Origin: Candidatus Poribacteria bacterium
Lineage (GTDB): Bacteria; Poribacteria; WGA-4E; PCPOR2b
NCBI GenBank assembly: GCA_028819845.1
Contig: JAPPKS010000027.1
Coordinates: 62,001 to 126,000 of the forward strand
Length of the DNA: 64,000 nucleotides
Reading direction: 5' to 3'
Below the pieces are notes generated by a model, which had not been told where the DNA came from, did no database searches, and saw only the letters and a program-made list of their open reading frames with translations. Of the stretch, positions 1 through 64,000 are shown piece after piece. A program made the translations under genes and the position numbers. Each line of letters starts with the position of its first letter. Within the stretch, counting starts at the first letter, position 1.

Positions 1-45
1 TCGCCGCATCTTTGGGCGTGCAGGTTAGCTAGTTAATCCGTTGTA

Positions 46-78
46 GAAACCGATTTTTCAAGAAAAAAACTCGGTTTC
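46..78. repeat. AT-rich hairpin
   Basis: An 8-bp inverted repeat (gaaaccga at 46-53, tcggtttc at 71-78) encloses a T-run followed by an A-run that can extend the stem. It could be the terminator of a gene lying before the window, or a dispersed palindromic repeat. A hairpin of similar flavour (cccggt / accggg around an A-run) lies at 32696-32713. The function cannot be decided from this window. Confidence 0.4.
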
Positions 79-150
79 GAGAGTCACGTTCGGCTAAGCA
101 AAAGCGCAGCGTTGGGAATGTCAGTATAACGACTGGTGCATCAATCCAAA

Positions 151-247
151 GATGCAGGAGAATATCGTGAAACGCACCCCATTTTGTAGACGTAATTTGA
201 AGGTAAGGGTATTGACGACTAGCAATGGATGCAGATTTAGAGTTTGA
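151..247 (+). pseudogene. Decayed 5' end of a paralogue of the next gene
   Basis: The stretch aggag-aatatc-GTG-aaacgcacc (156-178) closely matches the ribosome binding site and first codons of the gene starting at 277 (aggag-tatatc-ATG-aaacgcacc). Reading from GTG at 167 gives a protein starting MKRTPFC, like MKRTAIC at 277, but it diverges at once and stops after 26 codons (TGA at 245-247). I read it as the leftover start of a paralogous gene, not a working gene. Confidence 0.5.
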
Positions 248-276
248 GAAAATATTGAGGTAATAAGGAGTATATC

Positions 277-1872
277 ATGAAACGCACCGCAATTTGTTGT
301 TTGGGGATAATTTTTCTGCTATGCACGGCTGTACCGATGAATAGCTACGCGACTGATTCGATTTTGATAAAGGGTACGGTAACAGATGCAAACGGCAATC
401 CGATAGATGGGCTTGATGTTACGGTGGAGAATACAACCAGCCCGCGTGAATCATCGCGACCCGCGCGCACTGGGGAAGCAAGCGGTGCAGGAATTTATGC
501 CGTTTTCTATTTCATTCTAACTCCGCCAGTACCGGAAGTCGGCGATGAGATAAAAATCACCGTCGAACAAGATGGGGAAGTTCTCGCCGAGGTAACGCAC
601 ATACTGGATGACGTCGATTTTCCTGCGACAACTTTCGATATTCAGCTTGAGTCGAGAGTTCCCGCGCCAATCCTAAACAGCGTAGTGTCGGATCGCGGCA
701 TAATCTTCGGCGGCGATGTCGTTCAATTAATCGGAGAGAATTTTCAAGAAGGTGCAAGCGTTACTGTAGACGGCATTGAAATTCTGGACGTAACGTACAT
801 CTCGGCCACCGAACTCAGCATCACAATCCCCGAAGATGCGGTTGGGGCTGCCGAAATTGTCATTTCTAATCCTGACGGCCAGTCGGATACAATTGATGTT
901 CAGATTGAGCCGAGAGTCCCGGCGCCGATCCTTGACAGTGTCACATCAGACAGCGGGATAATAACCGAAGGCACAATAGTCCAATTGCTCGGAGAGAATT
1001 TTCAGGAAGGAGCAAGCGTTTCCGTCGGCGGCATGCAGATACTGGACGTAAAATTTATCTCGCCTACTGAAATCACCTTTACAATCCCCGCAAGTATGGT
1101 TGGGGATGTCGAAATTGTCCTGACCAACCCGGATGGACAATCGCAAACGATAGTGTTTTCATACGTCGAATTCCGTCCTGAAGACATCAACCGAGATGAG
1201 CAAATCGATATCTTCGATCTCGTAAAAGTCGGCGGTAGTTTTGGGCAAACTGGTGAAGGGCTTGCGGCAGATATTGACGGGAATGGTGAAGTCGATATTT
1301 TTGACCTTGTTCGTGTGGCGCGTCTATTCGGCCAATCAGGTATTGTCTCGGCGGCGCCATCTGTCTACACCGCGAGCGTGAGGTTTGATTACGCCACGGC
1401 ACGCGAAAACATTCAGCAGGAGGGCACCCATAGCCGTACTACGCCGATGGGCTCCGAGACTCTCAGCCGATTGCGGTCGGCTTTAAGGGAGTTAGAGCGT
1501 ATGTCTGACATGATGCTGGAAGTTCGAATCGGTGCGGACCTGCTGCGCAGTTGGCTGGCAACCAACGCCGGTGTCCCTGCAAAGACGCAGCTTCTCCCCA
1601 ATTACCCGAATCCTTTCAACCCGGAGACATGGATTCCGTATCACCTTGACCGTGACGCGAATGCCGCGCTTTCCATTTATAACGCCAGCGGCGTGTTGGT
1701 GCGTCATTTCGATTTGGGGCTTCAGTCGGCAGGGTTCTATACTGAAAAAGGCAGTGCGGTGTATTGGGATGGACACAACGAACGCGGCGAAGCGGTGGCA
1801 AGCGGCACCTATTTCTATCAACTACGGGCGGGTGATTATTCCGCGATGCGTCGGATGGTGATTGTGAAATAA
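277..1872 (+). CDS. Secreted TIG/dockerin protein with C-terminal sorting-like domain
   Basis: 531-residue exported protein. A signal peptide (MKRTAICCLGIIFLLCTAVP, about residues 1-25) is followed by a CnaB/carboxypeptidase-regulatory-like domain (about 30-125), two very similar TIG/IPT immunoglobulin-like repeats (about 130-215 and 218-298), a pair of dockerin-type calcium loops (DINRDEQIDIFDLV and DIDGNGEVDIFDLV, about 305-355) and a C-terminal FlgD/type IX-sorting-like beta domain starting LLPNYPNPFNPETWIPY. This architecture fits a surface-attached protein. The type IX link is family knowledge; no sorting machinery lies in the window. The start is fixed by the SD aaggag at 264-269. Fragments resembling its two ends lie on either side. 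The ligand is unknown. Confidence 0.8.
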   Translation: MKRTAICCLGIIFLLCTAVPMNSYATDSILIKGTVTDANGNPIDGLDVTVENTTSPRESSRPARTGEASGAGIYAVFYFILTPPVPEVGDEIKITVEQDGEVLAEVTHILDDVDFPATTFDIQLESRVPAPILNSVVSDRGIIFGGDVVQLIGENFQEGASVTVDGIEILDVTYISATELSITIPEDAVGAAEIVISNPDGQSDTIDVQIEPRVPAPILDSVTSDSGIITEGTIVQLLGENFQEGASVSVGGMQILDVKFISPTEITFTIPASMVGDVEIVLTNPDGQSQTIVFSYVEFRPEDINRDEQIDIFDLVKVGGSFGQTGEGLAADIDGNGEVDIFDLVRVARLFGQSGIVSAAPSVYTASVRFDYATARENIQQEGTHSRTTPMGSETLSRLRSALRELERMSDMMLEVRIGADLLRSWLATNAGVPAKTQLLPNYPNPFNPETWIPYHLDRDANAALSIYNASGVLVRHFDLGLQSAGFYTEKGSAVYWDGHNERGEAVASGTYFYQLRAGDYSAMRRMVIVK

Positions 1873-1903
1873 TGAGGACTAAAGCAGTTTAAGCTCATGG
1901 CAA

Positions 1904-1937
1904 AGTAGCAGGCACACTGCGTATGCCTACTACTTTT
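1904..1937 (+). terminator. Probable intrinsic terminator
   Basis: An imperfect 11-bp stem (agtagcaggca at 1904-1914 against tgcctactact at 1924-1934, one mismatch) is followed by four T. It lies 32 bases after the stop codon of the secreted protein gene. Confidence 0.5.
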
Positions 1938-1978
1938 GGGTGATTATCCCGCGATACGGCGGATGGCGGCTGTATGGC
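1938..1978 (+). pseudogene. Decayed 3' end of a paralogue of the preceding gene
   Basis: About 41 bases here repeat, with a few changes, the last codons of the preceding gene (1830-1870, coding for the end ...GDYSAMRRMVIVK). The match begins gggtgattat and continues through ccgcgat and cggatgg. It is not an open gene. With the fragment at 151-247 it suggests that related genes once flanked the present one and decayed. Confidence 0.5.
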
Positions 1979-1996
1979 AGGACATCTGCACGGACG

Positions 1997-3880
1997 TTAT
2001 TCACCGGTTGTTTCAATTATGTGTGAATCCGTCAGTGCATGTCTCACATCGGTGTCGTTGCTGGTTACGATGACCTGGTGATTGGCGGCAAGTTGTTGAA
2101 TAAACGAGATCATCAAGTGCTTGCGTTCTACGTCCAAATGCAGGGTTGGATCGTCGAAGACAAAAAAGCCATTATTCCCCAACGCAGTTGACAGCGCGGC
2201 TTTGAAGCAGAGATAAAGAATCATCTTTTCGCTGCCGCTGAGCAGCATCAGATTGCGTTCCGCACCGTCGATATTTAGAGACGGGAGCAGGTGTTGGCTT
2301 TTGAGGTCAATGCTGACACGATCGAAAAGGTTCATTCGTTTTAACCAACGCTGAAGTTCTTCCTCGGCGGGTTGCAGAATCTGTTGCTGAAGTGTTTCAA
2401 TAGTTTTATCCACGCCAGCGCAAGCAAGTTCAAACCTAAGACGTGTCCGTAGCATCTTTTCGGCTTCAGTTTGAACGCGTTGAAGTTCTTGGAGTTTATG
2501 CGCTAACACCGCCTCTTCCGCGTTGAGTGAGCTAAGGCGCGCCCGCAATGTGTCAATTTTTGATTTCATGCGGCGCCGGTTTTCAGCCAACTGCGCCGCA
2601 TCCGGCTGCGATTCAACGGTAGTATCCCGATGCGGCGGTGCGGAGGGTTGTAGTACGTTCAGCCGATCTACCACGGTCTCAATTTCACGCTGCAACTCCG
2701 CAAATTGGGTTTCGACACGCTCAAGCATCTCCACTTTGTTCAACAAGAGTTGGCGCCGCTGGTCGAGTTCGCGCAATGTGCTGACGTCATCAGTGTGTTT
2801 ATTGAGGATTGCCTGTTTCTGGTCAAGTTCACGCTGGTGTTTTTCTTGCGCGGACGACTTTTCTTCGATGATGTGCAAAATCGTATCACGCTGAATCGGC
2901 TGATGGCAGGTCGGACAATGTCCACGCTGGTTATTGATGAACTGGTGTAAGGTTTCACATTCCCCGTTCAGCGTCCGAATCTGGCTGGTCAGGACGCCGA
3001 CCTCCTGAATGACACTCTCCCGCTCAGCCTCCAAGCCGCGCGCCTCTGAAATTGCTGTTTCAATCGCCTTGATTGAGTCGTGTAGATGCGCAGGATTGGT
3101 AAAGCCGCTGAGAATTGAGGCGCGTTCTTTACCCAAGGTATCTATCTGCTGCTGGAGCCGGTCGCGGGTCTGATTCAGTTCAACGATTAACAGCGCGTCG
3201 CCGTCTTCGGCACCCTTGCTTGTTAAGCTTTCATATTGCGCTTCCAGGGCTTTCAGCTCCTCTTCAAGCCGCTTGATTTCTTCCCCATGCCCCTTGACAG
3301 ATGTTACCCGCAGGCTGCGTTGATGCTCTTGAACCCGCTTTTCCTCGCGCTTGGATAGGCGGCGCCCGTCAATGAACCGTTCGCGAACCTCTATGAGCCG
3401 ATCGATGCCAAGCAGCGCATACAAGATATCCCGCCGACTGGCCGGCATGCGGGTCAGGAATTCAAAGATTTCGCCCTCTCTCAGGAAGGATGCTGCAGAA
3501 AGATGGAGGTGGTTCAGATGAACAATCTGCTGAAGCTCCGTGTCCGCCGTGCGTTTCCCGGTTATTTGGATGCGCCACTCGCCGTTCTCTAGACGGCGGA
3601 TTTGAACGTCTCCGTTCGTTGACCGAAAGAGTCGATAACGGCCGTCTTGATTGCAGAACCCCAGCCCCGCTGTGCCGCTCGACGCGCCGGACCGTGCCAT
3701 TGACGACGGGTTAACGCGCGGGATAATTGGTTTGCCAGTCAGTGCGAAGAAGATTGCACTAACGAGTGTGCTCTTGCCGCTGAAATTTGGGCCGAAAATC
3801 AGATTTATGCCTTCGCTCAGATCAAAATTTTTTCGGTCATAACACCCAAAGGATTTGAGCATGATTCGTTCTAGCAGCAT
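1997..3880 (-). CDS. Short Rad50/SbcC-like ATPase with zinc hook
   Basis: 627-residue SMC/Rad50-type ABC ATPase. The N-terminal half-domain has Walker A GPNFSGKST (residues 30-38). Two coiled-coil arms of roughly 150 residues each flank a zinc hook GHCPTCHQP in the middle. The C-terminal half-domain has the ABC signature LLSGSEK and a Walker B plus D-loop FFVFDDPTLHLD. Rad50 and SbcC pair with the nuclease Mre11/SbcD and are usually 850-1100 residues, so this is a much shorter version, and no nuclease gene is adjacent. A role in DNA end repair or as a DNA clamp is inferred from the family. It is co-directional with the 69-aa gene upstream, 3 bases apart, and its SD GGAG overlaps the end of that gene. 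Confidence 0.8.
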   Translation of the reverse strand: MLLERIMLKSFGCYDRKNFDLSEGINLIFGPNFSGKSTLVSAIFFALTGKPIIPRVNPSSMARSGASSGTAGLGFCNQDGRYRLFRSTNGDVQIRRLENGEWRIQITGKRTADTELQQIVHLNHLHLSAASFLREGEIFEFLTRMPASRRDILYALLGIDRLIEVRERFIDGRRLSKREEKRVQEHQRSLRVTSVKGHGEEIKRLEEELKALEAQYESLTSKGAEDGDALLIVELNQTRDRLQQQIDTLGKERASILSGFTNPAHLHDSIKAIETAISEARGLEAERESVIQEVGVLTSQIRTLNGECETLHQFINNQRGHCPTCHQPIQRDTILHIIEEKSSAQEKHQRELDQKQAILNKHTDDVSTLRELDQRRQLLLNKVEMLERVETQFAELQREIETVVDRLNVLQPSAPPHRDTTVESQPDAAQLAENRRRMKSKIDTLRARLSSLNAEEAVLAHKLQELQRVQTEAEKMLRTRLRFELACAGVDKTIETLQQQILQPAEEELQRWLKRMNLFDRVSIDLKSQHLLPSLNIDGAERNLMLLSGSEKMILYLCFKAALSTALGNNGFFVFDDPTLHLDVERKHLMISFIQQLAANHQVIVTSNDTDVRHALTDSHIIETTGE

Positions 3881-3883
3881 GCG

Positions 3884-4093
3884 CTATTCTCCGTTAACGT
3901 CGTCAATCATATCGTAGAGCATCTGAGCTGTCACTTTTTCAATTCCGTGCTCAAAAGTGAAACGAAACGCACGAACCACTGCAGCGACGTCCGCGCCGCC
4001 GAGCACATCGCGGTATTTGCGTTGCTTGGAGACTAATCTTTCCACTTCCCGTTCGTATGCCTCAACAAGCTCGTCTTCAAGGGCTGATGTCAT
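3884..4093 (-). CDS. Small hypothetical protein upstream of Rad50-like ATPase
   Basis: 69 residues, charged, predicted all helical, with no signal peptide or membrane segment (starts MTSALEDELVEAYEREVE). I do not recognise a family. Its stop codon lies 3 bases before the start of the Rad50-like ATPase gene and overlaps its SD, so the two are almost certainly co-transcribed and translationally coupled. A small partner or regulator of the ATPase is a reasonable guess from position only. Confidence 0.6.
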   Translation of the reverse strand: MTSALEDELVEAYEREVERLVSKQRKYRDVLGGADVAAVVRAFRFTFEHGIEKVTAQMLYDMIDDVNGE

Positions 4094-4289
4094 TTTTGCT
4101 AATGGACTCCTTTATGCGCTTACCGTAAAATTATTTCGCCTGAGGTCCCATCGCGTAATGCTTAATCATTACACCGATGCAGTCTCGGAGCATATCCATA
4201 ACGCTACCTCTCATATCCCAACAGATGATAAGTGAACTCTCGAAAATAATCAAGCGAAAAAGAGAGTTGAGACGCATTTTGCATACCGG

Positions 4290-4316
4290 TTTGATAAACT
4301 TTTTTGATTTGTCAAA
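4290..4316. promoter_or_regulatory. Dyad overlapping the rib promoter -35 box
   Basis: TTTGATAAA (4290-4298) and TTTGTCAAA (4308-4316) form an inverted repeat with 8 of 9 positions matching, centred on 4303, next to and across the -35 box of the riboflavin promoter. It could be an operator or chance in AT-rich DNA. Confidence 0.35.
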
Positions 4317-4332
4317 CAAGCTATGATATAAT
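4304..4332 (+). promoter_or_regulatory. Sigma70 promoter of the riboflavin operon
   Basis: -35 TTGATT (4304-4309), a 17-base spacer and a perfect -10 TATAAT (4327-4332). Expected transcription start is about 4339, which places the FMN riboswitch inside a leader of roughly 260 bases. Confidence 0.75.
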
Positions 4333-4356
4333 ATTCTTCAAACTAGTATATTCACT

Positions 4357-4406
4357 GAGGGGGTGATTGCGAAGGCGGGCTTTTGATGCGCCTACGCGCA
4401 CCCTCT
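4357..4406 (+). other. Structured leader hairpin 5' of the riboswitch
   Basis: Between promoter and riboswitch the transcript can fold into an extended hairpin: gagggggtg (4357-4365) with caccctct (4399-4406), and inside it aggcg (4373-4377) with cgcct (4389-4393). It lies outside the conserved FMN aptamer. It may protect the 5' end or help folding; its function is unknown. Confidence 0.4.
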
Positions 4407-4417
4407 AAGAGAATCAG

Positions 4418-4542
4418 AGCGTCTTCGGGGGTGGGTGGAATTCCCCATCGGCGGTATAGTCCGCGAGTCCACGATAAATGTCGAGGACAGATCTGGTGTG
4501 ATTCCAGAGCCGACGGTAATAGTCCGGAAGGGAGAAGGCACG
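4418..4542 (+). promoter_or_regulatory. FMN riboswitch (RFN element)
   Basis: The conserved segments of the FMN aptamer appear in order: cttcgggggtgggtggaatt, cccatcggcggtatagtccg, cgagtcc, then gatctggtgtgattccagag, ccgacggtaatagtccgg and agggagaaggc. The variable arm between the halves is aatgtcgaggaca-like. It stands directly before an intrinsic terminator and ribD, so FMN binding should favour termination and shut off the operon (established mechanism for this class). Confidence 0.97.
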
Positions 4543-4556
4543 GTCGCGATTCTTCC

Positions 4557-4586
4557 GCCCAAAGACTGATCTTTGGGCTTTTTTTT
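4557..4586 (+). terminator. Riboswitch-controlled intrinsic terminator
   Basis: A perfect 9-bp stem gcccaaaga / tctttgggc (4557-4565 and 4570-4578) with a 4-base loop is followed by eight T (4579-4586). Its place between the FMN aptamer and ribD marks it as the expression platform. Confidence 0.95.
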
Positions 4587-4602
4587 GTATCAGGAGCGGT
4601 AT

Positions 4603-5730
4603 TTGTCCCGGTCATCCCAGTGGTCATCGACAGATAAAGGCTTCATGCGTTATGCGCTCGAACTCGCCGAAAAATCCCGCGGCCGTACCAGCCCCAATCC
4701 TTTAGTCGGTGCGGTCATCGTGCGGGACAACACGATTGTCGGCGAGGGATACCATCAGAAGGCTGGGGAAGCGCATGCAGAGATTCATGCATTGAATCAA
4801 GCCGGTGACCTCGCTCGGGGGGCGGCCCTATATGTCACACTGGAACCGTGCTGTCACTGGGGACGTACACAGCCGTGCACGAAGTCAATTGTTAGGGCGG
4901 GAATCGCACAGGCTTTTGTTGCACTTGAAGATCCGAATCCCTGCGTGAACGGCAACGGCATGCGTGAGCTGAGAGATGCTGGCATTCGCGTGAAAGTCGG
5001 CTTATTTGAGCAGGAAGCGCGGCGGCTCAATGAAGTGTATCTTAAATATACGGAGACCAAGCAGCCGTTCGTCATCCTCAAAGCCGCGTGCAGCCTTGAC
5101 GGTAAAATCGCCACTGCCTCGGGCGAATCCCAATGGATTACGTCGCAAGCGTCCAGGACGAAAGGACATGAGTTTCGTAATCAGGTTGATGCAATTTTGG
5201 TCGGGGTTGAAACAGTTTTGAACGACAACCCATCGTTGTCGACGCGATTGCCTCACGGGCACGGCAAAAATCCAATACGTATTGTGATGGATTCGCACGG
5301 ACGTACACCCCCAACAGCGAAAATCTTCAACCCCGACCATAGTGCGGGTACAATCATCGCTGTGACCGAACGTGCTAATTTGGGAGACCTCGCGAACCTG
5401 AAGGCGGCCGGTGCAGAAATTTTGACCGTCAAAGAGAAAGACGGCCGTGTTTGCATGGGAACGTTGATGTGTGAACTTGGACACCGAAGCATCACCAGTG
5501 TGCTTGTTGAAGGCGGTGCGGAAGTCAACTCCTCTGCATTAAAGGCGGGAATTGTAGACAAGGTCGTGTTCTTTTTCGCACCAAAGTTAATTGGCGGCGA
5601 GGCGGCGGCTGGGCCAATCGGGGGAGTCGGGATTCAATACCTGTCAGAGGCTTACACGATTCGTGATTTAACAGTTACGCCCATTGATGGGGACCTCCTC
5701 ATAGAAGGTTATTTGAATCCTAACTTGTGA
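4603..5730 (+). CDS. ribD: Riboflavin biosynthesis deaminase/reductase RibD
   Basis: Bifunctional cytosolic enzyme for the second and third steps of the GTP branch of riboflavin synthesis: deamination of the pyrimidine intermediate, then NADPH-dependent ribosyl reduction. The N-terminal deaminase carries zinc motifs HAEIHAL and PCCHWGRTQPC; the C-terminal RibD reductase domain begins near PFVILKAACSLDGKIA and includes ESQWITS and LVEGGAEVN. The start is TTG at 4603: an AGGAG (4592-4596) precedes it by 6 bases, giving 375 residues. An in-frame TTG at 4573 lies inside the terminator stem and cannot serve; ATG 4645 would remove part of the first helix. First gene of the FMN-riboswitch operon. 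Confidence 0.95.
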   Translation: MSRSSQWSSTDKGFMRYALELAEKSRGRTSPNPLVGAVIVRDNTIVGEGYHQKAGEAHAEIHALNQAGDLARGAALYVTLEPCCHWGRTQPCTKSIVRAGIAQAFVALEDPNPCVNGNGMRELRDAGIRVKVGLFEQEARRLNEVYLKYTETKQPFVILKAACSLDGKIATASGESQWITSQASRTKGHEFRNQVDAILVGVETVLNDNPSLSTRLPHGHGKNPIRIVMDSHGRTPPTAKIFNPDHSAGTIIAVTERANLGDLANLKAAGAEILTVKEKDGRVCMGTLMCELGHRSITSVLVEGGAEVNSSALKAGIVDKVVFFFAPKLIGGEAAAGPIGGVGIQYLSEAYTIRDLTVTPIDGDLLIEGYLNPNL

Positions 5731-5770
5731 GCGCACTCGGAGTCTTCACATTACAGAATTACAGAAGATT

Positions 5771-6412
5771 ATGTTCACAGGCATCGTTGAAACTGTCGGG
5801 ATTATCAAACAGGTTCAGCGCGGCGGTCAAATTGCCGCGCTTACAATCGAAACGACGCAAGCAGCAGCGGAGAGCAATGTCGGCGACAGTATCGCAGTGA
5901 ACGGTGTCTGCTTGACTATGGCTCGTGTCACTGAAGACAGTTTTACAGCGGACATCTCCGCGGAAACGTCTCGCAAAACTACTCTCGGCGAACTTAGACC
6001 TGGAGACGCAGTTAACCTTGAACTGCCGTTGCGCTTGAGCGATCGGCTGGGCGGGCACCTTGTATTAGGGCATGTGGACGAAGTGGGTACTGTGAGCGGC
6101 TGGAGGGACGAAGCGTCCATGATGAGCGTCACGGTTTCTCCTACGGCTATGCGGTATATCGTATATAAAGGCTCTGTCTGTGTAGACGGTGTCAGCCTAA
6201 CCGTCGCGGAATTGTCCGATGATAGTTTTGAAGTGGCGCTTATTCCACACACCAAACTAGTAACAACGCTCGGAAAGTTAAGAGTCGGTGCGCGTGTAAA
6301 TGTTGAGGTTGATTTGTTAGGGCGTTATGTCGAACGGCTTATAGTTTCCGGCCTTGGGGAGTCCCGGACTATTGATTTGGCGTTTTTGCGGGAACACGGC
6401 TACGTTAGTTAG
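5771..6412 (+). CDS. ribE: Riboflavin synthase alpha chain
   Basis: 213 residues, the usual size. It dismutates two 6,7-dimethyl-8-ribityllumazine molecules into riboflavin and the pyrimidine substrate of RibH. The family start MFTGIVETVG is present, and two internally repeated lumazine-binding domains are visible, each with a version of the motif VGDSIAVNGVCLT / KGSVCVDGVSLTV and a following A-E-T/H-T-K segment. 40 bases separate it from ribD. Some genomes call this gene ribC or ribE. Confidence 0.96.
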   Translation: MFTGIVETVGIIKQVQRGGQIAALTIETTQAAAESNVGDSIAVNGVCLTMARVTEDSFTADISAETSRKTTLGELRPGDAVNLELPLRLSDRLGGHLVLGHVDEVGTVSGWRDEASMMSVTVSPTAMRYIVYKGSVCVDGVSLTVAELSDDSFEVALIPHTKLVTTLGKLRVGARVNVEVDLLGRYVERLIVSGLGESRTIDLAFLREHGYVS

Positions 6413-6523
6413 CACGCGTAAATTCAGCACATTCATTATTAGCCAAATGAGGAGCGCAGTTTTTCTCTGTCGGGAAAACTCCCCGGCCAAAGTAGGATAA
6501 GACAGAGTTCTTGGGGAATTTCT

Positions 6524-7771
6524 ATGACGTTTAACACAATACCGGAAGCCGTTAAAGCCATTCGTAATGGTGAAATGATTATCGTCACCGACGATCCGGA
6601 TCGGGAAAACGAAGGCGATTTGATAATGGCGGCCGAAAAGGTCACGCCCGATGCGATAAATTTTATGACGAAGTACGGACGCGGCTTGATTTGCCTCCCA
6701 GCCACCGCGGCTCGTTTGGCAGAGCTGAATCTTCCGCTAATGGTGTCCGAAAACACCGCCCGGCTGCATACTGCGTTTACCGTAACCATCGACGCAAAAG
6801 ACGTGAGCACGGGCGTATCTGCCTATGAACGCGCCCACACAATCCGAAAATTTGTCGAACCCCAGACGACACCGGAAGATTTTGTACGGCCGGGGCATAT
6901 CTTCCCGCTGCAAGCGATGGATGGCGGCGTGCTGCGGCGCGCCGGGCATACCGAGGCGACCGTTGACCTTGCGCTGCTTGCGGGGCTATATCCTGCGGGG
7001 GTACTCTGTGAAATCTTAAATGAAGACGGCACAATGGCAAGAATGCCTGAACTCTTGGAACTAGCCCCGAAGCACGGGTTAAAGATAATCACCATTGCCG
7101 ATCTCATCGCGTACCGGCGGCAGACGGAAACGCTTATCAAACGCGTCGCCGAGGCGGATGTTCAAACGCAGCATGGGCATTTCAAACTTTATTCCTATGA
7201 AAGCCTCGACGACCTAAAGACCCATATCGCACTCGTCAAAGGGGATGTCTCAGATAAAACACCAGTGTTGGTGCGCGTCCATTCGCAGTGTCTCACCGGA
7301 GATGTATTTGGATCGCTGCGTTGCGACTGCGGCGAACAGTTGGATAAAGCTATGGAACTCATCCAAGCAGAAAAACGGGGGGTTTTGGTGTACATGCGCC
7401 AAGAAGGCCGCGGCATGGGGCTCAGCAACAAAATTCGCGCTTACAATTTGCAAGACAGGGAAGGGCTGGATACTGTGGAAGCGAACAATAGGCTCGGTTT
7501 CCCTGCGGATTTGCGCGATTACGGCGTCGGTGCGCAAATTTTGGCTAATCTGGGTGTAACTGAGATGCGTCTCTTAACAAACAACCCGCGCAAGGTCAGC
7601 GGACTGGCTGGGCACAACCTCAAAATCGTCGAACGAATCCCGCTGCAGACCCCACCCCATAAATTCAACCGCTGCTACCTCGAAGCCAAAAGAACGAAGT
7701 TAGGACATTTGCTGCTGCACACAATTGATGAAGAGGAGGGTGCGCAAGATAAAGATGTGCGCCGTGATTAA
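6524..7771 (+). CDS. ribBA: RibBA: DHBP synthase / GTP cyclohydrolase II
   Basis: 415-residue fusion that makes both precursors of the pathway. The N-terminal half is 3,4-dihydroxy-2-butanone-4-phosphate synthase (acid loop [12 protein letters not shown], then [12 protein letters not shown]). The C-terminal half is GTP cyclohydrolase II with the zinc site [15 protein letters not shown] and the GTP-binding stretch [11 protein letters not shown]. Length and both active-site sets are normal. A 111-base gap separates it from ribE and holds a short inverted repeat (ctctgtc / gacagag), but no strong terminator or promoter. ribH follows after 2 bases. Confidence 0.97.
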
Positions 7772-7773
7772 CG

Positions 7774-8253
7774 ATGCCGAACATTTATGAAGGCAATCTG
7801 ATTGGAAGCAAATTGAAGGTCGGCATTACCGTCAGTCGATTTAACGGCTTTATTACCACCAAATTGTTAGATGGGGCGCTGGACGCTCTGAAACGCCACG
7901 GGGTCAGTCTCGATGATGTAGATATATTTTGGACGCCGGGTGCGTTTGAGATTCCCGCAACGGCAAAACGGCTCGCAGAAAGTAATCGATATGACGCAGT
8001 TATTTGCATCGGCGCCGTAATCCGGGGCGCGACGCCGCACTTCGATTTTGTCGCAAGCGAGAGCGCTAAAGGCATTTCGCACGTTTCATCCAACACGGGT
8101 GTTCCGGTAATTTACGGTGTGATTACCACCGATACGGTTGAGCAAGCCATTGAGCGTACCGGGACCAAAATGGGGAACAAAGGCGCGGAAGCGGCTGCGG
8201 CTGCAATCGAGATGGCGAACCTATACAAGAAACTTGACGAAATCAACCCATGA
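7774..8253 (+). CDS. ribH: 6,7-dimethyl-8-ribityllumazine synthase
   Basis: 159 residues. It condenses the RibD-pathway pyrimidine with the RibBA product dihydroxybutanone phosphate to give lumazine; the family forms hollow 60-mer or pentameric shells. Hallmarks are the N-terminal [44 protein letters not shown] with the catalytic His of PHFD, and [19 protein letters not shown]. It starts 2 bases after the ribBA stop and is the last gene of the riboflavin operon. Confidence 0.97.
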
Positions 8254-8321
8254 GAAATGTGCAAGCGGTTTTATTCTTCAATGTTCGGTGGCGATTAAAA
8301 CATGCTGAAACAAGAATTTAA

Positions 8322-8924
8322 ATGATTGCAATTATCGATTACGGCGCAGGCAACTTGACAAGCGTTGAACGCGCCGTGGCATACTTAGGCTACGATGGAG
8401 TGATTACGGCGGATTCCGATACCATTCTGTCTGCCGAAAAGGTAATTTTCCCCGGTGTCGGGGCAGCACGGTCAACCATGGACAACCTGAAGGCGGGAGG
8501 GCTCTCGGAGATATTGAAGCAGGTTTATAATGCCGGCAAACCTATGCTGGGAATATGTATCGGCATCCAAATTCTGTTCGATCACAGCGAAGAAGAAAAT
8601 ACCGCGTGCCTCGGCATTTTACCCGGTGTTGTAAAAAAATTTGAAGCAGACCGCATTTTAAAAGTGCCGCAGATTGGCTGGAATGAAGTGAATCAGACCC
8701 AATCGCACCCTTTTTTTCACGATGTCCCGAATCCCGCGCACTTCTATTTTGTAAATTCGTACTATCCGATTCCCCGGATTTCATCTCACATCATTGGCAA
8801 AACGACGTACGGCGTGGAATTTTGCAGTGTTGTCGCACACGAGAACCTCATTGCGACACAATTCCATCTGGAAAAAAGCGGCCGCATCGGACTCAAGATG
8901 CTCGATAATTTTTTGCGGAATTAA
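8322..8924 (+). CDS. hisH: Imidazole glycerol phosphate synthase amidotransferase subunit
   Basis: 200-residue class I glutamine amidotransferase. With HisF it supplies ammonia for imidazole glycerol phosphate formation in histidine synthesis. Visible features are the start MIAIIDYGAGNL, the oxyanion strand FPGVGAA, the nucleophile Cys79 in MLGICIGIQ (the usual form is GICLGMQ), and the His and Glu of the triad in TQFHLEKSG. No hisF or other histidine gene is adjacent; it lies 68 bases after ribH and 12 bases before a sensor kinase. Start ATG 8322 has only a weak SD. Confidence 0.9.
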   Translation: MIAIIDYGAGNLTSVERAVAYLGYDGVITADSDTILSAEKVIFPGVGAARSTMDNLKAGGLSEILKQVYNAGKPMLGICIGIQILFDHSEEENTACLGILPGVVKKFEADRILKVPQIGWNEVNQTQSHPFFHDVPNPAHFYFVNSYYPIPRISSHIIGKTTYGVEFCSVVAHENLIATQFHLEKSGRIGLKMLDNFLRN

Positions 8925-8936
8925 TCTCGCCCGGCC

Positions 8937-10505
8937 ATGAACACAATCTTCCTCGCAACCCTTGTTGTACTCATCAATCTCTTTACATACAGTTCAAATT
9001 ATCCGCAAGGCTACGAAATTGTGATGCACATCTACTACGGAATCATAATCCTTGCGGGAAAATATAGCGGACGGATCGGCCAAGCGGTGTTGGTTGCTTT
9101 AACAACCTTTGCAAATTGGCTGTATATCGTCCTGTTTTATGATCGGATGTACGTTGCCGGAGTAACGACGGTTGTTGCCACGGTGTATCCCTTTATTGCG
9201 CTGGCGATCACTCGTACACTACGATTGTCCGAATTAAAACGAGATACAAATGAAGAGGAACTCCAAAACCTTGGCAGTCGTGTACGCGACCTCGCAACGC
9301 TTTTTGAAGTCGGCAAATCTGCTAACGCCGCTCTAGAACTGGACGAGCTGTTCCAAGAAATTATGAAAATCCTCGCGAACCGAATGGGGGTGTATCGAGG
9401 CACGCTGAGAATCTGGCACGATGGTAAACGAACAAGAACCATGGGCGCCGTGTTCGGATTGACGAAAGCAGAACTGCGGCGCGGCACAGACAGTCAAATC
9501 CACGAGATTCAGCAGAAAGTTTTGGATTCCGGTCAGGCGATTGGCGTCCCGCACACACGCAAACCGCTTGAGCAACTTGACCTCCCCGATGCAACTTCGG
9601 TTCAATCCAAAGATTCAATTGCTTTCTGGTGTATTCCGGTCATCGTTGATGAACAGGTGGCAGCGACACTAACAGTCGACAAGGCTTCAGATGAATTCTC
9701 TGCGCAAGATGACCTTCGCATTTTGACAATCATCGCTTCAATTTTGGGCCAACGCGTTAAGATACAGGAGATGATTGATTCGCTCGTCCAATCCGAACGG
9801 CTTGCAACGCTCGGCAAGCTCGCCACAGCCGTTGCCCACGAGGTTAGGAATCCGCTTGGCGGCATTCGCGGGGCGGCGCAACTCCTCGAACTCGAAAGTG
9901 AATCGAATCCTGAAACTAAAGCGTGTATCGACGTCATCATTAAAGAGGTGGACCGCCTCAATGGCGTTATTGAACAGTTGCTCACCTTTGGCAAGGGGCA
10001 CCCCACGAATTTTAAGCTGCACAATCTTTACGAGGTTATCGAAAATGGCCTGTCCATCTGTCAACCCGATTTCGATCAAAACCGGATTCGTGTCCAATAC
10101 AGCCGTTGGGACAGCTGTCCGCCCGTCGCCGTCGATGCGGATAGGTTGACGCAAGTGTTACTGAATCTGTTCCGGAACGCAATCGAATCCATGGAAAAAG
10201 GCGGCGTGTTGACAATCCAAACCCAAAGTGATGACGCTGGCGCTGATGCCCGCTCAAAGCAGCCTCCGAGCGGAACGGAAGCGGCAGACAAAAGGACAGT
10301 TCAGATTCGTGTTCAGGACACGGGCGCCGGAATCTCTCCGGATATCGTGCCGCATCTGTTCGATCCGTTTTTTACCACGAAGCACAAAGGAACAGGGCTT
10401 GGACTGGCGATTTGCCGCGAGGTTATTGAAGAACACGGCGGCACTGTTGAAGTCGATGCAGCGCTAACCCAAGGTACGGCTTTCATAATTACACTCCCAA
10501 TCTGA
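8937..10505 (+). CDS. Membrane sensor histidine kinase with GAF domain
   Basis: 522 residues. Residues 1-95 hold about four hydrophobic membrane segments, then a short coiled linker (about 98-120), a GAF-like domain (about 125-275), a HisKA dimerisation domain with the phospho-accepting His301 in VAHEVRNPLGG, and a HATPase domain with N box LFRNAIESM, G1 DTGAGISPD, F box FDPFFTTK and G2 GTGLGLAIC. The NtrB-like kinase core and the sigma54-type response regulator 72 bases downstream make these a likely two-component pair. The signal is unknown; the membrane part lacks a large periplasmic loop, so the cue is probably within the membrane or cytosol. Confidence 0.92.
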   Translation: MNTIFLATLVVLINLFTYSSNYPQGYEIVMHIYYGIIILAGKYSGRIGQAVLVALTTFANWLYIVLFYDRMYVAGVTTVVATVYPFIALAITRTLRLSELKRDTNEEELQNLGSRVRDLATLFEVGKSANAALELDELFQEIMKILANRMGVYRGTLRIWHDGKRTRTMGAVFGLTKAELRRGTDSQIHEIQQKVLDSGQAIGVPHTRKPLEQLDLPDATSVQSKDSIAFWCIPVIVDEQVAATLTVDKASDEFSAQDDLRILTIIASILGQRVKIQEMIDSLVQSERLATLGKLATAVAHEVRNPLGGIRGAAQLLELESESNPETKACIDVIIKEVDRLNGVIEQLLTFGKGHPTNFKLHNLYEVIENGLSICQPDFDQNRIRVQYSRWDSCPPVAVDADRLTQVLLNLFRNAIESMEKGGVLTIQTQSDDAGADARSKQPPSGTEAADKRTVQIRVQDTGAGISPDIVPHLFDPFFTTKHKGTGLGLAICREVIEEHGGTVEVDAALTQGTAFIITLPI

Positions 10506-10577
10506 AACCCGAACGCTCGAATCTCAAGATTGGCACGGATTGCCTAACGCAAATACGTGCTCCAAATGTGAATACCC

Positions 10578-12053
10578 ATGAATTACTCAATTCTCATCGC
10601 TGACGATGACGAAAGCATTCGTTTCGTACTGACGAAAGCCCTTAAGAAAGAGGGTTACCGCATATTCTGTGCGCGCAACGGCAGCGAGACAGTTGACCTG
10701 CTGCGGACAATACCGATTGACGTGATACTGCTTGATATCTTCATGCCTGATACTAACGGGCTGGATCTGATTGAGACGATCCAAGAAATAAACTCAACAG
10801 TCTCGATTATAATAGTTACGGCGCATGGCACGACGCAAATCGCCATCGAAGCCGCCAAACGGCGCACCTACGACTATATCACCAAGCCTTTTGACATTAT
10901 AGCCGTAACCGACCTCGTTGCCCGCGCTGCATATGCCGCTAATCAAGCAAAGCAGACACTCGCAGATTTAAAATCCAATCAGGAACGCACTCTGAATACC
11001 GATACAGCCGCCGCATCGTCTTCCGAAGAGGACGGAAGATTTCAAATTGTGGGCGATAGTCCTGCGATGCACGTGGTTTTTCAAATCATTGGACGCGCCG
11101 CGATGCTTGATGAAACCATGCTTATCATGGGTGAGAGTGGTACCGGGAAGGAGTTGGTTGCCCGCGCAATCCACCAGAACAGTAGGAGAGCAGAGGCATC
11201 CTTTGTTGTGGTCGATTGCAGCGCGGTTCCGCCGGGCTTAATCGAAAGCACCCTGTTCGGGCATGTCAGGGGCGCATTCACTGGGGCGGATGCAGACCGG
11301 CAAGGCAAGTTTAAACAAGCTCATGGTGGGACAATCTTTCTGGATGAGGTGGGCGAGCTGCCTACAGAAGTGCAGATGAAATTATTGCGTGTGCTGCAGG
11401 AACGCGAGGTTGAGCCAGTTGGGTCAAATGTGTCGAGTCACGTTGACGTGCGCGTTATCGCTGCGACGAACCGGCAGCTCGATTTGGCTATTCAAAAAGG
11501 CGCATTTCGTGAAGATTTGTTCTATCGGCTCAATGTTGTTCCAATCTATCTGCCCCCGCTGCGCGAACGGAAACAGGATATTCGGGATCTCGTCGATTCT
11601 TTTATTCGCCGCTTTGCCGGAGAGTATAATCTGCCGGAGGCGTCGATCTCGCCTGAAGCATTTGAAATACTAGTGAATTACGACTGGCCAGGGAACGTGC
11701 GAGAATTGGAAAATACGCTCAAACGCGCATTGGTGATGTGCTCGGGTCACGTACTTCTACCGGAACATTTTCCCCAGCTCGTCACGGTTAAGGCTTCTTC
11801 CGATGCCAATGCGGATACAAGCTACGGCGCACAGTTAAATGCCATGATTAAGGAACGTGTTGACGAGTACATTGAGTCCGATAGAACTGATGGCTTGCTT
11901 TACACGGAGATTCGCGCTGGTTTTGAGAAGGCGTTATTTAGAATTGTTCTTGAGCGGACAGGTTGGAACCGCAGCAAAGCGGCGGAACTCCTCGGTATCA
12001 ATCGTAACACGCTGCATTCCAAGATGGAGGAATATGCTATTAAGGGCGCCTGA
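10578..12053 (+). CDS. NtrC-family sigma54-dependent response regulator
   Basis: 491 residues in the classic three-domain order. The receiver (1-120) has the acidic pocket DDD at 9-11, the phospho-acceptor Asp53 in LLDIFMP and Lys in ITKPF. The AAA+ domain (about 158-400) has Walker A GESGTGKE, the sigma54-contacting loop GAFTGAD and Walker B GGTIFLDEVGELP. The C-terminus has a Fis-type helix-turn-helix (GWNRSKAAELLGINRNTLHS). It should activate sigma54 promoters when phosphorylated by the kinase encoded just upstream. Its targets are not visible here. Its 3' end converges on the minus-strand gene at 12076 with 22 bases between. Confidence 0.95.
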   Translation: MNYSILIADDDESIRFVLTKALKKEGYRIFCARNGSETVDLLRTIPIDVILLDIFMPDTNGLDLIETIQEINSTVSIIIVTAHGTTQIAIEAAKRRTYDYITKPFDIIAVTDLVARAAYAANQAKQTLADLKSNQERTLNTDTAAASSSEEDGRFQIVGDSPAMHVVFQIIGRAAMLDETMLIMGESGTGKELVARAIHQNSRRAEASFVVVDCSAVPPGLIESTLFGHVRGAFTGADADRQGKFKQAHGGTIFLDEVGELPTEVQMKLLRVLQEREVEPVGSNVSSHVDVRVIAATNRQLDLAIQKGAFREDLFYRLNVVPIYLPPLRERKQDIRDLVDSFIRRFAGEYNLPEASISPEAFEILVNYDWPGNVRELENTLKRALVMCSGHVLLPEHFPQLVTVKASSDANADTSYGAQLNAMIKERVDEYIESDRTDGLLYTEIRAGFEKALFRIVLERTGWNRSKAAELLGINRNTLHSKMEEYAIKGA

Positions 12054-12075
12054 CAGCACTGGCATTGCTTCGGTT

Positions 12076-14112
12076 TTAACCGTCAATTAATTCGGGGAAC
12101 TCACACGCGCCCAGCCATTCAACGAATTGCGGCACCGCCTCGTGCCGTATCCGTGCGCTGGAAAAGAGGATGGAGCCTACCCGCCAAACGCAAGTCTTTC
12201 CGCCGTATACTCCGAGGCTGTGCACGTCGGGGCGAACCTCAACAGGACGGACGTACAAGCTCGGCAGGGCAACCCCCTTAATCGTTGAGACCTCGCCGCC
12301 ATGCGCAATCTCACCTGAAAAACGGACACCGGTCGTTGCTTCATCCTCCGTGAGCGTTCCACAGTCGGAAGCAAGCAATACGCACTTGCCGGGTAATTCT
12401 GCAAAGCGGCGCCAGCAATGCGGGGGCACCCTGCGCGGCAGCGCAGCAACCACGATGCTGTAATGCGCAAGCTCTCCCCAATCGAGCGCGTCAAGCGAAC
12501 GAACCTCGATCGGGTCGAACGGCGTGCCGTGCGGATCGGATATTTCACCGAGAATGTCCGTGAATAGCCGGTCAAGGCAGTCCACTTCACCGAACGAGTT
12601 TAGGCTCCACACATGATAGTCGCGTACGGCGGCAACGCGAGCGTTTACATGTCTACTGGCGCGTTGGCGGAACTGGTTGTTCAGCCGGCGGGATTCCTCC
12701 CATGAGTCCGGGTTCCCGCCCGGAAAGGTGGCAGCCGTGCCTTTCGGAGGCCGCTCATGGTTGCCATAGCCCAAATACATTATCCGCGTCGGCGCTTGTG
12801 CAACATGCTGCTCATAGAGCCGATTGAGATGCGCGACGGACGGGTGCTGAATTTCATGGCCCTGCATCCACGGCATCAGTTCTTTCCGATGCCGCCGGGC
12901 AAGGCCGGCGACGTAACTCATATCACGCGGTATCGAGCTGTCATTGTAGCCGCGGTCCGAGGCTGGGTAGGGGTCTGCGGAAACAATGTCCATCTCGCGC
13001 GCGCACATATCGAGGCCCATGCCGCCGTGGTCGTTGCCTACGTAGAAGGTGTTGCAGCGCGTAAGATTCCGATAAATTCTTAGTGACTCGAGACCATCTT
13101 GGCGCAGCGTATCTTTTGCAGTTCGTAGAAGATTTACACAGGCGCCGTGGTAAGACCACATCCAATCGGCGTAGGCGCGCTCTCCGAACGCCTCGCGATA
13201 CGTCCAATGCCGCGGATAGGTGTCGTCGGGATTCAATCGTTTGAAGGCAGCAATGGCATCGTCTGAATAGTCCCATAGCGGCATTGACTGAGCTGGATTC
13301 GCGGGACCGTTCGGCACCGTCTGCAAAAAATCCTCGTCGCCGATACGCACTCCCATGACAATATCGGCGGGAAATTCGCCGCCGTTTGCCTCCGCCCACC
13401 TCCCAATCTCGTATCTAAGCTGTGCGCGAAGCCCTTCGGCGGTACCAGCCGCGTGGGGACTTGCTGTGTTGCCGAAATAGTTTGCAGGCTGCGGCTGCTC
13501 GAAAATGGGACCGCGCATTCGCCAATAGACTGCTAGCATGACATTGTCAAGATCACCCCGTGTGCCGGATAGATCAAACTGCATACGATAGGTGTGCTCG
13601 CCGTCAACCTCAATCGACGCAGGAATTATTGCCAAGTGTTGGCGGCCGTCGTAATCCTTCTCCTTCACGACGACCTCCGCATGATGCGGCGGCAATAGTT
13701 CGGCGTAGTAACTGCCGTTTCCGAGTGTCCAGTCGCTGCCGAAAACGGGCTTCTCAATCGTTATTTCCTGCCGTTTAGGCGCGAAAGAGAACCGATTCCA
13801 ATCTATTGCTTTTCCATGATATGCGCCGCCAATCATAACGCACGGCGTTGGCGTTATGCCGTGTGCAGCGACGCGATCTGCCCGTAGTGTGATGTTCTCA
13901 ATCGTAAACGCGAGCTTCATGTCGTATTTTCGGGCGCATGTTAACGCCTGATTCAGGTCGATTTCGTCGCCCACCCATATCGCAGGATACATGTTAATCT
14001 CCACGCCTTCGATACCGTGGGCTTTCATGTCACGGAAGTCTTCGTCCACGCCGTTGACGACGTTCACGTAGCTCATCCACACACGCGCCTTGACCGATGA
14101 AATTTCTGCCAT
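12076..14112 (-). CDS. GH42-like (beta-galactosidase superfamily) protein
   Basis: 678 residues, no signal peptide, so probably cytosolic. The N-terminal part reads like a TIM barrel of the glycoside hydrolase 42 type: a first strand with EGVEINMYPAIWVGDEID, an insert with beta-rich sequence (about 130-215), then VMGVRIGDEDF, a WTYREAFGERAYADWMWSYH helix and DIVSADPYPASDRG, which resemble the catalytic region of that superfamily. The C-terminal third (from about ALDWGELAHYSIVV) resembles the GH42 trimerisation-type domain. Catalytic acids cannot be assigned with certainty and substrate is unknown. It follows a PhyH-family gene by 99 bases on the same strand. SD AGAGGC lies 8 bases before the ATG. 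Confidence 0.55.
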   Translation of the reverse strand: MAEISSVKARVWMSYVNVVNGVDEDFRDMKAHGIEGVEINMYPAIWVGDEIDLNQALTCARKYDMKLAFTIENITLRADRVAAHGITPTPCVMIGGAYHGKAIDWNRFSFAPKRQEITIEKPVFGSDWTLGNGSYYAELLPPHHAEVVVKEKDYDGRQHLAIIPASIEVDGEHTYRMQFDLSGTRGDLDNVMLAVYWRMRGPIFEQPQPANYFGNTASPHAAGTAEGLRAQLRYEIGRWAEANGGEFPADIVMGVRIGDEDFLQTVPNGPANPAQSMPLWDYSDDAIAAFKRLNPDDTYPRHWTYREAFGERAYADWMWSYHGACVNLLRTAKDTLRQDGLESLRIYRNLTRCNTFYVGNDHGGMGLDMCAREMDIVSADPYPASDRGYNDSSIPRDMSYVAGLARRHRKELMPWMQGHEIQHPSVAHLNRLYEQHVAQAPTRIMYLGYGNHERPPKGTAATFPGGNPDSWEESRRLNNQFRQRASRHVNARVAAVRDYHVWSLNSFGEVDCLDRLFTDILGEISDPHGTPFDPIEVRSLDALDWGELAHYSIVVAALPRRVPPHCWRRFAELPGKCVLLASDCGTLTEDEATTGVRFSGEIAHGGEVSTIKGVALPSLYVRPVEVRPDVHSLGVYGGKTCVWRVGSILFSSARIRHEAVPQFVEWLGACEFPELIDG

Positions 14113-14211
14113 GTTCGTAGCCTCTAGTTTCGTTCTAGTCGTGCCTTATGTCCGCCGTGCGCCGTCTAATCGTGCGTTACGCCCGCCTACTGATTGTCTG
14201 ATTGAAGATAC

Positions 14212-14955
14212 CTACTTCAACCGAATAATCTCCTGCTGTGCCGCGTTTAGGGACTCCATGACCCGGTCGCTAAAGACCAGCCCTTGTCCGCCCCAGTCAG
14301 GCATGTAACCGATGCTGTAACAGAAATAAACAGTTCGCCTTCGGCGGCCTGAAGTGTTCATCACTGAACCGTGTGTTAATGCTTCCGTAAAAATGATCGC
14401 ATCGCCCGCATTTGCGGGTATCGGCGTCAAGACCGGATTTTCGTCCGGATGCTCGCCCCACGGCCTCGGAAAATTGCTCTTGTGCGCGCCCGGGATTGCT
14501 GCGAAGCTACCGTCCTCAACATGGCAATCAATCATTGGAAACACTGCTTTGGTTAAGGTGGAAATCATTTGACCGTTGCGGCAGTGGTATTGGCATTTGG
14601 AGATAATCGGAGTGGCGTGCATATGCATCGGTGTATATCCATCTTTCCATCGGTAGATGGTATAGGTATGATTCAGGCGGTACTCGCCGCCGGTGACGCC
14701 TTCGATGATGGACAGTACTTCGGGGATGTCAATTAGCGGAATAAAAGCCGGGTCGCTCTCAAGGATATTTGAGATGTAAAGCTCTTTCTCTGTTTTTGGT
14801 GTTCCGAGAACGAGAGGAGCCGGAAATTCCTCCGGCGGCATATTTTCAAATCGGTCCAGCACGCGGTTGCACGCCTCAACGATGTTTAACGGTACCACAT
14901 CTTTCAATACGATGTACCCCTGCAAGTCAAAAAGATATTTTTGCTGTTCTGTCAA
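14212..14955 (-). CDS. Phytanoyl-CoA dioxygenase (PhyH) family protein
   Basis: About 247 residues. The family comprises Fe(II)/2-oxoglutarate oxygenases acting on varied small molecules; the substrate here is unknown. Typical features are the start TEQQKYLFDLQGYIVLKDVV, the central DGSFAAIPGAHKSNF, and the distal metal and cosubstrate region AGDAIIFTEALTHGS followed by GRRRRTVYF. The proximal metal motif, normally HxD/E, reads HMHAT here, so the iron site may differ. The start is TTG at 14955, which has AAGGAGG 7 bases upstream; a longer in-frame reading to 14994 lacks a good SD. Such genes are abundant in Poribacteria. Confidence 0.82.
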   Translation of the reverse strand: MTEQQKYLFDLQGYIVLKDVVPLNIVEACNRVLDRFENMPPEEFPAPLVLGTPKTEKELYISNILESDPAFIPLIDIPEVLSIIEGVTGGEYRLNHTYTIYRWKDGYTPMHMHATPIISKCQYHCRNGQMISTLTKAVFPMIDCHVEDGSFAAIPGAHKSNFPRPWGEHPDENPVLTPIPANAGDAIIFTEALTHGSVMNTSGRRRRTVYFCYSIGYMPDWGGQGLVFSDRVMESLNAAQQEIIRLK

Positions 14956-15120
14956 TGTTAGCCCTCCTTCATCTGAATTTAATGCTGAAGGCAACCTCAG
15001 GAATAGACTGCAAACGTTCGTCCATCAACAATCAAAGTCGAAACCGCCAAAAATTATCCAGATTCGTCTGTTGAACAGAAGATTGGATTATTTTTCACGT
15101 CAATATCATGCCGCTGAACT

Positions 15121-16146
15121 TCATGGAAAGGTAATTTCAAGCCAGACCGCATCTTGAAATATCGAGATCTGAACATTCAAAAGACTTGCCGGAAAAAAAA
15201 GTGTTTCGTCCCGCGAGAACTCGACAGGCGCGGCTCCGTTGTTAGGGTCGATTTGTCCGCTGCCCTCAAGCACCATCCAGACGGAGATTTGGTTGAATGC
15301 CAATTCCCGCATCGCGTTTCGGGTTGCGTGAACCTTATGAATACGAAAGTGTTCGCACGCAAGCAGTTGTGCAGCGTCGCCAATCCGGCTAGGTCTAGTT
15401 ACCCGCTTTTCGTATTGGCTAACGTCGGGCGGGCCGAACTCGATACACTGCATTGCCTGCTCAATATGCAGCTCGCGGTCTGTTCGGCCCCAATCATACA
15501 CTCGAAACGTGGTGTCGCAGGCGTTCTGAATTTCGGCTAATAGCACCCCCGCACCAGCCGCATGGCAGGTGCCGCTCGGCAGGTAGTGGCAGTCGCCGCG
15601 CTTCGCCGGCACTTTAATCAGCGTTGCTTCAACCTCTTGAACCGTTCCGGATGCGATGGCGCCGCGAAGCTGCCGGGGCGTCACACCTTCGCGGATACCT
15701 TTATAGACGACCGCTCCCGGTTTTGCATCCACGATGTACCACGCTTCATGTTTTACGCATGCTTTAGGGTGGCTGCGGACATATGCAGAAGTGGGATGTA
15801 CCTGCACAGACACGTTCTCGCGAATGTCGATGTATTTGAACAAATAAGGGAAATTGCCCGAGACGCCGGGCGACAACCGCCCCAGAAGTCTCTCGCCGTA
15901 TCGCGCGATGAGTTCGTGCAACGAAGTGCCGAGAAATTGACCGTTGTTTACAATAGAGCGTGCCGAGCCGCCGCCCCCAGAGGGTGAGCTTACACCGAGA
16001 TCAGCCACCTCCCACGATTCGCCGATACGTGTGCTCGCACTTCCCGGGAGTTTTCGCCCAAGCTTTTCTAACCCTCTTCCGCCCCAGACCTTTTCCTTGT
16101 AGATTGGCTCGAATTTTAACGGGTACAACGGCGTGTTGTCTGGCAA
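15121..16146 (-). CDS. manA: Mannose-6-phosphate isomerase, class I
   Basis: 341-residue cupin-fold zinc enzyme interconverting mannose-6-phosphate and fructose-6-phosphate. Visible metal ligands and motifs: VSVQVHPTSAYV, KHEAWYIVDAKPGA with the conserved Glu, and the distal His in YLPSGTCHAAGAGVLLAEIQ. The N-terminus FEPIYKEKVWGGRGLEKLGRK is typical of the short bacterial class. The start is TTG at 16146 with GGGAG 9 bases upstream. The bioD stop lies 22 bases upstream on the same strand, so the two are probably co-transcribed. Confidence 0.9.
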   Translation of the reverse strand: MPDNTPLYPLKFEPIYKEKVWGGRGLEKLGRKLPGSASTRIGESWEVADLGVSSPSGGGGSARSIVNNGQFLGTSLHELIARYGERLLGRLSPGVSGNFPYLFKYIDIRENVSVQVHPTSAYVRSHPKACVKHEAWYIVDAKPGAVVYKGIREGVTPRQLRGAIASGTVQEVEATLIKVPAKRGDCHYLPSGTCHAAGAGVLLAEIQNACDTTFRVYDWGRTDRELHIEQAMQCIEFGPPDVSQYEKRVTRPSRIGDAAQLLACEHFRIHKVHATRNAMRELAFNQISVWMVLEGSGQIDPNNGAAPVEFSRDETLFFPASLLNVQISIFQDAVWLEITFP

Positions 16147-16168
16147 TTTATCATGCTCCCAAAACCTG

Positions 16169-16975
<807 letters not shown>

Positions 16976-17002
16976 CTACGTAGATGGCTGAATCTTAAAA
17001 TG

Positions 17003-18211
17003 CTAATTCTGGCCGCGCTGAAGAAACAACATCAATACCGCAGTAACTAACGGCAGCATGGCTAAACCGTCCAATACAATCGGTAACCCAAAGTAATCGC
17101 TTAGCACACCTACGGGCGTGATTAACAGGCCGCCAACGCCCCAAGCCGCGCCCATCATCACACCGGACGCTATGTTTTCCCGTTCAGGAAGCAACCGCTG
17201 TCCCAGAACGATATTTACCGTAATCGAACTTGATAGGACGCAATTTCCGGTGAAGAGAAGAATCAGAAATATGCCGCCTGCGCTGTGCAGAGAAGCATAC
17301 AAGAACGGAGGCGCCGCTAGTAAAGAAAATAATAGCAGACCGTACCGATTGATTCGATCTGAAAGCCAGCCGCCGATTATGATGCCGATCGAACCTGCGA
17401 TCAAGAAAAGCGCGATAACCGCTGATCGGGCGGCGTTTGAATACTGATGATCGTCGAGGTGCAAAGAGAGAAAGTTTTCGAAACCGATCGCCGTTATCGT
17501 CCTCATAACCGCAATGATATAAAGCACCACGAAGATTCTCAGATTTGGGCGCGTCACGCGCCAAACATCTTTTTGCTTCTCAGGCAGGGTCGGCGCCCCG
17601 AACCCACGCTGCGGAGACATAGCCGGAACTGTATAAGGCATCTTCAGTGTGTTCGGTACGAGTACCGCAACAAGAAGCCCTGGAATCATGCACCATGCCA
17701 TTGATTCTATCCCATAGGTATACACGAGCAGGTACATAATGGCTAACGGTCCGGCGGCTCGACCGAAATTGCCGCCCATAAGGAATAGCGACACCCCAAA
17801 TCCTGTGTTATGTTTCGACAGTGCAGCGGATTGCGCGGTTGCTTGCGGGTGAAACGCGGCAATGCCTGATCCGCCGATTGCAACCAACAGCACAAGCATC
17901 AAAATAGTGGGGGCAATCCCCAACATACTCATGCCGGCTGCGGATACTGCTATCCCGAAGGTCAGAAAATGGACTGTTCTTACCCGGTCGGATAGCCATC
18001 CGAAGGGGAGTTGTCCGAGGGAGCCAAAATTGCTAAACACGGAAATTAGAACTCCAGCGTAGCTATTTCTCGCAGAAGTTTGGGGCACTAACTTTTTCAG
18101 TAATATCGGCAGTACGTGCGGGAAAACGGTTGCATATGTATCGACAACCGCATGGACACATGTCAGTAGGTAGAGTTGTTTTCGCGGAGAGAGTTTGGAT
18201 GGCTTCGACAT
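17003..18211 (-). CDS. MFS transporter, fosmidomycin-resistance-like
   Basis: About 402 residues with roughly 12 hydrophobic segments, inner membrane. The first helix region KQLYLLTCVHAVVDTYATVFPHVLPILL and the motif GWLSDRVRTVHFLTFG between helices 2 and 3 match the Fsr-type branch of the major facilitator superfamily; the second-half copy GGWLSDRINRYG is also seen. The real substrate is unknown. I choose ATG 18211 (MSKPSKLS) over an in-frame TTG at 18259, since the extra 16 residues look unlike a natural N-terminus; neither has a strong SD. Confidence 0.82.
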   Translation of the reverse strand: MSKPSKLSPRKQLYLLTCVHAVVDTYATVFPHVLPILLKKLVPQTSARNSYAGVLISVFSNFGSLGQLPFGWLSDRVRTVHFLTFGIAVSAAGMSMLGIAPTILMLVLLVAIGGSGIAAFHPQATAQSAALSKHNTGFGVSLFLMGGNFGRAAGPLAIMYLLVYTYGIESMAWCMIPGLLVAVLVPNTLKMPYTVPAMSPQRGFGAPTLPEKQKDVWRVTRPNLRIFVVLYIIAVMRTITAIGFENFLSLHLDDHQYSNAARSAVIALFLIAGSIGIIIGGWLSDRINRYGLLLFSLLAAPPFLYASLHSAGGIFLILLFTGNCVLSSSITVNIVLGQRLLPERENIASGVMMGAAWGVGGLLITPVGVLSDYFGLPIVLDGLAMLPLVTAVLMLFLQRGQN

Positions 18212-18381
18212 AAATTTATGATAATACAACGACGAGGTATAGCAGAAACGCGCTTGCAATTCGCTTGTGTTCTGTAAATCCCGACATGGCGATAGGATAG
18301 GACGTATTCCTCAAACCGCACTTTGCTGTAAACGGTTAGGATTGTGAAGACTACGTTAAACCGCCGACGAGCGCGGGATTC

Positions 18382-19017
18382 TCAAAACAGCGTTAACTGT
18401 TGGCGTTGCGGCGCGTCCTCCGCCTTCTCTCGCGCCTCAATGAGATCTTCCACGAGGTATCGGCGGGCGGCGGTGAAGTCGTCGCCGTGAAGGCGCAGGA
18501 TATATGCTGGATGCAGCGCGGCAATGGCGAACGGCGCGTATTGGGTATCCGTGAACCAACGCCCGCGTTCTTGAGTCATCTTGAAATTCCTATGAATCAG
18601 CCGGTTCGCGGCTGGCGCACCGATACAAACAATCACAGCCGGCTGAATTAAGTTCAGTTCTGCATCCAGCCATTTATGGCAGGCTTTTATCTCCTCCATC
18701 TTTGGCGGACGGTTCCGCGTGAAACCGTCTTCCGTGACGCAGGCGCGGCATTTGATGACATTGGTGAGCCAGATGTCCTCCCTTCTGATTTGAGCGTCCC
18801 CCATGACTTCATCGAGTAGCTTCCCCGCCTTGCCGACGAATGGCCGCCCACGCCTATCTTCTTGATCGCCAGGCCCCTCACCAACCAATGTTAACGCCGC
18901 GTCGGCGTTTCCTTCGCCAAACACAACTTGTGTGCGGGTCTCGGACAGCCCGCAATCTGTGCAGACCGATGCTTTCGCTTCAATCTGCTTTATCTGCGGC
19001 GCATTGGAAGTCGTCAT
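18382..19017 (-). CDS. Uracil-DNA glycosylase, family 4 type
   Basis: 211 residues. Excises uracil from DNA in base-excision repair. Motifs: Cys19-x2-Cys22 (CTDC) and two further cysteines (KCRAC and KACHKWL) that should hold the 4Fe-4S cluster; the active-site strand VGEGPGDQEDRRGRPFVGKAG (family form GEAPG..ED..G.PFVG); and AALHPAYIL for the second motif. A short insertion after KCRAC separates it from the simplest family-4 members. A strong SD (GGAGG) precedes the ATG. Confidence 0.9.
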   Translation of the reverse strand: MTTSNAPQIKQIEAKASVCTDCGLSETRTQVVFGEGNADAALTLVGEGPGDQEDRRGRPFVGKAGKLLDEVMGDAQIRREDIWLTNVIKCRACVTEDGFTRNRPPKMEEIKACHKWLDAELNLIQPAVIVCIGAPAANRLIHRNFKMTQERGRWFTDTQYAPFAIAALHPAYILRLHGDDFTAARRYLVEDLIEAREKAEDAPQRQQLTLF

Positions 19018-19289
19018 GGATATCTCCTCCCTATCCTAAATTTGATTGGGATGGTCAATCGCTTCTATTTTATCATAGTTTTAAGAATACAATCAATAAT
19101 TCAACATGGGTAACGGTGGGTTGAGAGGGATGAGTTGCCCATACACCGATTGGCTCATTGTATCCTGTCTTTTCGTCCCTGCTTCGCCGCATTTGAGTGG
19201 CGAAAAGCCTCCCCGTAACCGCTGCCACAGTCAGCCGAAGCATCGGAATTCAGTCTTTTTCCCTTGGCGCAGTGCGTCACCCTATGCAC
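19018..19289. other. Non-coding interval
   Basis: Lies between the divergently transcribed uracil-DNA glycosylase and outer-membrane protein genes. I see no credible coding sequence or strong hairpin; it should contain the promoter of the glycosylase gene, which I could not identify. Confidence 0.4.
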
Positions 19290-19318
19290 TTGCATTTATT
19301 AGAGGATGTATATATAAT
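19290..19318 (+). promoter_or_regulatory. Sigma70 promoter of the outer-membrane protein gene
   Basis: -35 TTGCAT (19290-19295), 17-base spacer, perfect -10 TATAAT (19313-19318). The leader of about 70 bases contains a small hairpin aagatta / taatctt (about 19358-19377) just before the SD. Confidence 0.65.
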
Positions 19319-19395
19319 ATCGCAGAGTTGCAGCCGCTTTAATGATTTGAAGGAGTGAAGATTAGGTTTTTAATCTTTATTGGTAGGGGATTGAT

Positions 19396-20229
19396 ATGAT
19401 TAAAGGGTTCAACAAAACAAGTTTGCGAAATTGCATCCTTTCGAGCCATAACATTTTGATCGGAACTTTCTGCTGCTTCATGTTAATTTCGTGCTTGGGG
19501 TTTACACATCCCCACGCAGGTCCTTATGCCGGTTTTATATCAGCAGGGGACTTCATTGATGCCTATTACAACAAGACTGTCGACAATACACATCCGCAGA
19601 ATGTGTCGACTCAAAAGGGAAAAGTAAATCGTGCAGAATCGAACACGGTTGGAGGCATTAACGGACTTGGTTATCAGATCGGCTACCGCGTACCATTCGG
19701 TAAGGACGTTTTTTTCTTCAGCGGCGAGTTTGACTACCTGTACCACGGCGGCAGCGTTTACGGAAATATTGAGGAGGAGGGAACATCTGAAGCCCCAAAC
19801 CAACTTGGGGAGAGTTGGTCCGAGCAATGGACGTTTCAAAGGACTAATAGCTTCGGGCTGGCGCTAAAGCTAGGTGCTAGTCCCGGAACGCTGCAGTCGT
19901 GGAAGTCCGGCATTTACGTACTTGCAGGCGTCCGCCTCGCCAAATCGCGGCTTGATGCCTACTACAACGGGTGTTTCAATCCGGAGCCTTGCGGCATTGG
20001 CGGCTATGAATCCGGTAGGGCATCCAAGGATTTTTATTCCACAGCATGGACGAGCGGTGTTGGTGTGGAGAAGAAAATGTGGGACGACTGTTGGCTTGAA
20101 GTTGAAGGGCGCTACACTAGCTTTACGAAAGCAAAATGGATTACGCCGTTTCCCGATTTAGGCGTGGAAGTTACGTCGGATTTGGTAACCCAATCCGTTG
20201 ATTTGCGGATTAACGTTGTTTTTAGATAA
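19396..20229 (+). CDS. Outer-membrane beta-barrel protein (OmpA/opacity-like)
   Basis: 277 residues. An N-terminal export signal (about 1-42, hydrophobic core NILIGTFCCFMLISCLGF) is followed by alternating amphipathic strands such as GPYAGFISAGDFIDAYY, GLGYQIGYRVPFGKDVFFFSGEFDYLYHG-type hairpins and SGIYVLAGVRLAKSR, and ends DLRINVVFR with a terminal aromatic-containing strand, as expected for a small outer-membrane barrel of about eight strands. Its role (porin or structural) is unknown. SD AGGGG lies 7 bases before the ATG. A cysteine in the signal (LISC) could alternatively be read as a lipobox, but the following residues favour a cleaved signal. Confidence 0.7.
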   Translation: MIKGFNKTSLRNCILSSHNILIGTFCCFMLISCLGFTHPHAGPYAGFISAGDFIDAYYNKTVDNTHPQNVSTQKGKVNRAESNTVGGINGLGYQIGYRVPFGKDVFFFSGEFDYLYHGGSVYGNIEEEGTSEAPNQLGESWSEQWTFQRTNSFGLALKLGASPGTLQSWKSGIYVLAGVRLAKSRLDAYYNGCFNPEPCGIGGYESGRASKDFYSTAWTSGVGVEKKMWDDCWLEVEGRYTSFTKAKWITPFPDLGVEVTSDLVTQSVDLRINVVFR

Positions 20230-20307
20230 CCCAATGAAACTGGCCTATACTCGATGATATTGCAATCGATTGAAACTGGATAGACAAACTGTAAAAGGGG
20301 AGATTCG

Positions 20308-21528
20308 TTGACATTTCAAGGAGCAAATAAAACTGTGACACGTTGCCGCAAGGATTTGGCGTATTTTTCTTATACTGCGGTGTTCTTCATCTTAGCGATC
20401 GGCATATTTATGCAGCTTACCGGTTGCGAGCAATTTCAACAGGTGCTCACGCCGTTACCAGAGACTGATAACGACGCTCCAATCAAAATCGGCGTTATTT
20501 ACAGCAGCCCGACGCGCAGCCACACATTGAACGGCGCAGAATTGGCGGCGCTGCAAGTGAACGGCGCGGGCGGCGTGCACGGACAGGAGATTGCAATTGT
20601 TGCCCGCGGGAACATCAGCGACGCCGAACATGCCGCTGCGATAGCGGAGGAATTGATTACTCAAGAGAGGGTGTCAGCAATTGTCGGTCCCAATCTCTCT
20701 TCTTACGCTGTACCCATTGGAGAGATTGCTCAACAGCACGGGATACCGATGGTGACGACTACCGCGACCAATCCAAGCGTTACCGCTGCTGGCGATTTTG
20801 TGTTTATGGCGGCTTTCACTGACGATTTTCAGGGAAAAGTCATGGCTCAATTTGCCATCCAAGACTTGGATGCAAAAACCGCTGCAGTCTTTACGCGCAG
20901 CGGCTCCCTCTATTCGGAAGGCTTATCGCAAACTTTCGTCGACAACTTTACAGCAATTGGGGGCGATGTCCTACACGCGCAATTTTACATGAGGGGCGAT
21001 ACAGATTTTACGGCGCAATTGACCGAAATAGCTGAATCCTCGCCGGACGTGTTTTTCCTGCCGGGGTTTTCCGCTGAAATTCCGTTGGTGGTTGATCAAT
21101 CGAGGGCGCTCGGCATTACTGGGATTTTACTCGGCGGCGATAGTTGGGATAATGCGGCGTTAATTGCCGATAATGCAGAACTGCTTGAAGGGAGTTTTTT
21201 CTCAACCTTCTTTTCCGCCAATGCCGCAACCGGCGATTTGAGTGAAGAGGGGCATCAATTCTTTACCGCCTACGCGGCGATCTTCGGCAAGGCGCCGGAC
21301 GGGGGTGCGGCGCTCGGATACGATGCGCTCAGAATTGTCGTTCAAGCCATGCGGCGTGCGGACGAGTTGACACCAACGGCGATTCGCGACCAAATTGCCG
21401 CAACCGAGAATTACAGCGGGGCAACTTTGCTCTCAGCCTATGATGAAAACCGTCACGCGAACAAGAGTGCCGTGATTAACCGCATCGTCAACGGCGAAGC
21501 GCAGTTCCATAAACTGATTGAGCCGTAA
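20308..21528 (+). CDS. ABC-type periplasmic binding lipoprotein, copy 1
   Basis: 406 residues, periplasmic binding protein type 1 fold as in branched-chain amino acid (LivJ) receptors. Lipobox LTGC at about residues 37-40 implies a lipid-anchored protein. Typical stretches are IKIGVIYSSPTRSHTLNGAELA, VSAIVGPNLSSYAVPIGEIAQ, TTATNPSVTAAGDFVFMAAF and GILLGGDSWDN. The start is TTG at 20308 with GGGGAG upstream. A close paralogue follows after 17 bases. No permease or ATPase genes are nearby, so the partner transporter is elsewhere or absent. Ligand unknown. Confidence 0.85.
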   Translation: MTFQGANKTVTRCRKDLAYFSYTAVFFILAIGIFMQLTGCEQFQQVLTPLPETDNDAPIKIGVIYSSPTRSHTLNGAELAALQVNGAGGVHGQEIAIVARGNISDAEHAAAIAEELITQERVSAIVGPNLSSYAVPIGEIAQQHGIPMVTTTATNPSVTAAGDFVFMAAFTDDFQGKVMAQFAIQDLDAKTAAVFTRSGSLYSEGLSQTFVDNFTAIGGDVLHAQFYMRGDTDFTAQLTEIAESSPDVFFLPGFSAEIPLVVDQSRALGITGILLGGDSWDNAALIADNAELLEGSFFSTFFSANAATGDLSEEGHQFFTAYAAIFGKAPDGGAALGYDALRIVVQAMRRADELTPTAIRDQIAATENYSGATLLSAYDENRHANKSAVINRIVNGEAQFHKLIEP

Positions 21529-21545
21529 CGGCAAGGAGAACTTGA

Positions 21546-22769
21546 ATGACAGATCGACGCAGCGGATTGACAGCATCCAGATCAATTAGTCGGTTTTTGA
21601 TTCCATTAATCTTAATGAGCACCCTGTTTGCGGGTTGCGAGCCGTTCCAAGAATTGCTAACGCCTCCGCCCCCGGATGACGGAGAATCAGCGGTTAAAAT
21701 TGGATTCTTGTACACCTCGCCAAACCGAAATAACAGCCGATACGGTGCGGAATTAGCAACGTTGCAACTGAACGAGTCGGGCGGCGTGCGGGGCTCACGA
21801 ATACAACTCGTCCCCCGCGACATACCGACGCAACGCCTCATAAGCGAGGATATAAACGACACCGAATATGTTGCAGCGCTTGCGGAAGAACTGATTTTCG
21901 AAGAGGGCGTTTCTGCAATCGTCGGACCGAACCGATCAACCTACGCCGTGGTCGTTGGGGAAATTGCGCAGCGCAACTCGATACCGATGATGGCAACCTC
22001 CGCGACCAATCCGGCGGTTACGGCTGCGGGCGACTTTGTGTTCATGGCGGCTTTCACAGACGACTTTCAAGGGAAGGTGATGGCTCAGTTTGCCATGCAA
22101 GAATTAGAGGCAAACACCGCGGCGGTGCTGACGCACCAGGAAGATGTTTATTCGGAGGGTTTGTCGCAAACCTTCATTGACAACTTTACCGCTCAGGGCG
22201 GCGTGATTGCGGCTAATGAATTTTACACGGCAGGAACTTCCGATTTCACCGCGCAACTAACTGTAATTGCCGAAGCGTCACCGGACGTGGTTTTTAGTAC
22301 CGGCTTCATCCCAGAAGTCCCGATCGCGGTTCGGCAAGCTATAGAGGAGTTCGGTATCACCGCAACCTTTTTGGGCGGCGATAGCTGGGACAACACCGCG
22401 TTGATTGCCACAGCCGGAGCGGCTGTTGACGGGAGTTTTTATAGCAGCGGTTTTTCCGCCGAGGCGGAACCGAGTGATTTGGGCGAAGATGCCTACCAAT
22501 TCGTGGCTGCGTACACCGCAATGTTTGATGAAACGCCCGATGGAGGCGCAGCGGGCGGATATGATGCCATCAGGCTGGTCGCGCTCGCCATGCGCCGTGC
22601 GGACGATCTGACACCGTCGATGATCCGCGACCAGATTGCAGCCACGGAGAATTACAGTGGAGCAACCTTCATCTCTGGCTACGACGAGAACCGGCACACA
22701 TCGAAAAGCGTCGTCATAAAACGCATCGTTGATGGCGAAATACTGTTCCACAAATTGATTGAACCGTAA
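21546..22769 (+). CDS. ABC-type periplasmic binding lipoprotein, copy 2
   Basis: 407 residues, paralogue of the preceding gene along its whole length, sharing blocks such as AAGDFVFMAAFTDDFQGKVMAQFA, GGDSWDNTALIA and AMRRADDLTPSMIRDQIAATE (compare the same blocks in copy 1). Lipobox FAGC at about 28-31. The two differ mainly in the segment after the first strand (an insert TQRLISEDIND here) and in loops lining the ligand cleft, so they may bind different ligands. SD AAGGAG 6 bases before the ATG; co-transcribed with copy 1. Confidence 0.85.
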   Translation: MTDRRSGLTASRSISRFLIPLILMSTLFAGCEPFQELLTPPPPDDGESAVKIGFLYTSPNRNNSRYGAELATLQLNESGGVRGSRIQLVPRDIPTQRLISEDINDTEYVAALAEELIFEEGVSAIVGPNRSTYAVVVGEIAQRNSIPMMATSATNPAVTAAGDFVFMAAFTDDFQGKVMAQFAMQELEANTAAVLTHQEDVYSEGLSQTFIDNFTAQGGVIAANEFYTAGTSDFTAQLTVIAEASPDVVFSTGFIPEVPIAVRQAIEEFGITATFLGGDSWDNTALIATAGAAVDGSFYSSGFSAEAEPSDLGEDAYQFVAAYTAMFDETPDGGAAGGYDAIRLVALAMRRADDLTPSMIRDQIAATENYSGATFISGYDENRHTSKSVVIKRIVDGEILFHKLIEP

Positions 22770-22827
22770 TCACCGAGTCTAACTATCTTGTTCACTTTTT
22801 CCATTAACTCAAGGGGGATATATTTAT

Positions 22828-23664
22828 ATGAGCAACACAAATAGAGAGATGACGTATACCATGGGGCGCAGCAAGGAAGAGACCGAGCGGTTAATCCAGC
22901 AGTCGGGGCTGTATGAAGACATAACCCGGCGCCTTCTCAGGGATGCCGGTCTTTTTACGGGGATGAAAGTGCTTGATATCGGCAGCGGTGCGGGAGATGT
23001 AGCGTTCGCCGCCGCCGAGTTAGTTGGCAGTGAGGGGGAGGTTGTCGGCGTTGACATGAACGCGGAGATTCTCGAAACTGCCAAATCGCGGGCACAGGAA
23101 GCCGGCTTGGCAAACATCCAATTTGTGGCGGGGGATGCCCAAACTCTGGACTTGCCGAGCGATTTCGACGCCCTAATTGGACGCTTGGTACTGATGTATC
23201 TGGCTGACCCGGTAGATACGTTGAAGCAGCTCGCGGCGCGTGTGCGCCCGGGTGGCATCGTCGCATTTCAGGAGGTTGAGTTCTCGACCTATAAGGCAAC
23301 TGCCCGCCCAACTACCCCATTACTGAACCAGTTAGCGGAGTGGGGGATAGAGGTTTTCCGCCGCTCAGGCGCCAATGTTGGCATGGGTCTTGACCTATAC
23401 GGCACGTTTGTTGATGCCGGCCTGCCTGAACCCACATTACAATATTCGGCTCCGGTTGGCGGTCCAGCCGCTTGGGCGGGTTACCAATTCATAGCGCACG
23501 GTTTTCGCAGCCTCATCCCGCTCTTGGAAGCCTACGGAATCGCAACCGCTCAAAAGGTCGATCTGGACACGCTTGGCGAGCGGCTTAGGGCGGAAGTTGT
23601 TGCGTCGAAACGTCCGCTCATCTTGCCGCCGCATGTTACGGCTTGGGTTCAGCTTCCAGCGTAA
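22828..23664 (+). CDS. SAM-dependent methyltransferase
   Basis: 278-residue class I methyltransferase. Motif I VLDIGSGAGDVAFAA (about residues 50-64), the acidic end of strand 2 VVGVDMNAEIL, and VAGDAQTLDLPSDFDALIG for motifs II-III are clear. The C-terminal half (TARPTTPLLNQLAEWGIEVF and after) is like small-molecule ubiE-type methyltransferases. Substrate unknown. It follows the two binding lipoproteins by 58 bases with SD GGGGG, and ends before a hairpin at 23698. Confidence 0.85.
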   Translation: MSNTNREMTYTMGRSKEETERLIQQSGLYEDITRRLLRDAGLFTGMKVLDIGSGAGDVAFAAAELVGSEGEVVGVDMNAEILETAKSRAQEAGLANIQFVAGDAQTLDLPSDFDALIGRLVLMYLADPVDTLKQLAARVRPGGIVAFQEVEFSTYKATARPTTPLLNQLAEWGIEVFRRSGANVGMGLDLYGTFVDAGLPEPTLQYSAPVGGPAAWAGYQFIAHGFRSLIPLLEAYGIATAQKVDLDTLGERLRAEVVASKRPLILPPHVTAWVQLPA

Positions 23665-23697
23665 AGTTGCTGCGTATAGTCCTATTCCTTCAAATTT

Positions 23698-23728
23698 CGG
23701 TTGGAGAGAATTAAAAACTCTCCAACCG
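23698..23728 (+). terminator. Hairpin after the methyltransferase gene
   Basis: Perfect 11-bp stem cggttggagag / ctctccaaccg with a 9-base loop, 34 bases after the stop codon. There is no T-run, so it may be a weak or factor-dependent terminator or a transcript-stabilising hairpin. Confidence 0.5.
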
Positions 23729-23980
23729 TTGAATAACACGCTCCGAGCATGAAATGCTGCCGCACACCTTGGCTTCTTCAGTCTTCGCAATGATGGGCTG
23801 CAATAATCTCCCGCGCGACAAATTTCCCCGCTCCCGGTGAGAATGAACGTAAACGCCCTTGTCATTTACTGGCGCTTTCACGAACCATTGCTCAAATCAG
23901 GATACTCCTTCACGGTTCCAGGCAGGTTTTAACGTCCAAAGACAGTCAATCCGCCTGTGCGGAGATTGCCCTCCCCAAAA
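23729..23980. other. Non-coding interval before the first sigma-sensor gene
   Basis: No credible gene seen in either strand. It ends in the T-run that opens the conserved promoter-like motif at 23981. Confidence 0.4.
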
Positions 23981-24024
23981 TTTTTTTCTACCCAGCATAA
24001 CCTCCAATCCACGAAGTGTGTCTA
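23981..24024 (+). promoter_or_regulatory. ECF-type promoter motif, copy 1
   Basis: T-run (23981-23987), 11 bases, AAC (23999-24001), 18 bases, GTCTA (24020-24024). Exactly the same spacing occurs before the other two sigma-sensor genes (28601 and 34570), while the bases between differ. AAC at -35 and GTCTA-like at -10 are typical of promoters read by ECF sigma factors, so autoregulation is likely (inference). The leader to ATG 24090 is about 60 bases. Confidence 0.7.
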
Positions 24025-24089
24025 GATAATAGTTGCGCCCATTTTCATTGCGGCGCTGATTTTTCTCCTGTTTTGGATAGGTGGGTGTT

Positions 24090-27000
24090 ATGTATTCATC
24101 CGACGAAAAATTGGTGTCTCAGACTCTTGCGGGCGATCGAGACGCATTCGGCGTGCTCGTGCGCAAGTACCAGGGCGTGGTCTACACCTACGCATTCCAA
24201 AGGGTGAGGAACGAAGCCGATTCGCAGGACATCTCCCAAGAGGTCTTCCTGCGGGCGTACCGTCACCTCTATCAACTGCGGCATCCGCACCGGTTCCGAA
24301 GTTGGCTGTATACAATCATGGCGAACGAGTGCAACCGATGGCTGAAACGGGTATCCAAAAAACGGCAGCGTGAAATTGCGCTAGAGGACGCTGCGGACGA
24401 TGCCCTGCAGGTTGAACCCGCGCACACTGTCCCCACACCGGGCTGGGAGATTGACCTTGAACAGGCAATCTCTGCGCTCTCCGATGATAATCGGGTGGCG
24501 GTGGCGATGTTTTATATGGGCGAATGCTCGCTGAAAGAAATCTCGGAATTTCTCGGTGTCTCCGCGAACACCGTAAAGGGTAAGTTGTATAGGGCGCGCC
24601 AGCAACTCGGCAGCGCGATGTCTGTACGATACGGCAGATACTTGAAGAGCCACACACTCAAAGGAGGGTTTCTCATGCAGTTAACGGAGCAAATTCGCCG
24701 CATCCCAACACCAGCTATGGCTTTCACTTGGAGCAGCACAACGGTGAGCAAAACTCTATTTTCGCTAATTACGGCATTGTGCGTCTTAATTGGATTGATT
24801 GGAGGACGAATCCACACATCAACAGAGTTGTCAGGAAACCAGCTTTGGCCGACGCGGTCAGATGCGACCCGATGGCCAATTGAGGCGGCGTTTTACACAC
24901 CGGATCAATACGCAGCGAGTACCTCGGTTTCAGGTATTCCAACCCCTTCGGGAAAGCATCCGCTGTCTGTCTCCAACCGCGCCCCGACACGGCAAGGCAG
25001 CCAATCAATTGACAAAAAATCAGTTTCGTCGAACCGCGGTGCAAAGAATGACTTGGTGCGACTCCCGGCAACTGCAGCAGGGAACGAGGGTGAAAATCTA
25101 ATCTATTCTGGTCGAGTCGTTGACAGCGACGGCGCGCCGGTAGCGGATGCCGAAGTCTTTTACTCAATAAGACTCGATCCGTCCAAATCTGTCGCTCGCA
25201 CGGGGGCGGACGGGACGTTCCGCTTTAAATTCCCGCGCCCTAGCGTCAAGGAGCGGGATAAGGTTAGCATTGTCGCCAAGCATCCCAAGTACGCAATCGG
25301 GTGGCAGAATTGCCCGCTCCAAAGCAAATTGGATATCGAAATCCAACTCGGCACGCCGGGGGTCATTTCTGGAAGAATTCTGAACTCCGCAGGCGATCCA
25401 ATTCTGGATGCGGAAGCGCGTATTCAATATCTGTTTAGCGGTTATCCAACGTCGGGGATGCCCGAAGGAGATTTGGGCATGGATGTGTATCCCATTCAAC
25501 CCGCCGTAACCGATACCAACGGCGAGTTCGTTCTCCGCGGACTTCCCCAAGGCACAACAATCAACCTCCAGATTCTAGGACCGGGGTACGCAGAAGAGAG
25601 GCAATACAGTGTGCCGGTCGGTGCGAAAGAGCTGGAGTTTCGGCTAAAACGTGAAGCCCGGATTGAGGGACGCCTCAGCTACGCCGAGACCGGTGCACCA
25701 GTTATAAGTGCAACCGTCGGTCTACTGCGTATCGACCTTCCGGGCCCGGAGGTGTTGGGACGAGCTAGCGTTGATGCGAATGGCAATTTCCTTCTGCATA
25801 ACATCCCGCACGGAATGTACAATCTATTTCTTGATGAGGGACCAGAAGGGTGGACGGCTGTCGCCAAAGTAAACATTCAGGTCGATGAAGGGCAAACAGT
25901 CTCCAACGTTGACCTGTCCCTGGTTCGCGGCGGCTTCATCACCGCGCGAGTAAACGACCGGGACACAAACGAACCGATTGCTAATAGCTATGTCAGTTTT
26001 ATACCGTCCGGGGCATTAGGTGACGGTGGGAGAACGGACGAAAACGGCATCTATCGGTTTTACGCTGCGCCTGGACGCGTGCTCGTCTCCATTAGTGCGC
26101 CGTCTGGTTATCTGGATATAGGACGCATTCGCAGACATGTGGAGGTCGTCGAGGCTGAGACTGTCGCCGTTGATTTTCAATTCTCGAAAGGGATAGACTT
26201 AATTGTTCGAGCGGTGGCGGCAACGGGAAAACCGGTCAGTGGCGCGAGGATTTCCGACATTTCCGACAAACGGGAGTGGGATGAGGAGTACGGAAAATCG
26301 AGCGAAATTGGCGAGTTTACCGTTCGCGGGCTGCTGCCCGAACAGAAGTTAACTCTTAAAGCAGAACACAGTGGAATAAACCTTCGCGGAACGGCTAAAG
26401 TCGAAGTCCAACTTGGAGCGTCGGTCGAGATTCGGATGGAACGTTACGAACGTGTAACGGTTTCTGGGCGGGTGGTTAGCCGAGCGGGCAAACCTATTAC
26501 CACGGCAAACATCGAGTTGATGCGATGGTACCGTGAAATACACATGGGGCGGAGTTCCACTGCCGCCGTGACAGACGGCGATGGCCGGTTCCGGGAAATC
26601 GGGCTGATAATCGGCGATGAGTACGGCATCCGGGCAAATGCAAAAGGGTATGTGGGTGCGGAAACTGGAATCTTCACCGCCACGGCGGAGATGACCCAAA
26701 TTCCCGATCTCGTCCTGTCGCCAGCTGCCACCGATACGTATTTTATTGAAGGGCGCGTTACCGATACCTCTGGTGACCCAGTTCACGGGGCGAGGCTAGT
26801 TACAAGTCTGGAGTCGCAACACTCGGAAACACAAACTGACGAGAACGGGGATTATCGCCTTGAAAATCTTCCGACAGTTGTCATTCTCGAGTTGCGGATT
26901 TTCCATTCGGAATATGCCTACCATGAATTTAGGAATTTGAAAACCGATCAGCGGCACGACCTAGTGCTGGTCAAGGCGGACGGACACCTCGCCGGGAAGG

Positions 27001-27758
27001 TTGTGGACGCCCAAGGCAAACCGATTGAGAGGGCATTCGTGACGGTTGAAGCCGAAAAGGATTCTTCCGGTTACATTTACTCCGGCGTTGACACGAACTT
27101 ACTAGGTGAGTTTGAACTGAAATACATCAAAGACTCGGTTGTGTCAGTTTACGCCACCAATGGCACTGACTACAAGATTTTTGAGGGCATTAACGTTAAT
27201 CAGCGTGATTTAGTATTGACCCTAGCGCCGAACAAACCGAGACCGGAGCCGACTCCCGAGCACCGAGCACGCTGGAACGCACACGTATCTTACATGGAGT
27301 CACTTGACGAACGGTTTGAAACCTTATTTGGCAAAACTGCGCCAGAGTTGGCAGTAGCTGAGTGGCTGTCCGGTTCTCCCGCCGCCATCGGAGACTTGAA
27401 AGGGAAGATTATTGTTTTACATTCCTGGGATTTGAGTTACGTCGACGATCATGTCCATTGGATACGCCTGTTAAACATGTTGCAGGACGCGTACGGAGAA
27501 AAAGGACTTGTCTGCATCGCTGTCTGTCCCGCTTCAGAAGAAGTCCAAACCGTCAAACGACACATCGTAGAACAATCGCTGTCCTACTCCGTCGGCTTAG
27601 ACCGCCCGACAGAGGTCGTTGGCGCAAAGGGCGAAACGTTCGATCGATATGCGTTCGGGCAGTATTCATTCATCCTGATCGACGCCGCGGGAGAAGTTGC
27701 CGGGCGCGCTTGGGCGGAGGATCTGGAAATTCAAATTCATACGCTGCTTGCGGAATGA
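24090..27758 (+). CDS. Membrane-tethered ECF sigma factor with CnaB-like repeats and thioredoxin-fold end
   Basis: 1222 residues. Residues 1-175 are a complete ECF sigma factor: region 2 (about 20-87, with SQDISQEVFLRAYRHL and FRSWLYTIMANECNRW) and region 4 (about 124-172, helix-turn-helix LKEISEFLGVSANTVKGKLY). A link (176-220) leads to one membrane segment (about 221-240, LFSLITALCVLIGLIG). Outside follow about eight carboxypeptidase-regulatory/CnaB-like repeats (about 330-1070), each starting with a G-x-V/I-x-D/N-x-x-G-x-P-type strand. The end (about 1090-1222) resembles a TlpA/redoxin thioredoxin fold but has HSWDLSYVDDHVHW where WCxxC would be. No separate anti-sigma gene is adjacent. 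ATG 24090 has AGGTGG 5 bases upstream; an internal SD-ATG lies at codon 196. Confidence 0.85.
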   Translation: MYSSDEKLVSQTLAGDRDAFGVLVRKYQGVVYTYAFQRVRNEADSQDISQEVFLRAYRHLYQLRHPHRFRSWLYTIMANECNRWLKRVSKKRQREIALEDAADDALQVEPAHTVPTPGWEIDLEQAISALSDDNRVAVAMFYMGECSLKEISEFLGVSANTVKGKLYRARQQLGSAMSVRYGRYLKSHTLKGGFLMQLTEQIRRIPTPAMAFTWSSTTVSKTLFSLITALCVLIGLIGGRIHTSTELSGNQLWPTRSDATRWPIEAAFYTPDQYAASTSVSGIPTPSGKHPLSVSNRAPTRQGSQSIDKKSVSSNRGAKNDLVRLPATAAGNEGENLIYSGRVVDSDGAPVADAEVFYSIRLDPSKSVARTGADGTFRFKFPRPSVKERDKVSIVAKHPKYAIGWQNCPLQSKLDIEIQLGTPGVISGRILNSAGDPILDAEARIQYLFSGYPTSGMPEGDLGMDVYPIQPAVTDTNGEFVLRGLPQGTTINLQILGPGYAEERQYSVPVGAKELEFRLKREARIEGRLSYAETGAPVISATVGLLRIDLPGPEVLGRASVDANGNFLLHNIPHGMYNLFLDEGPEGWTAVAKVNIQVDEGQTVSNVDLSLVRGGFITARVNDRDTNEPIANSYVSFIPSGALGDGGRTDENGIYRFYAAPGRVLVSISAPSGYLDIGRIRRHVEVVEAETVAVDFQFSKGIDLIVRAVAATGKPVSGARISDISDKREWDEEYGKSSEIGEFTVRGLLPEQKLTLKAEHSGINLRGTAKVEVQLGASVEIRMERYERVTVSGRVVSRAGKPITTANIELMRWYREIHMGRSSTAAVTDGDGRFREIGLIIGDEYGIRANAKGYVGAETGIFTATAEMTQIPDLVLSPAATDTYFIEGRVTDTSGDPVHGARLVTSLESQHSETQTDENGDYRLENLPTVVILELRIFHSEYAYHEFRNLKTDQRHDLVLVKADGHLAGKVVDAQGKPIERAFVTVEAEKDSSGYIYSGVDTNLLGEFELKYIKDSVVSVYATNGTDYKIFEGINVNQRDLVLTLAPNKPRPEPTPEHRARWNAHVSYMESLDERFETLFGKTAPELAVAEWLSGSPAAIGDLKGKIIVLHSWDLSYVDDHVHWIRLLNMLQDAYGEKGLVCIAVCPASEEVQTVKRHIVEQSLSYSVGLDRPTEVVGAKGETFDRYAFGQYSFILIDAAGEVAGRAWAEDLEIQIHTLLAE
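24662..24677 (+). promoter_or_regulatory. Internal ribosome binding site and ATG, sigma-sensor 1
   Basis: AGGAGG (24662-24667), 7 bases, ATG (24675-24677) in frame at codon 196, just after the sigma domain and before the membrane segment. The same arrangement occurs at the same codon in both paralogues. It could start a sensor-only protein MQLTEQIRRIP... with an N-terminal membrane anchor. Confidence 0.55.
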
Positions 27759-27893
27759 CCTGTCCATCAATCAATTCCAAAACGGATCAAAAGGCAATTC
27801 TACCATCTTCTTCAATTCTAGTTTATTGTCTGGGTAAACGACACCCACAATCTTCTTAGAATCCCTGCATTAACATCCTCATCGTGGCGGAAT

Positions 27894-28220
27894 TTAATCG
27901 TTTGAGGCATGATTTTGATTCCATTCCGCGATTTTCTGCATCAGTGGGGAATGGGTCTTGGCACGCATCTCATCCTCTAATCTCTCCGACTCTACAATGT
28001 CTTGGCGAATTTCTTCTAGGTTGTCCAAATAATAAACCAGTGCGGCATAGACATCCGCCAATGTAATGGAAGGATAGTCATTGGCAATCTCATATGGGTC
28101 TTTGCCCATCTTATCGTGCAATATCACGATGTCTTGCACCCGAATCCGGTGTCCGGCGATGCGAGGTTTACCGCCGCAAATTCCGGGTGTGATTTCAATA
28201 TGCGGTTTGATTTTTCCCAT
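27894..28220 (-). CDS. DUF433-family (antitoxin-like) protein
   Basis: 108 residues. The family signature is clear: PHIEITPGICGGKPRIAGHRI, then VQDIVILHDKMGKDPYEIANDYP and ITLADVYAALVYYLDNLEEI. DUF433 proteins are small winged-helix-like DNA-binding proteins, often the antitoxin partner of a PIN-like (DUF5615) toxin. No such partner flanks it; about 135 bases follow to the end of sigma-sensor 1. ATG 28220 has AGGAGG 6 bases upstream and is preferred to an ATG at 28244. It stands alone on the minus strand inside the sigma-sensor cluster. Confidence 0.85.
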   Translation of the reverse strand: MGKIKPHIEITPGICGGKPRIAGHRIRVQDIVILHDKMGKDPYEIANDYPSITLADVYAALVYYLDNLEEIRQDIVESERLEDEMRAKTHSPLMQKIAEWNQNHASND

Positions 28221-28465
28221 TTTAAACCTCCTGATGTCAACCATTCTGGGTGGTGTGGGTCTAATTTGGATGAGGTTGTTTAATGTCTTTTCAACTCCTT
28301 TAGATTTTCTTGGAGTGAATTAATTACCGCGATGCTATCGTAATTTGCCGATCGCATTAGACCTTAGTCGAGCGTGAAATCAATGATTGGCCCCATTCAT
28401 TTTACACGCGGCAGCCTAGGTTTTCAACTGTTTATTGTTTGGATTGAAGATGGAGCACGCTAGCA

Positions 28466-28495
28466 AAATTTTTTTGCGGAGTAACTCTTTACCCG
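28466..28495 (+). repeat. Degenerate copy of the sigma-sensor 2 promoter box
   Basis: An A/T-run, then GCGGAG, TAACTCTTTACCCG. The same series, AATTTTTTCGCGAAG then TAACTTTTTACCCG, recurs at 28598-28630 in the promoter motif of sigma-sensor 2. Here the spacing between T-run and AAC is 4 bases shorter and no GTCTA follows, so this copy is probably inactive. Confidence 0.45.
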
Positions 28496-28526
28496 CGCCG
28501 TGATTCGATGATTCATAAGCAATGCA

Positions 28527-28576
28527 GGGCAAGATGCCCCGCCTATCATTGGTGTGTTGGGGCAAGGTGACCCGCT
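28527..28576 (+). repeat. Short direct repeat
   Basis: GGGCAAGATGCCCCGCC (28527-28543) and GGGCAAGGTGACCCGCT (28560-28576) are imperfect direct repeats with a 33-base period. CCTATC (28542-28547) and GATAGG (28579-28584) can pair around them. Function unknown. Confidence 0.45.
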
Positions 28577-28600
28577 GCGATAGGTGCATCCACACCCGAA

Positions 28601-28643
28601 TTTTTTCGCGAAGACATAACTTTTTACCCGGTTGATGGGTCTA
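28601..28643 (+). promoter_or_regulatory. ECF-type promoter motif, copy 2
   Basis: TTTTTT (28601-28606), 11 bases, AAC (28618-28620), 18 bases, GTCTA (28639-28643), identical in spacing to the motifs at 23981 and 34570. The leader to ATG 28707 is about 60 bases. Confidence 0.7.
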
Positions 28644-28706
28644 ATAAGTAGTTTTGTCTGGGCTGTTGGGGTGCTGTGGCGTGTTGTTTCGGTTGAGGTG
28701 TATATA

Positions 28707-30890
28707 ATGAATTCACCCGACGAAAACTTAGTGTCTCAAACCCTTGCGGGGGATCGAGACGCCTTCGGTGTGCTCGTGCATAAGTATCAGGACATGGTCT
28801 ACACTTATGCCTTTCAGAAGGTGCGGAACGAAGCCGACTCGCAGGACATCACGCAGGAGGTTTTCCTCCGGGCATATCGGCATCTCTGCAAACTGCGGCA
28901 CCCGCATCGGTTCCGAAGTTGGCTGTATACAATCATGTCCAACGAGTGCAACCGCTGGCTGGCGCGGGTCACGGAAACACGCCGGCGCGAGATTGCGTTG
29001 GACGACGTTACGGACGATGCCCTACAGATTGAACCCGCGCACACTGCCGCAACAGAAGGTTGGCAGGTGGACTTAGAGCGTGCAATCTCCGCGCTCCCGG
29101 ACGATAATCGCGTGGCGGTGTCGATGTTCTACATGGGCGGCTGTTCGATGAAGGAAATCTCAGAATTTCTCGGCGTCTCCGTGAATACCGCCCGGGGCAA
29201 GTTACATCGAGCACGGCAGCAACTCGGCACCGCGATGTCTGAACACTACGGTCGATTCATGAAGAGCCGCGAACTCCAAGGAGGATTCCTCATGCAACTT
29301 ATGGAGCAGGTACGCCATATCCCACCGCCAACAGTTGGGTTCACGTGGACCAGTGCAACTGTTAGCAAGACGGTATTTTCGTTGATTACGGCATTGTGCA
29401 TCCTGATTGGACTTATCGGAGCACGAGACAGCTCACCGAAAGCGTACGCAGGCAATCAAACTGCACTGTCGCCGCCAGACGCGAACCGCCCCATCCCGGT
29501 CGCGTTGCTTGCTTCGCCGCCATTCTCCGCACGCCCGTCAATTACGGGAATTCCTGCCGCGTCGGGGAAGCCTCCATTGGCGTCCGCCAACCGCGCCTCA
29601 GTGGAGCCGAACTCCGAGCCAGTTGACCGAGAAACCACTGCCGTGGCTGGGGGCGCCAAATCCCCAAGTCCGCAATTCGCAACTGCTGCATCGGTGAGCG
29701 GTTCCGATAAAATTGCCTTATCGGGCCGCGTGGTCGACATAGACGGCAATCCAATCGCGGGTTTCCCCATAGCTGTTGGACCGCTGATGTCATTTGACGG
29801 CAAAATCATGCCAATGTTCAGTTATGATTGGTTCAGGAGGGACGCACAGCCGTACACGTTCAAATCGGACACGGACGAAGAGGGGCGGTTTTCGATTTCG
29901 GGCATCAAACCCGGGCCTCTTCAGTTCATGGCACAGCCCAATCCTGTAACAAGCGATGACATGCCTCCGCACAGCTATAACCAAGACAATTTTGTAGACG
30001 CGGAGGTTTTGTCCATTGATACTGGCGCGATGACTTTTTATGCGGACTCCCAGCAACCGCCCCCACACGGTGGGATTACATTTACCATTGAGCCGGGGAC
30101 ACACCTTGAAAATTTTGAAGTGGTGGTTAAACCGCGGATGCGCATTCGGGGTCAAGTTGTATTTGCTGACGGCACACCGCTTGCCAAGGCGAAAGTTCTG
30201 ATTAGCGTGCGATGGCGTACACTTGATGGGGAAGGCACGGGAAGTAGCGGAGGATTACCACGCACTGACGAAGCGGGTTACTTTGTGCACTATGTGAATG
30301 AACCTGGGGTTTATGCAGTAGCCGTTGAATTTCAAGGACAATCGGCGATCTCGGAGCAGTTCGCTCTCGAAACCGGTCAACGGCATGATGATTTGGTCAT
30401 AGCGCTTGACAGCCAGCCAATTCCCATTGTGCGAACTCCGGATCGCGCCGCGCCGCCGAACCGAGATGGAGCTTGGGTGATGAATCCTGAAAATGGACAC
30501 GCCTATCGAAGCATTCATTGTGAAAGTTGGGAAGATGCTCAAGCGAAAGCGATTACCGAGGATGCCTACTTGGTTTCGATTAACGACGCCTCCGAGCAGA
30601 GTTGGCTGGTGAAAGTTTTTGGTACCGAGCCCTATTGGATTGGACTAACTGATTTCGAAAAGGAGGGTGAATGGCGATGGTCCAGCGGCGAGCCGATTTC
30701 TTACACGAACTGGGCGCCCAATGAACCGACCGAGTCGCCGCTCGGTGAAGAAGATTACGTCTTCATGGGTCTCAGTCAGGATGGACAATGGTTTGATGTT
30801 GGACCGGAAAGCCCACAGTGGCGGATGACCCAGAAGGCTATCATCGAAAGACAAGGTTTCGCCTCGTCACCACCCAATGAGAACGATTAA
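28707..30890 (+). CDS. Membrane-tethered ECF sigma factor with C-type-lectin-like sensor
   Basis: 727 residues. Residues 1-175 form a full ECF sigma factor, very similar to that of the gene at 24090 (region 2 SQDITQEVFLRAYRHL, region 4 MKEISEFLGVSVNTARGKLH). A membrane segment lies at about 221-240 (FSLITALCILIGLIG). Outside are a low-complexity Pro/Ser/Ala linker, one or two CnaB/carboxypeptidase-regulatory-like domains (about 305-560) and a C-terminal C-type-lectin-like domain (about 590-720) with YWIGLTDFEKEGEWRWSSGEP, YTNWAPNEPTE and DYVFMGLSQDGQWFDV. The domain replaces the thioredoxin-fold end of the two paralogues. ATG 28707 has GAGGTG 6 bases upstream; an in-frame ATG at 28632 would lie on top of the promoter motif. 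An internal SD-ATG occurs at codon 196. Confidence 0.85.
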   Translation: MNSPDENLVSQTLAGDRDAFGVLVHKYQDMVYTYAFQKVRNEADSQDITQEVFLRAYRHLCKLRHPHRFRSWLYTIMSNECNRWLARVTETRRREIALDDVTDDALQIEPAHTAATEGWQVDLERAISALPDDNRVAVSMFYMGGCSMKEISEFLGVSVNTARGKLHRARQQLGTAMSEHYGRFMKSRELQGGFLMQLMEQVRHIPPPTVGFTWTSATVSKTVFSLITALCILIGLIGARDSSPKAYAGNQTALSPPDANRPIPVALLASPPFSARPSITGIPAASGKPPLASANRASVEPNSEPVDRETTAVAGGAKSPSPQFATAASVSGSDKIALSGRVVDIDGNPIAGFPIAVGPLMSFDGKIMPMFSYDWFRRDAQPYTFKSDTDEEGRFSISGIKPGPLQFMAQPNPVTSDDMPPHSYNQDNFVDAEVLSIDTGAMTFYADSQQPPPHGGITFTIEPGTHLENFEVVVKPRMRIRGQVVFADGTPLAKAKVLISVRWRTLDGEGTGSSGGLPRTDEAGYFVHYVNEPGVYAVAVEFQGQSAISEQFALETGQRHDDLVIALDSQPIPIVRTPDRAAPPNRDGAWVMNPENGHAYRSIHCESWEDAQAKAITEDAYLVSINDASEQSWLVKVFGTEPYWIGLTDFEKEGEWRWSSGEPISYTNWAPNEPTESPLGEEDYVFMGLSQDGQWFDVGPESPQWRMTQKAIIERQGFASSPPNEND
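29279..29294 (+). promoter_or_regulatory. Internal ribosome binding site and ATG, sigma-sensor 2
   Basis: AGGAGG (29279-29284), 7 bases, ATG (29292-29294), in frame at codon 196, same position as in the two paralogues. A product from here would start MQLMEQVRHIPPP and contain only membrane segment and sensor. Confidence 0.55.
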
Positions 30891-31114
30891 CCTTAAATTT
30901 ACACAATTCGGTGAAAAATAACCGCATGGTAATGAACAATCGAATTACTGAGTGTTCGCAGCGCTACAATGTGTAAATCCAAACACACTTTCACGAACAA
31001 CCATCCTAATAGCCAGTTTGAATGAGTAAAAAAACGCCTGAAGGGTTGGTGTATAGGTTTAATCATCTGGTATCTCCACGAACAGTCAAGCATTAGGAGA
31101 AAGGAGCACCTATC

Positions 31115-32581
31115 ATGTTGGTTTCCTTGTCAAAGTGGAAGATTGTAGTGATTGGTCTAGGAGTTGTTGCGGCGGCTGTTTTCGCTGCACTTTTACATCG
31201 ACAGCATGTTGTGTTTAGCCAGAGCGATGGTTCACTGGAAGAGATTGCAACAAGCAACTATTTACAGGACTATTGGTGGACAACCGTCGTCAAAGGGGCG
31301 GACGAGGAGTTGACTCGTTTGCGCCACATTTCCGCTTCAACCTCATTTCAAAGCCCGCAATCCGTCGAAGCCCTTATGGAAGCGCATGACATCAATTTTG
31401 ACACTTGGGTTGACTCGCAGAAGATAAATTTCAGCGGCATCGACTTGGCAAAAGTCGATCGAGCATATCCGCGTGCAGAATACCTGCAGATGTTGCTGGA
31501 TAAAGGCCTGCTAATCGTGAACGGTGCGGAATACAATTCATTCCTCATGTACAGGTTCAATCTGCTACATTCTAAGCAGCAGTTTTTCGAGCAACCCCTG
31601 TTTGGACATGATGCCGATTACAAAAACAGTATGCTAGAACGTATGGGGCTGCCAGCGGACACGTCGCCGACACAGTTTGAAGAAGCAAGGATCCAGCATT
31701 TTTTGGAGACGCATTATTATGTGAAAGAAGCATTAAAAGACCCAACTTTCGCACAACAATGGAATGAAGGCAAATTTGTCACGATTGCCAGAGCCAAAGA
31801 TGGGACGCGTTTTCCGATGAGAGCGGACACCACCTATTTTAAATTGAACGGTAACGGCGGTGTAGACATGGGAGATATAGTTATGCCCGCTATGGGACTT
31901 TCTGCTCAAGATACGGATGCTATAATGAAACATTTGCAGCCCTTCCCTTTCGCGGAGAAACTGCCCGAACATGTCAAGATTGGCTTTATTGGTCCGGACG
32001 GCAAACCCGCTGATGCACCGAGGCGAGGAATGGCGAAGCTATGGGTGAATTTTGCCGGCATATTTGAAGATGATAGACCGGAGATTGCCCGTTCCGAGCC
32101 CGGCGTAGTGCATCCGTCAGAGGCAGATTCGCAACCTGCGAACGCTTTCGAACCGAAACCTGTATCCCGCTCATCACTTTGGACCTCCGCATCCGACTCG
32201 GCAATGGACGACTCCGCGCCTGTGGCAGCACCGCGCCACGCCGCACCGACGCTAGAGATGCCGGATTTTCCGGAGGGTTTGGAACAGCCGATCCCGGCGC
32301 CAATCGTCCCACCCAAATTGGAAAACCAAATGAAGCAAGCTGAGGATTGGAAATCGCCCGGCAGGGTTGAGGTGAATGAGTTGGAGAGGTTACTGAAGTC
32401 GTTGGAAGATACAGGTGACGCTACTTTTGTTCCAAATGTGCCAGATGACCCTGAAATGCTCCGTGATAATGATGTTTATAAAGACCGGAGCGAATCCAAT
32501 GAAAATCGACATGAATTCTATGAAGGGCGTAATGACTCCGAAACGAAAAGACCTGAATCGCCCGGGAAAAACCGGCGTTGA
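31115..32581 (+). CDS. Membrane-anchored protein of unknown function
   Basis: 488 residues; I recognise no family. One hydrophobic segment near the N-terminus (about 8-28, WKIVVIGLGVVAAAVFAALL) should act as a signal anchor and place the rest outside the inner membrane. Residues 30-310 look folded, with aromatic-rich stretches such as YLQDYWWTTVVKGADEEL. The last 150 residues are Pro/Ser/Glu/Asp-rich and probably disordered, ending in a highly charged tail (KRPESPGKNRR). It lies between the lectin-type sigma-sensor gene and the secreted lectin-type gene, on the same strand. SD AAAGGAG 9 bases before the ATG. Confidence 0.7.
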   Translation: MLVSLSKWKIVVIGLGVVAAAVFAALLHRQHVVFSQSDGSLEEIATSNYLQDYWWTTVVKGADEELTRLRHISASTSFQSPQSVEALMEAHDINFDTWVDSQKINFSGIDLAKVDRAYPRAEYLQMLLDKGLLIVNGAEYNSFLMYRFNLLHSKQQFFEQPLFGHDADYKNSMLERMGLPADTSPTQFEEARIQHFLETHYYVKEALKDPTFAQQWNEGKFVTIARAKDGTRFPMRADTTYFKLNGNGGVDMGDIVMPAMGLSAQDTDAIMKHLQPFPFAEKLPEHVKIGFIGPDGKPADAPRRGMAKLWVNFAGIFEDDRPEIARSEPGVVHPSEADSQPANAFEPKPVSRSSLWTSASDSAMDDSAPVAAPRHAAPTLEMPDFPEGLEQPIPAPIVPPKLENQMKQAEDWKSPGRVEVNELERLLKSLEDTGDATFVPNVPDDPEMLRDNDVYKDRSESNENRHEFYEGRNDSETKRPESPGKNRR

Positions 32582-32670
32582 CGCCCAACAATTTGTCGCC
32601 CTGAACGCTAAACGATTGCTAAGAGTACATCCAGCTAGAAACAGCGTTTACAGCTCGATTGATATGTGAG

Positions 32671-32719
32671 TGGCAACGCCATCGTCTAGTCATTCCCCGG
32701 TAAAAAAACCGGGTTGCCA
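32671..32719. repeat. Inverted repeat with A-run loop
   Basis: cccggt (32696-32701) and accggg (32708-32713) close a loop of six A, and TGGCAA (32671-32676) with TTGCCA (32714-32719) can add an outer stem. It may terminate or separate the transcripts of the genes on either side. It recalls the hairpin at 46-78. Confidence 0.4.
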
Positions 32720-32820
32720 AGAAATCAAACCCTAATTGGCTTCGTCAAAAGACCGATTTGGGTCATTCACAGAGGGACTCGTCCTCGGTCGTATACAACA
32801 TTCCGAAGGAGGCATCTACC

Positions 32821-34062
32821 ATGGACTGGTTACATTTAAAGTGTTTATACACTGCGCTTCGTCGAGAGAAGCTGCGGCTAGTTATTGCGATAATGGTATT
32901 TTCATTCGCCGCATCGTTGCAGGGCGCCGCTCTGGAAGGTACTTCTACACTGTCCGGACGTGTTGTGGATTTGGAAGGTAACCCGGTTGCAGGATTTGGG
33001 CTATCCCTTTTACCGTTTTCACTTGAATCAGCCGAAGGAACCTTCATCACACTTTCAGAATCGCACTCTGACGAAATGGGACGTTTTTCGATGAGCAACA
33101 TCCCGCCGGCAAAAGTCCGATTAACACCGGCCACCAAGTTTTATCATTCGTCCGGGACCAGCGGCGAAATCGTTTCCGTAAAGGTTGCGGCACTGACCGT
33201 GTACCGGCACGAGAATTCCCCTTGGCAGGGAATTGCGTTTGCTATTAAGCCGGACGTGCACGTTGAGAATGTCGACGTCAGAGTGAAATTGCGGAATTAC
33301 ATTCGGGGACGCATTGTGTTTCTCAATGGCACCCCGCTTTCCAGTGCGAGGATTAATGTCAGCGTAAACCACCGTACGCCCGACGGGACGGGTAGCGGCA
33401 GCTCAAGTTCCTCGAATGAGACAGACGCTGACGGCTACTTTAAATACTACGTAGATGAATCGGCAATCTACACAATGACGGTGAACTATCACAGGCTTTC
33501 GGCGTCAGCAGATCCCTTCCTGCTAGGACAAGGAGAAGACAGAGAAGATTTGGTTTTCACGCTCGACAGACTTCCGAATTGGCCTGAAGGTCCCACTGGT
33601 CGAGTCGAAGTTTCTGCGGAAGTATCAACGTCACCACGGGGCGTCGGCGCAGCGTGGGTGGTGAATCCGGCAAATGGGCACGCGTACAAGCGAATTCGTA
33701 GCGAGAGTTGGAATGAAGCCAACACTCATGCTGCTGCCGAAGATGGGTATCTCGTTGCAATCAACGATGCAGCAGAGCAGGACTGGATATCAAAAACCTT
33801 TGGACCAAATCGGTGCTGGATTGGACTGACCGATTATGCGAACGAAGGGGAATGGGTTTGGGCGAACGGTGAGCCGGTGACATTCACAAACTGGGCGCCC
33901 CATGAACCGCACGATAAAGACACGGGAGAGGAAGATTTCGTTTCGATGGGATTATCGGGTGAATGGTTCGACGTGGGTCCTGCAAGCATAGAGTGGCGCC
34001 TGCCGCACATTGCTATCATCGAAAAGGACAGCACTCCCGGGAAGACGACACGAACAAAGTAA
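32821..34062 (+). CDS. Secreted CnaB / C-type-lectin-like protein without sigma domain
   Basis: 413 residues, closely related to the extracytoplasmic part of the protein at 28707. It opens with its own signal or anchor (about 17-40, LRLVIAIMVFSFAASLQGAA) in place of sigma factor plus membrane segment, then a CnaB-like domain (STLSGRVVDLEGNPVAGFGL), a second beta-rich domain with IRGRIVFLNGTPLSSARI, and a lectin-like domain (about 275-405: CWIGLTDYANEGEWVWANGEP, FTNWAPHEP, DFVSMGLSGEWFDVGP). The start ATG 32821 has AAGGAGG 8 bases upstream; a 21-residue longer reading from 32758 has none. It may bind the same ligand as the sigma-linked lectin. Confidence 0.85.
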   Translation: MDWLHLKCLYTALRREKLRLVIAIMVFSFAASLQGAALEGTSTLSGRVVDLEGNPVAGFGLSLLPFSLESAEGTFITLSESHSDEMGRFSMSNIPPAKVRLTPATKFYHSSGTSGEIVSVKVAALTVYRHENSPWQGIAFAIKPDVHVENVDVRVKLRNYIRGRIVFLNGTPLSSARINVSVNHRTPDGTGSGSSSSSNETDADGYFKYYVDESAIYTMTVNYHRLSASADPFLLGQGEDREDLVFTLDRLPNWPEGPTGRVEVSAEVSTSPRGVGAAWVVNPANGHAYKRIRSESWNEANTHAAAEDGYLVAINDAAEQDWISKTFGPNRCWIGLTDYANEGEWVWANGEPVTFTNWAPHEPHDKDTGEEDFVSMGLSGEWFDVGPASIEWRLPHIAIIEKDSTPGKTTRTK

Positions 34063-34569
34063 ATTGCCGGTCACTGCTAAATCCTGATTCGCTTCGCTAA
34101 TCTATTAGAATCGCAGCGGTGTAGGTTGGGTCGAACGCGTATCGCTATCTGCGGCAGCCGCGGTGCTGCAATTGGCTTTTATGCGGCCTGAATCTATGTA
34201 AACACCTCTCTGGTAAAAACCCCGCCTTTTTATTCCGTTTCATCCAATTCGAAAACTTCTCGCGTCAAGATTATCCGCAGGATAACCCATCAAATTGCAG
34301 TCTGCCGGTCCATAACAGACGATTCCGGTGTAGTCCATCTAATCATGAAGAGAATTTGCGCCATAGACAAGATCTGCCCCGTTGCCTAGTTATCGCAAAT
34401 TTGGTTTGTCTTTCATCTCCGTCCGCTATTCGCCCCACCTTTGATGTAGTTGTCCCATAAACACAGCCTTCCTATCCCCTGTCGCGGTTGTGTGTTTTAT
34501 ATTCTCATTGAAGCGGGATTCAATTGTCTAAGACATCTCTTGGGTGCTATTTCTTGAGTTTTTCAACTA
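34063..34569. other. Non-coding interval before sigma-sensor 3
   Basis: About 500 bases without a credible gene. One hairpin (acacagcc 34461-34468 with ggttgtgt 34486-34493, then a T-rich run) could be a terminator for the preceding gene, though it stands 400 bases away. The conserved promoter-like motif begins at its end. Confidence 0.45.
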
Positions 34570-34612
34570 TTTTTTCCACGCGGTGCAACCTCTGGTACAC
34601 TTGATGTGTCTA
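34570..34612 (+). promoter_or_regulatory. ECF-type promoter motif, copy 3
   Basis: TTTTTT (34570-34575), 11 bases, AAC inside GCAACC (34587-34589), 18 bases, GTCTA (34608-34612). Spacing equals that of the motifs at 23981 and 28601. The leader to ATG 34663 is about 45 bases. Confidence 0.7.
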
Positions 34613-34662
34613 TGTAATTCAAATAGGGGTTCCATGCTTCGTTTTAGGATTAGGTGTTTATT

Positions 34663-37600
34663 ATGTATACAGCCGACGAAAAGTTAGTGTCTCAAACGCT
34701 CGCAGGCGATCGAGATGCCTTCGGTGTGCTCGTGCACAAGTATCAGGACATGGTCTACACCTATGCCTATCAGAAGGTGCGGAACGCAGCCGATTCACAG
34801 GACATTACGCAAGAGGTTTTTTTAAAGGCATTTCGCCATCTCCAAAAACTGCGGCATCCGCATCTCTTCCGGAGCTGGCTGTATACAATCATGTCAAACG
34901 AATGCAAACGTTGGCTGGAGCGCGTTACGAATAAGCGCCGGCGCGAGATTGCGCTGGAGCAGGCAGTGGACGACTCACTGCAGATTCAACCTGAACACAC
35001 GGTGCCCACACAGGGCTGGCAGGTAGACCTTGAACAGGCAATGTCAGAGCTCCCTGACGAAAGCCGACTCGTCGTGTCGATGTTCTATGCAGGTGATTAT
35101 TCGCTGAAGGAGATTTCAGAGTTTCTCGGTGTTTCCGTCAATACCGTTAAGAGCAAGTTGCGCCGTGCACGGCTGCAGCTTGGCAGCGCACTGTCTGAGC
35201 ATTACGGCAGATTCGTAAAGAGCCGCAATCTCGAAGGAGGGTTCCTCATGCAGCTAATGGAGCAGATTCGCCACATCCCATCTCCAACCATAGGGTTCAC
35301 GTGGGGCAGCACAGCAGTAAGCAAGGTGCTATTTTCGCTGATTACGGCAATGTGTGTTTTGATTGGAATAATTGGGATAGGCGATTCGCCGAATATGTCC
35401 CCAAACAACCAGATCGGGTTGTCGCAATCGTACAAGAGCCGATGGCCGATTGAGGTGAAATTTTTTACGCCAGATCACTACACATCGCGCCCTACTGTTT
35501 CAGGAATTCCATCCCCGGCGGGAAAGCACCCGGTGGGAGTCTCAAATCGCGCACTAACAGAGCAAAACCGAAATTCAACTGGACTCGGGTCAAATTCGGG
35601 GAAACTCGGTGCAAGGACCGCCACGCCGCAACTCCCCGCGGTAGCAGCGGCGAAAGAGGAGGAAATAATAACTTATTCAGGCCGGGTCGTCGACAATGAC
35701 GGTGCACCGGTACCGGATGCTAAACTTCAATATGCCATAGAGTCCTATCCGCGTGGAGGGGACGCCGAATCCGTATATTTCACATACCCTGACCGTAAAT
35801 ATGATACCCGCACTGGGAAGAATGGGGTTTTTCGATTTGAAATTTCGCCTACCAAACGCAGATCGACGCATTTCAATTTTAAGAACACGCTGAATTTCTT
35901 ACAGATTGCTGTTGCGCATCCCGATCATGCAATTTGGTGGAAGGAATATCCATTCCAAAGTACGGCAGACGTTGAGATTGAACTTGAAGCCCCAAAAATC
36001 ATTACTGGCAAAGTAATGAATGAGGCGGGCGATCCGATTAAGAACGCGAAGGTTTTGATTCAATCCGTTTTCCGTGGTCAAGGGGAACGCGGAGATAGAT
36101 TGTCACATTTTGCCTTGCCTAAACGCGTCAAGACGGACACTAATGGGGAGTTTGTGCTCCCAGGATTGCAGCAAGGTACAAAAATAAGCCTTGATGTCCA
36201 AGCATCGGGATACGCAAAGGAGTTTCGCCACAGCGTGCCGGTCAGCGGAAAAAGGCTCAATTTCCGGCTGACGCGTGAGGGCAGGATTGAGGGGCGCATC
36301 ACATATGCGGACACCGGGAAGCCGGTCAAAAGCGCGATGGTGTCGCTTCAGGGCATCTATCCGACCGTTGGGGCGGGACAGTCACCAGTTCGAAGGGGAA
36401 AATATCGCCTGAATTATGTCGCCCCCGGTACATACAGCCTTTATCTACATCAGGGGCCGAAAGGATGGACTGCCCTTCCCGAGGAGTTCATTACAGTCAC
36501 TGGCGGACAGACCGTTACTAATGTGGATTTTGCCCTGATTCGGAGCGGTTTCATCACTGGGCGGGTGACCGATCTGGACACAAACGAACCGATTGCCGGC
36601 CATACTATCAGATTAAATGATGCGGTCCGTCCGCAAGGATCTCAACTGGGGGCTCACCATATAATAACAGATGCAACCGGCGCTTACAAATTTGACGCCG
36701 TGCCCGGTGAGGCGGTCGTGCACACTAATACACCGCCGGGCTATCAAGATATAGGCTGGACCGAGAGATTGGACATCGGACAGGTTGAGAGACGTGTGGA
36801 GGTCGTTGAAGGCGAAACTGTGACCGTCGATTTTCAATTTTCGAAAGGGATTGATCTGACCGGCCGGCTTGTGGACGAGACCGGTAAACCGGTGGCCGGC
36901 GCGAAAATTTCAAACGATCGGATGCGTCTCAAAAAATACGGCACATCAGATGGGTTTGGTAGGTTCACTGTTGACGGACTGCGAGTTGGAAGTAATCTTG
37001 GCCTCAGAGCAGTAAATAGCGAATTGGGATTGCGAGGAACGGTCGAGATTGAGGTCCAACCGGATTTGCCAGTTGAAATACGAATGAAACGTCAACAGCG
37101 AATCGCGGTCTCCGGACGAGCAATTGACGGTGAAGGCAAACCGATGCCGTTGGCGAACGTCCATCTGATTCACTGGGACCATCAACGAGGTATCGGTGCT
37201 GACACCATTGTCGATGTGACAGATGACGATGGGCGGTTCCAGAATATTTCACTCATAGTTGGCGATAAATACGAAATCTATGTGAAACTAGACGGGTATC
37301 GAAATGCTGAAACCGATCAGTTCACCGCCACAGCGGTGATGACCCAAATTGCGGATTTCGTCCTGTTGCCAGCCGGCGGGCAGTTTTTTGTTGAAGGGCG
37401 TGTCATTGACGACTCTGGCGAGCCGGTTAGCGGCGTGCAACTTAGCATCAATCAGGCGGGGCAACACTGGTCAAGCCGCACCGATGAAAACGGTTATTAT
37501 CGAATGGAAGAACTTTCTATGGCGGTTATTTCCGCGCTGTACATTTTCCATCCGGCGTATCCAGACCTTGAAGTCAGAATTTTAAAAACCAACCGACGGC

Positions 37601-38391
37601 ACGACTTTGAACTAGTCATGGCGATAGCATATCTCGCCGGGAAGGTAGTGGACGCCGAAGGCAAACCGATTGAACAGGCGCGGGTCATGGTAGGTGGCGA
37701 AGAAACGCCCTTCTCCAGCTACCGATACCCCGTTGCTTACACTAACGTGTACGGTGATTTTGAACTACCGAACATAAAGGGTCCGGTCGTGTCAATGGGT
37801 GTCTACCATAAAAGGTACCGCAAAACATTCAAGGATATCGCGGTGAATCAACGCGATTTAGTTTTAACTCTAACGCCGTCCGAACATAAACCAGAGCCGA
37901 CGCAGGAGCAGCAGTTACAGCGGTCATACGCCGCGTCCGCCGAAGATCGCTTCAATACATTGCTGAACAAGACGGCGCCGGGGTTGGCGGTTGTAGATTG
38001 GCTGTCCGGTTCACCCGTATCCATCGGAGAGTTGGAAGGCAAGACGATAGTTCTACATTTCTGGGATTTGAAGCGCTCCAATCATATACAATGGATTCGC
38101 CTGTTGAATATTTTGCATGAGGTTTACGGTGAAAAAGGCCTCGTCTGCGTCGCCGTATGTCGCGCCGCCACCGAGATTGAGGCGGTCAAACGACACATTA
38201 CTGAACAGTCGCTGTCATGCTCGATCGGACTAGACCGCCCAGCTACAGTCGACGGCGCGAAAGGCGAGACATTTGAACGATATGCTGTCGGGTGGCATCC
38301 GTTCATCCTGATTAACGCGGCGGGAGAAATCGCCGGGCGCAGTTGGGAACATGACCTGGAGGCTAAGGTTCAGACATTGATTGTAGACTGA
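34663..38391 (+). CDS. Membrane-tethered ECF sigma factor with CnaB-like repeats and thioredoxin-fold end, second copy
   Basis: 1242 residues, paralogue of the protein at 24090 over its full length. Residues 1-175: ECF sigma factor (SQDITQEVFLKAFRHL; region 4 LKEISEFLGVSVNTVKSKLR). Membrane segment at about 221-240 (LFSLITAMCVLIGIIG). Then about eight CnaB/carboxypeptidase-regulatory-like repeats and a C-terminal thioredoxin-fold domain in which the redox site reads HFWDLKRSNHIQW, again without CxxC. The last block (GEKGLVCVAVCRAATEIEAV) aligns well with copy 1 (GEKGLVCIAVCPASEEVQTV), and both keep this pair of cysteines separated by three residues. The upstream SD AGGTG and promoter motif match the other copies, and AGGAGG-N7-ATG occurs at codon 196. 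Confidence 0.85.
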   Translation: MYTADEKLVSQTLAGDRDAFGVLVHKYQDMVYTYAYQKVRNAADSQDITQEVFLKAFRHLQKLRHPHLFRSWLYTIMSNECKRWLERVTNKRRREIALEQAVDDSLQIQPEHTVPTQGWQVDLEQAMSELPDESRLVVSMFYAGDYSLKEISEFLGVSVNTVKSKLRRARLQLGSALSEHYGRFVKSRNLEGGFLMQLMEQIRHIPSPTIGFTWGSTAVSKVLFSLITAMCVLIGIIGIGDSPNMSPNNQIGLSQSYKSRWPIEVKFFTPDHYTSRPTVSGIPSPAGKHPVGVSNRALTEQNRNSTGLGSNSGKLGARTATPQLPAVAAAKEEEIITYSGRVVDNDGAPVPDAKLQYAIESYPRGGDAESVYFTYPDRKYDTRTGKNGVFRFEISPTKRRSTHFNFKNTLNFLQIAVAHPDHAIWWKEYPFQSTADVEIELEAPKIITGKVMNEAGDPIKNAKVLIQSVFRGQGERGDRLSHFALPKRVKTDTNGEFVLPGLQQGTKISLDVQASGYAKEFRHSVPVSGKRLNFRLTREGRIEGRITYADTGKPVKSAMVSLQGIYPTVGAGQSPVRRGKYRLNYVAPGTYSLYLHQGPKGWTALPEEFITVTGGQTVTNVDFALIRSGFITGRVTDLDTNEPIAGHTIRLNDAVRPQGSQLGAHHIITDATGAYKFDAVPGEAVVHTNTPPGYQDIGWTERLDIGQVERRVEVVEGETVTVDFQFSKGIDLTGRLVDETGKPVAGAKISNDRMRLKKYGTSDGFGRFTVDGLRVGSNLGLRAVNSELGLRGTVEIEVQPDLPVEIRMKRQQRIAVSGRAIDGEGKPMPLANVHLIHWDHQRGIGADTIVDVTDDDGRFQNISLIVGDKYEIYVKLDGYRNAETDQFTATAVMTQIADFVLLPAGGQFFVEGRVIDDSGEPVSGVQLSINQAGQHWSSRTDENGYYRMEELSMAVISALYIFHPAYPDLEVRILKTNRRHDFELVMAIAYLAGKVVDAEGKPIEQARVMVGGEETPFSSYRYPVAYTNVYGDFELPNIKGPVVSMGVYHKRYRKTFKDIAVNQRDLVLTLTPSEHKPEPTQEQQLQRSYAASAEDRFNTLLNKTAPGLAVVDWLSGSPVSIGELEGKTIVLHFWDLKRSNHIQWIRLLNILHEVYGEKGLVCVAVCRAATEIEAVKRHITEQSLSCSIGLDRPATVDGAKGETFERYAVGWHPFILINAAGEIAGRSWEHDLEAKVQTLIVD
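35235..35250 (+). promoter_or_regulatory. Internal ribosome binding site and ATG, sigma-sensor 3
   Basis: AGGAGG (35235-35240), 7 bases, ATG (35248-35250), in frame at codon 196, identical layout to the other two copies. The product would start MQLMEQIRHIPSP. Confidence 0.55.
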
Positions 38392-38460
38392 CCGGGCACT
38401 GTATTCCAAATCTGCCTTCAACATGTCGAGAATAGCGCCCTAGTTAAACCTAGTCTATAC

Positions 38461-38871
38461 TCATTGCCGAACATCGGGAACCATCGACACTTCAAAAAAT
38501 TGAACAAGATCATCGAAAGTCTCGTAAAATAACAGCTTCTGCGAAATCCCCTGTAGTGTCGTTGAAATGTCTGAACCCGCTTTTGCGATTACTACAACCG
38601 GAATTTTCACCGCGTGTGCGTAGCCCGCTTCGATGCCCAAGCCTACCCCTTTTTCTGATAGGTCGACCACGAACACGTCACTCGACTCGATTGCAGCAAA
38701 TGACCTTTGCATCAACTCTTCAGGACTTAATTCGACTTGCCCCCAATTCTCAATGTCACGGGCGATACATACTGTTTCAAAACCGTTTCGCTCAAGCGCA
38801 GACGAGATTTTTTGAATACAATATTTGTTGCTGTTGTCTTCACGGAATTTAATGGAGATATAAGCTTTCAC
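38461..38871 (-). CDS. Nucleoside 2-deoxyribosyltransferase-like protein
   Basis: 136 residues. The fold pattern is that of the nucleoside 2-deoxyribosyltransferase/RCL group: start KAYISIKF, a central SFAAIESSDVFVVDLSEKG, and LGIEAGYAHAVKIPVVVIAK, where the Glu before GYAHA would be the nucleophile. Members cleave or transfer deoxynucleoside N-glycosidic bonds; some only bind nucleotides. Start GTG 38871 with a weak SD. It stands downstream of aminotransferase and nucleoside phosphorylase genes on the same strand, which fits a nucleoside theme, but the gap is 120 bases. Confidence 0.7.
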   Translation of the reverse strand: MKAYISIKFREDNSNKYCIQKISSALERNGFETVCIARDIENWGQVELSPEELMQRSFAAIESSDVFVVDLSEKGVGLGIEAGYAHAVKIPVVVIAKAGSDISTTLQGISQKLLFYETFDDLVQFFEVSMVPDVRQ

Positions 38872-38990
38872 GGTTCACCATGCTCAAGAATACTGTTTAT
38901 CGGGATGTCAGTTCTTTCCAGTCGGAGTTCAAGGCAATTTCTCACGTAGCTCATGCACAAACATGGGCGCCATTATGCTATTAGGGCAAT

Positions 38991-40208
38991 TTAGGTGTCC
39001 TCGCTTAACAGTGAAGAACCCATAATGTTTGCGATCGTTTGCATCCCTTTCTCCAAGAGTGAAAGATCTACATTCAACGCGGGAAATATTCTGATTACTT
39101 TACCGTGCACAACGTTGATGATGACCCCTTGCTCCAGACACTGATTTGAAATGGCAGATGCCAATTCATCAGACGACAATTCGCACCCAATCAGGAGACC
39201 GCGTCCGCGAATATCAACAATCTTTTCAGCAGTAGAGTGTTGAATCTCTCTCAGGGAGTTTATTACGATGTCTCCAGCCTTTTGGCAATGTTCAAGGATT
39301 CGATGCGCTAGCAACTCTCGGATGACGGAAACAACCGCAGCACACGCGATTGGATTGCCCGCAAAGGTGCCCCCATGATCGCCCTTTTCGATTGTTGCAG
39401 CGACATCCTCAGTGATAACAATAGCCCCGACGGGAATTCCGCCGCCCAAGCATTTGCCCAAAAGGAGAATATCCGGTGTCACGCCTTCGTGGTTGGCGCC
39501 GAACATTTTTCCCGTCCGGCCGATGCCGGTCTGAATTTCATCGAAGATGAGCAGGATATCATGCCTATGCGCAATTTTCCTCAGACCATTCAGATAACCG
39601 GCTGGCGGCACAATTACACCGCCTTCTCCCTGAATCGGTTCTACGATAATTGCGGCTGTTTCCTCATCAATGGCAGCTTCGATAGCCGCGCAACTCCCGA
39701 ATTCAACGAACTTCATCCCGGGCAATAGCGGTTCAAACGGCGCTCTGTACCGTTCCTGACCGGTGATTGATGCGGCGCCCAGCGTTCTGCCGTGAAAGCC
39801 GTTCCGGCAAGCGATGAACCCCGGCTTATTTTTCGCTCGTCGGGCAAGCTTGATCGCGCCCTCTACGGCTTCAGAACCGCAGTTCGTAAAAAAGACCCTT
39901 GTGAGTTCAGGCGGCGAAATCTCACAAAGCAGTTCCGAGGCTTCAGCTTGAGGAATCGTGTAAGACAGATTACAGTTTGGAGCTTGCATGCACAACCCTA
40001 ACTGCTCTGATATCACCTGAATCAAAACCGGGTAACTGTGCCCGAGCGTCGTCACGCCCCAACCCGAAGTCAGGTCTATATATTCTTTCCCGTCCACATC
40101 CCAGACCAGACATCCGCTTGCTTTATCAACAACCAACGGGCTTCTGTTAAATACCGGAAAGAAATGCGATTCCGTTTTTTCAATTATCGTGTCTGTGTGG
40201 CTTTCCAT
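38991..40208 (-). CDS. Class III aminotransferase (acetylornithine/ornithine type)
   Basis: 405-residue PLP-dependent fold-type I enzyme, 4-aminobutyrate/acetylornithine aminotransferase group. Visible features: YIDLTSGWGVTTLGHSYP, the phosphate-binding NCGSEAVEGAIKLAR, GFHGRTLGAASITG, the cofactor Asp in IFDEIQTGIGRTG and the Schiff-base Lys in LLGKCLGGGIPVGA. It could be ArgD or a GABA/putrescine transaminase; no arginine genes are adjacent. A nucleoside-phosphorylase gene lies 32 bases upstream on the same strand, so the pair is likely co-transcribed. Confidence 0.88.
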   Translation of the reverse strand: MESHTDTIIEKTESHFFPVFNRSPLVVDKASGCLVWDVDGKEYIDLTSGWGVTTLGHSYPVLIQVISEQLGLCMQAPNCNLSYTIPQAEASELLCEISPPELTRVFFTNCGSEAVEGAIKLARRAKNKPGFIACRNGFHGRTLGAASITGQERYRAPFEPLLPGMKFVEFGSCAAIEAAIDEETAAIIVEPIQGEGGVIVPPAGYLNGLRKIAHRHDILLIFDEIQTGIGRTGKMFGANHEGVTPDILLLGKCLGGGIPVGAIVITEDVAATIEKGDHGGTFAGNPIACAAVVSVIRELLAHRILEHCQKAGDIVINSLREIQHSTAEKIVDIRGRGLLIGCELSSDELASAISNQCLEQGVIINVVHGKVIRIFPALNVDLSLLEKGMQTIANIMGSSLLSEDT

Positions 40209-40240
40209 TCAACCCTCCGTGCTTTGAAAAAATCTTACAG

Positions 40241-40999
40241 TTAAAATCTGCCCCTTTCTATAAAACCGAAGACTGCATCAATCATGACCTGCTCCCCAAT
40301 CGCTCTCCGCTTTTGTTTTTCAGCATCGTTCAAGAGAATGTGCTCACCTTGGCAGGGATTATCAAAAACGAACAGCAGCGACAGCCTACCCATCTGAAAA
40401 TATTCTGCAACTGCGAAAGTGCTCGCAGTTTCCATGTCCACCGCGATATAGCCCTGACGAGACCATTTCTGAACTTCCTGTTTCCCCTCTCCAAGCAGCG
40501 CCGATGTCGTCCAAATTGGACCTTTGTGTACTGCAACAGGCTCAACCCGTGCGGCCGTAAGCCAGGCAACGAGGTTGGGCGACGCATCAATCTCTCGCTT
40601 TTCGGGCGTATAGTATTGTGCCGCCCCTTCTCCGCAATGCGCTGATGTCGCACACACGATATCGCCTGGCTGAATCCAATCCGCCAGCGCGCCGCAACAA
40701 CCGGTCTGGATGACGACGGACGTCCCCAGCACACCGAATACATGCGTGATTTCGGAAGCCATTGAATCCCCGTACACAGATGCATAACCGACATCGGTAT
40801 CCTGATTCGTACCAATCAGCACGTCCTCGAAAATTCCGTTTGGTGAGCCAATCTCAAAGCAATCCGTAAAATAAGCACGATGCTTGTAATAATTGCGTCT
40901 CAGGTTCCGGGTGCCGCGCAGCACTAAAACCTTCGGTATCCTGTCTTCGGGGATGTTTAACAGCGAAAGCCATTCGCTTTTGTTCAGTTCCTTGAGCAT
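40241..40999 (-). CDS. Nucleoside phosphorylase family protein
   Basis: 252 residues, PNP/UDP phosphorylase family (uridine- or purine-nucleoside phosphorylase-like, or nucleosidase). The core GVLGTSVVIQTGCCGALADWIQPGDIV corresponds to the G-x-G-G/A segment that binds phosphate and base, and YIAVDMETASTFAVAEYF holds the ribose-binding Met-Glu pair. The N-terminal 70 residues are longer than in minimal members and the phosphate-binding Arg may be in LVLRGTRNLRR. Substrate not assignable. Probably in one transcript with the aminotransferase downstream. Confidence 0.82.
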   Translation of the reverse strand: MLKELNKSEWLSLLNIPEDRIPKVLVLRGTRNLRRNYYKHRAYFTDCFEIGSPNGIFEDVLIGTNQDTDVGYASVYGDSMASEITHVFGVLGTSVVIQTGCCGALADWIQPGDIVCATSAHCGEGAAQYYTPEKREIDASPNLVAWLTAARVEPVAVHKGPIWTTSALLGEGKQEVQKWSRQGYIAVDMETASTFAVAEYFQMGRLSLLFVFDNPCQGEHILLNDAEKQKRRAIGEQVMIDAVFGFIERGRF

Positions 41000-41066
41000 T
41001 CGTGCGAACTATCCTTGAAATCAAAAGTGTTCACATAGACTTGAGTTTATGTCACATTATCCTTCA

Positions 41067-42893
41067 TCACGCTTCGCGCATCACCCTTTGGTCGACAATT
41101 AGCCTTCCCTGTTGGGGTGCAAAGGATAGCGTCGTGTACGTTTTTGCGTCGGCGTGCCAACAGTCTAAACCCCCCTGCTCACCGGTCGCAGCATTCCATT
41201 CATTCAGTGTAGCTGCCTCCCAATTCATCTCGACGAGGACCTCAACCGGCATTTCCTCTCGGTTGTAAAGATAGAACAGTTCAACATCGTCCGAATGGCG
41301 GTGATGAATCGCCAGGCAGTCCGTCGGAATATTGTCGGGCCGCCGGTAAACCTGTATCGCCGGATTGACCCACTTTCGCAGCAGCCGTTTGAGACTTTCC
41401 GTTTTTTCGTTCATCGTTTCACCGGTTACAATTGATGTGCGCCACCGATAAAGCAAGCGTTCGAGCGGATAGGGGTCGACGCCGATTCTGCCGTTGAGCA
41501 AATACGGCACTGGAGGCAGGGCAATCAGCTTGCCGCGCGCATTTTCAAATTGCGTCAACAGATTCACCGTCTGTTCCTGGAGCGACAGGCAAGTTGGGAG
41601 CAAGATGAGCGGGTAAGCGGTTTTATCAAAATGGATTGCACCTTTATTGACCGTAGCCGCGGTCAATTCCGTTTCCGAGACTACATCGAAGTCATATCCG
41701 AGTGCCCAAACGGTTTGACACAGCCAGTTCCACTCTTTTTTTATCCAATCCCAGACTTTTCCATCGGGTTTTGTCCAAAGGCTGTGAATCGGCGAAATCA
41801 TGAGCATCGGTCTTGTCGCAACACCAACTGACAGGAAGCGATTCAGGTTTACTAACGTGTCTTCGGGTGCGGTTGAGGAATTTTCCGGCAAAATCCATGA
41901 ATTGAATCCCAACGCGCTGCCATAAGCGAGTCGGTCTGAACCGAAACTTGATGTTGTGTCCGGTGCGCAGATGCTGATTTGCCCAGAGCGTTCAATATTC
42001 GGCACGCTTGCGGCCCACTTGGAGATTAAGAAACGGTACGGCTGATCCGTCTTTTTTGGGCTGAAAATGGGGCGATCGGCGCAGTTGAGTAATTCCCCAA
42101 TATCCGCTTCCAACGCTCGCGCCGACGCGGGAATATTTATTGCGAATTGTAGATTCAACTCGCGGCAGTACTTTTTCAGTCCGCCGATACAAATCTCTGC
42201 GAACTGTCGGGTCAGATGCTCCCAATAACGGCAACGAATTGCCGCTGAGTCGTACGTTTCATGGAATATCAACGGAAGTAATCGGAGGAATTCTACCGAG
42301 GCGTCGGTCTCGAGTTGGTTGACAAGTTCCACGCTCCAAGGAATTGATTGCGGTTCACTTCGGAGCGGGGTCAGAAAGGTCGGAAGGTTACAGCAAAAAC
42401 CGATTACGGCTCTGTCCAAGTATTCGGCGAATTCGCGGACGTACGGCTGCAATATCCGGTGCGCGTGCGCGCGAACGCCGTCTACAGACAGAAGATCCTC
42501 CGTCTGCGCGCCGGTTTGACGGAGGTGAAAAATGGTGCGGCCTTTCAACCTATCGGCGACCGCGTAATCGCCGGAGAGGCATCTGCCAATGTGTTCAGTT
42601 ATATCGTAGCACGGAACTTCAGCACCTTCCTGTGCGAGAAGGTAGGTTCGGTTAAAGCCTTGAGAAGGGCTGAGAAGCTGCCGGAGTAATGTCTGGATAG
42701 CCTCAGCACCGTCCGCTTGAGAAAAGGTATGGTCGACAAAGTTAAGGTGGAAACGTGTCCGGTCCGCCAGCGCATCAACCAAAATCCATGCGCGTTTCCC
42801 TTCGTGAAGCAATCGTTTAAACGCTTTCCGATGGGTGTTATTGTCCCTTCCTTTGGCGGAAAAACTCCATTTAAGGAATACTTCTCCATTCAA
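41067..42893 (-). CDS. Putative glycoside-hydrolase-like protein
   Basis: 608 residues. No signal peptide. A central segment FHETYDSAAIRCRYWEHLTRQFAEICIGGLKKYCRELNLQFAINIP looks like a TIM-barrel glycosidase of the kind seen in rhamnosidase- or galactosidase-related families, and LPEN, FLSVGVATRPMLMISPIHSLW and the Gly/Pro-rich later part fit with a following glutamine-amidotransferase-like domain (LILLPTCLSLQEQTVNLLTQF). The family cannot be fixed. The start is TTG 42893 with AAGGA 6 bases upstream. It begins 18 bases after the hflX stop, so the two are probably co-transcribed, an unusual pairing. Confidence 0.5.
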   Translation of the reverse strand: MNGEVFLKWSFSAKGRDNNTHRKAFKRLLHEGKRAWILVDALADRTRFHLNFVDHTFSQADGAEAIQTLLRQLLSPSQGFNRTYLLAQEGAEVPCYDITEHIGRCLSGDYAVADRLKGRTIFHLRQTGAQTEDLLSVDGVRAHAHRILQPYVREFAEYLDRAVIGFCCNLPTFLTPLRSEPQSIPWSVELVNQLETDASVEFLRLLPLIFHETYDSAAIRCRYWEHLTRQFAEICIGGLKKYCRELNLQFAINIPASARALEADIGELLNCADRPIFSPKKTDQPYRFLISKWAASVPNIERSGQISICAPDTTSSFGSDRLAYGSALGFNSWILPENSSTAPEDTLVNLNRFLSVGVATRPMLMISPIHSLWTKPDGKVWDWIKKEWNWLCQTVWALGYDFDVVSETELTAATVNKGAIHFDKTAYPLILLPTCLSLQEQTVNLLTQFENARGKLIALPPVPYLLNGRIGVDPYPLERLLYRWRTSIVTGETMNEKTESLKRLLRKWVNPAIQVYRRPDNIPTDCLAIHHRHSDDVELFYLYNREEMPVEVLVEMNWEAATLNEWNAATGEQGGLDCWHADAKTYTTLSFAPQQGRLIVDQRVMREA

Positions 42894-42911
42894 TACAAGT
42901 CCTTGTCTTGT

Positions 42912-44240
42912 TTATCGCAGCTCATAGGTTGAATGCGCCGCAAGCTGATTCAACGCCTTCAGATAGCGGTGCGGAAGCCTTGCCTGGACTCGGATGGCGT
43001 TGCCGCCATAATCCGCCTCAAAAACTTCGCCGTGTTTATACAAGTAGTCTAACGCCTTGCCGTCACGATAAGAGAGGCGGAGTGACATGTCAATGTCCGT
43101 GGAAGCGAATCGGTCAGCAAGCTCGGTCTTCAGTTTTTCAAGCCCAGCCCCTGTCTGTGCAGAAATTTGGAGGCTGTCGGGAAATTTTAAACGGAGAAGT
43201 TGCGGTTGTTCCTCATTTTCGGATAGGTCGATTTTATTCAGTAGGATGATTGTGGGGATGTCGTTGGCATTCAACGATTTGAGCACGTCGTTCACGGATT
43301 CGACTTGAGTCTCCGCCTGGGGGTGGCTTCCATCAACCACGTGAAGAAGCAAATCCGCTTCAGCAACCTCCTCTAGTGTGGCTTTGAATGCAGCGACAAG
43401 ATGATGCGGGAGTTTTTTGATGAATCCGACAGTATCTGTCAACAAGATTTGCCGGTTGTCGGGTAAGTCAACGACGCGTGTGGTTGGATCGAGGGTCGCG
43501 AACAACCGATTTTCAGCAAGCCGATTTTCGCCGGTCAGCGCGTTGAAGAGCGTTGACTTGCCGGCATTTGTGTAACCAACCAGCGACACTTTAATCATCT
43601 CGCTTCGGCTGCTTCGCTGAACGCGCCGTTGTTTTTCAACCGCCTTCAAGGATTTCTGGAGGCGTAGTATCTGCGCACCAATCAAGTTTCGGTCAATTTG
43701 TAGCTGCGTTTCGCCCGGACCGCGGACGGCGCCGCCGGTACGCCCTGCACCGACAGCCGTACTTCCGCCGCCGCCCGTCGCCAAGCGGGACAAATGGGTC
43801 CACATCCGAGTCAGACGCGGCAAGGCATATTGTAACTGGGCTAACTCCACCTGTAGTTTTGCTTCCTTCGTCTGTGCCCGCTGCGCGAAGATTTCCAGAA
43901 TTAGGCTTGTTCGGTCGATGGCAACTGTGTCCAATGCCTTTTCAATATTGCGTGTTTGCGCCGGCGTGAGTTCATTTTCGAAAACGACCGCATCCGCACC
44001 CGCCTCGCTCATCAATGCGCCCAATTCCTTTAGCTTCCCCGCCCCGATAAAGTGTGCGGGATCCGGTGTATCTCTGGGTTGAACAATTTTGTGAAGCACC
44101 TCGAAACCGGCGGTCTCCGCGAGTTGTCCCAACTCTTCTAGCGAATCCTCTACATCACTTTTCAGTTGCGTTTTTAATTTTACTCCAACGAGGACAACGC
44201 GTTGGCGTGAGGGTATCGTCAGGTGATGAGTCTCGGACAT
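42912..44240 (-). CDS. hflX: GTPase HflX
   Basis: 442 residues. Ribosome-associated GTPase that splits or rescues stalled 70S ribosomes under stress. It has the N-terminal HflX domain (RDTPDPAHFIGAGKLKELG, FENELTPAQTRNIEK), the Gly-rich hinge (GGGGSTAVGAGRTGGAVRGPGETQLQIDRN, split over about residues 160-190) and the G domain with G1 GYTNAGKSTLFNAL, G3 DTVGFIKKLP and G4 NKID. Start ATG 44240 has AGGAG 5 bases upstream and is preferred over a longer reading to 44267. It is driven by the promoter at 44293-44321. Confidence 0.95.
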   Translation of the reverse strand: MSETHHLTIPSRQRVVLVGVKLKTQLKSDVEDSLEELGQLAETAGFEVLHKIVQPRDTPDPAHFIGAGKLKELGALMSEAGADAVVFENELTPAQTRNIEKALDTVAIDRTSLILEIFAQRAQTKEAKLQVELAQLQYALPRLTRMWTHLSRLATGGGGSTAVGAGRTGGAVRGPGETQLQIDRNLIGAQILRLQKSLKAVEKQRRVQRSSRSEMIKVSLVGYTNAGKSTLFNALTGENRLAENRLFATLDPTTRVVDLPDNRQILLTDTVGFIKKLPHHLVAAFKATLEEVAEADLLLHVVDGSHPQAETQVESVNDVLKSLNANDIPTIILLNKIDLSENEEQPQLLRLKFPDSLQISAQTGAGLEKLKTELADRFASTDIDMSLRLSYRDGKALDYLYKHGEVFEADYGGNAIRVQARLPHRYLKALNQLAAHSTYELR

Positions 44241-44292
44241 AAACTCTCCTTTCCGCGGTGGAGTCAATACCTACAGATTCATCTGTGACGAA

Positions 44293-44321
44293 AGTGTAAC
44301 TCAACAAACGGTTAGTGTCAA
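44293..44321 (-). promoter_or_regulatory. Sigma70 promoter of hflX
   Basis: On the minus strand: perfect -35 TTGACA (44321-44316), 17-base spacer, -10 TACACT (44298-44293). It stands 53 bases before the hflX start. Confidence 0.65.
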
Positions 44322-44365
44322 TAGAATAGATCCCCTGCATGCGTCACGGACAGCACAATTGCGCG

Positions 44366-44394
44366 TTGACGAAGCGCAAATAATCGCCTATAAT
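44366..44394 (+). promoter_or_regulatory. Sigma70 promoter of the SWIM-domain gene
   Basis: -35 TTGACG (44366-44371), 17-base spacer, perfect -10 TATAAT (44389-44394). Divergent from the hflX promoter, with 44 bases between the two -35 boxes. Confidence 0.75.
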
Positions 44395-44453
44395 TTACCT
44401 TGAATTATGGCGGATTTTGATGTGCACGTCAAAACAAGTTGCGGGTGTTGCGA

Positions 44454-44891
44454 ATGAAGCTAAAGAACGTTACTGAGGATGACATCTACACACTGGTCGG
44501 CCATACTTTGGCGGGACGTGGATACGACGATTACGAATCGGGATTGGTGAAGAATCTGAAGGTTAGCGAAACCGCTATTGATGCCGAAATGGCCGGAAGA
44601 TCATCCCCGAATTACACTGTCAAAGTCTGGTACGATGATGATGGAATTGACGGCAACTGCACCTGTTCATATTCCCAAGGGTTTGATGTCTGTCAGCATG
44701 TTGCCGCGGTCCTATTTGAATGGGTTTACGAGCGGGTTGATGAAGGTGTCGTCGAGTCGCAAATTCGTCAAGAGCTGGAACGCCTATCTAAATCGGAACT
44801 AACCGATTTGTTAATGGAGGCGGGAAAGGACAACCCGGTGTTTTACCGGAGGTTGAGGGCGCTAGTAGCTAAAACTGGCTCAGAGGGGTGA
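44454..44891 (+). CDS. SWIM zinc-finger protein
   Basis: 145 residues. A SWIM-type zinc finger C-x-C-x(n)-C-x-H is visible (CTCSYSQGFDVCQHVAAVL, about residues 65-85), placed between an N-terminal domain starting MKLKNVTEDDIYTLVGHTLAGR and a helical C-terminus with LSKSELTDLLMEAGKDNP. SWIM fingers bind DNA or protein and often accompany SNF2 helicases; none is adjacent here. I choose ATG 44454 over a non-ATG start at 44439. The next gene follows after 21 bases and may be co-transcribed. Confidence 0.75.
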   Translation: MKLKNVTEDDIYTLVGHTLAGRGYDDYESGLVKNLKVSETAIDAEMAGRSSPNYTVKVWYDDDGIDGNCTCSYSQGFDVCQHVAAVLFEWVYERVDEGVVESQIRQELERLSKSELTDLLMEAGKDNPVFYRRLRALVAKTGSEG

Positions 44892-44912
44892 ATCTTACTG
44901 AAAAGGACGATA

Positions 44913-47111
44913 ATGAGGCGAATCATTTTTTCGGTTTTACTTGTTTTTGCCATATGGTCGTGTCAATCTCAGGACACGCAAGATGCGACTCCTTCCGCAA
45001 AACCCGACGGGGTGAGTCAACGGGCCGAAACTGTATCGCCGACTCGGCCCCAAGATTGGCCGATGTTCATGCACGACCTGAATTTCTCCGGCAAAAGTTC
45101 CGATCAGCGCCTTAATCCGCCGCTCAAGTTGCGCTGGAAATTCAAGACCGGAGGACCCATAATCGGTAGCGTTGCCGCGGCATACGGAACCGTATACGTT
45201 GGTTCAGAGGACCAAAAGTTGTACGCGCTCGACGCCGAAAATTGGGGAGTACGGTGGACGTTTCAAACTAGCGGCGCCATTCGGTACGCACCAACAGTTT
45301 GGAACAACCGCGTCTACGTCAGTGCGCGAGACAACCGGGTGTATGCACTTGAATCGGATTCGGGCGTCCAGATTTGGCAGTACCAAGCCGAGAACTGGAT
45401 GGATTCCCCGCCGATTGCTTCAGGCGGAAACATTTACGTTGGCGTATTTCCGAACAAGATTCTTATCATGGATGCGGTTACCGGCGCATTACTGAACCAA
45501 GTCAGGAGCCGCGTCAGGATTAGCGGCAACGAATATGTTTGCACCCGCGGAAAGTTGCGGCCAACGATGCCGCACCATAACGCCGATTTTTGGCGCGGTT
45601 TCACGCCCGGTACGAGTAGCTATCCGGTCATGGCAAATGGGGTCGTCTACATCGGCGGACGCGATAAAAAAGTTCACGCTTTTGACGCTGAATCACAAGC
45701 GGAGATTTGGTCGTACGAAGCAAAAGGCTACTTTGACGCGGCGCCGGCAATCGCGGACGGAATGCTTTACATCACGTCGCACGACGGATATGTGTATGCC
45801 TTTGAGAATCAGGACACCGATGCGCCTCAAGTTGAACCGGATAAACGTCCATTCGGAATCGTCGTTCGCGATGAAGCACCTGTTTATGCCAAAAGAGACA
45901 GCGGAATTACTGGGGAGCCGAGTGCTGAAAAAACCTCAGACGTGCTATTGTCACTTAACGATGGCGTCGAACTGCCAATCGTTGATGCGTCGGCGAATTG
46001 GTATCAGGTTGAACTTCCAAACGGGGAATACGGTTGGATGGACGGGTTTGGAATTGGCGAGTTTGAAGAAATCGAGGGAGTTCAGTTCAATAAAGCCCTC
46101 TGTTCAAACGTTCGGACGTTGGAACTGATTGAGGGTGGTGAATCGCCTCACTGGTCGCCTAACGGGAAAATGATTGCATTTTTGAAACGCACCAACCTAT
46201 CCGGGCAATACTGGAAAGCGAGCGAACTCTGGTTGACGGACAGATATGCGAGGCGGTTCAAGCGGCTGTGCGGAGGGAATTTCTATAATCCGCATCTATC
46301 ATGGTCGCTCGACAGCAATCTTATTGCGTTTGAAGGATATGAGGGAAGGGACAGCTATGTATTTATAATTAATCGGCATAATCCCCACATAATCAAGCTG
46401 GTTGCCGGGGATGCGCCGGCGTGGTCGCCGACGGCAAATCAGATTGCGTTCCGGCGTTGGGAAGATGGGGTTCATAACCTTTATCGAATTAATAGCGATA
46501 AATCCCAGCTTGCCCAGATGGCGCGGATACCAATCAAGGGTCGGATTGGCGCCTTCAGTTACCTAGACCCGCCTTCGTGGTCTCCAGATGGAAATCGAGT
46601 TGCAATTGGTTTGGATTACCAACACTACGCCTCCGGACACGCCAGGATTCGCATCCAGGATACTAACGGCACAAAACTGAAAGAGATCAAAACGTCTTCC
46701 CAACGTGTTAAACAGGTAAATTGGTCGGCTGACGGAACTAACCTTGCTTACGTGCTTTCTGGAGATGCGGTGTCGGGCGCGCTGCTAAATAAGCAACTCC
46801 ACGTTGTTTCTACGGATTTGCCAAATGAGTCAAGAGTTCTCAAACACACATCGCCGTCATGGTCGCCCCAAGGCGTTCGGCTGGCTTATCTGGAACGTGA
46901 GGATTGTATGGGGATAATGTGGAAGGTATGGGTGCTGGATATGGAAACGAACCGCGCATTGCCGATCGCGCGTACAACAGTTGACTTGGTGAAAGTGACA
47001 TGGTTGCCCGACGGAGAGCGGTTGTGTTTTTGGCACACCTCGAAATACCTGCGCGACGGAGAATACAAACCTGCCAAAACAGTGGGGTGGATTGTAGAAG
47101 TAGCAGAGTGA
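44913..47111 (+). CDS. Lipoprotein with PQQ-type propeller, SH3 domain and TolB-like propeller
   Basis: 732 residues. N-terminal lipoprotein signal with lipobox WSC at about 15-17, then a PQQ/BamB-type beta-propeller (about 50-300; repeats with VYVGSEDQKLYALDAE, VYVSARDNRVYALES, VYIGGRDKKVHAFDAE), a bacterial SH3-like domain (about 310-375, LSLNDGVELPIVDASANWYQVEL) and a TolB/PD40-type propeller (about 400-730; SPHWSPNGKMIAFL, PPSWSPDGNRVAIG, SPSWSPQGVRLAYL). Both propellers suggest binding of extended ligands or scaffolding on the periplasmic side; the substrate is unknown. SD AAGGA precedes ATG 44913. Confidence 0.82.
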   Translation: MRRIIFSVLLVFAIWSCQSQDTQDATPSAKPDGVSQRAETVSPTRPQDWPMFMHDLNFSGKSSDQRLNPPLKLRWKFKTGGPIIGSVAAAYGTVYVGSEDQKLYALDAENWGVRWTFQTSGAIRYAPTVWNNRVYVSARDNRVYALESDSGVQIWQYQAENWMDSPPIASGGNIYVGVFPNKILIMDAVTGALLNQVRSRVRISGNEYVCTRGKLRPTMPHHNADFWRGFTPGTSSYPVMANGVVYIGGRDKKVHAFDAESQAEIWSYEAKGYFDAAPAIADGMLYITSHDGYVYAFENQDTDAPQVEPDKRPFGIVVRDEAPVYAKRDSGITGEPSAEKTSDVLLSLNDGVELPIVDASANWYQVELPNGEYGWMDGFGIGEFEEIEGVQFNKALCSNVRTLELIEGGESPHWSPNGKMIAFLKRTNLSGQYWKASELWLTDRYARRFKRLCGGNFYNPHLSWSLDSNLIAFEGYEGRDSYVFIINRHNPHIIKLVAGDAPAWSPTANQIAFRRWEDGVHNLYRINSDKSQLAQMARIPIKGRIGAFSYLDPPSWSPDGNRVAIGLDYQHYASGHARIRIQDTNGTKLKEIKTSSQRVKQVNWSADGTNLAYVLSGDAVSGALLNKQLHVVSTDLPNESRVLKHTSPSWSPQGVRLAYLEREDCMGIMWKVWVLDMETNRALPIARTTVDLVKVTWLPDGERLCFWHTSKYLRDGEYKPAKTVGWIVEVAE

Positions 47112-47168
47112 AGGAACGGGGGACGGATTGATTTTGGTTAAGTCGCCGGGCATGACAACAGGCATCAT

Positions 47169-47270
47169 GAATCCGAGATTCTATACACCTATCGCCCCGT
47201 TGGGGCTAATTTGTGTGTAGGATTCGAGATTCTACACGCCCGCTGTCGCTCAGGGGTTATTTGGTGTGAG
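47169..47270 (+). repeat. Two tandem 51-base repeats
   Basis: Units 47169-47219 and 47220-47270 share gaatccgagattctatacac-like starts (ggattcgagattctacacgc in the second), a central GC-rich part (cgccccgttggggct / cgctgtcgctcagggg) and an ending tttgtgtgta / tttggtgtgag. The centre can form a small hairpin (gcccc / ggggc). It lies between convergent genes. Confidence 0.55.
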
Positions 47271-47321
47271 TCGAATGGTGAATCGAGAAATGGCGTCGGT
47301 ATAAATTGTCCATACCGCCAA

Positions 47322-49328
47322 TTAAAATTTTATCGACAATTCACCCAAAAACTGTTTTCTCTGATTCCGGATAGCGAAGACTTCGTAGAGATCTCCAGAA
47401 ACATCGAAGTAGCGGCGGGTATAGTTGCGGCTTGTATCGGCGGGATTGAGATCGGAGTATTCAAGCCACAAATTCATCTTGGACAAGATATCCCAGTTTA
47501 GTCCGACAGCTAATGATTCGGCATCGCCTTCATCTTCTTGGCGCTGTCGATTCAGGTCTTGGTAGATTGCGTTTCTGCCAAGTTCCGTCCTGCCGTCAAC
47601 CCGTTCGGCATATAAGTTTAGTTCTTGATATTGGTAAGGATTTGGATTGGTGATGAATTTTAGGTTTGCAGCGAAAGTGTTCGTGAGCGCATTCGTATCT
47701 AGGTCATAGCTGTCCTCGCGTTTGGGAGGCGTGGTGTAGCGTTCGTCTATTTCACCGTAGGTGACGGTGTCGACCAACATCAGATTCCAGCGTTCCGACA
47801 GGGCATAAGTCCAGAAAAAGGTGTTATCCATGCGCAACTGATTGAATTGATCTATCACGTCCGCGTGCGCGTCGATATCCTCGTAGTCTTCAAGAAACTC
47901 GGTGTCAATGTTGCTTGCTCTGGAGTTGTAGAGCGCGTTCATGTGCGACGGCTTTATCGTGAACCCGGCGATTGAATATTGATGGATAGTCAAATCGCTC
48001 GCATTACGCAGGTAGATTCGGCCCAAGGAATCCAACGCCAGAAATGCGATGTCGCGGTCTGTATCGCTCTGTTTATCGACCTCATAAATTACGCGGTCTT
48101 TGTATCTGCCGTTGCTGTCGAATTTCTGAACCCTGGCGATGACATTGTGATAGATAGTCGCTCGGACTGCCGCTGCTTTCAGATCTTCGTCTTCCTCTTT
48201 CTTATTTTTATCTTTATCGTCCTCTTCATCGAAATATTCGCTGAAATACCGCCTGTATTCTGCCTCCTCCAGAAGTCGAATTCGCCGCTGCAATACGTCC
48301 AAATCGGATTGCCCCGGCATATTTTGACCGAGTATCGTATTTCTATTCCGCGCGTTCGCCGTAACGGTATCGGCAATCCCAACGCCGGACGGCGAGATTA
48401 ACGTCATCAAGCCGCCGGCTGGCAATCCGCCCAGATGACGCTTGAATTGGCTGGCATCCTTGACAAGAATCTCGCCGGTCGCCAGCGCGGCGATTGCCAG
48501 CGGTTTGGTGAATTCGCCGCTGCCGCGTCCTTTAATGCCGAAACTCAGCACGAATTGCCCGTCCGGATTAAACTTGACCACGCGGTGGTTGCCGGTGTCT
48601 GCAATTAGCACATTCCCCGCGCTGTCAATTTCAATGTCGGAGGCATCGCCGTCGAATTCTCCGTTCGCTGCGCCGTACCTGCCAAACTCCCTTAATTTTT
48701 CACCATCTGCGCCAAACATGCTGACTGTGGACTTTTTCTGGTCAAGTACGTACAGCTGGTTTTGGCGGTTGACATCAACTAGCAATTTACGGTCATGCAG
48801 TTTCGGCTGAATCCCAAAGGCGGATTTGCCGTCTTCGTCAATCATCAGGTGCGCGGGCAATACCTGCTTTGGGCGTACATCAACGGGGTCAACGAAATAG
48901 GTGTGCATCAACTCACCGCTAGGATTGAGCTTGTAAACACACGGCGCAAACATGTAGATTTTCGGATTTTCTGTTTCTTTGATGTGGTGCGCGGTGTTAT
49001 CAGCTACGTATATGTTGCCCTCCCCATCTACCGCGATGTCGCCCGGCTTTTTCAGAATATTTTGCGGCGATTTAGGATCCATAGGGGTTTGCATCAAGAA
49101 TTCGCCTGTCGACGACAGTTTCTGCAGCAGCTTGTTATCAGCATCGCTCACAAAAATGTTGCCTTCGGCGTCAAATGCAACGTGGATGTTTTTGCTGAAT
49201 GCCCCGTTTGTGCTGCCTTTTCCGCTAAACTCGCGCTCAAATTTTAGAAAACTAACCCCAAATGCCAGCCCAATTCCATATGTGAAATACATGCAAGCAA
49301 TAATCAAAAGCACAATCGTTTTTTTCAT
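47322..49328 (-). CDS. NHL-repeat protein with C-terminal barrel-like region
   Basis: 668 residues. Signal peptide about 1-25 (KKTIVLLIIACMYFTYGIG). NHL-type propeller repeats follow (about 35-290), e.g. KKPGDIAVDGEGNIYVADN, ASDIEIDSAGNVLIADTGNHRVVKF, then a long charged stretch rich in Glu, Asp and Lys (about 330-375, EEDDKDKNKKEEDED) and a C-terminal region of alternating strands (about 510-668) ending LGELSIKF with a terminal Phe, typical of outer-membrane barrels. Whether it forms a barrel is inference. ATG 49328 has GGAG upstream and begins the signal peptide directly; a longer reading to 49370 is unlikely. Confidence 0.72.
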   Translation of the reverse strand: MKKTIVLLIIACMYFTYGIGLAFGVSFLKFEREFSGKGSTNGAFSKNIHVAFDAEGNIFVSDADNKLLQKLSSTGEFLMQTPMDPKSPQNILKKPGDIAVDGEGNIYVADNTAHHIKETENPKIYMFAPCVYKLNPSGELMHTYFVDPVDVRPKQVLPAHLMIDEDGKSAFGIQPKLHDRKLLVDVNRQNQLYVLDQKKSTVSMFGADGEKLREFGRYGAANGEFDGDASDIEIDSAGNVLIADTGNHRVVKFNPDGQFVLSFGIKGRGSGEFTKPLAIAALATGEILVKDASQFKRHLGGLPAGGLMTLISPSGVGIADTVTANARNRNTILGQNMPGQSDLDVLQRRIRLLEEAEYRRYFSEYFDEEDDKDKNKKEEDEDLKAAAVRATIYHNVIARVQKFDSNGRYKDRVIYEVDKQSDTDRDIAFLALDSLGRIYLRNASDLTIHQYSIAGFTIKPSHMNALYNSRASNIDTEFLEDYEDIDAHADVIDQFNQLRMDNTFFWTYALSERWNLMLVDTVTYGEIDERYTTPPKREDSYDLDTNALTNTFAANLKFITNPNPYQYQELNLYAERVDGRTELGRNAIYQDLNRQRQEDEGDAESLAVGLNWDILSKMNLWLEYSDLNPADTSRNYTRRYFDVSGDLYEVFAIRNQRKQFLGELSIKF

Positions 49329-49548
49329 AAATTTCAATATCTCCTCAGTTCTGTCTTGGCTCTGGCGCACCTCTCTCCATGAATTCTCCCCATTCTAGCA
49401 CGAATTTACTGAAAAATCAAGCACGTTGAGTTGATTCCAGTTCATATGTTTCGGGAAGCGTACTGCTTGCGATATAGCGCTTGCATTTGCGTTGATGAAT
49501 GTGTTATGTTTAACAGTTGGGATCAGCCAACCGGCGTAAAGAATTTCA

Positions 49549-49578
49549 TTGACAACATCATGCGAATCTTGGTAAGAT
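49549..49578 (+). promoter_or_regulatory. Sigma70 promoter of the succinate dehydrogenase locus
   Basis: Perfect -35 TTGACA (49549-49554), 18-base spacer, -10 TAAGAT (49573-49578). The leader to sdhA is about 40 bases and contains SD AGGGAG. Confidence 0.6.
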
Positions 49579-49623
49579 TAGGATCATTTGCGATAGCATT
49601 AGGAAGAATGCAGAGGGAGTTTT

Positions 49624-51327
49624 ATGATTGAACACGACGTGCTCGTTATTGGCGGTGGATTGGCGGGAATGAGCGCTGCGTTGCATGCGAGGCAGGCAGG
49701 CGCGGACGTAGCCATGATGTCGAAAGTTTACCCGACACGCTCGCACTCGGCTGCGGCGCAGGGCGGCATCAACGCGGCACTCGGTATTGCCGACTCGTGG
49801 GAGGTTCACGCTTACGAAACCGTCAAGGGCAGCGACTTCTTAGGCGATCAGGACGCCATTGAGATTCTGTGCAGCGAAGGTATTCAGGATATTTTCACGC
49901 TTGAACATCACGGTGTTATCTTCGATCGCGACGATGAAGGGCGTATCCACATGCGCGGTTTCGGCGGTACGGACAAAAGCCGCACTTGCCACGTAGGGGA
50001 TATGACCGGGCAAACAATTCTTCACGTCATGTATGAACAACTGCTCCGGATGGATGTCAAATCCTATGACGAGTGGTTCGTGACAACGCTGCTTATGGAC
50101 GATGGCGCCTGCTGCGGCGCAGTGGCGATGGAGATCGTGAGCGGCAAACTAGAGGTCTTTAAGGCAAAATCGGTCATCTTGTGTACGGGCGGCTGCGGCC
50201 GTGTTTATGAACCGAGTACCAATGGGCTAATTGTGACGGGCGACGGGTTAGCATTGGCCTATCGGGTCGGCGCGCTAATCATGGATATGGAGATGGTTCA
50301 ATACCACCCGACAACCCTGCCCGCCAACGGCTTCCTTATCACCGAAGGCGCGCGCGGCGAGGGCGCCTATTTACTGAACGCCGACGGCGATCGTTTTATG
50401 CAGAATGAACGCTACGGCGCCACGACACTGCTGGAGAAAGCTTCACGCGATATTGTGTCGCGCGCCGAAACCATTGAAATCCAAGAAGGGCGCGGCGTGG
50501 ACGGGTGTGTGCTGCTGGATTGCCGGCATATCAAAGACCGTATCTTGGAAGCGTTCCACCAGATATACGAACTCGCACAGGATTACGCTAACGTAGACAT
50601 CACGCAGGAGCCGCTGCCAATTCGGCCGGGAATGCACTATATTATGGGTGGAATCAAGACCGACGTGGATGGACGGTGTTACCGGCAAAACGGCGATGGT
50701 GTAGAGGCGCTCCCCGGATTGTATGCTGCCGGCGAAGTAGCGTGTGTTTCGGCGCACGGTGCAAACCGTTTGGGCGGAAACAGCCTGCTCGACTGCGTCG
50801 CATTCGGCCGGCGAGCCGGGGCGCATGCCGCGGAGTACGCCAAGAGCATTAATCCTCCAAACGTCTCGGATCAAGCTGTGGAGATAGAAGAGCAGAAAAT
50901 AATTGACATCTTTGCGCGTTCAACCGACCTGCGGGCACCAGCCTTGAGGCTAGAGATGGGCGAGATTATGCATCAATACACCGGTGTATTTCGAGACGAA
51001 GCCGGTTTGCTCGAAGCCCAACGCCAAATCCGTGAAGTTCGTAATCGTTATAACGAAATCTCCGTTCACGATAAGGGGCGTGTGTTCAATACGGATTTAT
51101 TGGCAGTCCTAGAATTAGATTACATGTTAGACTGCGCGGAAACGATTATCGTTAGTGCGCTTGCCCGGAGGGAGAGCCGGGGGGCGCATACCCGAACCGA
51201 CTACCCTGAACGCGACGATGAAAACTGGATTAAACATGTGGTTGTTTACCAAACACCCGACGGTCCTAAAATTGACTATTTGCCGGTGACGATTACCCAA
51301 TGGCAGCCTGAGGCACGTAAATATTAG
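49624..51327 (+). CDS. sdhA: Succinate dehydrogenase/fumarate reductase flavoprotein
   Basis: 567 residues. Oxidises succinate or reduces fumarate at the cytoplasmic face of the membrane. FAD dinucleotide motif VLVIGGGLAGMSAALHARQAG, the His that covalently holds FAD in RSHSAAAQGGINAALG, active-site residues in ITEGARGEGAYLLN, and HGANRLGGNSLLD near the C-terminus. Its length and sequence (about 570) match the shorter A/E-type flavoproteins and not the about 640-residue B type. It heads a locus with two iron-sulfur subunits; it is the only flavoprotein there. SD AGGGAG 4 bases before the ATG. Confidence 0.95.
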   Translation: MIEHDVLVIGGGLAGMSAALHARQAGADVAMMSKVYPTRSHSAAAQGGINAALGIADSWEVHAYETVKGSDFLGDQDAIEILCSEGIQDIFTLEHHGVIFDRDDEGRIHMRGFGGTDKSRTCHVGDMTGQTILHVMYEQLLRMDVKSYDEWFVTTLLMDDGACCGAVAMEIVSGKLEVFKAKSVILCTGGCGRVYEPSTNGLIVTGDGLALAYRVGALIMDMEMVQYHPTTLPANGFLITEGARGEGAYLLNADGDRFMQNERYGATTLLEKASRDIVSRAETIEIQEGRGVDGCVLLDCRHIKDRILEAFHQIYELAQDYANVDITQEPLPIRPGMHYIMGGIKTDVDGRCYRQNGDGVEALPGLYAAGEVACVSAHGANRLGGNSLLDCVAFGRRAGAHAAEYAKSINPPNVSDQAVEIEEQKIIDIFARSTDLRAPALRLEMGEIMHQYTGVFRDEAGLLEAQRQIREVRNRYNEISVHDKGRVFNTDLLAVLELDYMLDCAETIIVSALARRESRGAHTRTDYPERDDENWIKHVVVYQTPDGPKIDYLPVTITQWQPEARKY

Positions 51328-51431
51328 CACTGATGTACGACGGCAGCGCCGCGCGGTCTGTGGATAGTTAAATCCGTGTGTTTTTTCGAGTTGCAAGCCG
51401 CTAACCGCTGCGGTTCTTAAGGAGATGATGA

Positions 51432-52397
51432 ATGATACAAGCGAATTTAAAAGTATACCGTTACGACCCGCAAAAAGACCAAGAACCGCACTATGACACC
51501 TATCAAGTGGACGGTTTACCAGACTTCTCGACCGTATTAGACGCACTTATCAAGGTGCGTGAAGATATTGATGGCACACTGACGATGCGATGTTCGTGCC
51601 GCAGCGCCGTCTGCGGTTCGTGTGCCTTTAGGGTGAACGGTCACGCAAAGTTGGGTTGCAAAACTGCCCTCTCGAAACTTGCTCCCAACGGTGAAGAGGT
51701 TTGTGTGGAGCCGATGGGTAACATGAAGGTGGTCAAAGATCTTGTGACCGATATGGAGATGTTTTGGGACAAGATACAGCAGGTCAAGCCGTGGATCGAG
51801 ACAGAGGGCGAACCGCCCGATCGTGAGTATCAGGTGCCGCACAGCAAAATGGTCGAACTGCAGCAACCGATGAACTGCGTTATGTGCGGTGCATGTGTGA
51901 GCGATTGTACCGTGCTGGAGGAAACGTCAAAATTCTTGGCGCCTGCGGCATTAGCTAAGGCGTACCGTGTCGTTGGCGATCCCCGCCACGCAAAATCCCA
52001 TGAGTGGCTAACCGAATTGAGCGAGGAAGGCGGTATCTGGGATTGTACGCGGTGTGTGGAGTGCGTGCAGGTCTGCCCAAAGAATGTTGCCCCGATGGAT
52101 CAGATTATTAAGCTTCGTGAATTAGCGATTGACGCCGGCTTGACGGACAACGTCGGCGCGAAACACGTCCTGCACTTTACCGAAAGTGTAGCGCACACCG
52201 GCGTGCTTGATGAACGCACGCTGCCCATAAAAGCGGCGGGTATCGGTTGGGCTTTTCGGAACGCAGGCATCGCGATTAAAGCCACCCTGAAAGGTAAAAT
52301 CAAACCCCTTTTACCCGGCACCCACCCATCGGTGACGGAGGTCCAAGATGTCCGGCGCATTCATGAAGAGTTGGAAGTAAAGAAGGGGACAGAGTAG
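51432..52397 (+). CDS. sdhB: Succinate dehydrogenase iron-sulfur subunit, four-cysteine S3 type
   Basis: 321 residues. N-terminal 2Fe-2S domain (RCSCRSAVCGSC and later LGCKT) and C-terminal bacterial ferredoxin domain. The S2 cluster motif is CVMCGACVSDC. The S3 motif is CTRCVECVQVCP, with four cysteines, where ordinary SdhB has only three (a 3Fe-4S cluster). Four-cysteine S3 sites occur in the archaeal-type (class E) enzymes, which also carry CCG-domain SdhE, as this locus does. The C-terminus has an extra tail of about 75 residues. SD TAAGGAG 7-8 bases before the ATG, 104 bases after sdhA. Confidence 0.92.
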   Translation: MIQANLKVYRYDPQKDQEPHYDTYQVDGLPDFSTVLDALIKVREDIDGTLTMRCSCRSAVCGSCAFRVNGHAKLGCKTALSKLAPNGEEVCVEPMGNMKVVKDLVTDMEMFWDKIQQVKPWIETEGEPPDREYQVPHSKMVELQQPMNCVMCGACVSDCTVLEETSKFLAPAALAKAYRVVGDPRHAKSHEWLTELSEEGGIWDCTRCVECVQVCPKNVAPMDQIIKLRELAIDAGLTDNVGAKHVLHFTESVAHTGVLDERTLPIKAAGIGWAFRNAGIAIKATLKGKIKPLLPGTHPSVTEVQDVRRIHEELEVKKGTE

Positions 52398-52530
52398 GGA
52401 TACCACAGAGAATCAGCCTATCCGGTCGAAGAGCGGTGTCGCCGTACCTGCCGATCTTCGCCGCGGCATTGGCCCATCGTGCGAGATGATGAAACAATTT
52501 CGATTTCGAACTGTGAATTGATTTAAAGTT

Positions 52531-53247
52531 ATGTCTCGATTTTCTTCAATTGTCTGGTCTTCGGTCGGCAAAAAATTTCTGACGGGTATAACAGGTTTAG
52601 TTTTATGTGTATTCATTCTTGAACATTTGTCGGGCAACCTCCTACTCCTCCACAAAAATGCCGGACCCTTTAATCGATATGCGCATTGGTTGCACAGCCT
52701 CGGCGAAATCCTCATCGTTATTGAACTTGGACTCGTCGCCGTTTTCGCGGTCCATATCATCATGGGGATATCGGTTGCAGTACGCAAAACGGAGGCGCGC
52801 CCCCGCGCCATGCGGTATTTCAAAACCGCTGGGGCAGGGCATCCGAGCCGAAAATCTTTGAGTTCTGTGAGTATGCTCGTTACAGGGATAGTTTTGTTAG
52901 CCTTCGTAATCATTCATCTCAAAATGTTCAAGTTCGGTCCGGGCGTCGAAGCAGAATACGTTGACGCACACCTCACGGAAATTCATGGCGAAGAGGTTAG
53001 GGATATATACAGATTGGTGGAAGAGGAGTTCAGTAATATTTGGACTGTAATCGGATACGTTGCGGTAATGCTGCTGCTTGGCTTGCACCTTAGACACGGT
53101 TTCTGGAGCGCTTTTCAATCTATCGGCATCGGCTACCCGCGCTATGCACCTTTTATCTACGCAGTGGGTATTGTCTTTGCCTCCGCCATGGCGGTTGGGT
53201 TTTTATTGCTCCCCATAATAATTTACTTTAGGGGCGTTGCGTCTTGA
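52531..53247 (+). CDS. sdhC: Succinate dehydrogenase cytochrome b558 subunit
   Basis: 238 residues with five membrane segments, the b558 (type B) family. It anchors the enzyme and passes electrons to quinone through haem b. The characteristic N-terminal SSVGKKFLTGITGLVLCVFILEHLSGNLLL with its His, the conserved His in YAHWLHSLG, IIHLKMF and GLHLRHGFWSAFQ should supply the haem ligands. In other type B enzymes this subunit is encoded with a larger flavoprotein, not seen here. 133 bases separate it from the upstream sdhB; the next iron-sulfur gene starts 45 bases downstream. Confidence 0.9.
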   Translation: MSRFSSIVWSSVGKKFLTGITGLVLCVFILEHLSGNLLLLHKNAGPFNRYAHWLHSLGEILIVIELGLVAVFAVHIIMGISVAVRKTEARPRAMRYFKTAGAGHPSRKSLSSVSMLVTGIVLLAFVIIHLKMFKFGPGVEAEYVDAHLTEIHGEEVRDIYRLVEEEFSNIWTVIGYVAVMLLLGLHLRHGFWSAFQSIGIGYPRYAPFIYAVGIVFASAMAVGFLLLPIIIYFRGVAS

Positions 53248-53292
53248 GTAATGGCGTGAGCGCCAATTTCTGAATAATTAAATTTAACCATA

Positions 53293-54042
53293 ATGAGAAA
53301 CATGACGTTAAATTTGCTCATTTGGCGGCAAAAAGACGCTGGCAGTGCGGGTAAGATGGTACCTTACACTATCAGTAATGCTTCCCCCGATATGTCGTTT
53401 CTTGAAATGCTTGATATGCTGAATGAAGATCTCATCAAAAAAGGCGAAGAGGCGATTGAATTTGACAACGACTGCCGCGAAGGTATCTGCGGTATGTGCG
53501 GGTTTGTGATAAATGGCGTGGCTCACGGGCCAAGGCGCGCAACCGCCGCCTGCCAAGTTCACATGCGTGAGTACAGAGATGGCGATACCATTACCATCGA
53601 ACCTTGGCGTGCGAAGGCGTTTCCAGTCATTAAAGACTTGGTTGTGGATCGCAGCGCTTTCGATAGAATCATGGCAGCCGGGGGGTATATCTCTGTGAAT
53701 GTCGGTGAGGCGCCCGATGCAAATGCATTGCCGATACCTAAAGATGATGCGGACCAAGCAATGGACGCCGCTGTGTGTATCGGTTGCGGGGCGTGCGTCG
53801 CGGCGTGTCCGAACGCATCTGCGTCTCTGTTTGTTGGGGCGAGAATTACACAATTCGCGCTGTTATCGCAGGGAAAACCGGAGAGAAAACGGCGCGCGCT
53901 CAATATGGTTGAACAGATGGACAAGGAAGGATTCGGAGATTGTTCCAACCATGCGGAATGCGAAGCAGTCTGCCCTAAAGAGATTTCAATCTCAAACATT
54001 GCCGCGATGAGGCGGGAATACCTCAAAGCTATAGTCAGATAG
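53293..54042 (+). CDS. Second succinate dehydrogenase/fumarate reductase iron-sulfur subunit, B type
   Basis: 249 residues. 2Fe-2S motif [20 protein letters not shown] with the fourth Cys in ATAACQV; S2 motif [13 protein letters not shown]3 motif [12 protein letters not shown] with three cysteines, the ordinary 3Fe-4S pattern. This is a B-type subunit matching the b558 cytochrome encoded just before it. It differs clearly from the 321-residue subunit at 51432, so the locus has two distinct iron-sulfur proteins and one flavoprotein. The start is uncertain between ATG 53293 and ATG 53302; both SD sequences are weak. Confidence 0.9.
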
Positions 54043-54170
54043 TGTTTCAGCCAATTTAAACGTATGCAGCCAATAGATGCCGGTGCCGCGCCGAGATTAA
54101 ACGCTTGTCTGCTAGCGAGAATGGAACATACACCAAATTATGACCCTCAGAATTGATACAGGAGGAGTGA

Positions 54171-55046
54171 ATGAGAGTTGCCTACTTTCCCGGATGTGTT
54201 GCCAAGGGAAACTGTCCTGAACTGAACCAGTCCACCCATAAGATTGCGCCCCTGCTTGGCATAGAGTTGATTGAACTTACCGGTGCGCCTTGCAGCGGCG
54301 CAGGAGTCCTGCAAGCACAGAATCCGGTGCTAGCCGATACGTACAATGCCAAGACCCTTGCGCTCGCCGAGGAGTTAGACTTGCCGCTAATGACGGTCTG
54401 TTCGACATGTATCGGCTGTCTGCGCAAAAGCAATAAAAAGCTGTCCGAGGATGAAGGCTATCGTGCAGAAGTCAACGAAGTTCTCAAAAATGGTGGACAC
54501 GAATATCACGGGAGTGTGGATGTAACGCACCTTCTGTACGTCCTAATCAAGGAGGTCGGTACAGAAAATTTACGCAGCATGGTTAAACAGCCGCTAACAG
54601 GTTTGCGCGTCGCACCGTTTTACGGCTGTTACATCCTTCGGCCTGCGGATGTTATGGGAATTGACAACCCAGACAATCCAACCTCATTGGAACGCGTGAT
54701 TGAAGCGGTGGGTGCAACGCCTGTGGATTACTACGGGAAAACGCGATGCTGCGGGTTTCCCATAAACTTGGAGAACGAGGAAGCCGCGTTCAAAATGGCG
54801 GGAAAGCACATTGGCGAGGCAAAGGACAAAGGCGCCGACTGCATGGTGACGCCTTGTCCGCTCTGCCACATGAATCTCGACCTCCAACAGCCTTCAGTCA
54901 GCAAGGTGGTCGGACGCAAACTCGATGTGCCAGTTTTCCACCTTCCGCAGATGATTGGCCTCGCGCTCGGTTTGGCGCCAAAGGAACTAGGGGTCGCCAA
55001 ACATATGGTTTCGACGAAGGATGTTCTCAGACAATTAGGCCTCTAA
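54171..55046 (+). CDS. CCG-domain protein, SdhE/HdrB-like
   Basis: 291 residues with two cysteine-rich CCG domains, as in heterodisulfide reductase subunit B and the SdhE subunit of class E succinate dehydrogenases. First domain: FPGCVAKGNCP, APCSGAG, CSTCIGC. Second domain: FYGCYILRP, TRCCGFPIN, TPCPLCHMNL. Such domains hold a non-cubane 4Fe-4S cluster and can replace the haem membrane anchor. Its presence beside a haem cytochrome subunit means the locus carries both kinds of electron exit. SD AGGAG 9 bases before the ATG. Confidence 0.88.
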   Translation: MRVAYFPGCVAKGNCPELNQSTHKIAPLLGIELIELTGAPCSGAGVLQAQNPVLADTYNAKTLALAEELDLPLMTVCSTCIGCLRKSNKKLSEDEGYRAEVNEVLKNGGHEYHGSVDVTHLLYVLIKEVGTENLRSMVKQPLTGLRVAPFYGCYILRPADVMGIDNPDNPTSLERVIEAVGATPVDYYGKTRCCGFPINLENEEAAFKMAGKHIGEAKDKGADCMVTPCPLCHMNLDLQQPSVSKVVGRKLDVPVFHLPQMIGLALGLAPKELGVAKHMVSTKDVLRQLGL

Positions 55047-55163
55047 GCGAAAAAAAACGTTTCGCTACAATAGAAACCCAAACCGCCAACGCTGCCGCAT
55101 TCTCGGCGGAATTATCGAAGTCTAAGTTAACCATTCTTCTTAAGGATAGGAGCCATTCTTGTT

Positions 55164-56297
55164 ATGGCGAGTAAGAACAGCATCGTTAGAGTCGGTGTGA
55201 TAGGTCCCGGTGGAGCTGGGCGCGGAAACACGTTAGCGTTTGCTGCACGGGACGATGTTGAGATTGCCGCGGTAGCTGACAACAGTGAACGAAGTATAGA
55301 CACGCTGGAAAATGCCCTCCGCGAACACGTTGAAAACTACGAGAAAAACAGTTTCAATCGTTACGTCGGCGAATATGAATTCATTGAGATGCTGGACAAA
55401 GAGGATCTCGATATTGTCGGCGTTTTCTCGCCCCACTCGTTGCACGATATCCATTCCAAATATGCGTTACGCGCCGGGTGTCACGTAATCGTGGAAAAAC
55501 CGATGGCGAACATTGTTGGAGATGCAATTACAATGACCAAGATTGCCATGGGGCGGGGTTTGCATCTGGTCGTCGGATATCAGCGCCATTATGAAGAAAT
55601 CTATGTCACTGGCAGAAAGGCGTTTTCGGACGGCATAATCGGCAAACTGGAAAAGTTTGATGTCTACTTAGCGCAACATTGGCCCGGCAGCGGATGGCGG
55701 GGGGATGCGCGATTCTCCGGCGGAGGGCAGCCGAATGACTCCGGCAGCCATATGCAGGATATTTTCCTCTGGATGACAGACTTGTTGCCAATGCAAGTGC
55801 ACGGTACAACAGACAAAAAGAGTGAAGACAAAGATGGAAATATCTCAATGAAAGCTGTAGAAGTAGATTCATACTCAGAGGTCACAATGGAGGATGGGTC
55901 GAGCGGTAAAATTACAATCGTTGGCAACACGCAAATTGGCTTCAAGGAATGGATTATCCTTGAAGGCAGCGCGGGAGTTCTTGAGATTAAAGACGGCATC
56001 CGCTTTATCCCAAAGGGCGGCGAGCCGCAGCCACTAACATTTCAGCGTCCAAAGGGATATCCGCATTGCAAGGTAGATCAGATCGTTGGCTTGGCTAAAG
56101 GTCAATACAACACAAACTACACCTCGGGCATAAACGGGATTCGTACAAGTTGGCTCACCAATTCGATTTTGGAGACAGGCAAGGGGCCCAATGAGCGGAA
56201 CACGGTAGATTGCGATGCTCTGCTCGAAAAGGAAGGTTACAGCCGTAAATTTCTGCATGACCTCATTGAAGCGAGCGCACTAAGTAATATGTATTGA
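55164..56297 (+). CDS. Gfo/Idh/MocA family oxidoreductase
   Basis: 377 residues. NAD(P)-binding Rossmann start VGVIGPGGAGRGNTLAF, the family motif IVEKPMANI with the catalytic Lys, then a C-terminal beta-sheet domain containing GDARFSGGGQPNDSGSHMQDIF, where the conserved D/H region of the family lies. These enzymes oxidise or reduce sugars and inositols; substrate unknown. SD AGGAG precedes the ATG by 11 bases. It follows the succinate dehydrogenase locus by 117 bases. Confidence 0.88.
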   Translation: MASKNSIVRVGVIGPGGAGRGNTLAFAARDDVEIAAVADNSERSIDTLENALREHVENYEKNSFNRYVGEYEFIEMLDKEDLDIVGVFSPHSLHDIHSKYALRAGCHVIVEKPMANIVGDAITMTKIAMGRGLHLVVGYQRHYEEIYVTGRKAFSDGIIGKLEKFDVYLAQHWPGSGWRGDARFSGGGQPNDSGSHMQDIFLWMTDLLPMQVHGTTDKKSEDKDGNISMKAVEVDSYSEVTMEDGSSGKITIVGNTQIGFKEWIILEGSAGVLEIKDGIRFIPKGGEPQPLTFQRPKGYPHCKVDQIVGLAKGQYNTNYTSGINGIRTSWLTNSILETGKGPNERNTVDCDALLEKEGYSRKFLHDLIEASALSNMY

Positions 56298-56404
56298 ACA
56301 CTTGGACAGCATTGAATTCATAACTGCTTGTCAGTTGAAAATCTGAAAACCGACAGACCTACCCTAAACTTTATCGACGGATTACAAGATAAGGAGGACG
56401 AACA

Positions 56405-58354
56405 ATGAAATATAATAGGTTTTGCGCATTCGTATTAGCAACTGTGATGGTACTTGCCCAATATAGCTGTATTTCCGGCAAGGGTACCGGGGAAGTCGAG
56501 AAACTGATCGATGAGAAAGATTATCACGGCGCCATTGAAGTAGCCGAAGCGCTGGTCGCGTCTAATCCGGGCACACCAATCGCTCGGCAAGCGCAATTAG
56601 CCGTAGGCAAGCTTTATGTTGAAACTATGAACCAGCCTGAGAGAGGCGTGGAAACCTATCAGGCAATAATCGCCGCGGCGCCCGACAGCGATGAGGCTGC
56701 ATCAGCGAACTATCGGCTTGGAGTCCACTATTTGAAGTCTAAGGAATATGAATCCGCGAGGGGATTCTTCGACACAATCATAAACAATTTTCCGGAACAT
56801 GAGTTGAGTAGTAACGCTCAACTGCTGTTGGCAAAGAGTTATGAGGAAGCCAAAAACTATGAGCAAGCCGCGGAAATCTATGGCAACTTCGCCAACCGAT
56901 ACCCTAAGAGTGACCGTGCGGCGCAAGCACTCGTGAGGAAAGGCCAAATCCAGAAAGACCAGCTCAAGGATAGCTCGGAAGCCAAACGAACCTATCAATC
57001 CCTCGTGAAAAAGTATGGCAAGGTCGAAGGCACAGATGCGTCCATTAGCGAAGCCAAACGAGAATTACAATTAATGGGAGCGACTATCCCAAAACCTGAA
57101 GATCCATTAGCATCGCAAGCCGGTCGGAGTCTAGCTAGGCGGGAGAAACGCCTAGAACGCGACCGTCCGCCCGGGGCGGAACGCAGCCGCGCGATGGGCG
57201 CCGCACCGGAGGCGAACTCCGGATTTGGCGTCAGCGGTGAAAAAATTATGAGAAGTTTTCAATTTTCAATGGACGGACAAGGCACATATTATGATGCCAT
57301 GCTAATGGTTGCCAACATGCTTTTTCAGGAGGAAGGTTATCGGGATGCCGGGGCACTATATTTCCGCGCAATTCAACTCGCGAATGCAGCCGAAGCGGAA
57401 ATTAGTCCATATAGCTATCTCAGCTTATCAATCTGCTACCGCAAACTCGGAATGCATCAGCGCGCTCAAGAAGTATTAAACAAGGCGGTAAGGAGCAATC
57501 GAGAAGTTATTGAAGCCATCATAAAAACCGGTGAGAATCAGTATGCCAATGATGAATTCGAAAAAGCCATCGAGACATACCAAACCGTCGTCGGCTTCAA
57601 TCAGTTCAGGGATTCAGAGATTTACTGGAGGATGGGGCTCGCATACAAGAAAATGGGCGACCCGCATAAAGCCATGGAGTCTTTTGAACGCGCGGTCGCA
57701 GCGAAAACGGATTCCACCGATGCACTCCAGAGCCTGGCCGAGGTGCTTTACTATCAGTTAAATCAGAGTAAGCGGGCGGGAATTTTCCAGGATCTTGTTG
57801 ATGCAAAAGGCAACACTTACCGCGGCGAGAAGGAGCTTGGAGATGTCTGCTATAAATATGGAAACTACACGCGGGCGAAAACCAAATACGAAGCCGCCGC
57901 GCGGATCGCCGCACGGCAGAAGCAAAATACAGAGAGTAATGCGGAACTGCACCAGCTTGACGTTCAAATTATTGATGCCAAAATTCATGCAGCAATGGCG
58001 GCTCACAAGGATGGCATGGCTGATAGGGCTAAGGAATCAATTGATGCGCTTGCAGCCGAATATCCCGAACACGCATTAATTGCCTACGGGCGGGGGCAGC
58101 TTGCTCTGCTCGAAGGAGAGGCTGACGCTGCAGTGGAAGCGTTTAAGGAATCAATCGAAAAAGATCCCCATGCCGATGTAGCCCATATTGCGCTAGGCGA
58201 GTATTACATCTCCCAAGGTTATGCGGATGAGGCACTTGCGCTATGGGAAGAGTTTCTGGAAATCAACCGGTACAATCAGGAAGTCCGCCGCAAGCTGAAC
58301 GAATTGAAAATGAAGATTAATGAAACAGAAACCACAAATCAAAAGTCGGAATGA
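56405..58354 (+). CDS. TPR-repeat lipoprotein
   Basis: 649 residues. Lipoprotein signal with lipobox QYSC (about 19-22). Two blocks of tetratricopeptide repeats follow: about 30-220 (LIDEKDYHGAIEVAEALVAS, KSKEYESARGFFDTIINNFP, EEAKNYEQAAEIYGNFANRYP) and about 290-640 (LGMHQRAQEVLNKAV, FEKAIETYQTVVGFN, YYISQGYADEALALWEEFLE), separated by an Arg/Pro-rich linker. Periplasmic TPR lipoproteins of this shape often act as scaffolds of envelope complexes; partner unknown. A strong SD AAGGAGG lies 7 bases before the ATG. A terminator follows at 58407. Confidence 0.85.
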   Translation: MKYNRFCAFVLATVMVLAQYSCISGKGTGEVEKLIDEKDYHGAIEVAEALVASNPGTPIARQAQLAVGKLYVETMNQPERGVETYQAIIAAAPDSDEAASANYRLGVHYLKSKEYESARGFFDTIINNFPEHELSSNAQLLLAKSYEEAKNYEQAAEIYGNFANRYPKSDRAAQALVRKGQIQKDQLKDSSEAKRTYQSLVKKYGKVEGTDASISEAKRELQLMGATIPKPEDPLASQAGRSLARREKRLERDRPPGAERSRAMGAAPEANSGFGVSGEKIMRSFQFSMDGQGTYYDAMLMVANMLFQEEGYRDAGALYFRAIQLANAAEAEISPYSYLSLSICYRKLGMHQRAQEVLNKAVRSNREVIEAIIKTGENQYANDEFEKAIETYQTVVGFNQFRDSEIYWRMGLAYKKMGDPHKAMESFERAVAAKTDSTDALQSLAEVLYYQLNQSKRAGIFQDLVDAKGNTYRGEKELGDVCYKYGNYTRAKTKYEAAARIAARQKQNTESNAELHQLDVQIIDAKIHAAMAAHKDGMADRAKESIDALAAEYPEHALIAYGRGQLALLEGEADAAVEAFKESIEKDPHADVAHIALGEYYISQGYADEALALWEEFLEINRYNQEVRRKLNELKMKINETETTNQKSE

Positions 58355-58406
58355 GATTTTTGACTTGGCACGGTTCTCATTCACTAACTTCGAAAGTTTA
58401 TGGTTA

Positions 58407-58465
58407 CGGGTTGAGGAGCAGAAGCGTTGGTGGGATTAACCTATCTCATCCTTAACCCGTTTTTT
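58407..58465 (+). terminator. Intrinsic terminator after the TPR gene
   Basis: CGGGTTGAGGA (58407-58417) pairs with TCCTTAACCCG (58449-58459; one G-U), followed directly by six T (58460-58465). The loop is long (31 bases) and can itself form a short stem. Confidence 0.7.
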
Positions 58466-58547
58466 ATGAATTGCTTGAGAAATTTGAAATCCCACCGTCC
58501 GAAGTGCAATTTTTTACACTTTGGGTAGTGATAAGGAGGGCGATTCA

Positions 58548-58595
58548 ATGAAGACTGCGAACCGAACTAGAAGGAACAACAGACGAAATGAATGA
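58548..58595 (+). CDS. Short leader peptide overlapping the phosphatase gene
   Basis: A 15-codon reading frame, MKTANRTRRNNRRNE, with a strong SD AAGGAGGG (58533-58540) and 7-base spacing. Its TGA (58593-58595) lies inside the first codons of the next gene (ATG 58588), so ribosomes may re-initiate there. The peptide has five Arg and four Asn. It could be a leader that couples or regulates translation, or simply lend its SD to the next gene. Confidence 0.4.
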   Translation: MKTANRTRRNNRRNE

Positions 58596-59370
58596 GCCGG
58601 CGGTGGTTTTACGAACTGTCGAAGACATTGCCCGTGAAGCGGGCAGCGTCCTGATGGAATACTTCGGCAAGATTCGCCGGATTACTTACAAAGGCATCGG
58701 CGATATCGTTACCGAAGCCGATAAAGCATCGGAGATATTGATTGCTGAACGGCTCCAATCTGAATTCCCGAATCACGCCGTATACGGAGAGGAATTTGGC
58801 ATGTCGTCGGCGAAATCCGACAACTGTTGGGTGACAGATCCGCTGGACGGCACCACCAACTATGCCGCAAGCTTCCCAATCTTCGCGGTCGTTATTGCGC
58901 TCTTGCAGAAAGGGGTCCCGATGCTTGGTGTTGTATTTGACCCGACTGCGGATCGCATGTATAGCGCAGCAAAAAACAACGGCGCAACCCTGAATGGAGT
59001 TCCGCTTCATGTCAACAACCGCGAAAAATTAGACGCGATCGGCCTGTTTGGTTATTCGTCTGATGTCATCGCGTCGCTTAACGGCTTCTTGCAAAAACCC
59101 TTTAAGGGCAGAAGCCTTGGATCGGCGGCGCTTCATATCTGTGCCGTTGCGGCAGGCGACTTTGATGGCAGTTTCGATACCAATACCAAACTCTGGGATA
59201 TCGCAGCGCCAACGGTCATTTTGGAAGAGGCAGGCGGTGTTATGACGCACCCTTCCGGTGAATTGTGTTTCCCATTGTCACCCGATGCGTCCGCCTATCG
59301 CGGCGAACCATTGCCGTTCCTTGCCACAAATGGAAAAATTCATGAGGAGTGCGTGAAGGCTTTGCGGTAA
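58588..59370 (+). CDS. Inositol monophosphatase family protein
   Basis: 260 residues. Magnesium-dependent phosphatase of the IMPase/SuhB group. Motif order: GDIVTEADKASE, the metal ligand Glu in VYGEEFGM, TDPLDGTTNYAASFP, and WDIAAPTVILEEAGG. Substrates may be inositol phosphates or related sugar phosphates. Start ATG 58588 has its own weak AAGGA 12 bases upstream, and an overlapping short frame with a strong SD precedes it. Followed after 40 bases by a Gfo/Idh/MocA oxidoreductase gene, which suggests a shared sugar or inositol pathway. Confidence 0.9.
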   Translation: MNEPAVVLRTVEDIAREAGSVLMEYFGKIRRITYKGIGDIVTEADKASEILIAERLQSEFPNHAVYGEEFGMSSAKSDNCWVTDPLDGTTNYAASFPIFAVVIALLQKGVPMLGVVFDPTADRMYSAAKNNGATLNGVPLHVNNREKLDAIGLFGYSSDVIASLNGFLQKPFKGRSLGSAALHICAVAAGDFDGSFDTNTKLWDIAAPTVILEEAGGVMTHPSGELCFPLSPDASAYRGEPLPFLATNGKIHEECVKALR

Positions 59371-59410
59371 AATACACGAGCCGCATAATTTGAAGCGTGA
59401 GGGAAAAACA

Positions 59411-60460
59411 GTGGTAAAAATCGGAATTGTAGGCATCGGCTTTATGGGGTCCATTCACTATTGCGCCTCCAAAAAAGTCTCGGGCGGTGAAGTCGCCGCA
59501 ATCTGCACACGAGACCAGAAAAAGCGCGAGGGGGATTGGACCGGTATACAGGGGAACTTTGGACCCCGCGGCGGTTTTGAGGACCTCTCGCACATACGCA
59601 AGTATGATGCGATTGACAATATCTTGGCTGACCCGGACGTTGATTTAATTGACGTCTGCTTGCCAACCCATCTGCATAAAGCCGTAAGTATCGCCGCGTT
59701 GGAAGCCGGAAAGCATGTGCTTGTCGAAAAACCTATCTCCGTTAGGCTTGACGATGCTAACGAAATGGTTCAAATTGCAGAAAGCAGTGGGCGGTGCTTC
59801 ATGGTAGCGCATATCCTGCCATTCTTCGCGGAGTTCGCATACGCGAAAGACATCGTTGAAAGCGGCGAACACGGGAATCTGATTGGCGGACATTTCAAAC
59901 GCGTCATTTCCGAGCCGAGCTGGTCTGATGATTTTGTAGATTTAGAAAAGAGCGGCGGCCCCGGTATAGACCTTCACATTCACGACACGCATTATATTCA
60001 ACTGCTTTGCGGGACGCCCGACGCAGTGTTCTCACAAGGCACGCTTGCCGGGGGCGGCTTTGCCCAATACCTCACAACCCAATACATATACGACGACAGA
60101 GCGCTTGCGATCAGTTGCTCATCGGGCGCAGTATCTCAGGAAGGCCGCGCCTTCTCACACGGTTTTGAGCTTTATCTGGAAAATGCGACTCTGCTGTATG
60201 AGTTTGCCACGCTTGGCGGTGAGCCGGTCACCTCAACGCCGTTGACGCTGTTGACCGACGATGGAAACGTTCACCGCGTCGATCTCGGTGAAACAGATCC
60301 CGTTAATGCTTTTACCCAAGAGATACAGTCTGCAGTTGATGCAATCGTCGAAGGCCGTGAATCCGCAATACTTTCAGGCGTTAGCGCTAGAGACGCCCTC
60401 TTACTCTGCCATAAAGAAACTGAATCCATCAAGACCGGAGAAATTGTGACGATTGATTAA
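59411..60460 (+). CDS. Gfo/Idh/MocA family oxidoreductase
   Basis: 349 residues. Rossmann start VKIGIVGIGFMGSIHYCA, the EKP motif in HVLVEKPISVRLDDANE, then the family C-terminal domain with GGPGIDLHIHDTHYIQLLCG carrying the usual Asp and His. NAD(P)-dependent sugar or inositol dehydrogenase of unknown substrate. I choose GTG 59411 with GAGGGA 6 bases upstream over TTG 59390, which would add seven residues before the first strand. It lies next to an IMPase-family gene on the same strand. Confidence 0.88.
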   Translation: MVKIGIVGIGFMGSIHYCASKKVSGGEVAAICTRDQKKREGDWTGIQGNFGPRGGFEDLSHIRKYDAIDNILADPDVDLIDVCLPTHLHKAVSIAALEAGKHVLVEKPISVRLDDANEMVQIAESSGRCFMVAHILPFFAEFAYAKDIVESGEHGNLIGGHFKRVISEPSWSDDFVDLEKSGGPGIDLHIHDTHYIQLLCGTPDAVFSQGTLAGGGFAQYLTTQYIYDDRALAISCSSGAVSQEGRAFSHGFELYLENATLLYEFATLGGEPVTSTPLTLLTDDGNVHRVDLGETDPVNAFTQEIQSAVDAIVEGRESAILSGVSARDALLLCHKETESIKTGEIVTID

Positions 60461-60607
60461 AGACTGAAAAAAGGTATGGCTGAGAAGCAGTCAAGCAGTA
60501 CGGAAGTTTGGGGGCATTATTCGCAATGTCTGGGAAGTTTCTAATCGTGCCGGAAATATGGTAATTGTAATTCAAGACCCTCTGTATATCGTGATGGGTG
60601 CCCGCGG

Positions 60608-61339
60608 ATGTCCAAACGATTTATCGATCAGTTTGAGGTCATCCTTCTTGATGTGTCGCACACTTTTATGTTCGACGTAGATCGGTTCTCCGACGCCGAA
60701 GATTACGGCGCGACTTATCGCCGGATGGGTGGACATCTGCTAGGCGACGAAGAGATTCACCGGATAATCGCCGCGCTTTTCAAAAACATGCTGGCGGACT
60801 ATGAAAATCCAAACTGCTATGATTCATTCTCTCCGGTTTGCAGTTATCTGTCGGTAATGCCTGAATCGAAGGACCTGTCGGCGGATGAGATTCGATTGTT
60901 AGTCCAGGTCTTTGCGGTGCACGAAGTCGGAACAATTCCAGCTACGCATGCAAAGGCTTTGCGCTGGCTCCATCAGACGCATAAATTGGGGATAGTATCA
61001 AATATTTGGTCCTCAAGTGTTCTTTATTTTCTCGAATTAGATCGCGTAGGAATTCGTAACTTGTTCGATGTTATTATCTTTTCTTCAGACCATGGTAACA
61101 TTAAACCATCCCCAAACATTTTTGCGAAAGCAGTAGAAACAATAAATATTGACCGTTCAAAATTCGTCTTTGTCGGAGATAGCTTGAATCGCGATATTGC
61201 AGGTGCGAATGCGGCCGGTTTATCATCGGTGTGGATTGATACAGGCACAAGTCAGATTGATGAGAGCGTTGCAGTCCCTGACTATGTTATTCAGGACCTG
61301 CGAGATTTGATTGAAAAATGTCAAATCATTGAATATTGA
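60608..61339 (+). CDS. HAD-like hydrolase
   Basis: 243 residues. HAD superfamily with motif I VILLDVSHTFM, motif II GIVSNIWSS, motif III Lys in NIKPSPNIFAKA, and motif IV FVGDSLNRDIAGANAAG. In motif I the second Asp of DxDxT is Ser, so the enzyme may not be a classic phosphatase; dehalogenase- and phosphonatase-type members also vary there. A helical cap lies at about residues 20-100. Only a weak SD precedes ATG 60608. Substrate unknown. Confidence 0.8.
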   Translation: MSKRFIDQFEVILLDVSHTFMFDVDRFSDAEDYGATYRRMGGHLLGDEEIHRIIAALFKNMLADYENPNCYDSFSPVCSYLSVMPESKDLSADEIRLLVQVFAVHEVGTIPATHAKALRWLHQTHKLGIVSNIWSSSVLYFLELDRVGIRNLFDVIIFSSDHGNIKPSPNIFAKAVETINIDRSKFVFVGDSLNRDIAGANAAGLSSVWIDTGTSQIDESVAVPDYVIQDLRDLIEKCQIIEY

Positions 61340-61382
61340 CTGTTGGATAGACGTCAATGAGTATGAATGATGAGGAATGCCA

Positions 61383-63548
61383 ATGCGGTTCCAGATGATT
61401 CGTAAAACTGAATTTTTTCTTCTGTATCTGCTGCTGATTTTGCATGGGGGTATTTTAGCTCAATTTCCTACTGATGCCTGGGCTGCTGAATGGAACTGGC
61501 CGGGTTGGCGCGGCCCCAACCAGAACGGTGTGTCTCACGAAACGGGACTCATCTCAAATTGGTCTCAGGACGGTGAAAACCTGATGTGGAAAGCCGATTT
61601 TATCGGTCGTTCCACACCGATTGTCCTCAATGGTAGAGTCTATGTTATCGGTCGAGTCGGACAGGACATCACCGAACAAGAGCAGGTCGCCTGCTTTGAC
61701 GCCGAAACCGGGAAACTGCTTTGGCAACATCGAATCAACGTTTTTCACAGCACTATCCCATTCAACCGCCTCGGTTGGGCGAGTTTGGCTGGCGACACGA
61801 ATACCGGTAATATTTATGCCCATACCATAAGTGGTATATTCCTCTGTTTTACTGGAAAGGGTGAGATTGTCTGGTCACGTTCATTGACGGAAGAATTCGG
61901 AAGGATTTCCGGTTATGGCGGGCGTATTCATACTCCGGTTGTGACCGGCAATCTCGTTATCATCAGCTTCCTCAACACAAGCTGGGGCAGTCATGTGGTG
62001 CCGAGACACCGCTATTTCGCTCTTGATAAGAACACTGGCGATGTCGTGTGGGTGGCGGCGCCGGGCGGGCGGCCGCTGGATACTACCTACTCCACGCCTA
62101 TTGTTGCGGCGATTAAAGGGCAATTCCTCTTGATAGCGGGCAACGCGGATGGATCTGTCTATGCAATGGATGTCCGCACTGGCGAGACCGTGTGGGGCTT
62201 TAAATTGAGCAAACGCGGCATCCAGAGTTCAGTTGTGGTAGACGGCACAAAAGTCTACGCATGTCAGGGCGAAGAGAATGTCGACAGCACGGCGATGGGG
62301 CGTGTCGTTTGCATTGACGCTACTGGCACGGGGGATGTTACATCAACGCATGAAATCTGGCGGTATGACGAGTGTCAGGTCGGTTATGCCTCGCCAGCAA
62401 TACACGAAGGAAGGCTTTACGTCGTGGACAATTCGGCGAATCTGCATAGCCTTGATGCCGAAACAGGAGCGGTACACTGGCAGCACAGCCTCGGCACCGT
62501 TGGTAAAGGTTCGCCCGTTTGTGCGGACGGAAAGATATATGTTACCGAGGTGAACGGACACTTTCATATTCTGCGTCCAAGCGGAGATGCCTGCCAATCC
62601 CTCGACACAAAGCGGATTGAAAGACAGCCGGGGCATTACGCAGAAATCTACGGATCGCCAGCGATTGCCAACGGCCGCATCTATTTCACGACGGAGGAAG
62701 GGCTTTACTGTCTAGGTGCGAAAAATGTCAATTCAATCAGAATTGTGCCTGCAGACGTTTTAACCCGGCCGGGAAATACGGTTCAGTTCACGGTTCGAGC
62801 CTTCGACAATAGCGGAAAATTTAATACTGCAGAGGCGGCGGAATGGTCACTTAACGGATTGGTAGGAACAATTGGTTCCAACGGTGTATTAACTCTCAAT
62901 GAAAACGGGGGCGGCCAAGCCGGAACCGTGTCGGCGCGAGTCGGACATTTACAAGATGCTGCGCGTGTCCGTGTCGTTCCCGAATTTCCCTGGGTCGAAG
63001 ATTTTGAGTCGATTGAAGACGGGAAAAACCCGCCGCACTGGGTTGGGGCAGGCTCAAAATATGTCGTCCGCGCCAAAGATGGGAACAAAGTCCTAGTAAA
63101 ATCGCCTGTCAAGCGCGGGTTGAACCGGTCCAATGTCTATATTGGTCTGCCCGCCATGAGAGGCTACACCGTTCAAATTGACGCGATGGGCACGAAGCCT
63201 AAACGCAATCTGCCGGACATGGGGCTAATCGCTAACCGGTATACCTTGGATCTCATGGGTAACCACCAGCGATTGCAAATCCGCTCTTGGGCTTCAGACC
63301 TCAGAATGGCGAAGCATATTGATTACACGTGGGAACCGTACGTCTGGTATACCATAAAGTTGACGGTAAACATTGCCGATGATAAAGCGATGGTAAAAGG
63401 AAAGGTGTGGCGAACCGGCGAACCAGAACCGGCATCTTGGACGATTACGGTAGAAGATCCGCTGCCAAATCGTGAAGGAAGTCCGGGAATCTATGGGTAT
63501 TCCCCATCCGAAATATATTACGATAACCTTAAAGTTTGGGGTGATTGA
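61383..63548 (+). CDS. Secreted PQQ-type beta-propeller protein
   Basis: 721 residues. Signal peptide about 1-35 (FFLLYLLLILHGGILAQ, cleavage probably after AWA). The body begins NWPGWRGPNQNGVS, a common opening of PQQ-like (BamB/quinoprotein-related) propellers, with repeats such as VYVIGRVGQD, EQVACFDAETGKLLWQHRI, GSVYAMDVRTGETVWGF and LYVVDNSANLHSLDAETGAV. The C-terminal 260 residues (from about 460) add an Ig-like domain and a jelly-roll-like domain (PWVEDFESIEDGKNPP..., NREGSPGIYGYSPSEIYYDN). Cofactor binding cannot be judged. ATG 61383 has GAGGA 6 bases upstream; ATG 61377 is too close to it. Confidence 0.85.
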   Translation: MRFQMIRKTEFFLLYLLLILHGGILAQFPTDAWAAEWNWPGWRGPNQNGVSHETGLISNWSQDGENLMWKADFIGRSTPIVLNGRVYVIGRVGQDITEQEQVACFDAETGKLLWQHRINVFHSTIPFNRLGWASLAGDTNTGNIYAHTISGIFLCFTGKGEIVWSRSLTEEFGRISGYGGRIHTPVVTGNLVIISFLNTSWGSHVVPRHRYFALDKNTGDVVWVAAPGGRPLDTTYSTPIVAAIKGQFLLIAGNADGSVYAMDVRTGETVWGFKLSKRGIQSSVVVDGTKVYACQGEENVDSTAMGRVVCIDATGTGDVTSTHEIWRYDECQVGYASPAIHEGRLYVVDNSANLHSLDAETGAVHWQHSLGTVGKGSPVCADGKIYVTEVNGHFHILRPSGDACQSLDTKRIERQPGHYAEIYGSPAIANGRIYFTTEEGLYCLGAKNVNSIRIVPADVLTRPGNTVQFTVRAFDNSGKFNTAEAAEWSLNGLVGTIGSNGVLTLNENGGGQAGTVSARVGHLQDAARVRVVPEFPWVEDFESIEDGKNPPHWVGAGSKYVVRAKDGNKVLVKSPVKRGLNRSNVYIGLPAMRGYTVQIDAMGTKPKRNLPDMGLIANRYTLDLMGNHQRLQIRSWASDLRMAKHIDYTWEPYVWYTIKLTVNIADDKAMVKGKVWRTGEPEPASWTITVEDPLPNREGSPGIYGYSPSEIYYDNLKVWGD

Positions 63549-63719
63549 AAAGACTTCAAAATCTAGGACTTTGCCATTTCCGTTTGTAGTGGCGCAATTC
63601 GTTGCGCGTGCGGCAGGTCGCTCAGTTCCTTGACCTGAAAAATTGGTTTGTGTACGAACGTGCAATAAATTATCCTGTCGCGAACCTTTGAACGTTCAAC
63701 TGAACGAAGTTGTATGAAT

Positions 63720-64000
63720 ATGAACACCAGGAGAATATTAAGATCGATGAACAACAGCATTTGCCGCATTATTATTGGAATAATCCTTTTTGCTACATTT
63801 GATGCTCGCGCTGAAGAGACAAGTATGTGGGGGTTCACACCGTCTCGAAATCTGGTATCGGACGAGACGAATTTGCCGGAAAAGTGGGATCCCGAGACCG
63901 GGTTAAACATCAAGTGGCGGGCGTCTCTCGGCTCACAAACCTATGCGGGACCTATTCTCATCGGCGGCAAGGTGTTCGTCGGAACGAACAACCAAGGATT
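63720..64000 (+). CDS. Secreted PQQ-type propeller protein, cut by window end
   Basis: At least 93 codons, open to the end of the window. A signal peptide (hydrophobic core ICRIIIGIILFATF, likely cleaved after ARA) is followed by SMWGFTPSRNLVSDETNLPEKWD and NIKWRASLGSQTYAGPILIGGKVFVGTNNQG, the first strands of a PQQ-like propeller as in the gene just upstream. The start could be ATG 63714, 63720 or 63747; AGGAG at 63729-63733 favours 63747 with a long 13-base spacing, while the earlier ATGs give a better charged signal-peptide start. Confidence 0.75.
   Translation, partial: MNTRRILRSMNNSICRIIIGIILFATFDARAEETSMWGFTPSRNLVSDETNLPEKWDPETGLNIKWRASLGSQTYAGPILIGGKVFVGTNNQG

Follow-up and report, generated by a model that had tools for sequence, protein, structure and literature searches.

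Most ECF sigma factors autoregulate, and typical ECF promoters carry AAC at -35 and CGT or GTC at -10 (PMC8103513, PMC3817407); GTC/TCTAA -10 elements are known for sigmaE-type ECFs (PMC2893595). The autoregulated promoter of Acinetobacter SigAb, a separate, non-fused sigma factor, was shown experimentally to combine the -35 GTCAAC and the -10 CGTT with an UP-like A/T run upstream of the -35, the replacement of which cost about tenfold activity (PMC12153292). A TCTAA-type -10 and an AT-rich upstream element are likewise features of sigma-E in Neisseria meningitidis and Escherichia coli (PMC2893595), and the E. coli -35, GGAACTT, contains AAC, as do the sites described here. Fusion of sigma2-sigma4, a membrane helix and an outer part in a single protein is known from ECF48, ECF52, ECF53 and IutY, which are actinobacterial or pseudomonad and possess a zinc-finger or FecR-like anti-sigma segment; the outer domain of ECF52 is carbohydrate-binding (PMC8999054). 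The SigI/RsgI systems of cellulolytic clostridia comprise several paralogous, autoregulated sigma units per genome with outer sensors and a homopolymer tract in the promoter, but there sigma4 is missing, the A-tract lies inside the -35 and the sensor is a separate anti-sigma protein (PMC6056542). The T-tracts of Bacillus ECF promoters sit between the -35 and the -10 (PMC6056542, PMC6767563), unlike the poribacterial T-tract described below, which lies upstream of the -35.

The window, that is, the whole stretch of 64,000 nucleotides of a Candidatus Poribacteria genome that was analysed, encodes three paralogous sigma-sensor proteins on the forward strand: gene 1 (24090..27758, 1222 aa, membrane helix at about 223-241), gene 2 (28707..30890, 727 aa, helix at about 219-237) and gene 3 (34663..38391, 1242 aa, helix at about 222-240). 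In all three, sigma2 (about residues 23-88) and sigma4 (about 122-173) are followed by one membrane helix at about 219-241 and an outer part made of CarboxypepD_reg domains, with a C-type lectin domain added in gene 2 and a weak AhpC/TSA-like match, below the Pfam cut-off, at the C-terminus of gene 1. The sigma part matches Pfam Sigma70_r2 and Sigma70_r4_2 and NCBIfam TIGR02937 above the cut-offs, with sigma2 and sigma4 as the only promoter-reading domains, as in ECF (group IV) factors; the solved structures nearest to it are those of SigH, SigW and sigmaE. The named relatives of the proteins (74-78% identity) come from Candidatus Poribacteria metagenome-assembled genomes, which are also the nearest relatives of the window genome. 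A hydrophobic helix behind sigma4 is present in 47 of the 53 sigma-gene homologues of at least 330 residues. One sigma4 residue, which we take to correspond to position 175 of E. coli sigmaE, varies among the three paralogues (Y/H/R). The AlphaFold model of residues 1-270 (mean pLDDT 58) is of too low confidence to reveal how the linker could keep the sigma part inactive. A membrane helix and an outer part are thus fused behind sigma4 in all three proteins, as in ECF48, ECF52 and ECF53; no Pfam zinc-finger anti-sigma domain was detected between sigma4 and the membrane helix in any of them, nor was a FecR-like segment, and therefore we do not file the poribacterial proteins with these groups or with IutY.

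Two further kinds of genes occur in the vicinity. Between genes 2 and 3, a gene at 32758-34062 (the real start is perhaps the ATG at 32821) encodes CarboxypepD_reg and C-type lectin domains that resemble the outer part of gene 2, without a sigma domain, and appears to be a sigma-less sensor relative. A DUF433 gene (27894-28244, minus strand) adjoins the sigma-sensor locus, and in one of the other genomes (G001) a toxin-antitoxin-like pair of DUF433 and DUF5615 (PIN-like) genes lies beside the homologous locus (L127:1621-2290, minus strand).

Each of the three genes is preceded by the same arrangement of a T-run, AAC and GTCTA on the forward strand. Site 1 consists of a T7 run (23981..23987), the last six T of which are in register with the other sites and which is a putative UP-type element, a candidate -35 core AAC (23999..24001) and a candidate -10 element GTCTA (24020..24024). 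The corresponding elements are T6 at 28601..28606, AAC at 28618..28620 and GTCTA at 28639..28643 in site 2, and T6 at 34570..34575, AAC at 34587..34589 and GTCTA at 34608..34612 in site 3. The equal gaps of 11 and 18 bases reported in the first-pass annotation were found in all three sites, and the distance to the start codons, given there as 45-65 bases, amounts to 65, 63 and 50 nt when counted from the final A of GTCTA. The same annotation described the intervening bases as different; they are indeed not identical, but 29 of the 43 bases are common to sites 1 and 3 and 19 of the 43 columns are the same in all three sites, whereas dinucleotide shuffling of the three upstream regions (160 nt each, 60 rounds) never gave more than 15. 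At 28469-28495, some 130 bp ahead of site 2, there is what looks like a degenerate second promoter start (T7, seven bases, AAC and TCTTTACCCG) that lacks a -10.

The patterns used for the searches were picked after the window sites were known, so the evidence that counts comes from other genomes. For footprinting, we used 15 close homologous genes of two families from seven poribacterial genomes, namely the window genome and six others. The upstream regions of these homologous sigma-sensor genes do share the motif: AAC-N18-GTCTA is exact in 11 of the 15, and in another three it departs by one step (GTCTT, ATCTA or N19). At the single homologue without a site (G012:C60:1592), the region is occupied by a gene for an IS110-family transposase directly upstream. 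AAC is invariant in all 14 aligned sites, as in ECF-type -35 elements, and all 14 have T at -15 to -12 relative to AAC, an A/T block at a fixed distance as in UP elements. The conserved columns comprise the T-run, AAC(C/T)T, (T)GTGTCTA and then an AT-rich TTATTA; the base ahead of GTCTA is T or G, so that GTC is kept and the C of the usual CGT is not. In one gene of G009 the site is 173 nt from the ATG, and in two genomes (G001 and G006) it heads a two-gene unit, some 1.5-1.7 kb ahead of the sigma-sensor gene; the first gene of this unit encodes a lipoprotein-like protein with LVIVD repeats. In G006, a decayed sigma-sensor gene (L117; G006:C18:67571, minus strand) has lost the sigma domain by deletion as well as the start codon, yet its promoter is still present, as is a long reading frame for the sensor.

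Given the 73-78% identity of the gene 1 sigma part to those of genes 2 and 3, the obvious alternative is duplication, in which the three genes would have the motif in common only through upstream DNA that was carried along and has no function; the bases common to sites 1 and 3 are also compatible with such an origin. Orthologous sites are not statistically independent, and for that reason the flanks were used as an internal control. When the sites are anchored on AAC, pairwise identity is 88% in the motif, 48% in the spacers and 27% in the flanks, the last value being equal to chance. It is mainly this footprint, with motif columns at 88% next to flanks at chance identity in two families, that makes functionless copying very improbable, and the spacing is intact even where the site has moved to the head of a two-gene unit. 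The motif thus appears to be kept by selection and not by recent copying, as judged from this pattern of conservation.

With respect to specificity, the core and the complete motif behave differently. The window contains the bare core, AAC-N18-GTCTA, four times, where 1.0 would be expected; 2 of 100 shuffles contained at least four. Across the 4.6-Mb genome, which is a draft that is 97% complete, the core is not enriched, with 89 matches against 230 for the reversed-pattern control; it cannot, therefore, define a regulon and was rejected for this purpose. When the T-run and RY before AAC are added, there are exactly three unmismatched matches in the genome, which are the three sites described above, and the strict pattern T5-N9-RYAAC-N18-GTCTA has nine exact matches in the 38.7 Mb of the seven genomes, all at sigma-sensor genes or their operon. 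These counts, obtained by pattern searches, show that specificity comes from the T-run and not from the -35/-10 core alone. An extended -35 plus discriminator core without the T-run was also tried and rejected; of its 22 matches in the seven genomes, only 8 are at these genes or the relic copy. Many of the extended-core matches outside these loci lie inside ORFs; the exception is a site without a T-run, AACCTGTA...GTCTGTCTAAT, that four genomes (g2; L295, L296, L307 and L312) have in front of an orthologous response-regulator gene and that is possibly a further target or a chance match.

Other poribacterial sigma-sensor subfamilies share this layout with a T-run but have -35/-10 sequences of their own. 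In the related f3 family, a T-run is followed by ATTATG-N3-C, 16-17 bases and GCGTCA(C/T)TA. Even without the T-run, the strict f3-type pattern has 18 matches in four genomes, of which 13 precede sigma genes, compared with none for the reversed control; 37 of 82 such genes have a T-run of at least four, correctly spaced ahead of a -10-like site, against a mean of 2.2 in mononucleotide shuffles, a control that preserves nothing but base composition. A few non-sigma genes also stand behind an f3-type promoter (ATTATG-N3-C...GCGTCAYTA; L274-L291), among them one that, judged by eye, resembles a HAD hydrolase and one that resembles a MoxR-type ATPase. A subfamily of MRTEDG proteins, found in the window genome, G009 and G012, has the promoter GTGA(C/G)ATTT and CGTCT(A/T)ACAT. 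The stretches of sigma2 that read the -10 differ in parallel with the promoters (LRHPHRFRSWLYTIM, LKEPQRFAGWLYVIA and LKRWD-FLAWLYAIT); the -10-reading loops of two subfamilies are LRHPHRFRSW and LKEPQRFAGW, and their promoters have GTCTA and CGTCACTA, respectively. As in autoregulated ECFs, a conserved promoter lies before the sigma gene and is paired with the sigma subfamily. This pairing of promoter type with sigma2 residues is as autoregulation predicts and, although not proof, supports self-recognition.

The best explanation, and in our assessment a very probable one, is that the three sites are ECF promoters with a fixed UP-like T-tract, read by the sigma factors encoded downstream, with autoactivation and probably cross-activation of the paralogues. 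Each site would be read by RNA polymerase in complex with an ECF sigma factor of this family; sigma4 would read AAC as the -35 core, sigma2 would read and melt GTCTA and the AT-rich stretch behind it as the -10 and discriminator, and the T-tract 11 bases upstream of AAC would serve as an UP-type element. What is observed is a conserved motif that is restricted to these genes and paired with the sigma subfamilies; a transcription start at each site is predicted from it. The reading sigma factors would be the products of the genes immediately behind the sites: on triggering of the outer sensor domain, the cytoplasmic sigma part held at the membrane would become active or be released and would transcribe its own gene, resulting in positive feedback, a sequence of events that we derive from established ECF biology (PMC8103513, PMC3817407, PMC8999054). 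The three paralogues probably activate one another too, since their promoters are the same and their DNA-reading residues nearly so. Two features speak against this explanation, namely the T or G that stands ahead of GTC where CGT would have its C, and the sigma4 residue at position 175, which is unlike among the paralogues; the latter could tune cross-activation. The common ECF-type promoter proposed in the first-pass annotation is supported by the footprint in the six other genomes. The UP-like role that it assigned to the T-run is in line with the fixed placement in all aligned sites, at a location typical of UP elements, with binding of alpha-CTD as the presumed mode of action. Its suggestion of self- or cross-regulation agrees, as far as self-recognition goes, with the promoter/sigma-subfamily pairing; the identity of the reading sigma factor and the cross-activation are predictions.

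The sites could also be real promoters that are read, in a cascade, by a different ECF sigma factor of the genome, in which case co-conservation of promoter and sigma could stem from one other sigma reading all copies. In favour of this, about 28 matches to the sigma part are present in the genome, cascades from one sigma factor to another are on record (PMC3817407), and the AAC-N18-GTCTA core also stands ahead of a plain ECF gene on contig 21; we nevertheless consider this unlikely, given that the strict motif is found only at sigma-sensor genes or their operon and that the subfamilies are unlike in both the promoter and the sigma2 reading residues. The upstream sequence of that non-fused gene (L061; G000:C21:41856-41881, minus strand) reads TTTTTTG-AAC-N18-GTCTAATATA and points to possible cross-talk. 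It is highly improbable that the conserved block is instead the binding site of another regulator, a housekeeping promoter, an RNA element or a terminator remnant: a dimeric DNA-binding protein could also suit the fixed spacing and a T-run can resemble a terminator tail, but both the sequences and the spacing match ECF promoters. Neither sigma70-like promoters nor terminator-like stems were found on the sites, their numbers being equal to those in shuffles, and there was no Rfam match at the sites.

Under the preferred reading of a self-activating ECF promoter, the system appears to work like a standard autoregulated one: AAC at -35, a GTC-type -10, ECF spacing, the position directly before the sigma gene and conservation among homologues are common to both. 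It differs from autoregulated ECF promoters in general (PMC8103513, PMC3817407) in that GTCTA lacks the C of CGT, a fixed T-tract lies upstream of the -35 and the gene is a sigma-sensor fusion. The meningococcal sigma-E promoter differs from the poribacterial sites in its -35 and spacing, and sigma-E has a separate anti-sigma factor (PMC2893595). The principle of the self-activating sigma promoter is known, but this family and its promoter code appear to be undescribed; the best matches in a full-text search, with most subscription journals outside its coverage, included no paper on poribacterial sigma factors, and the sigma-sensor family may already have an ECF group number.

More tentatively, and with considerable doubt, these genes could form an array of receptors that activate one another. 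A single poribacterial genome would then have up to dozens of membrane-anchored sigma factors, with unlike sensors and one T-tract promoter code per subfamily, that mainly target each other's genes. If so, many outside signals would feed one positive-feedback sigma pool and not separate regulons. Poribacteria are uncultured and sponge-associated, and the sponge matrix or other cells may be what the outer domains sense. For this large family of sigma-sensor fusions, the motif provides a concrete, testable promoter code, marked by the T-tract and not by the -35/-10 core alone, that makes targets and autoregulation testable in laboratory hosts.
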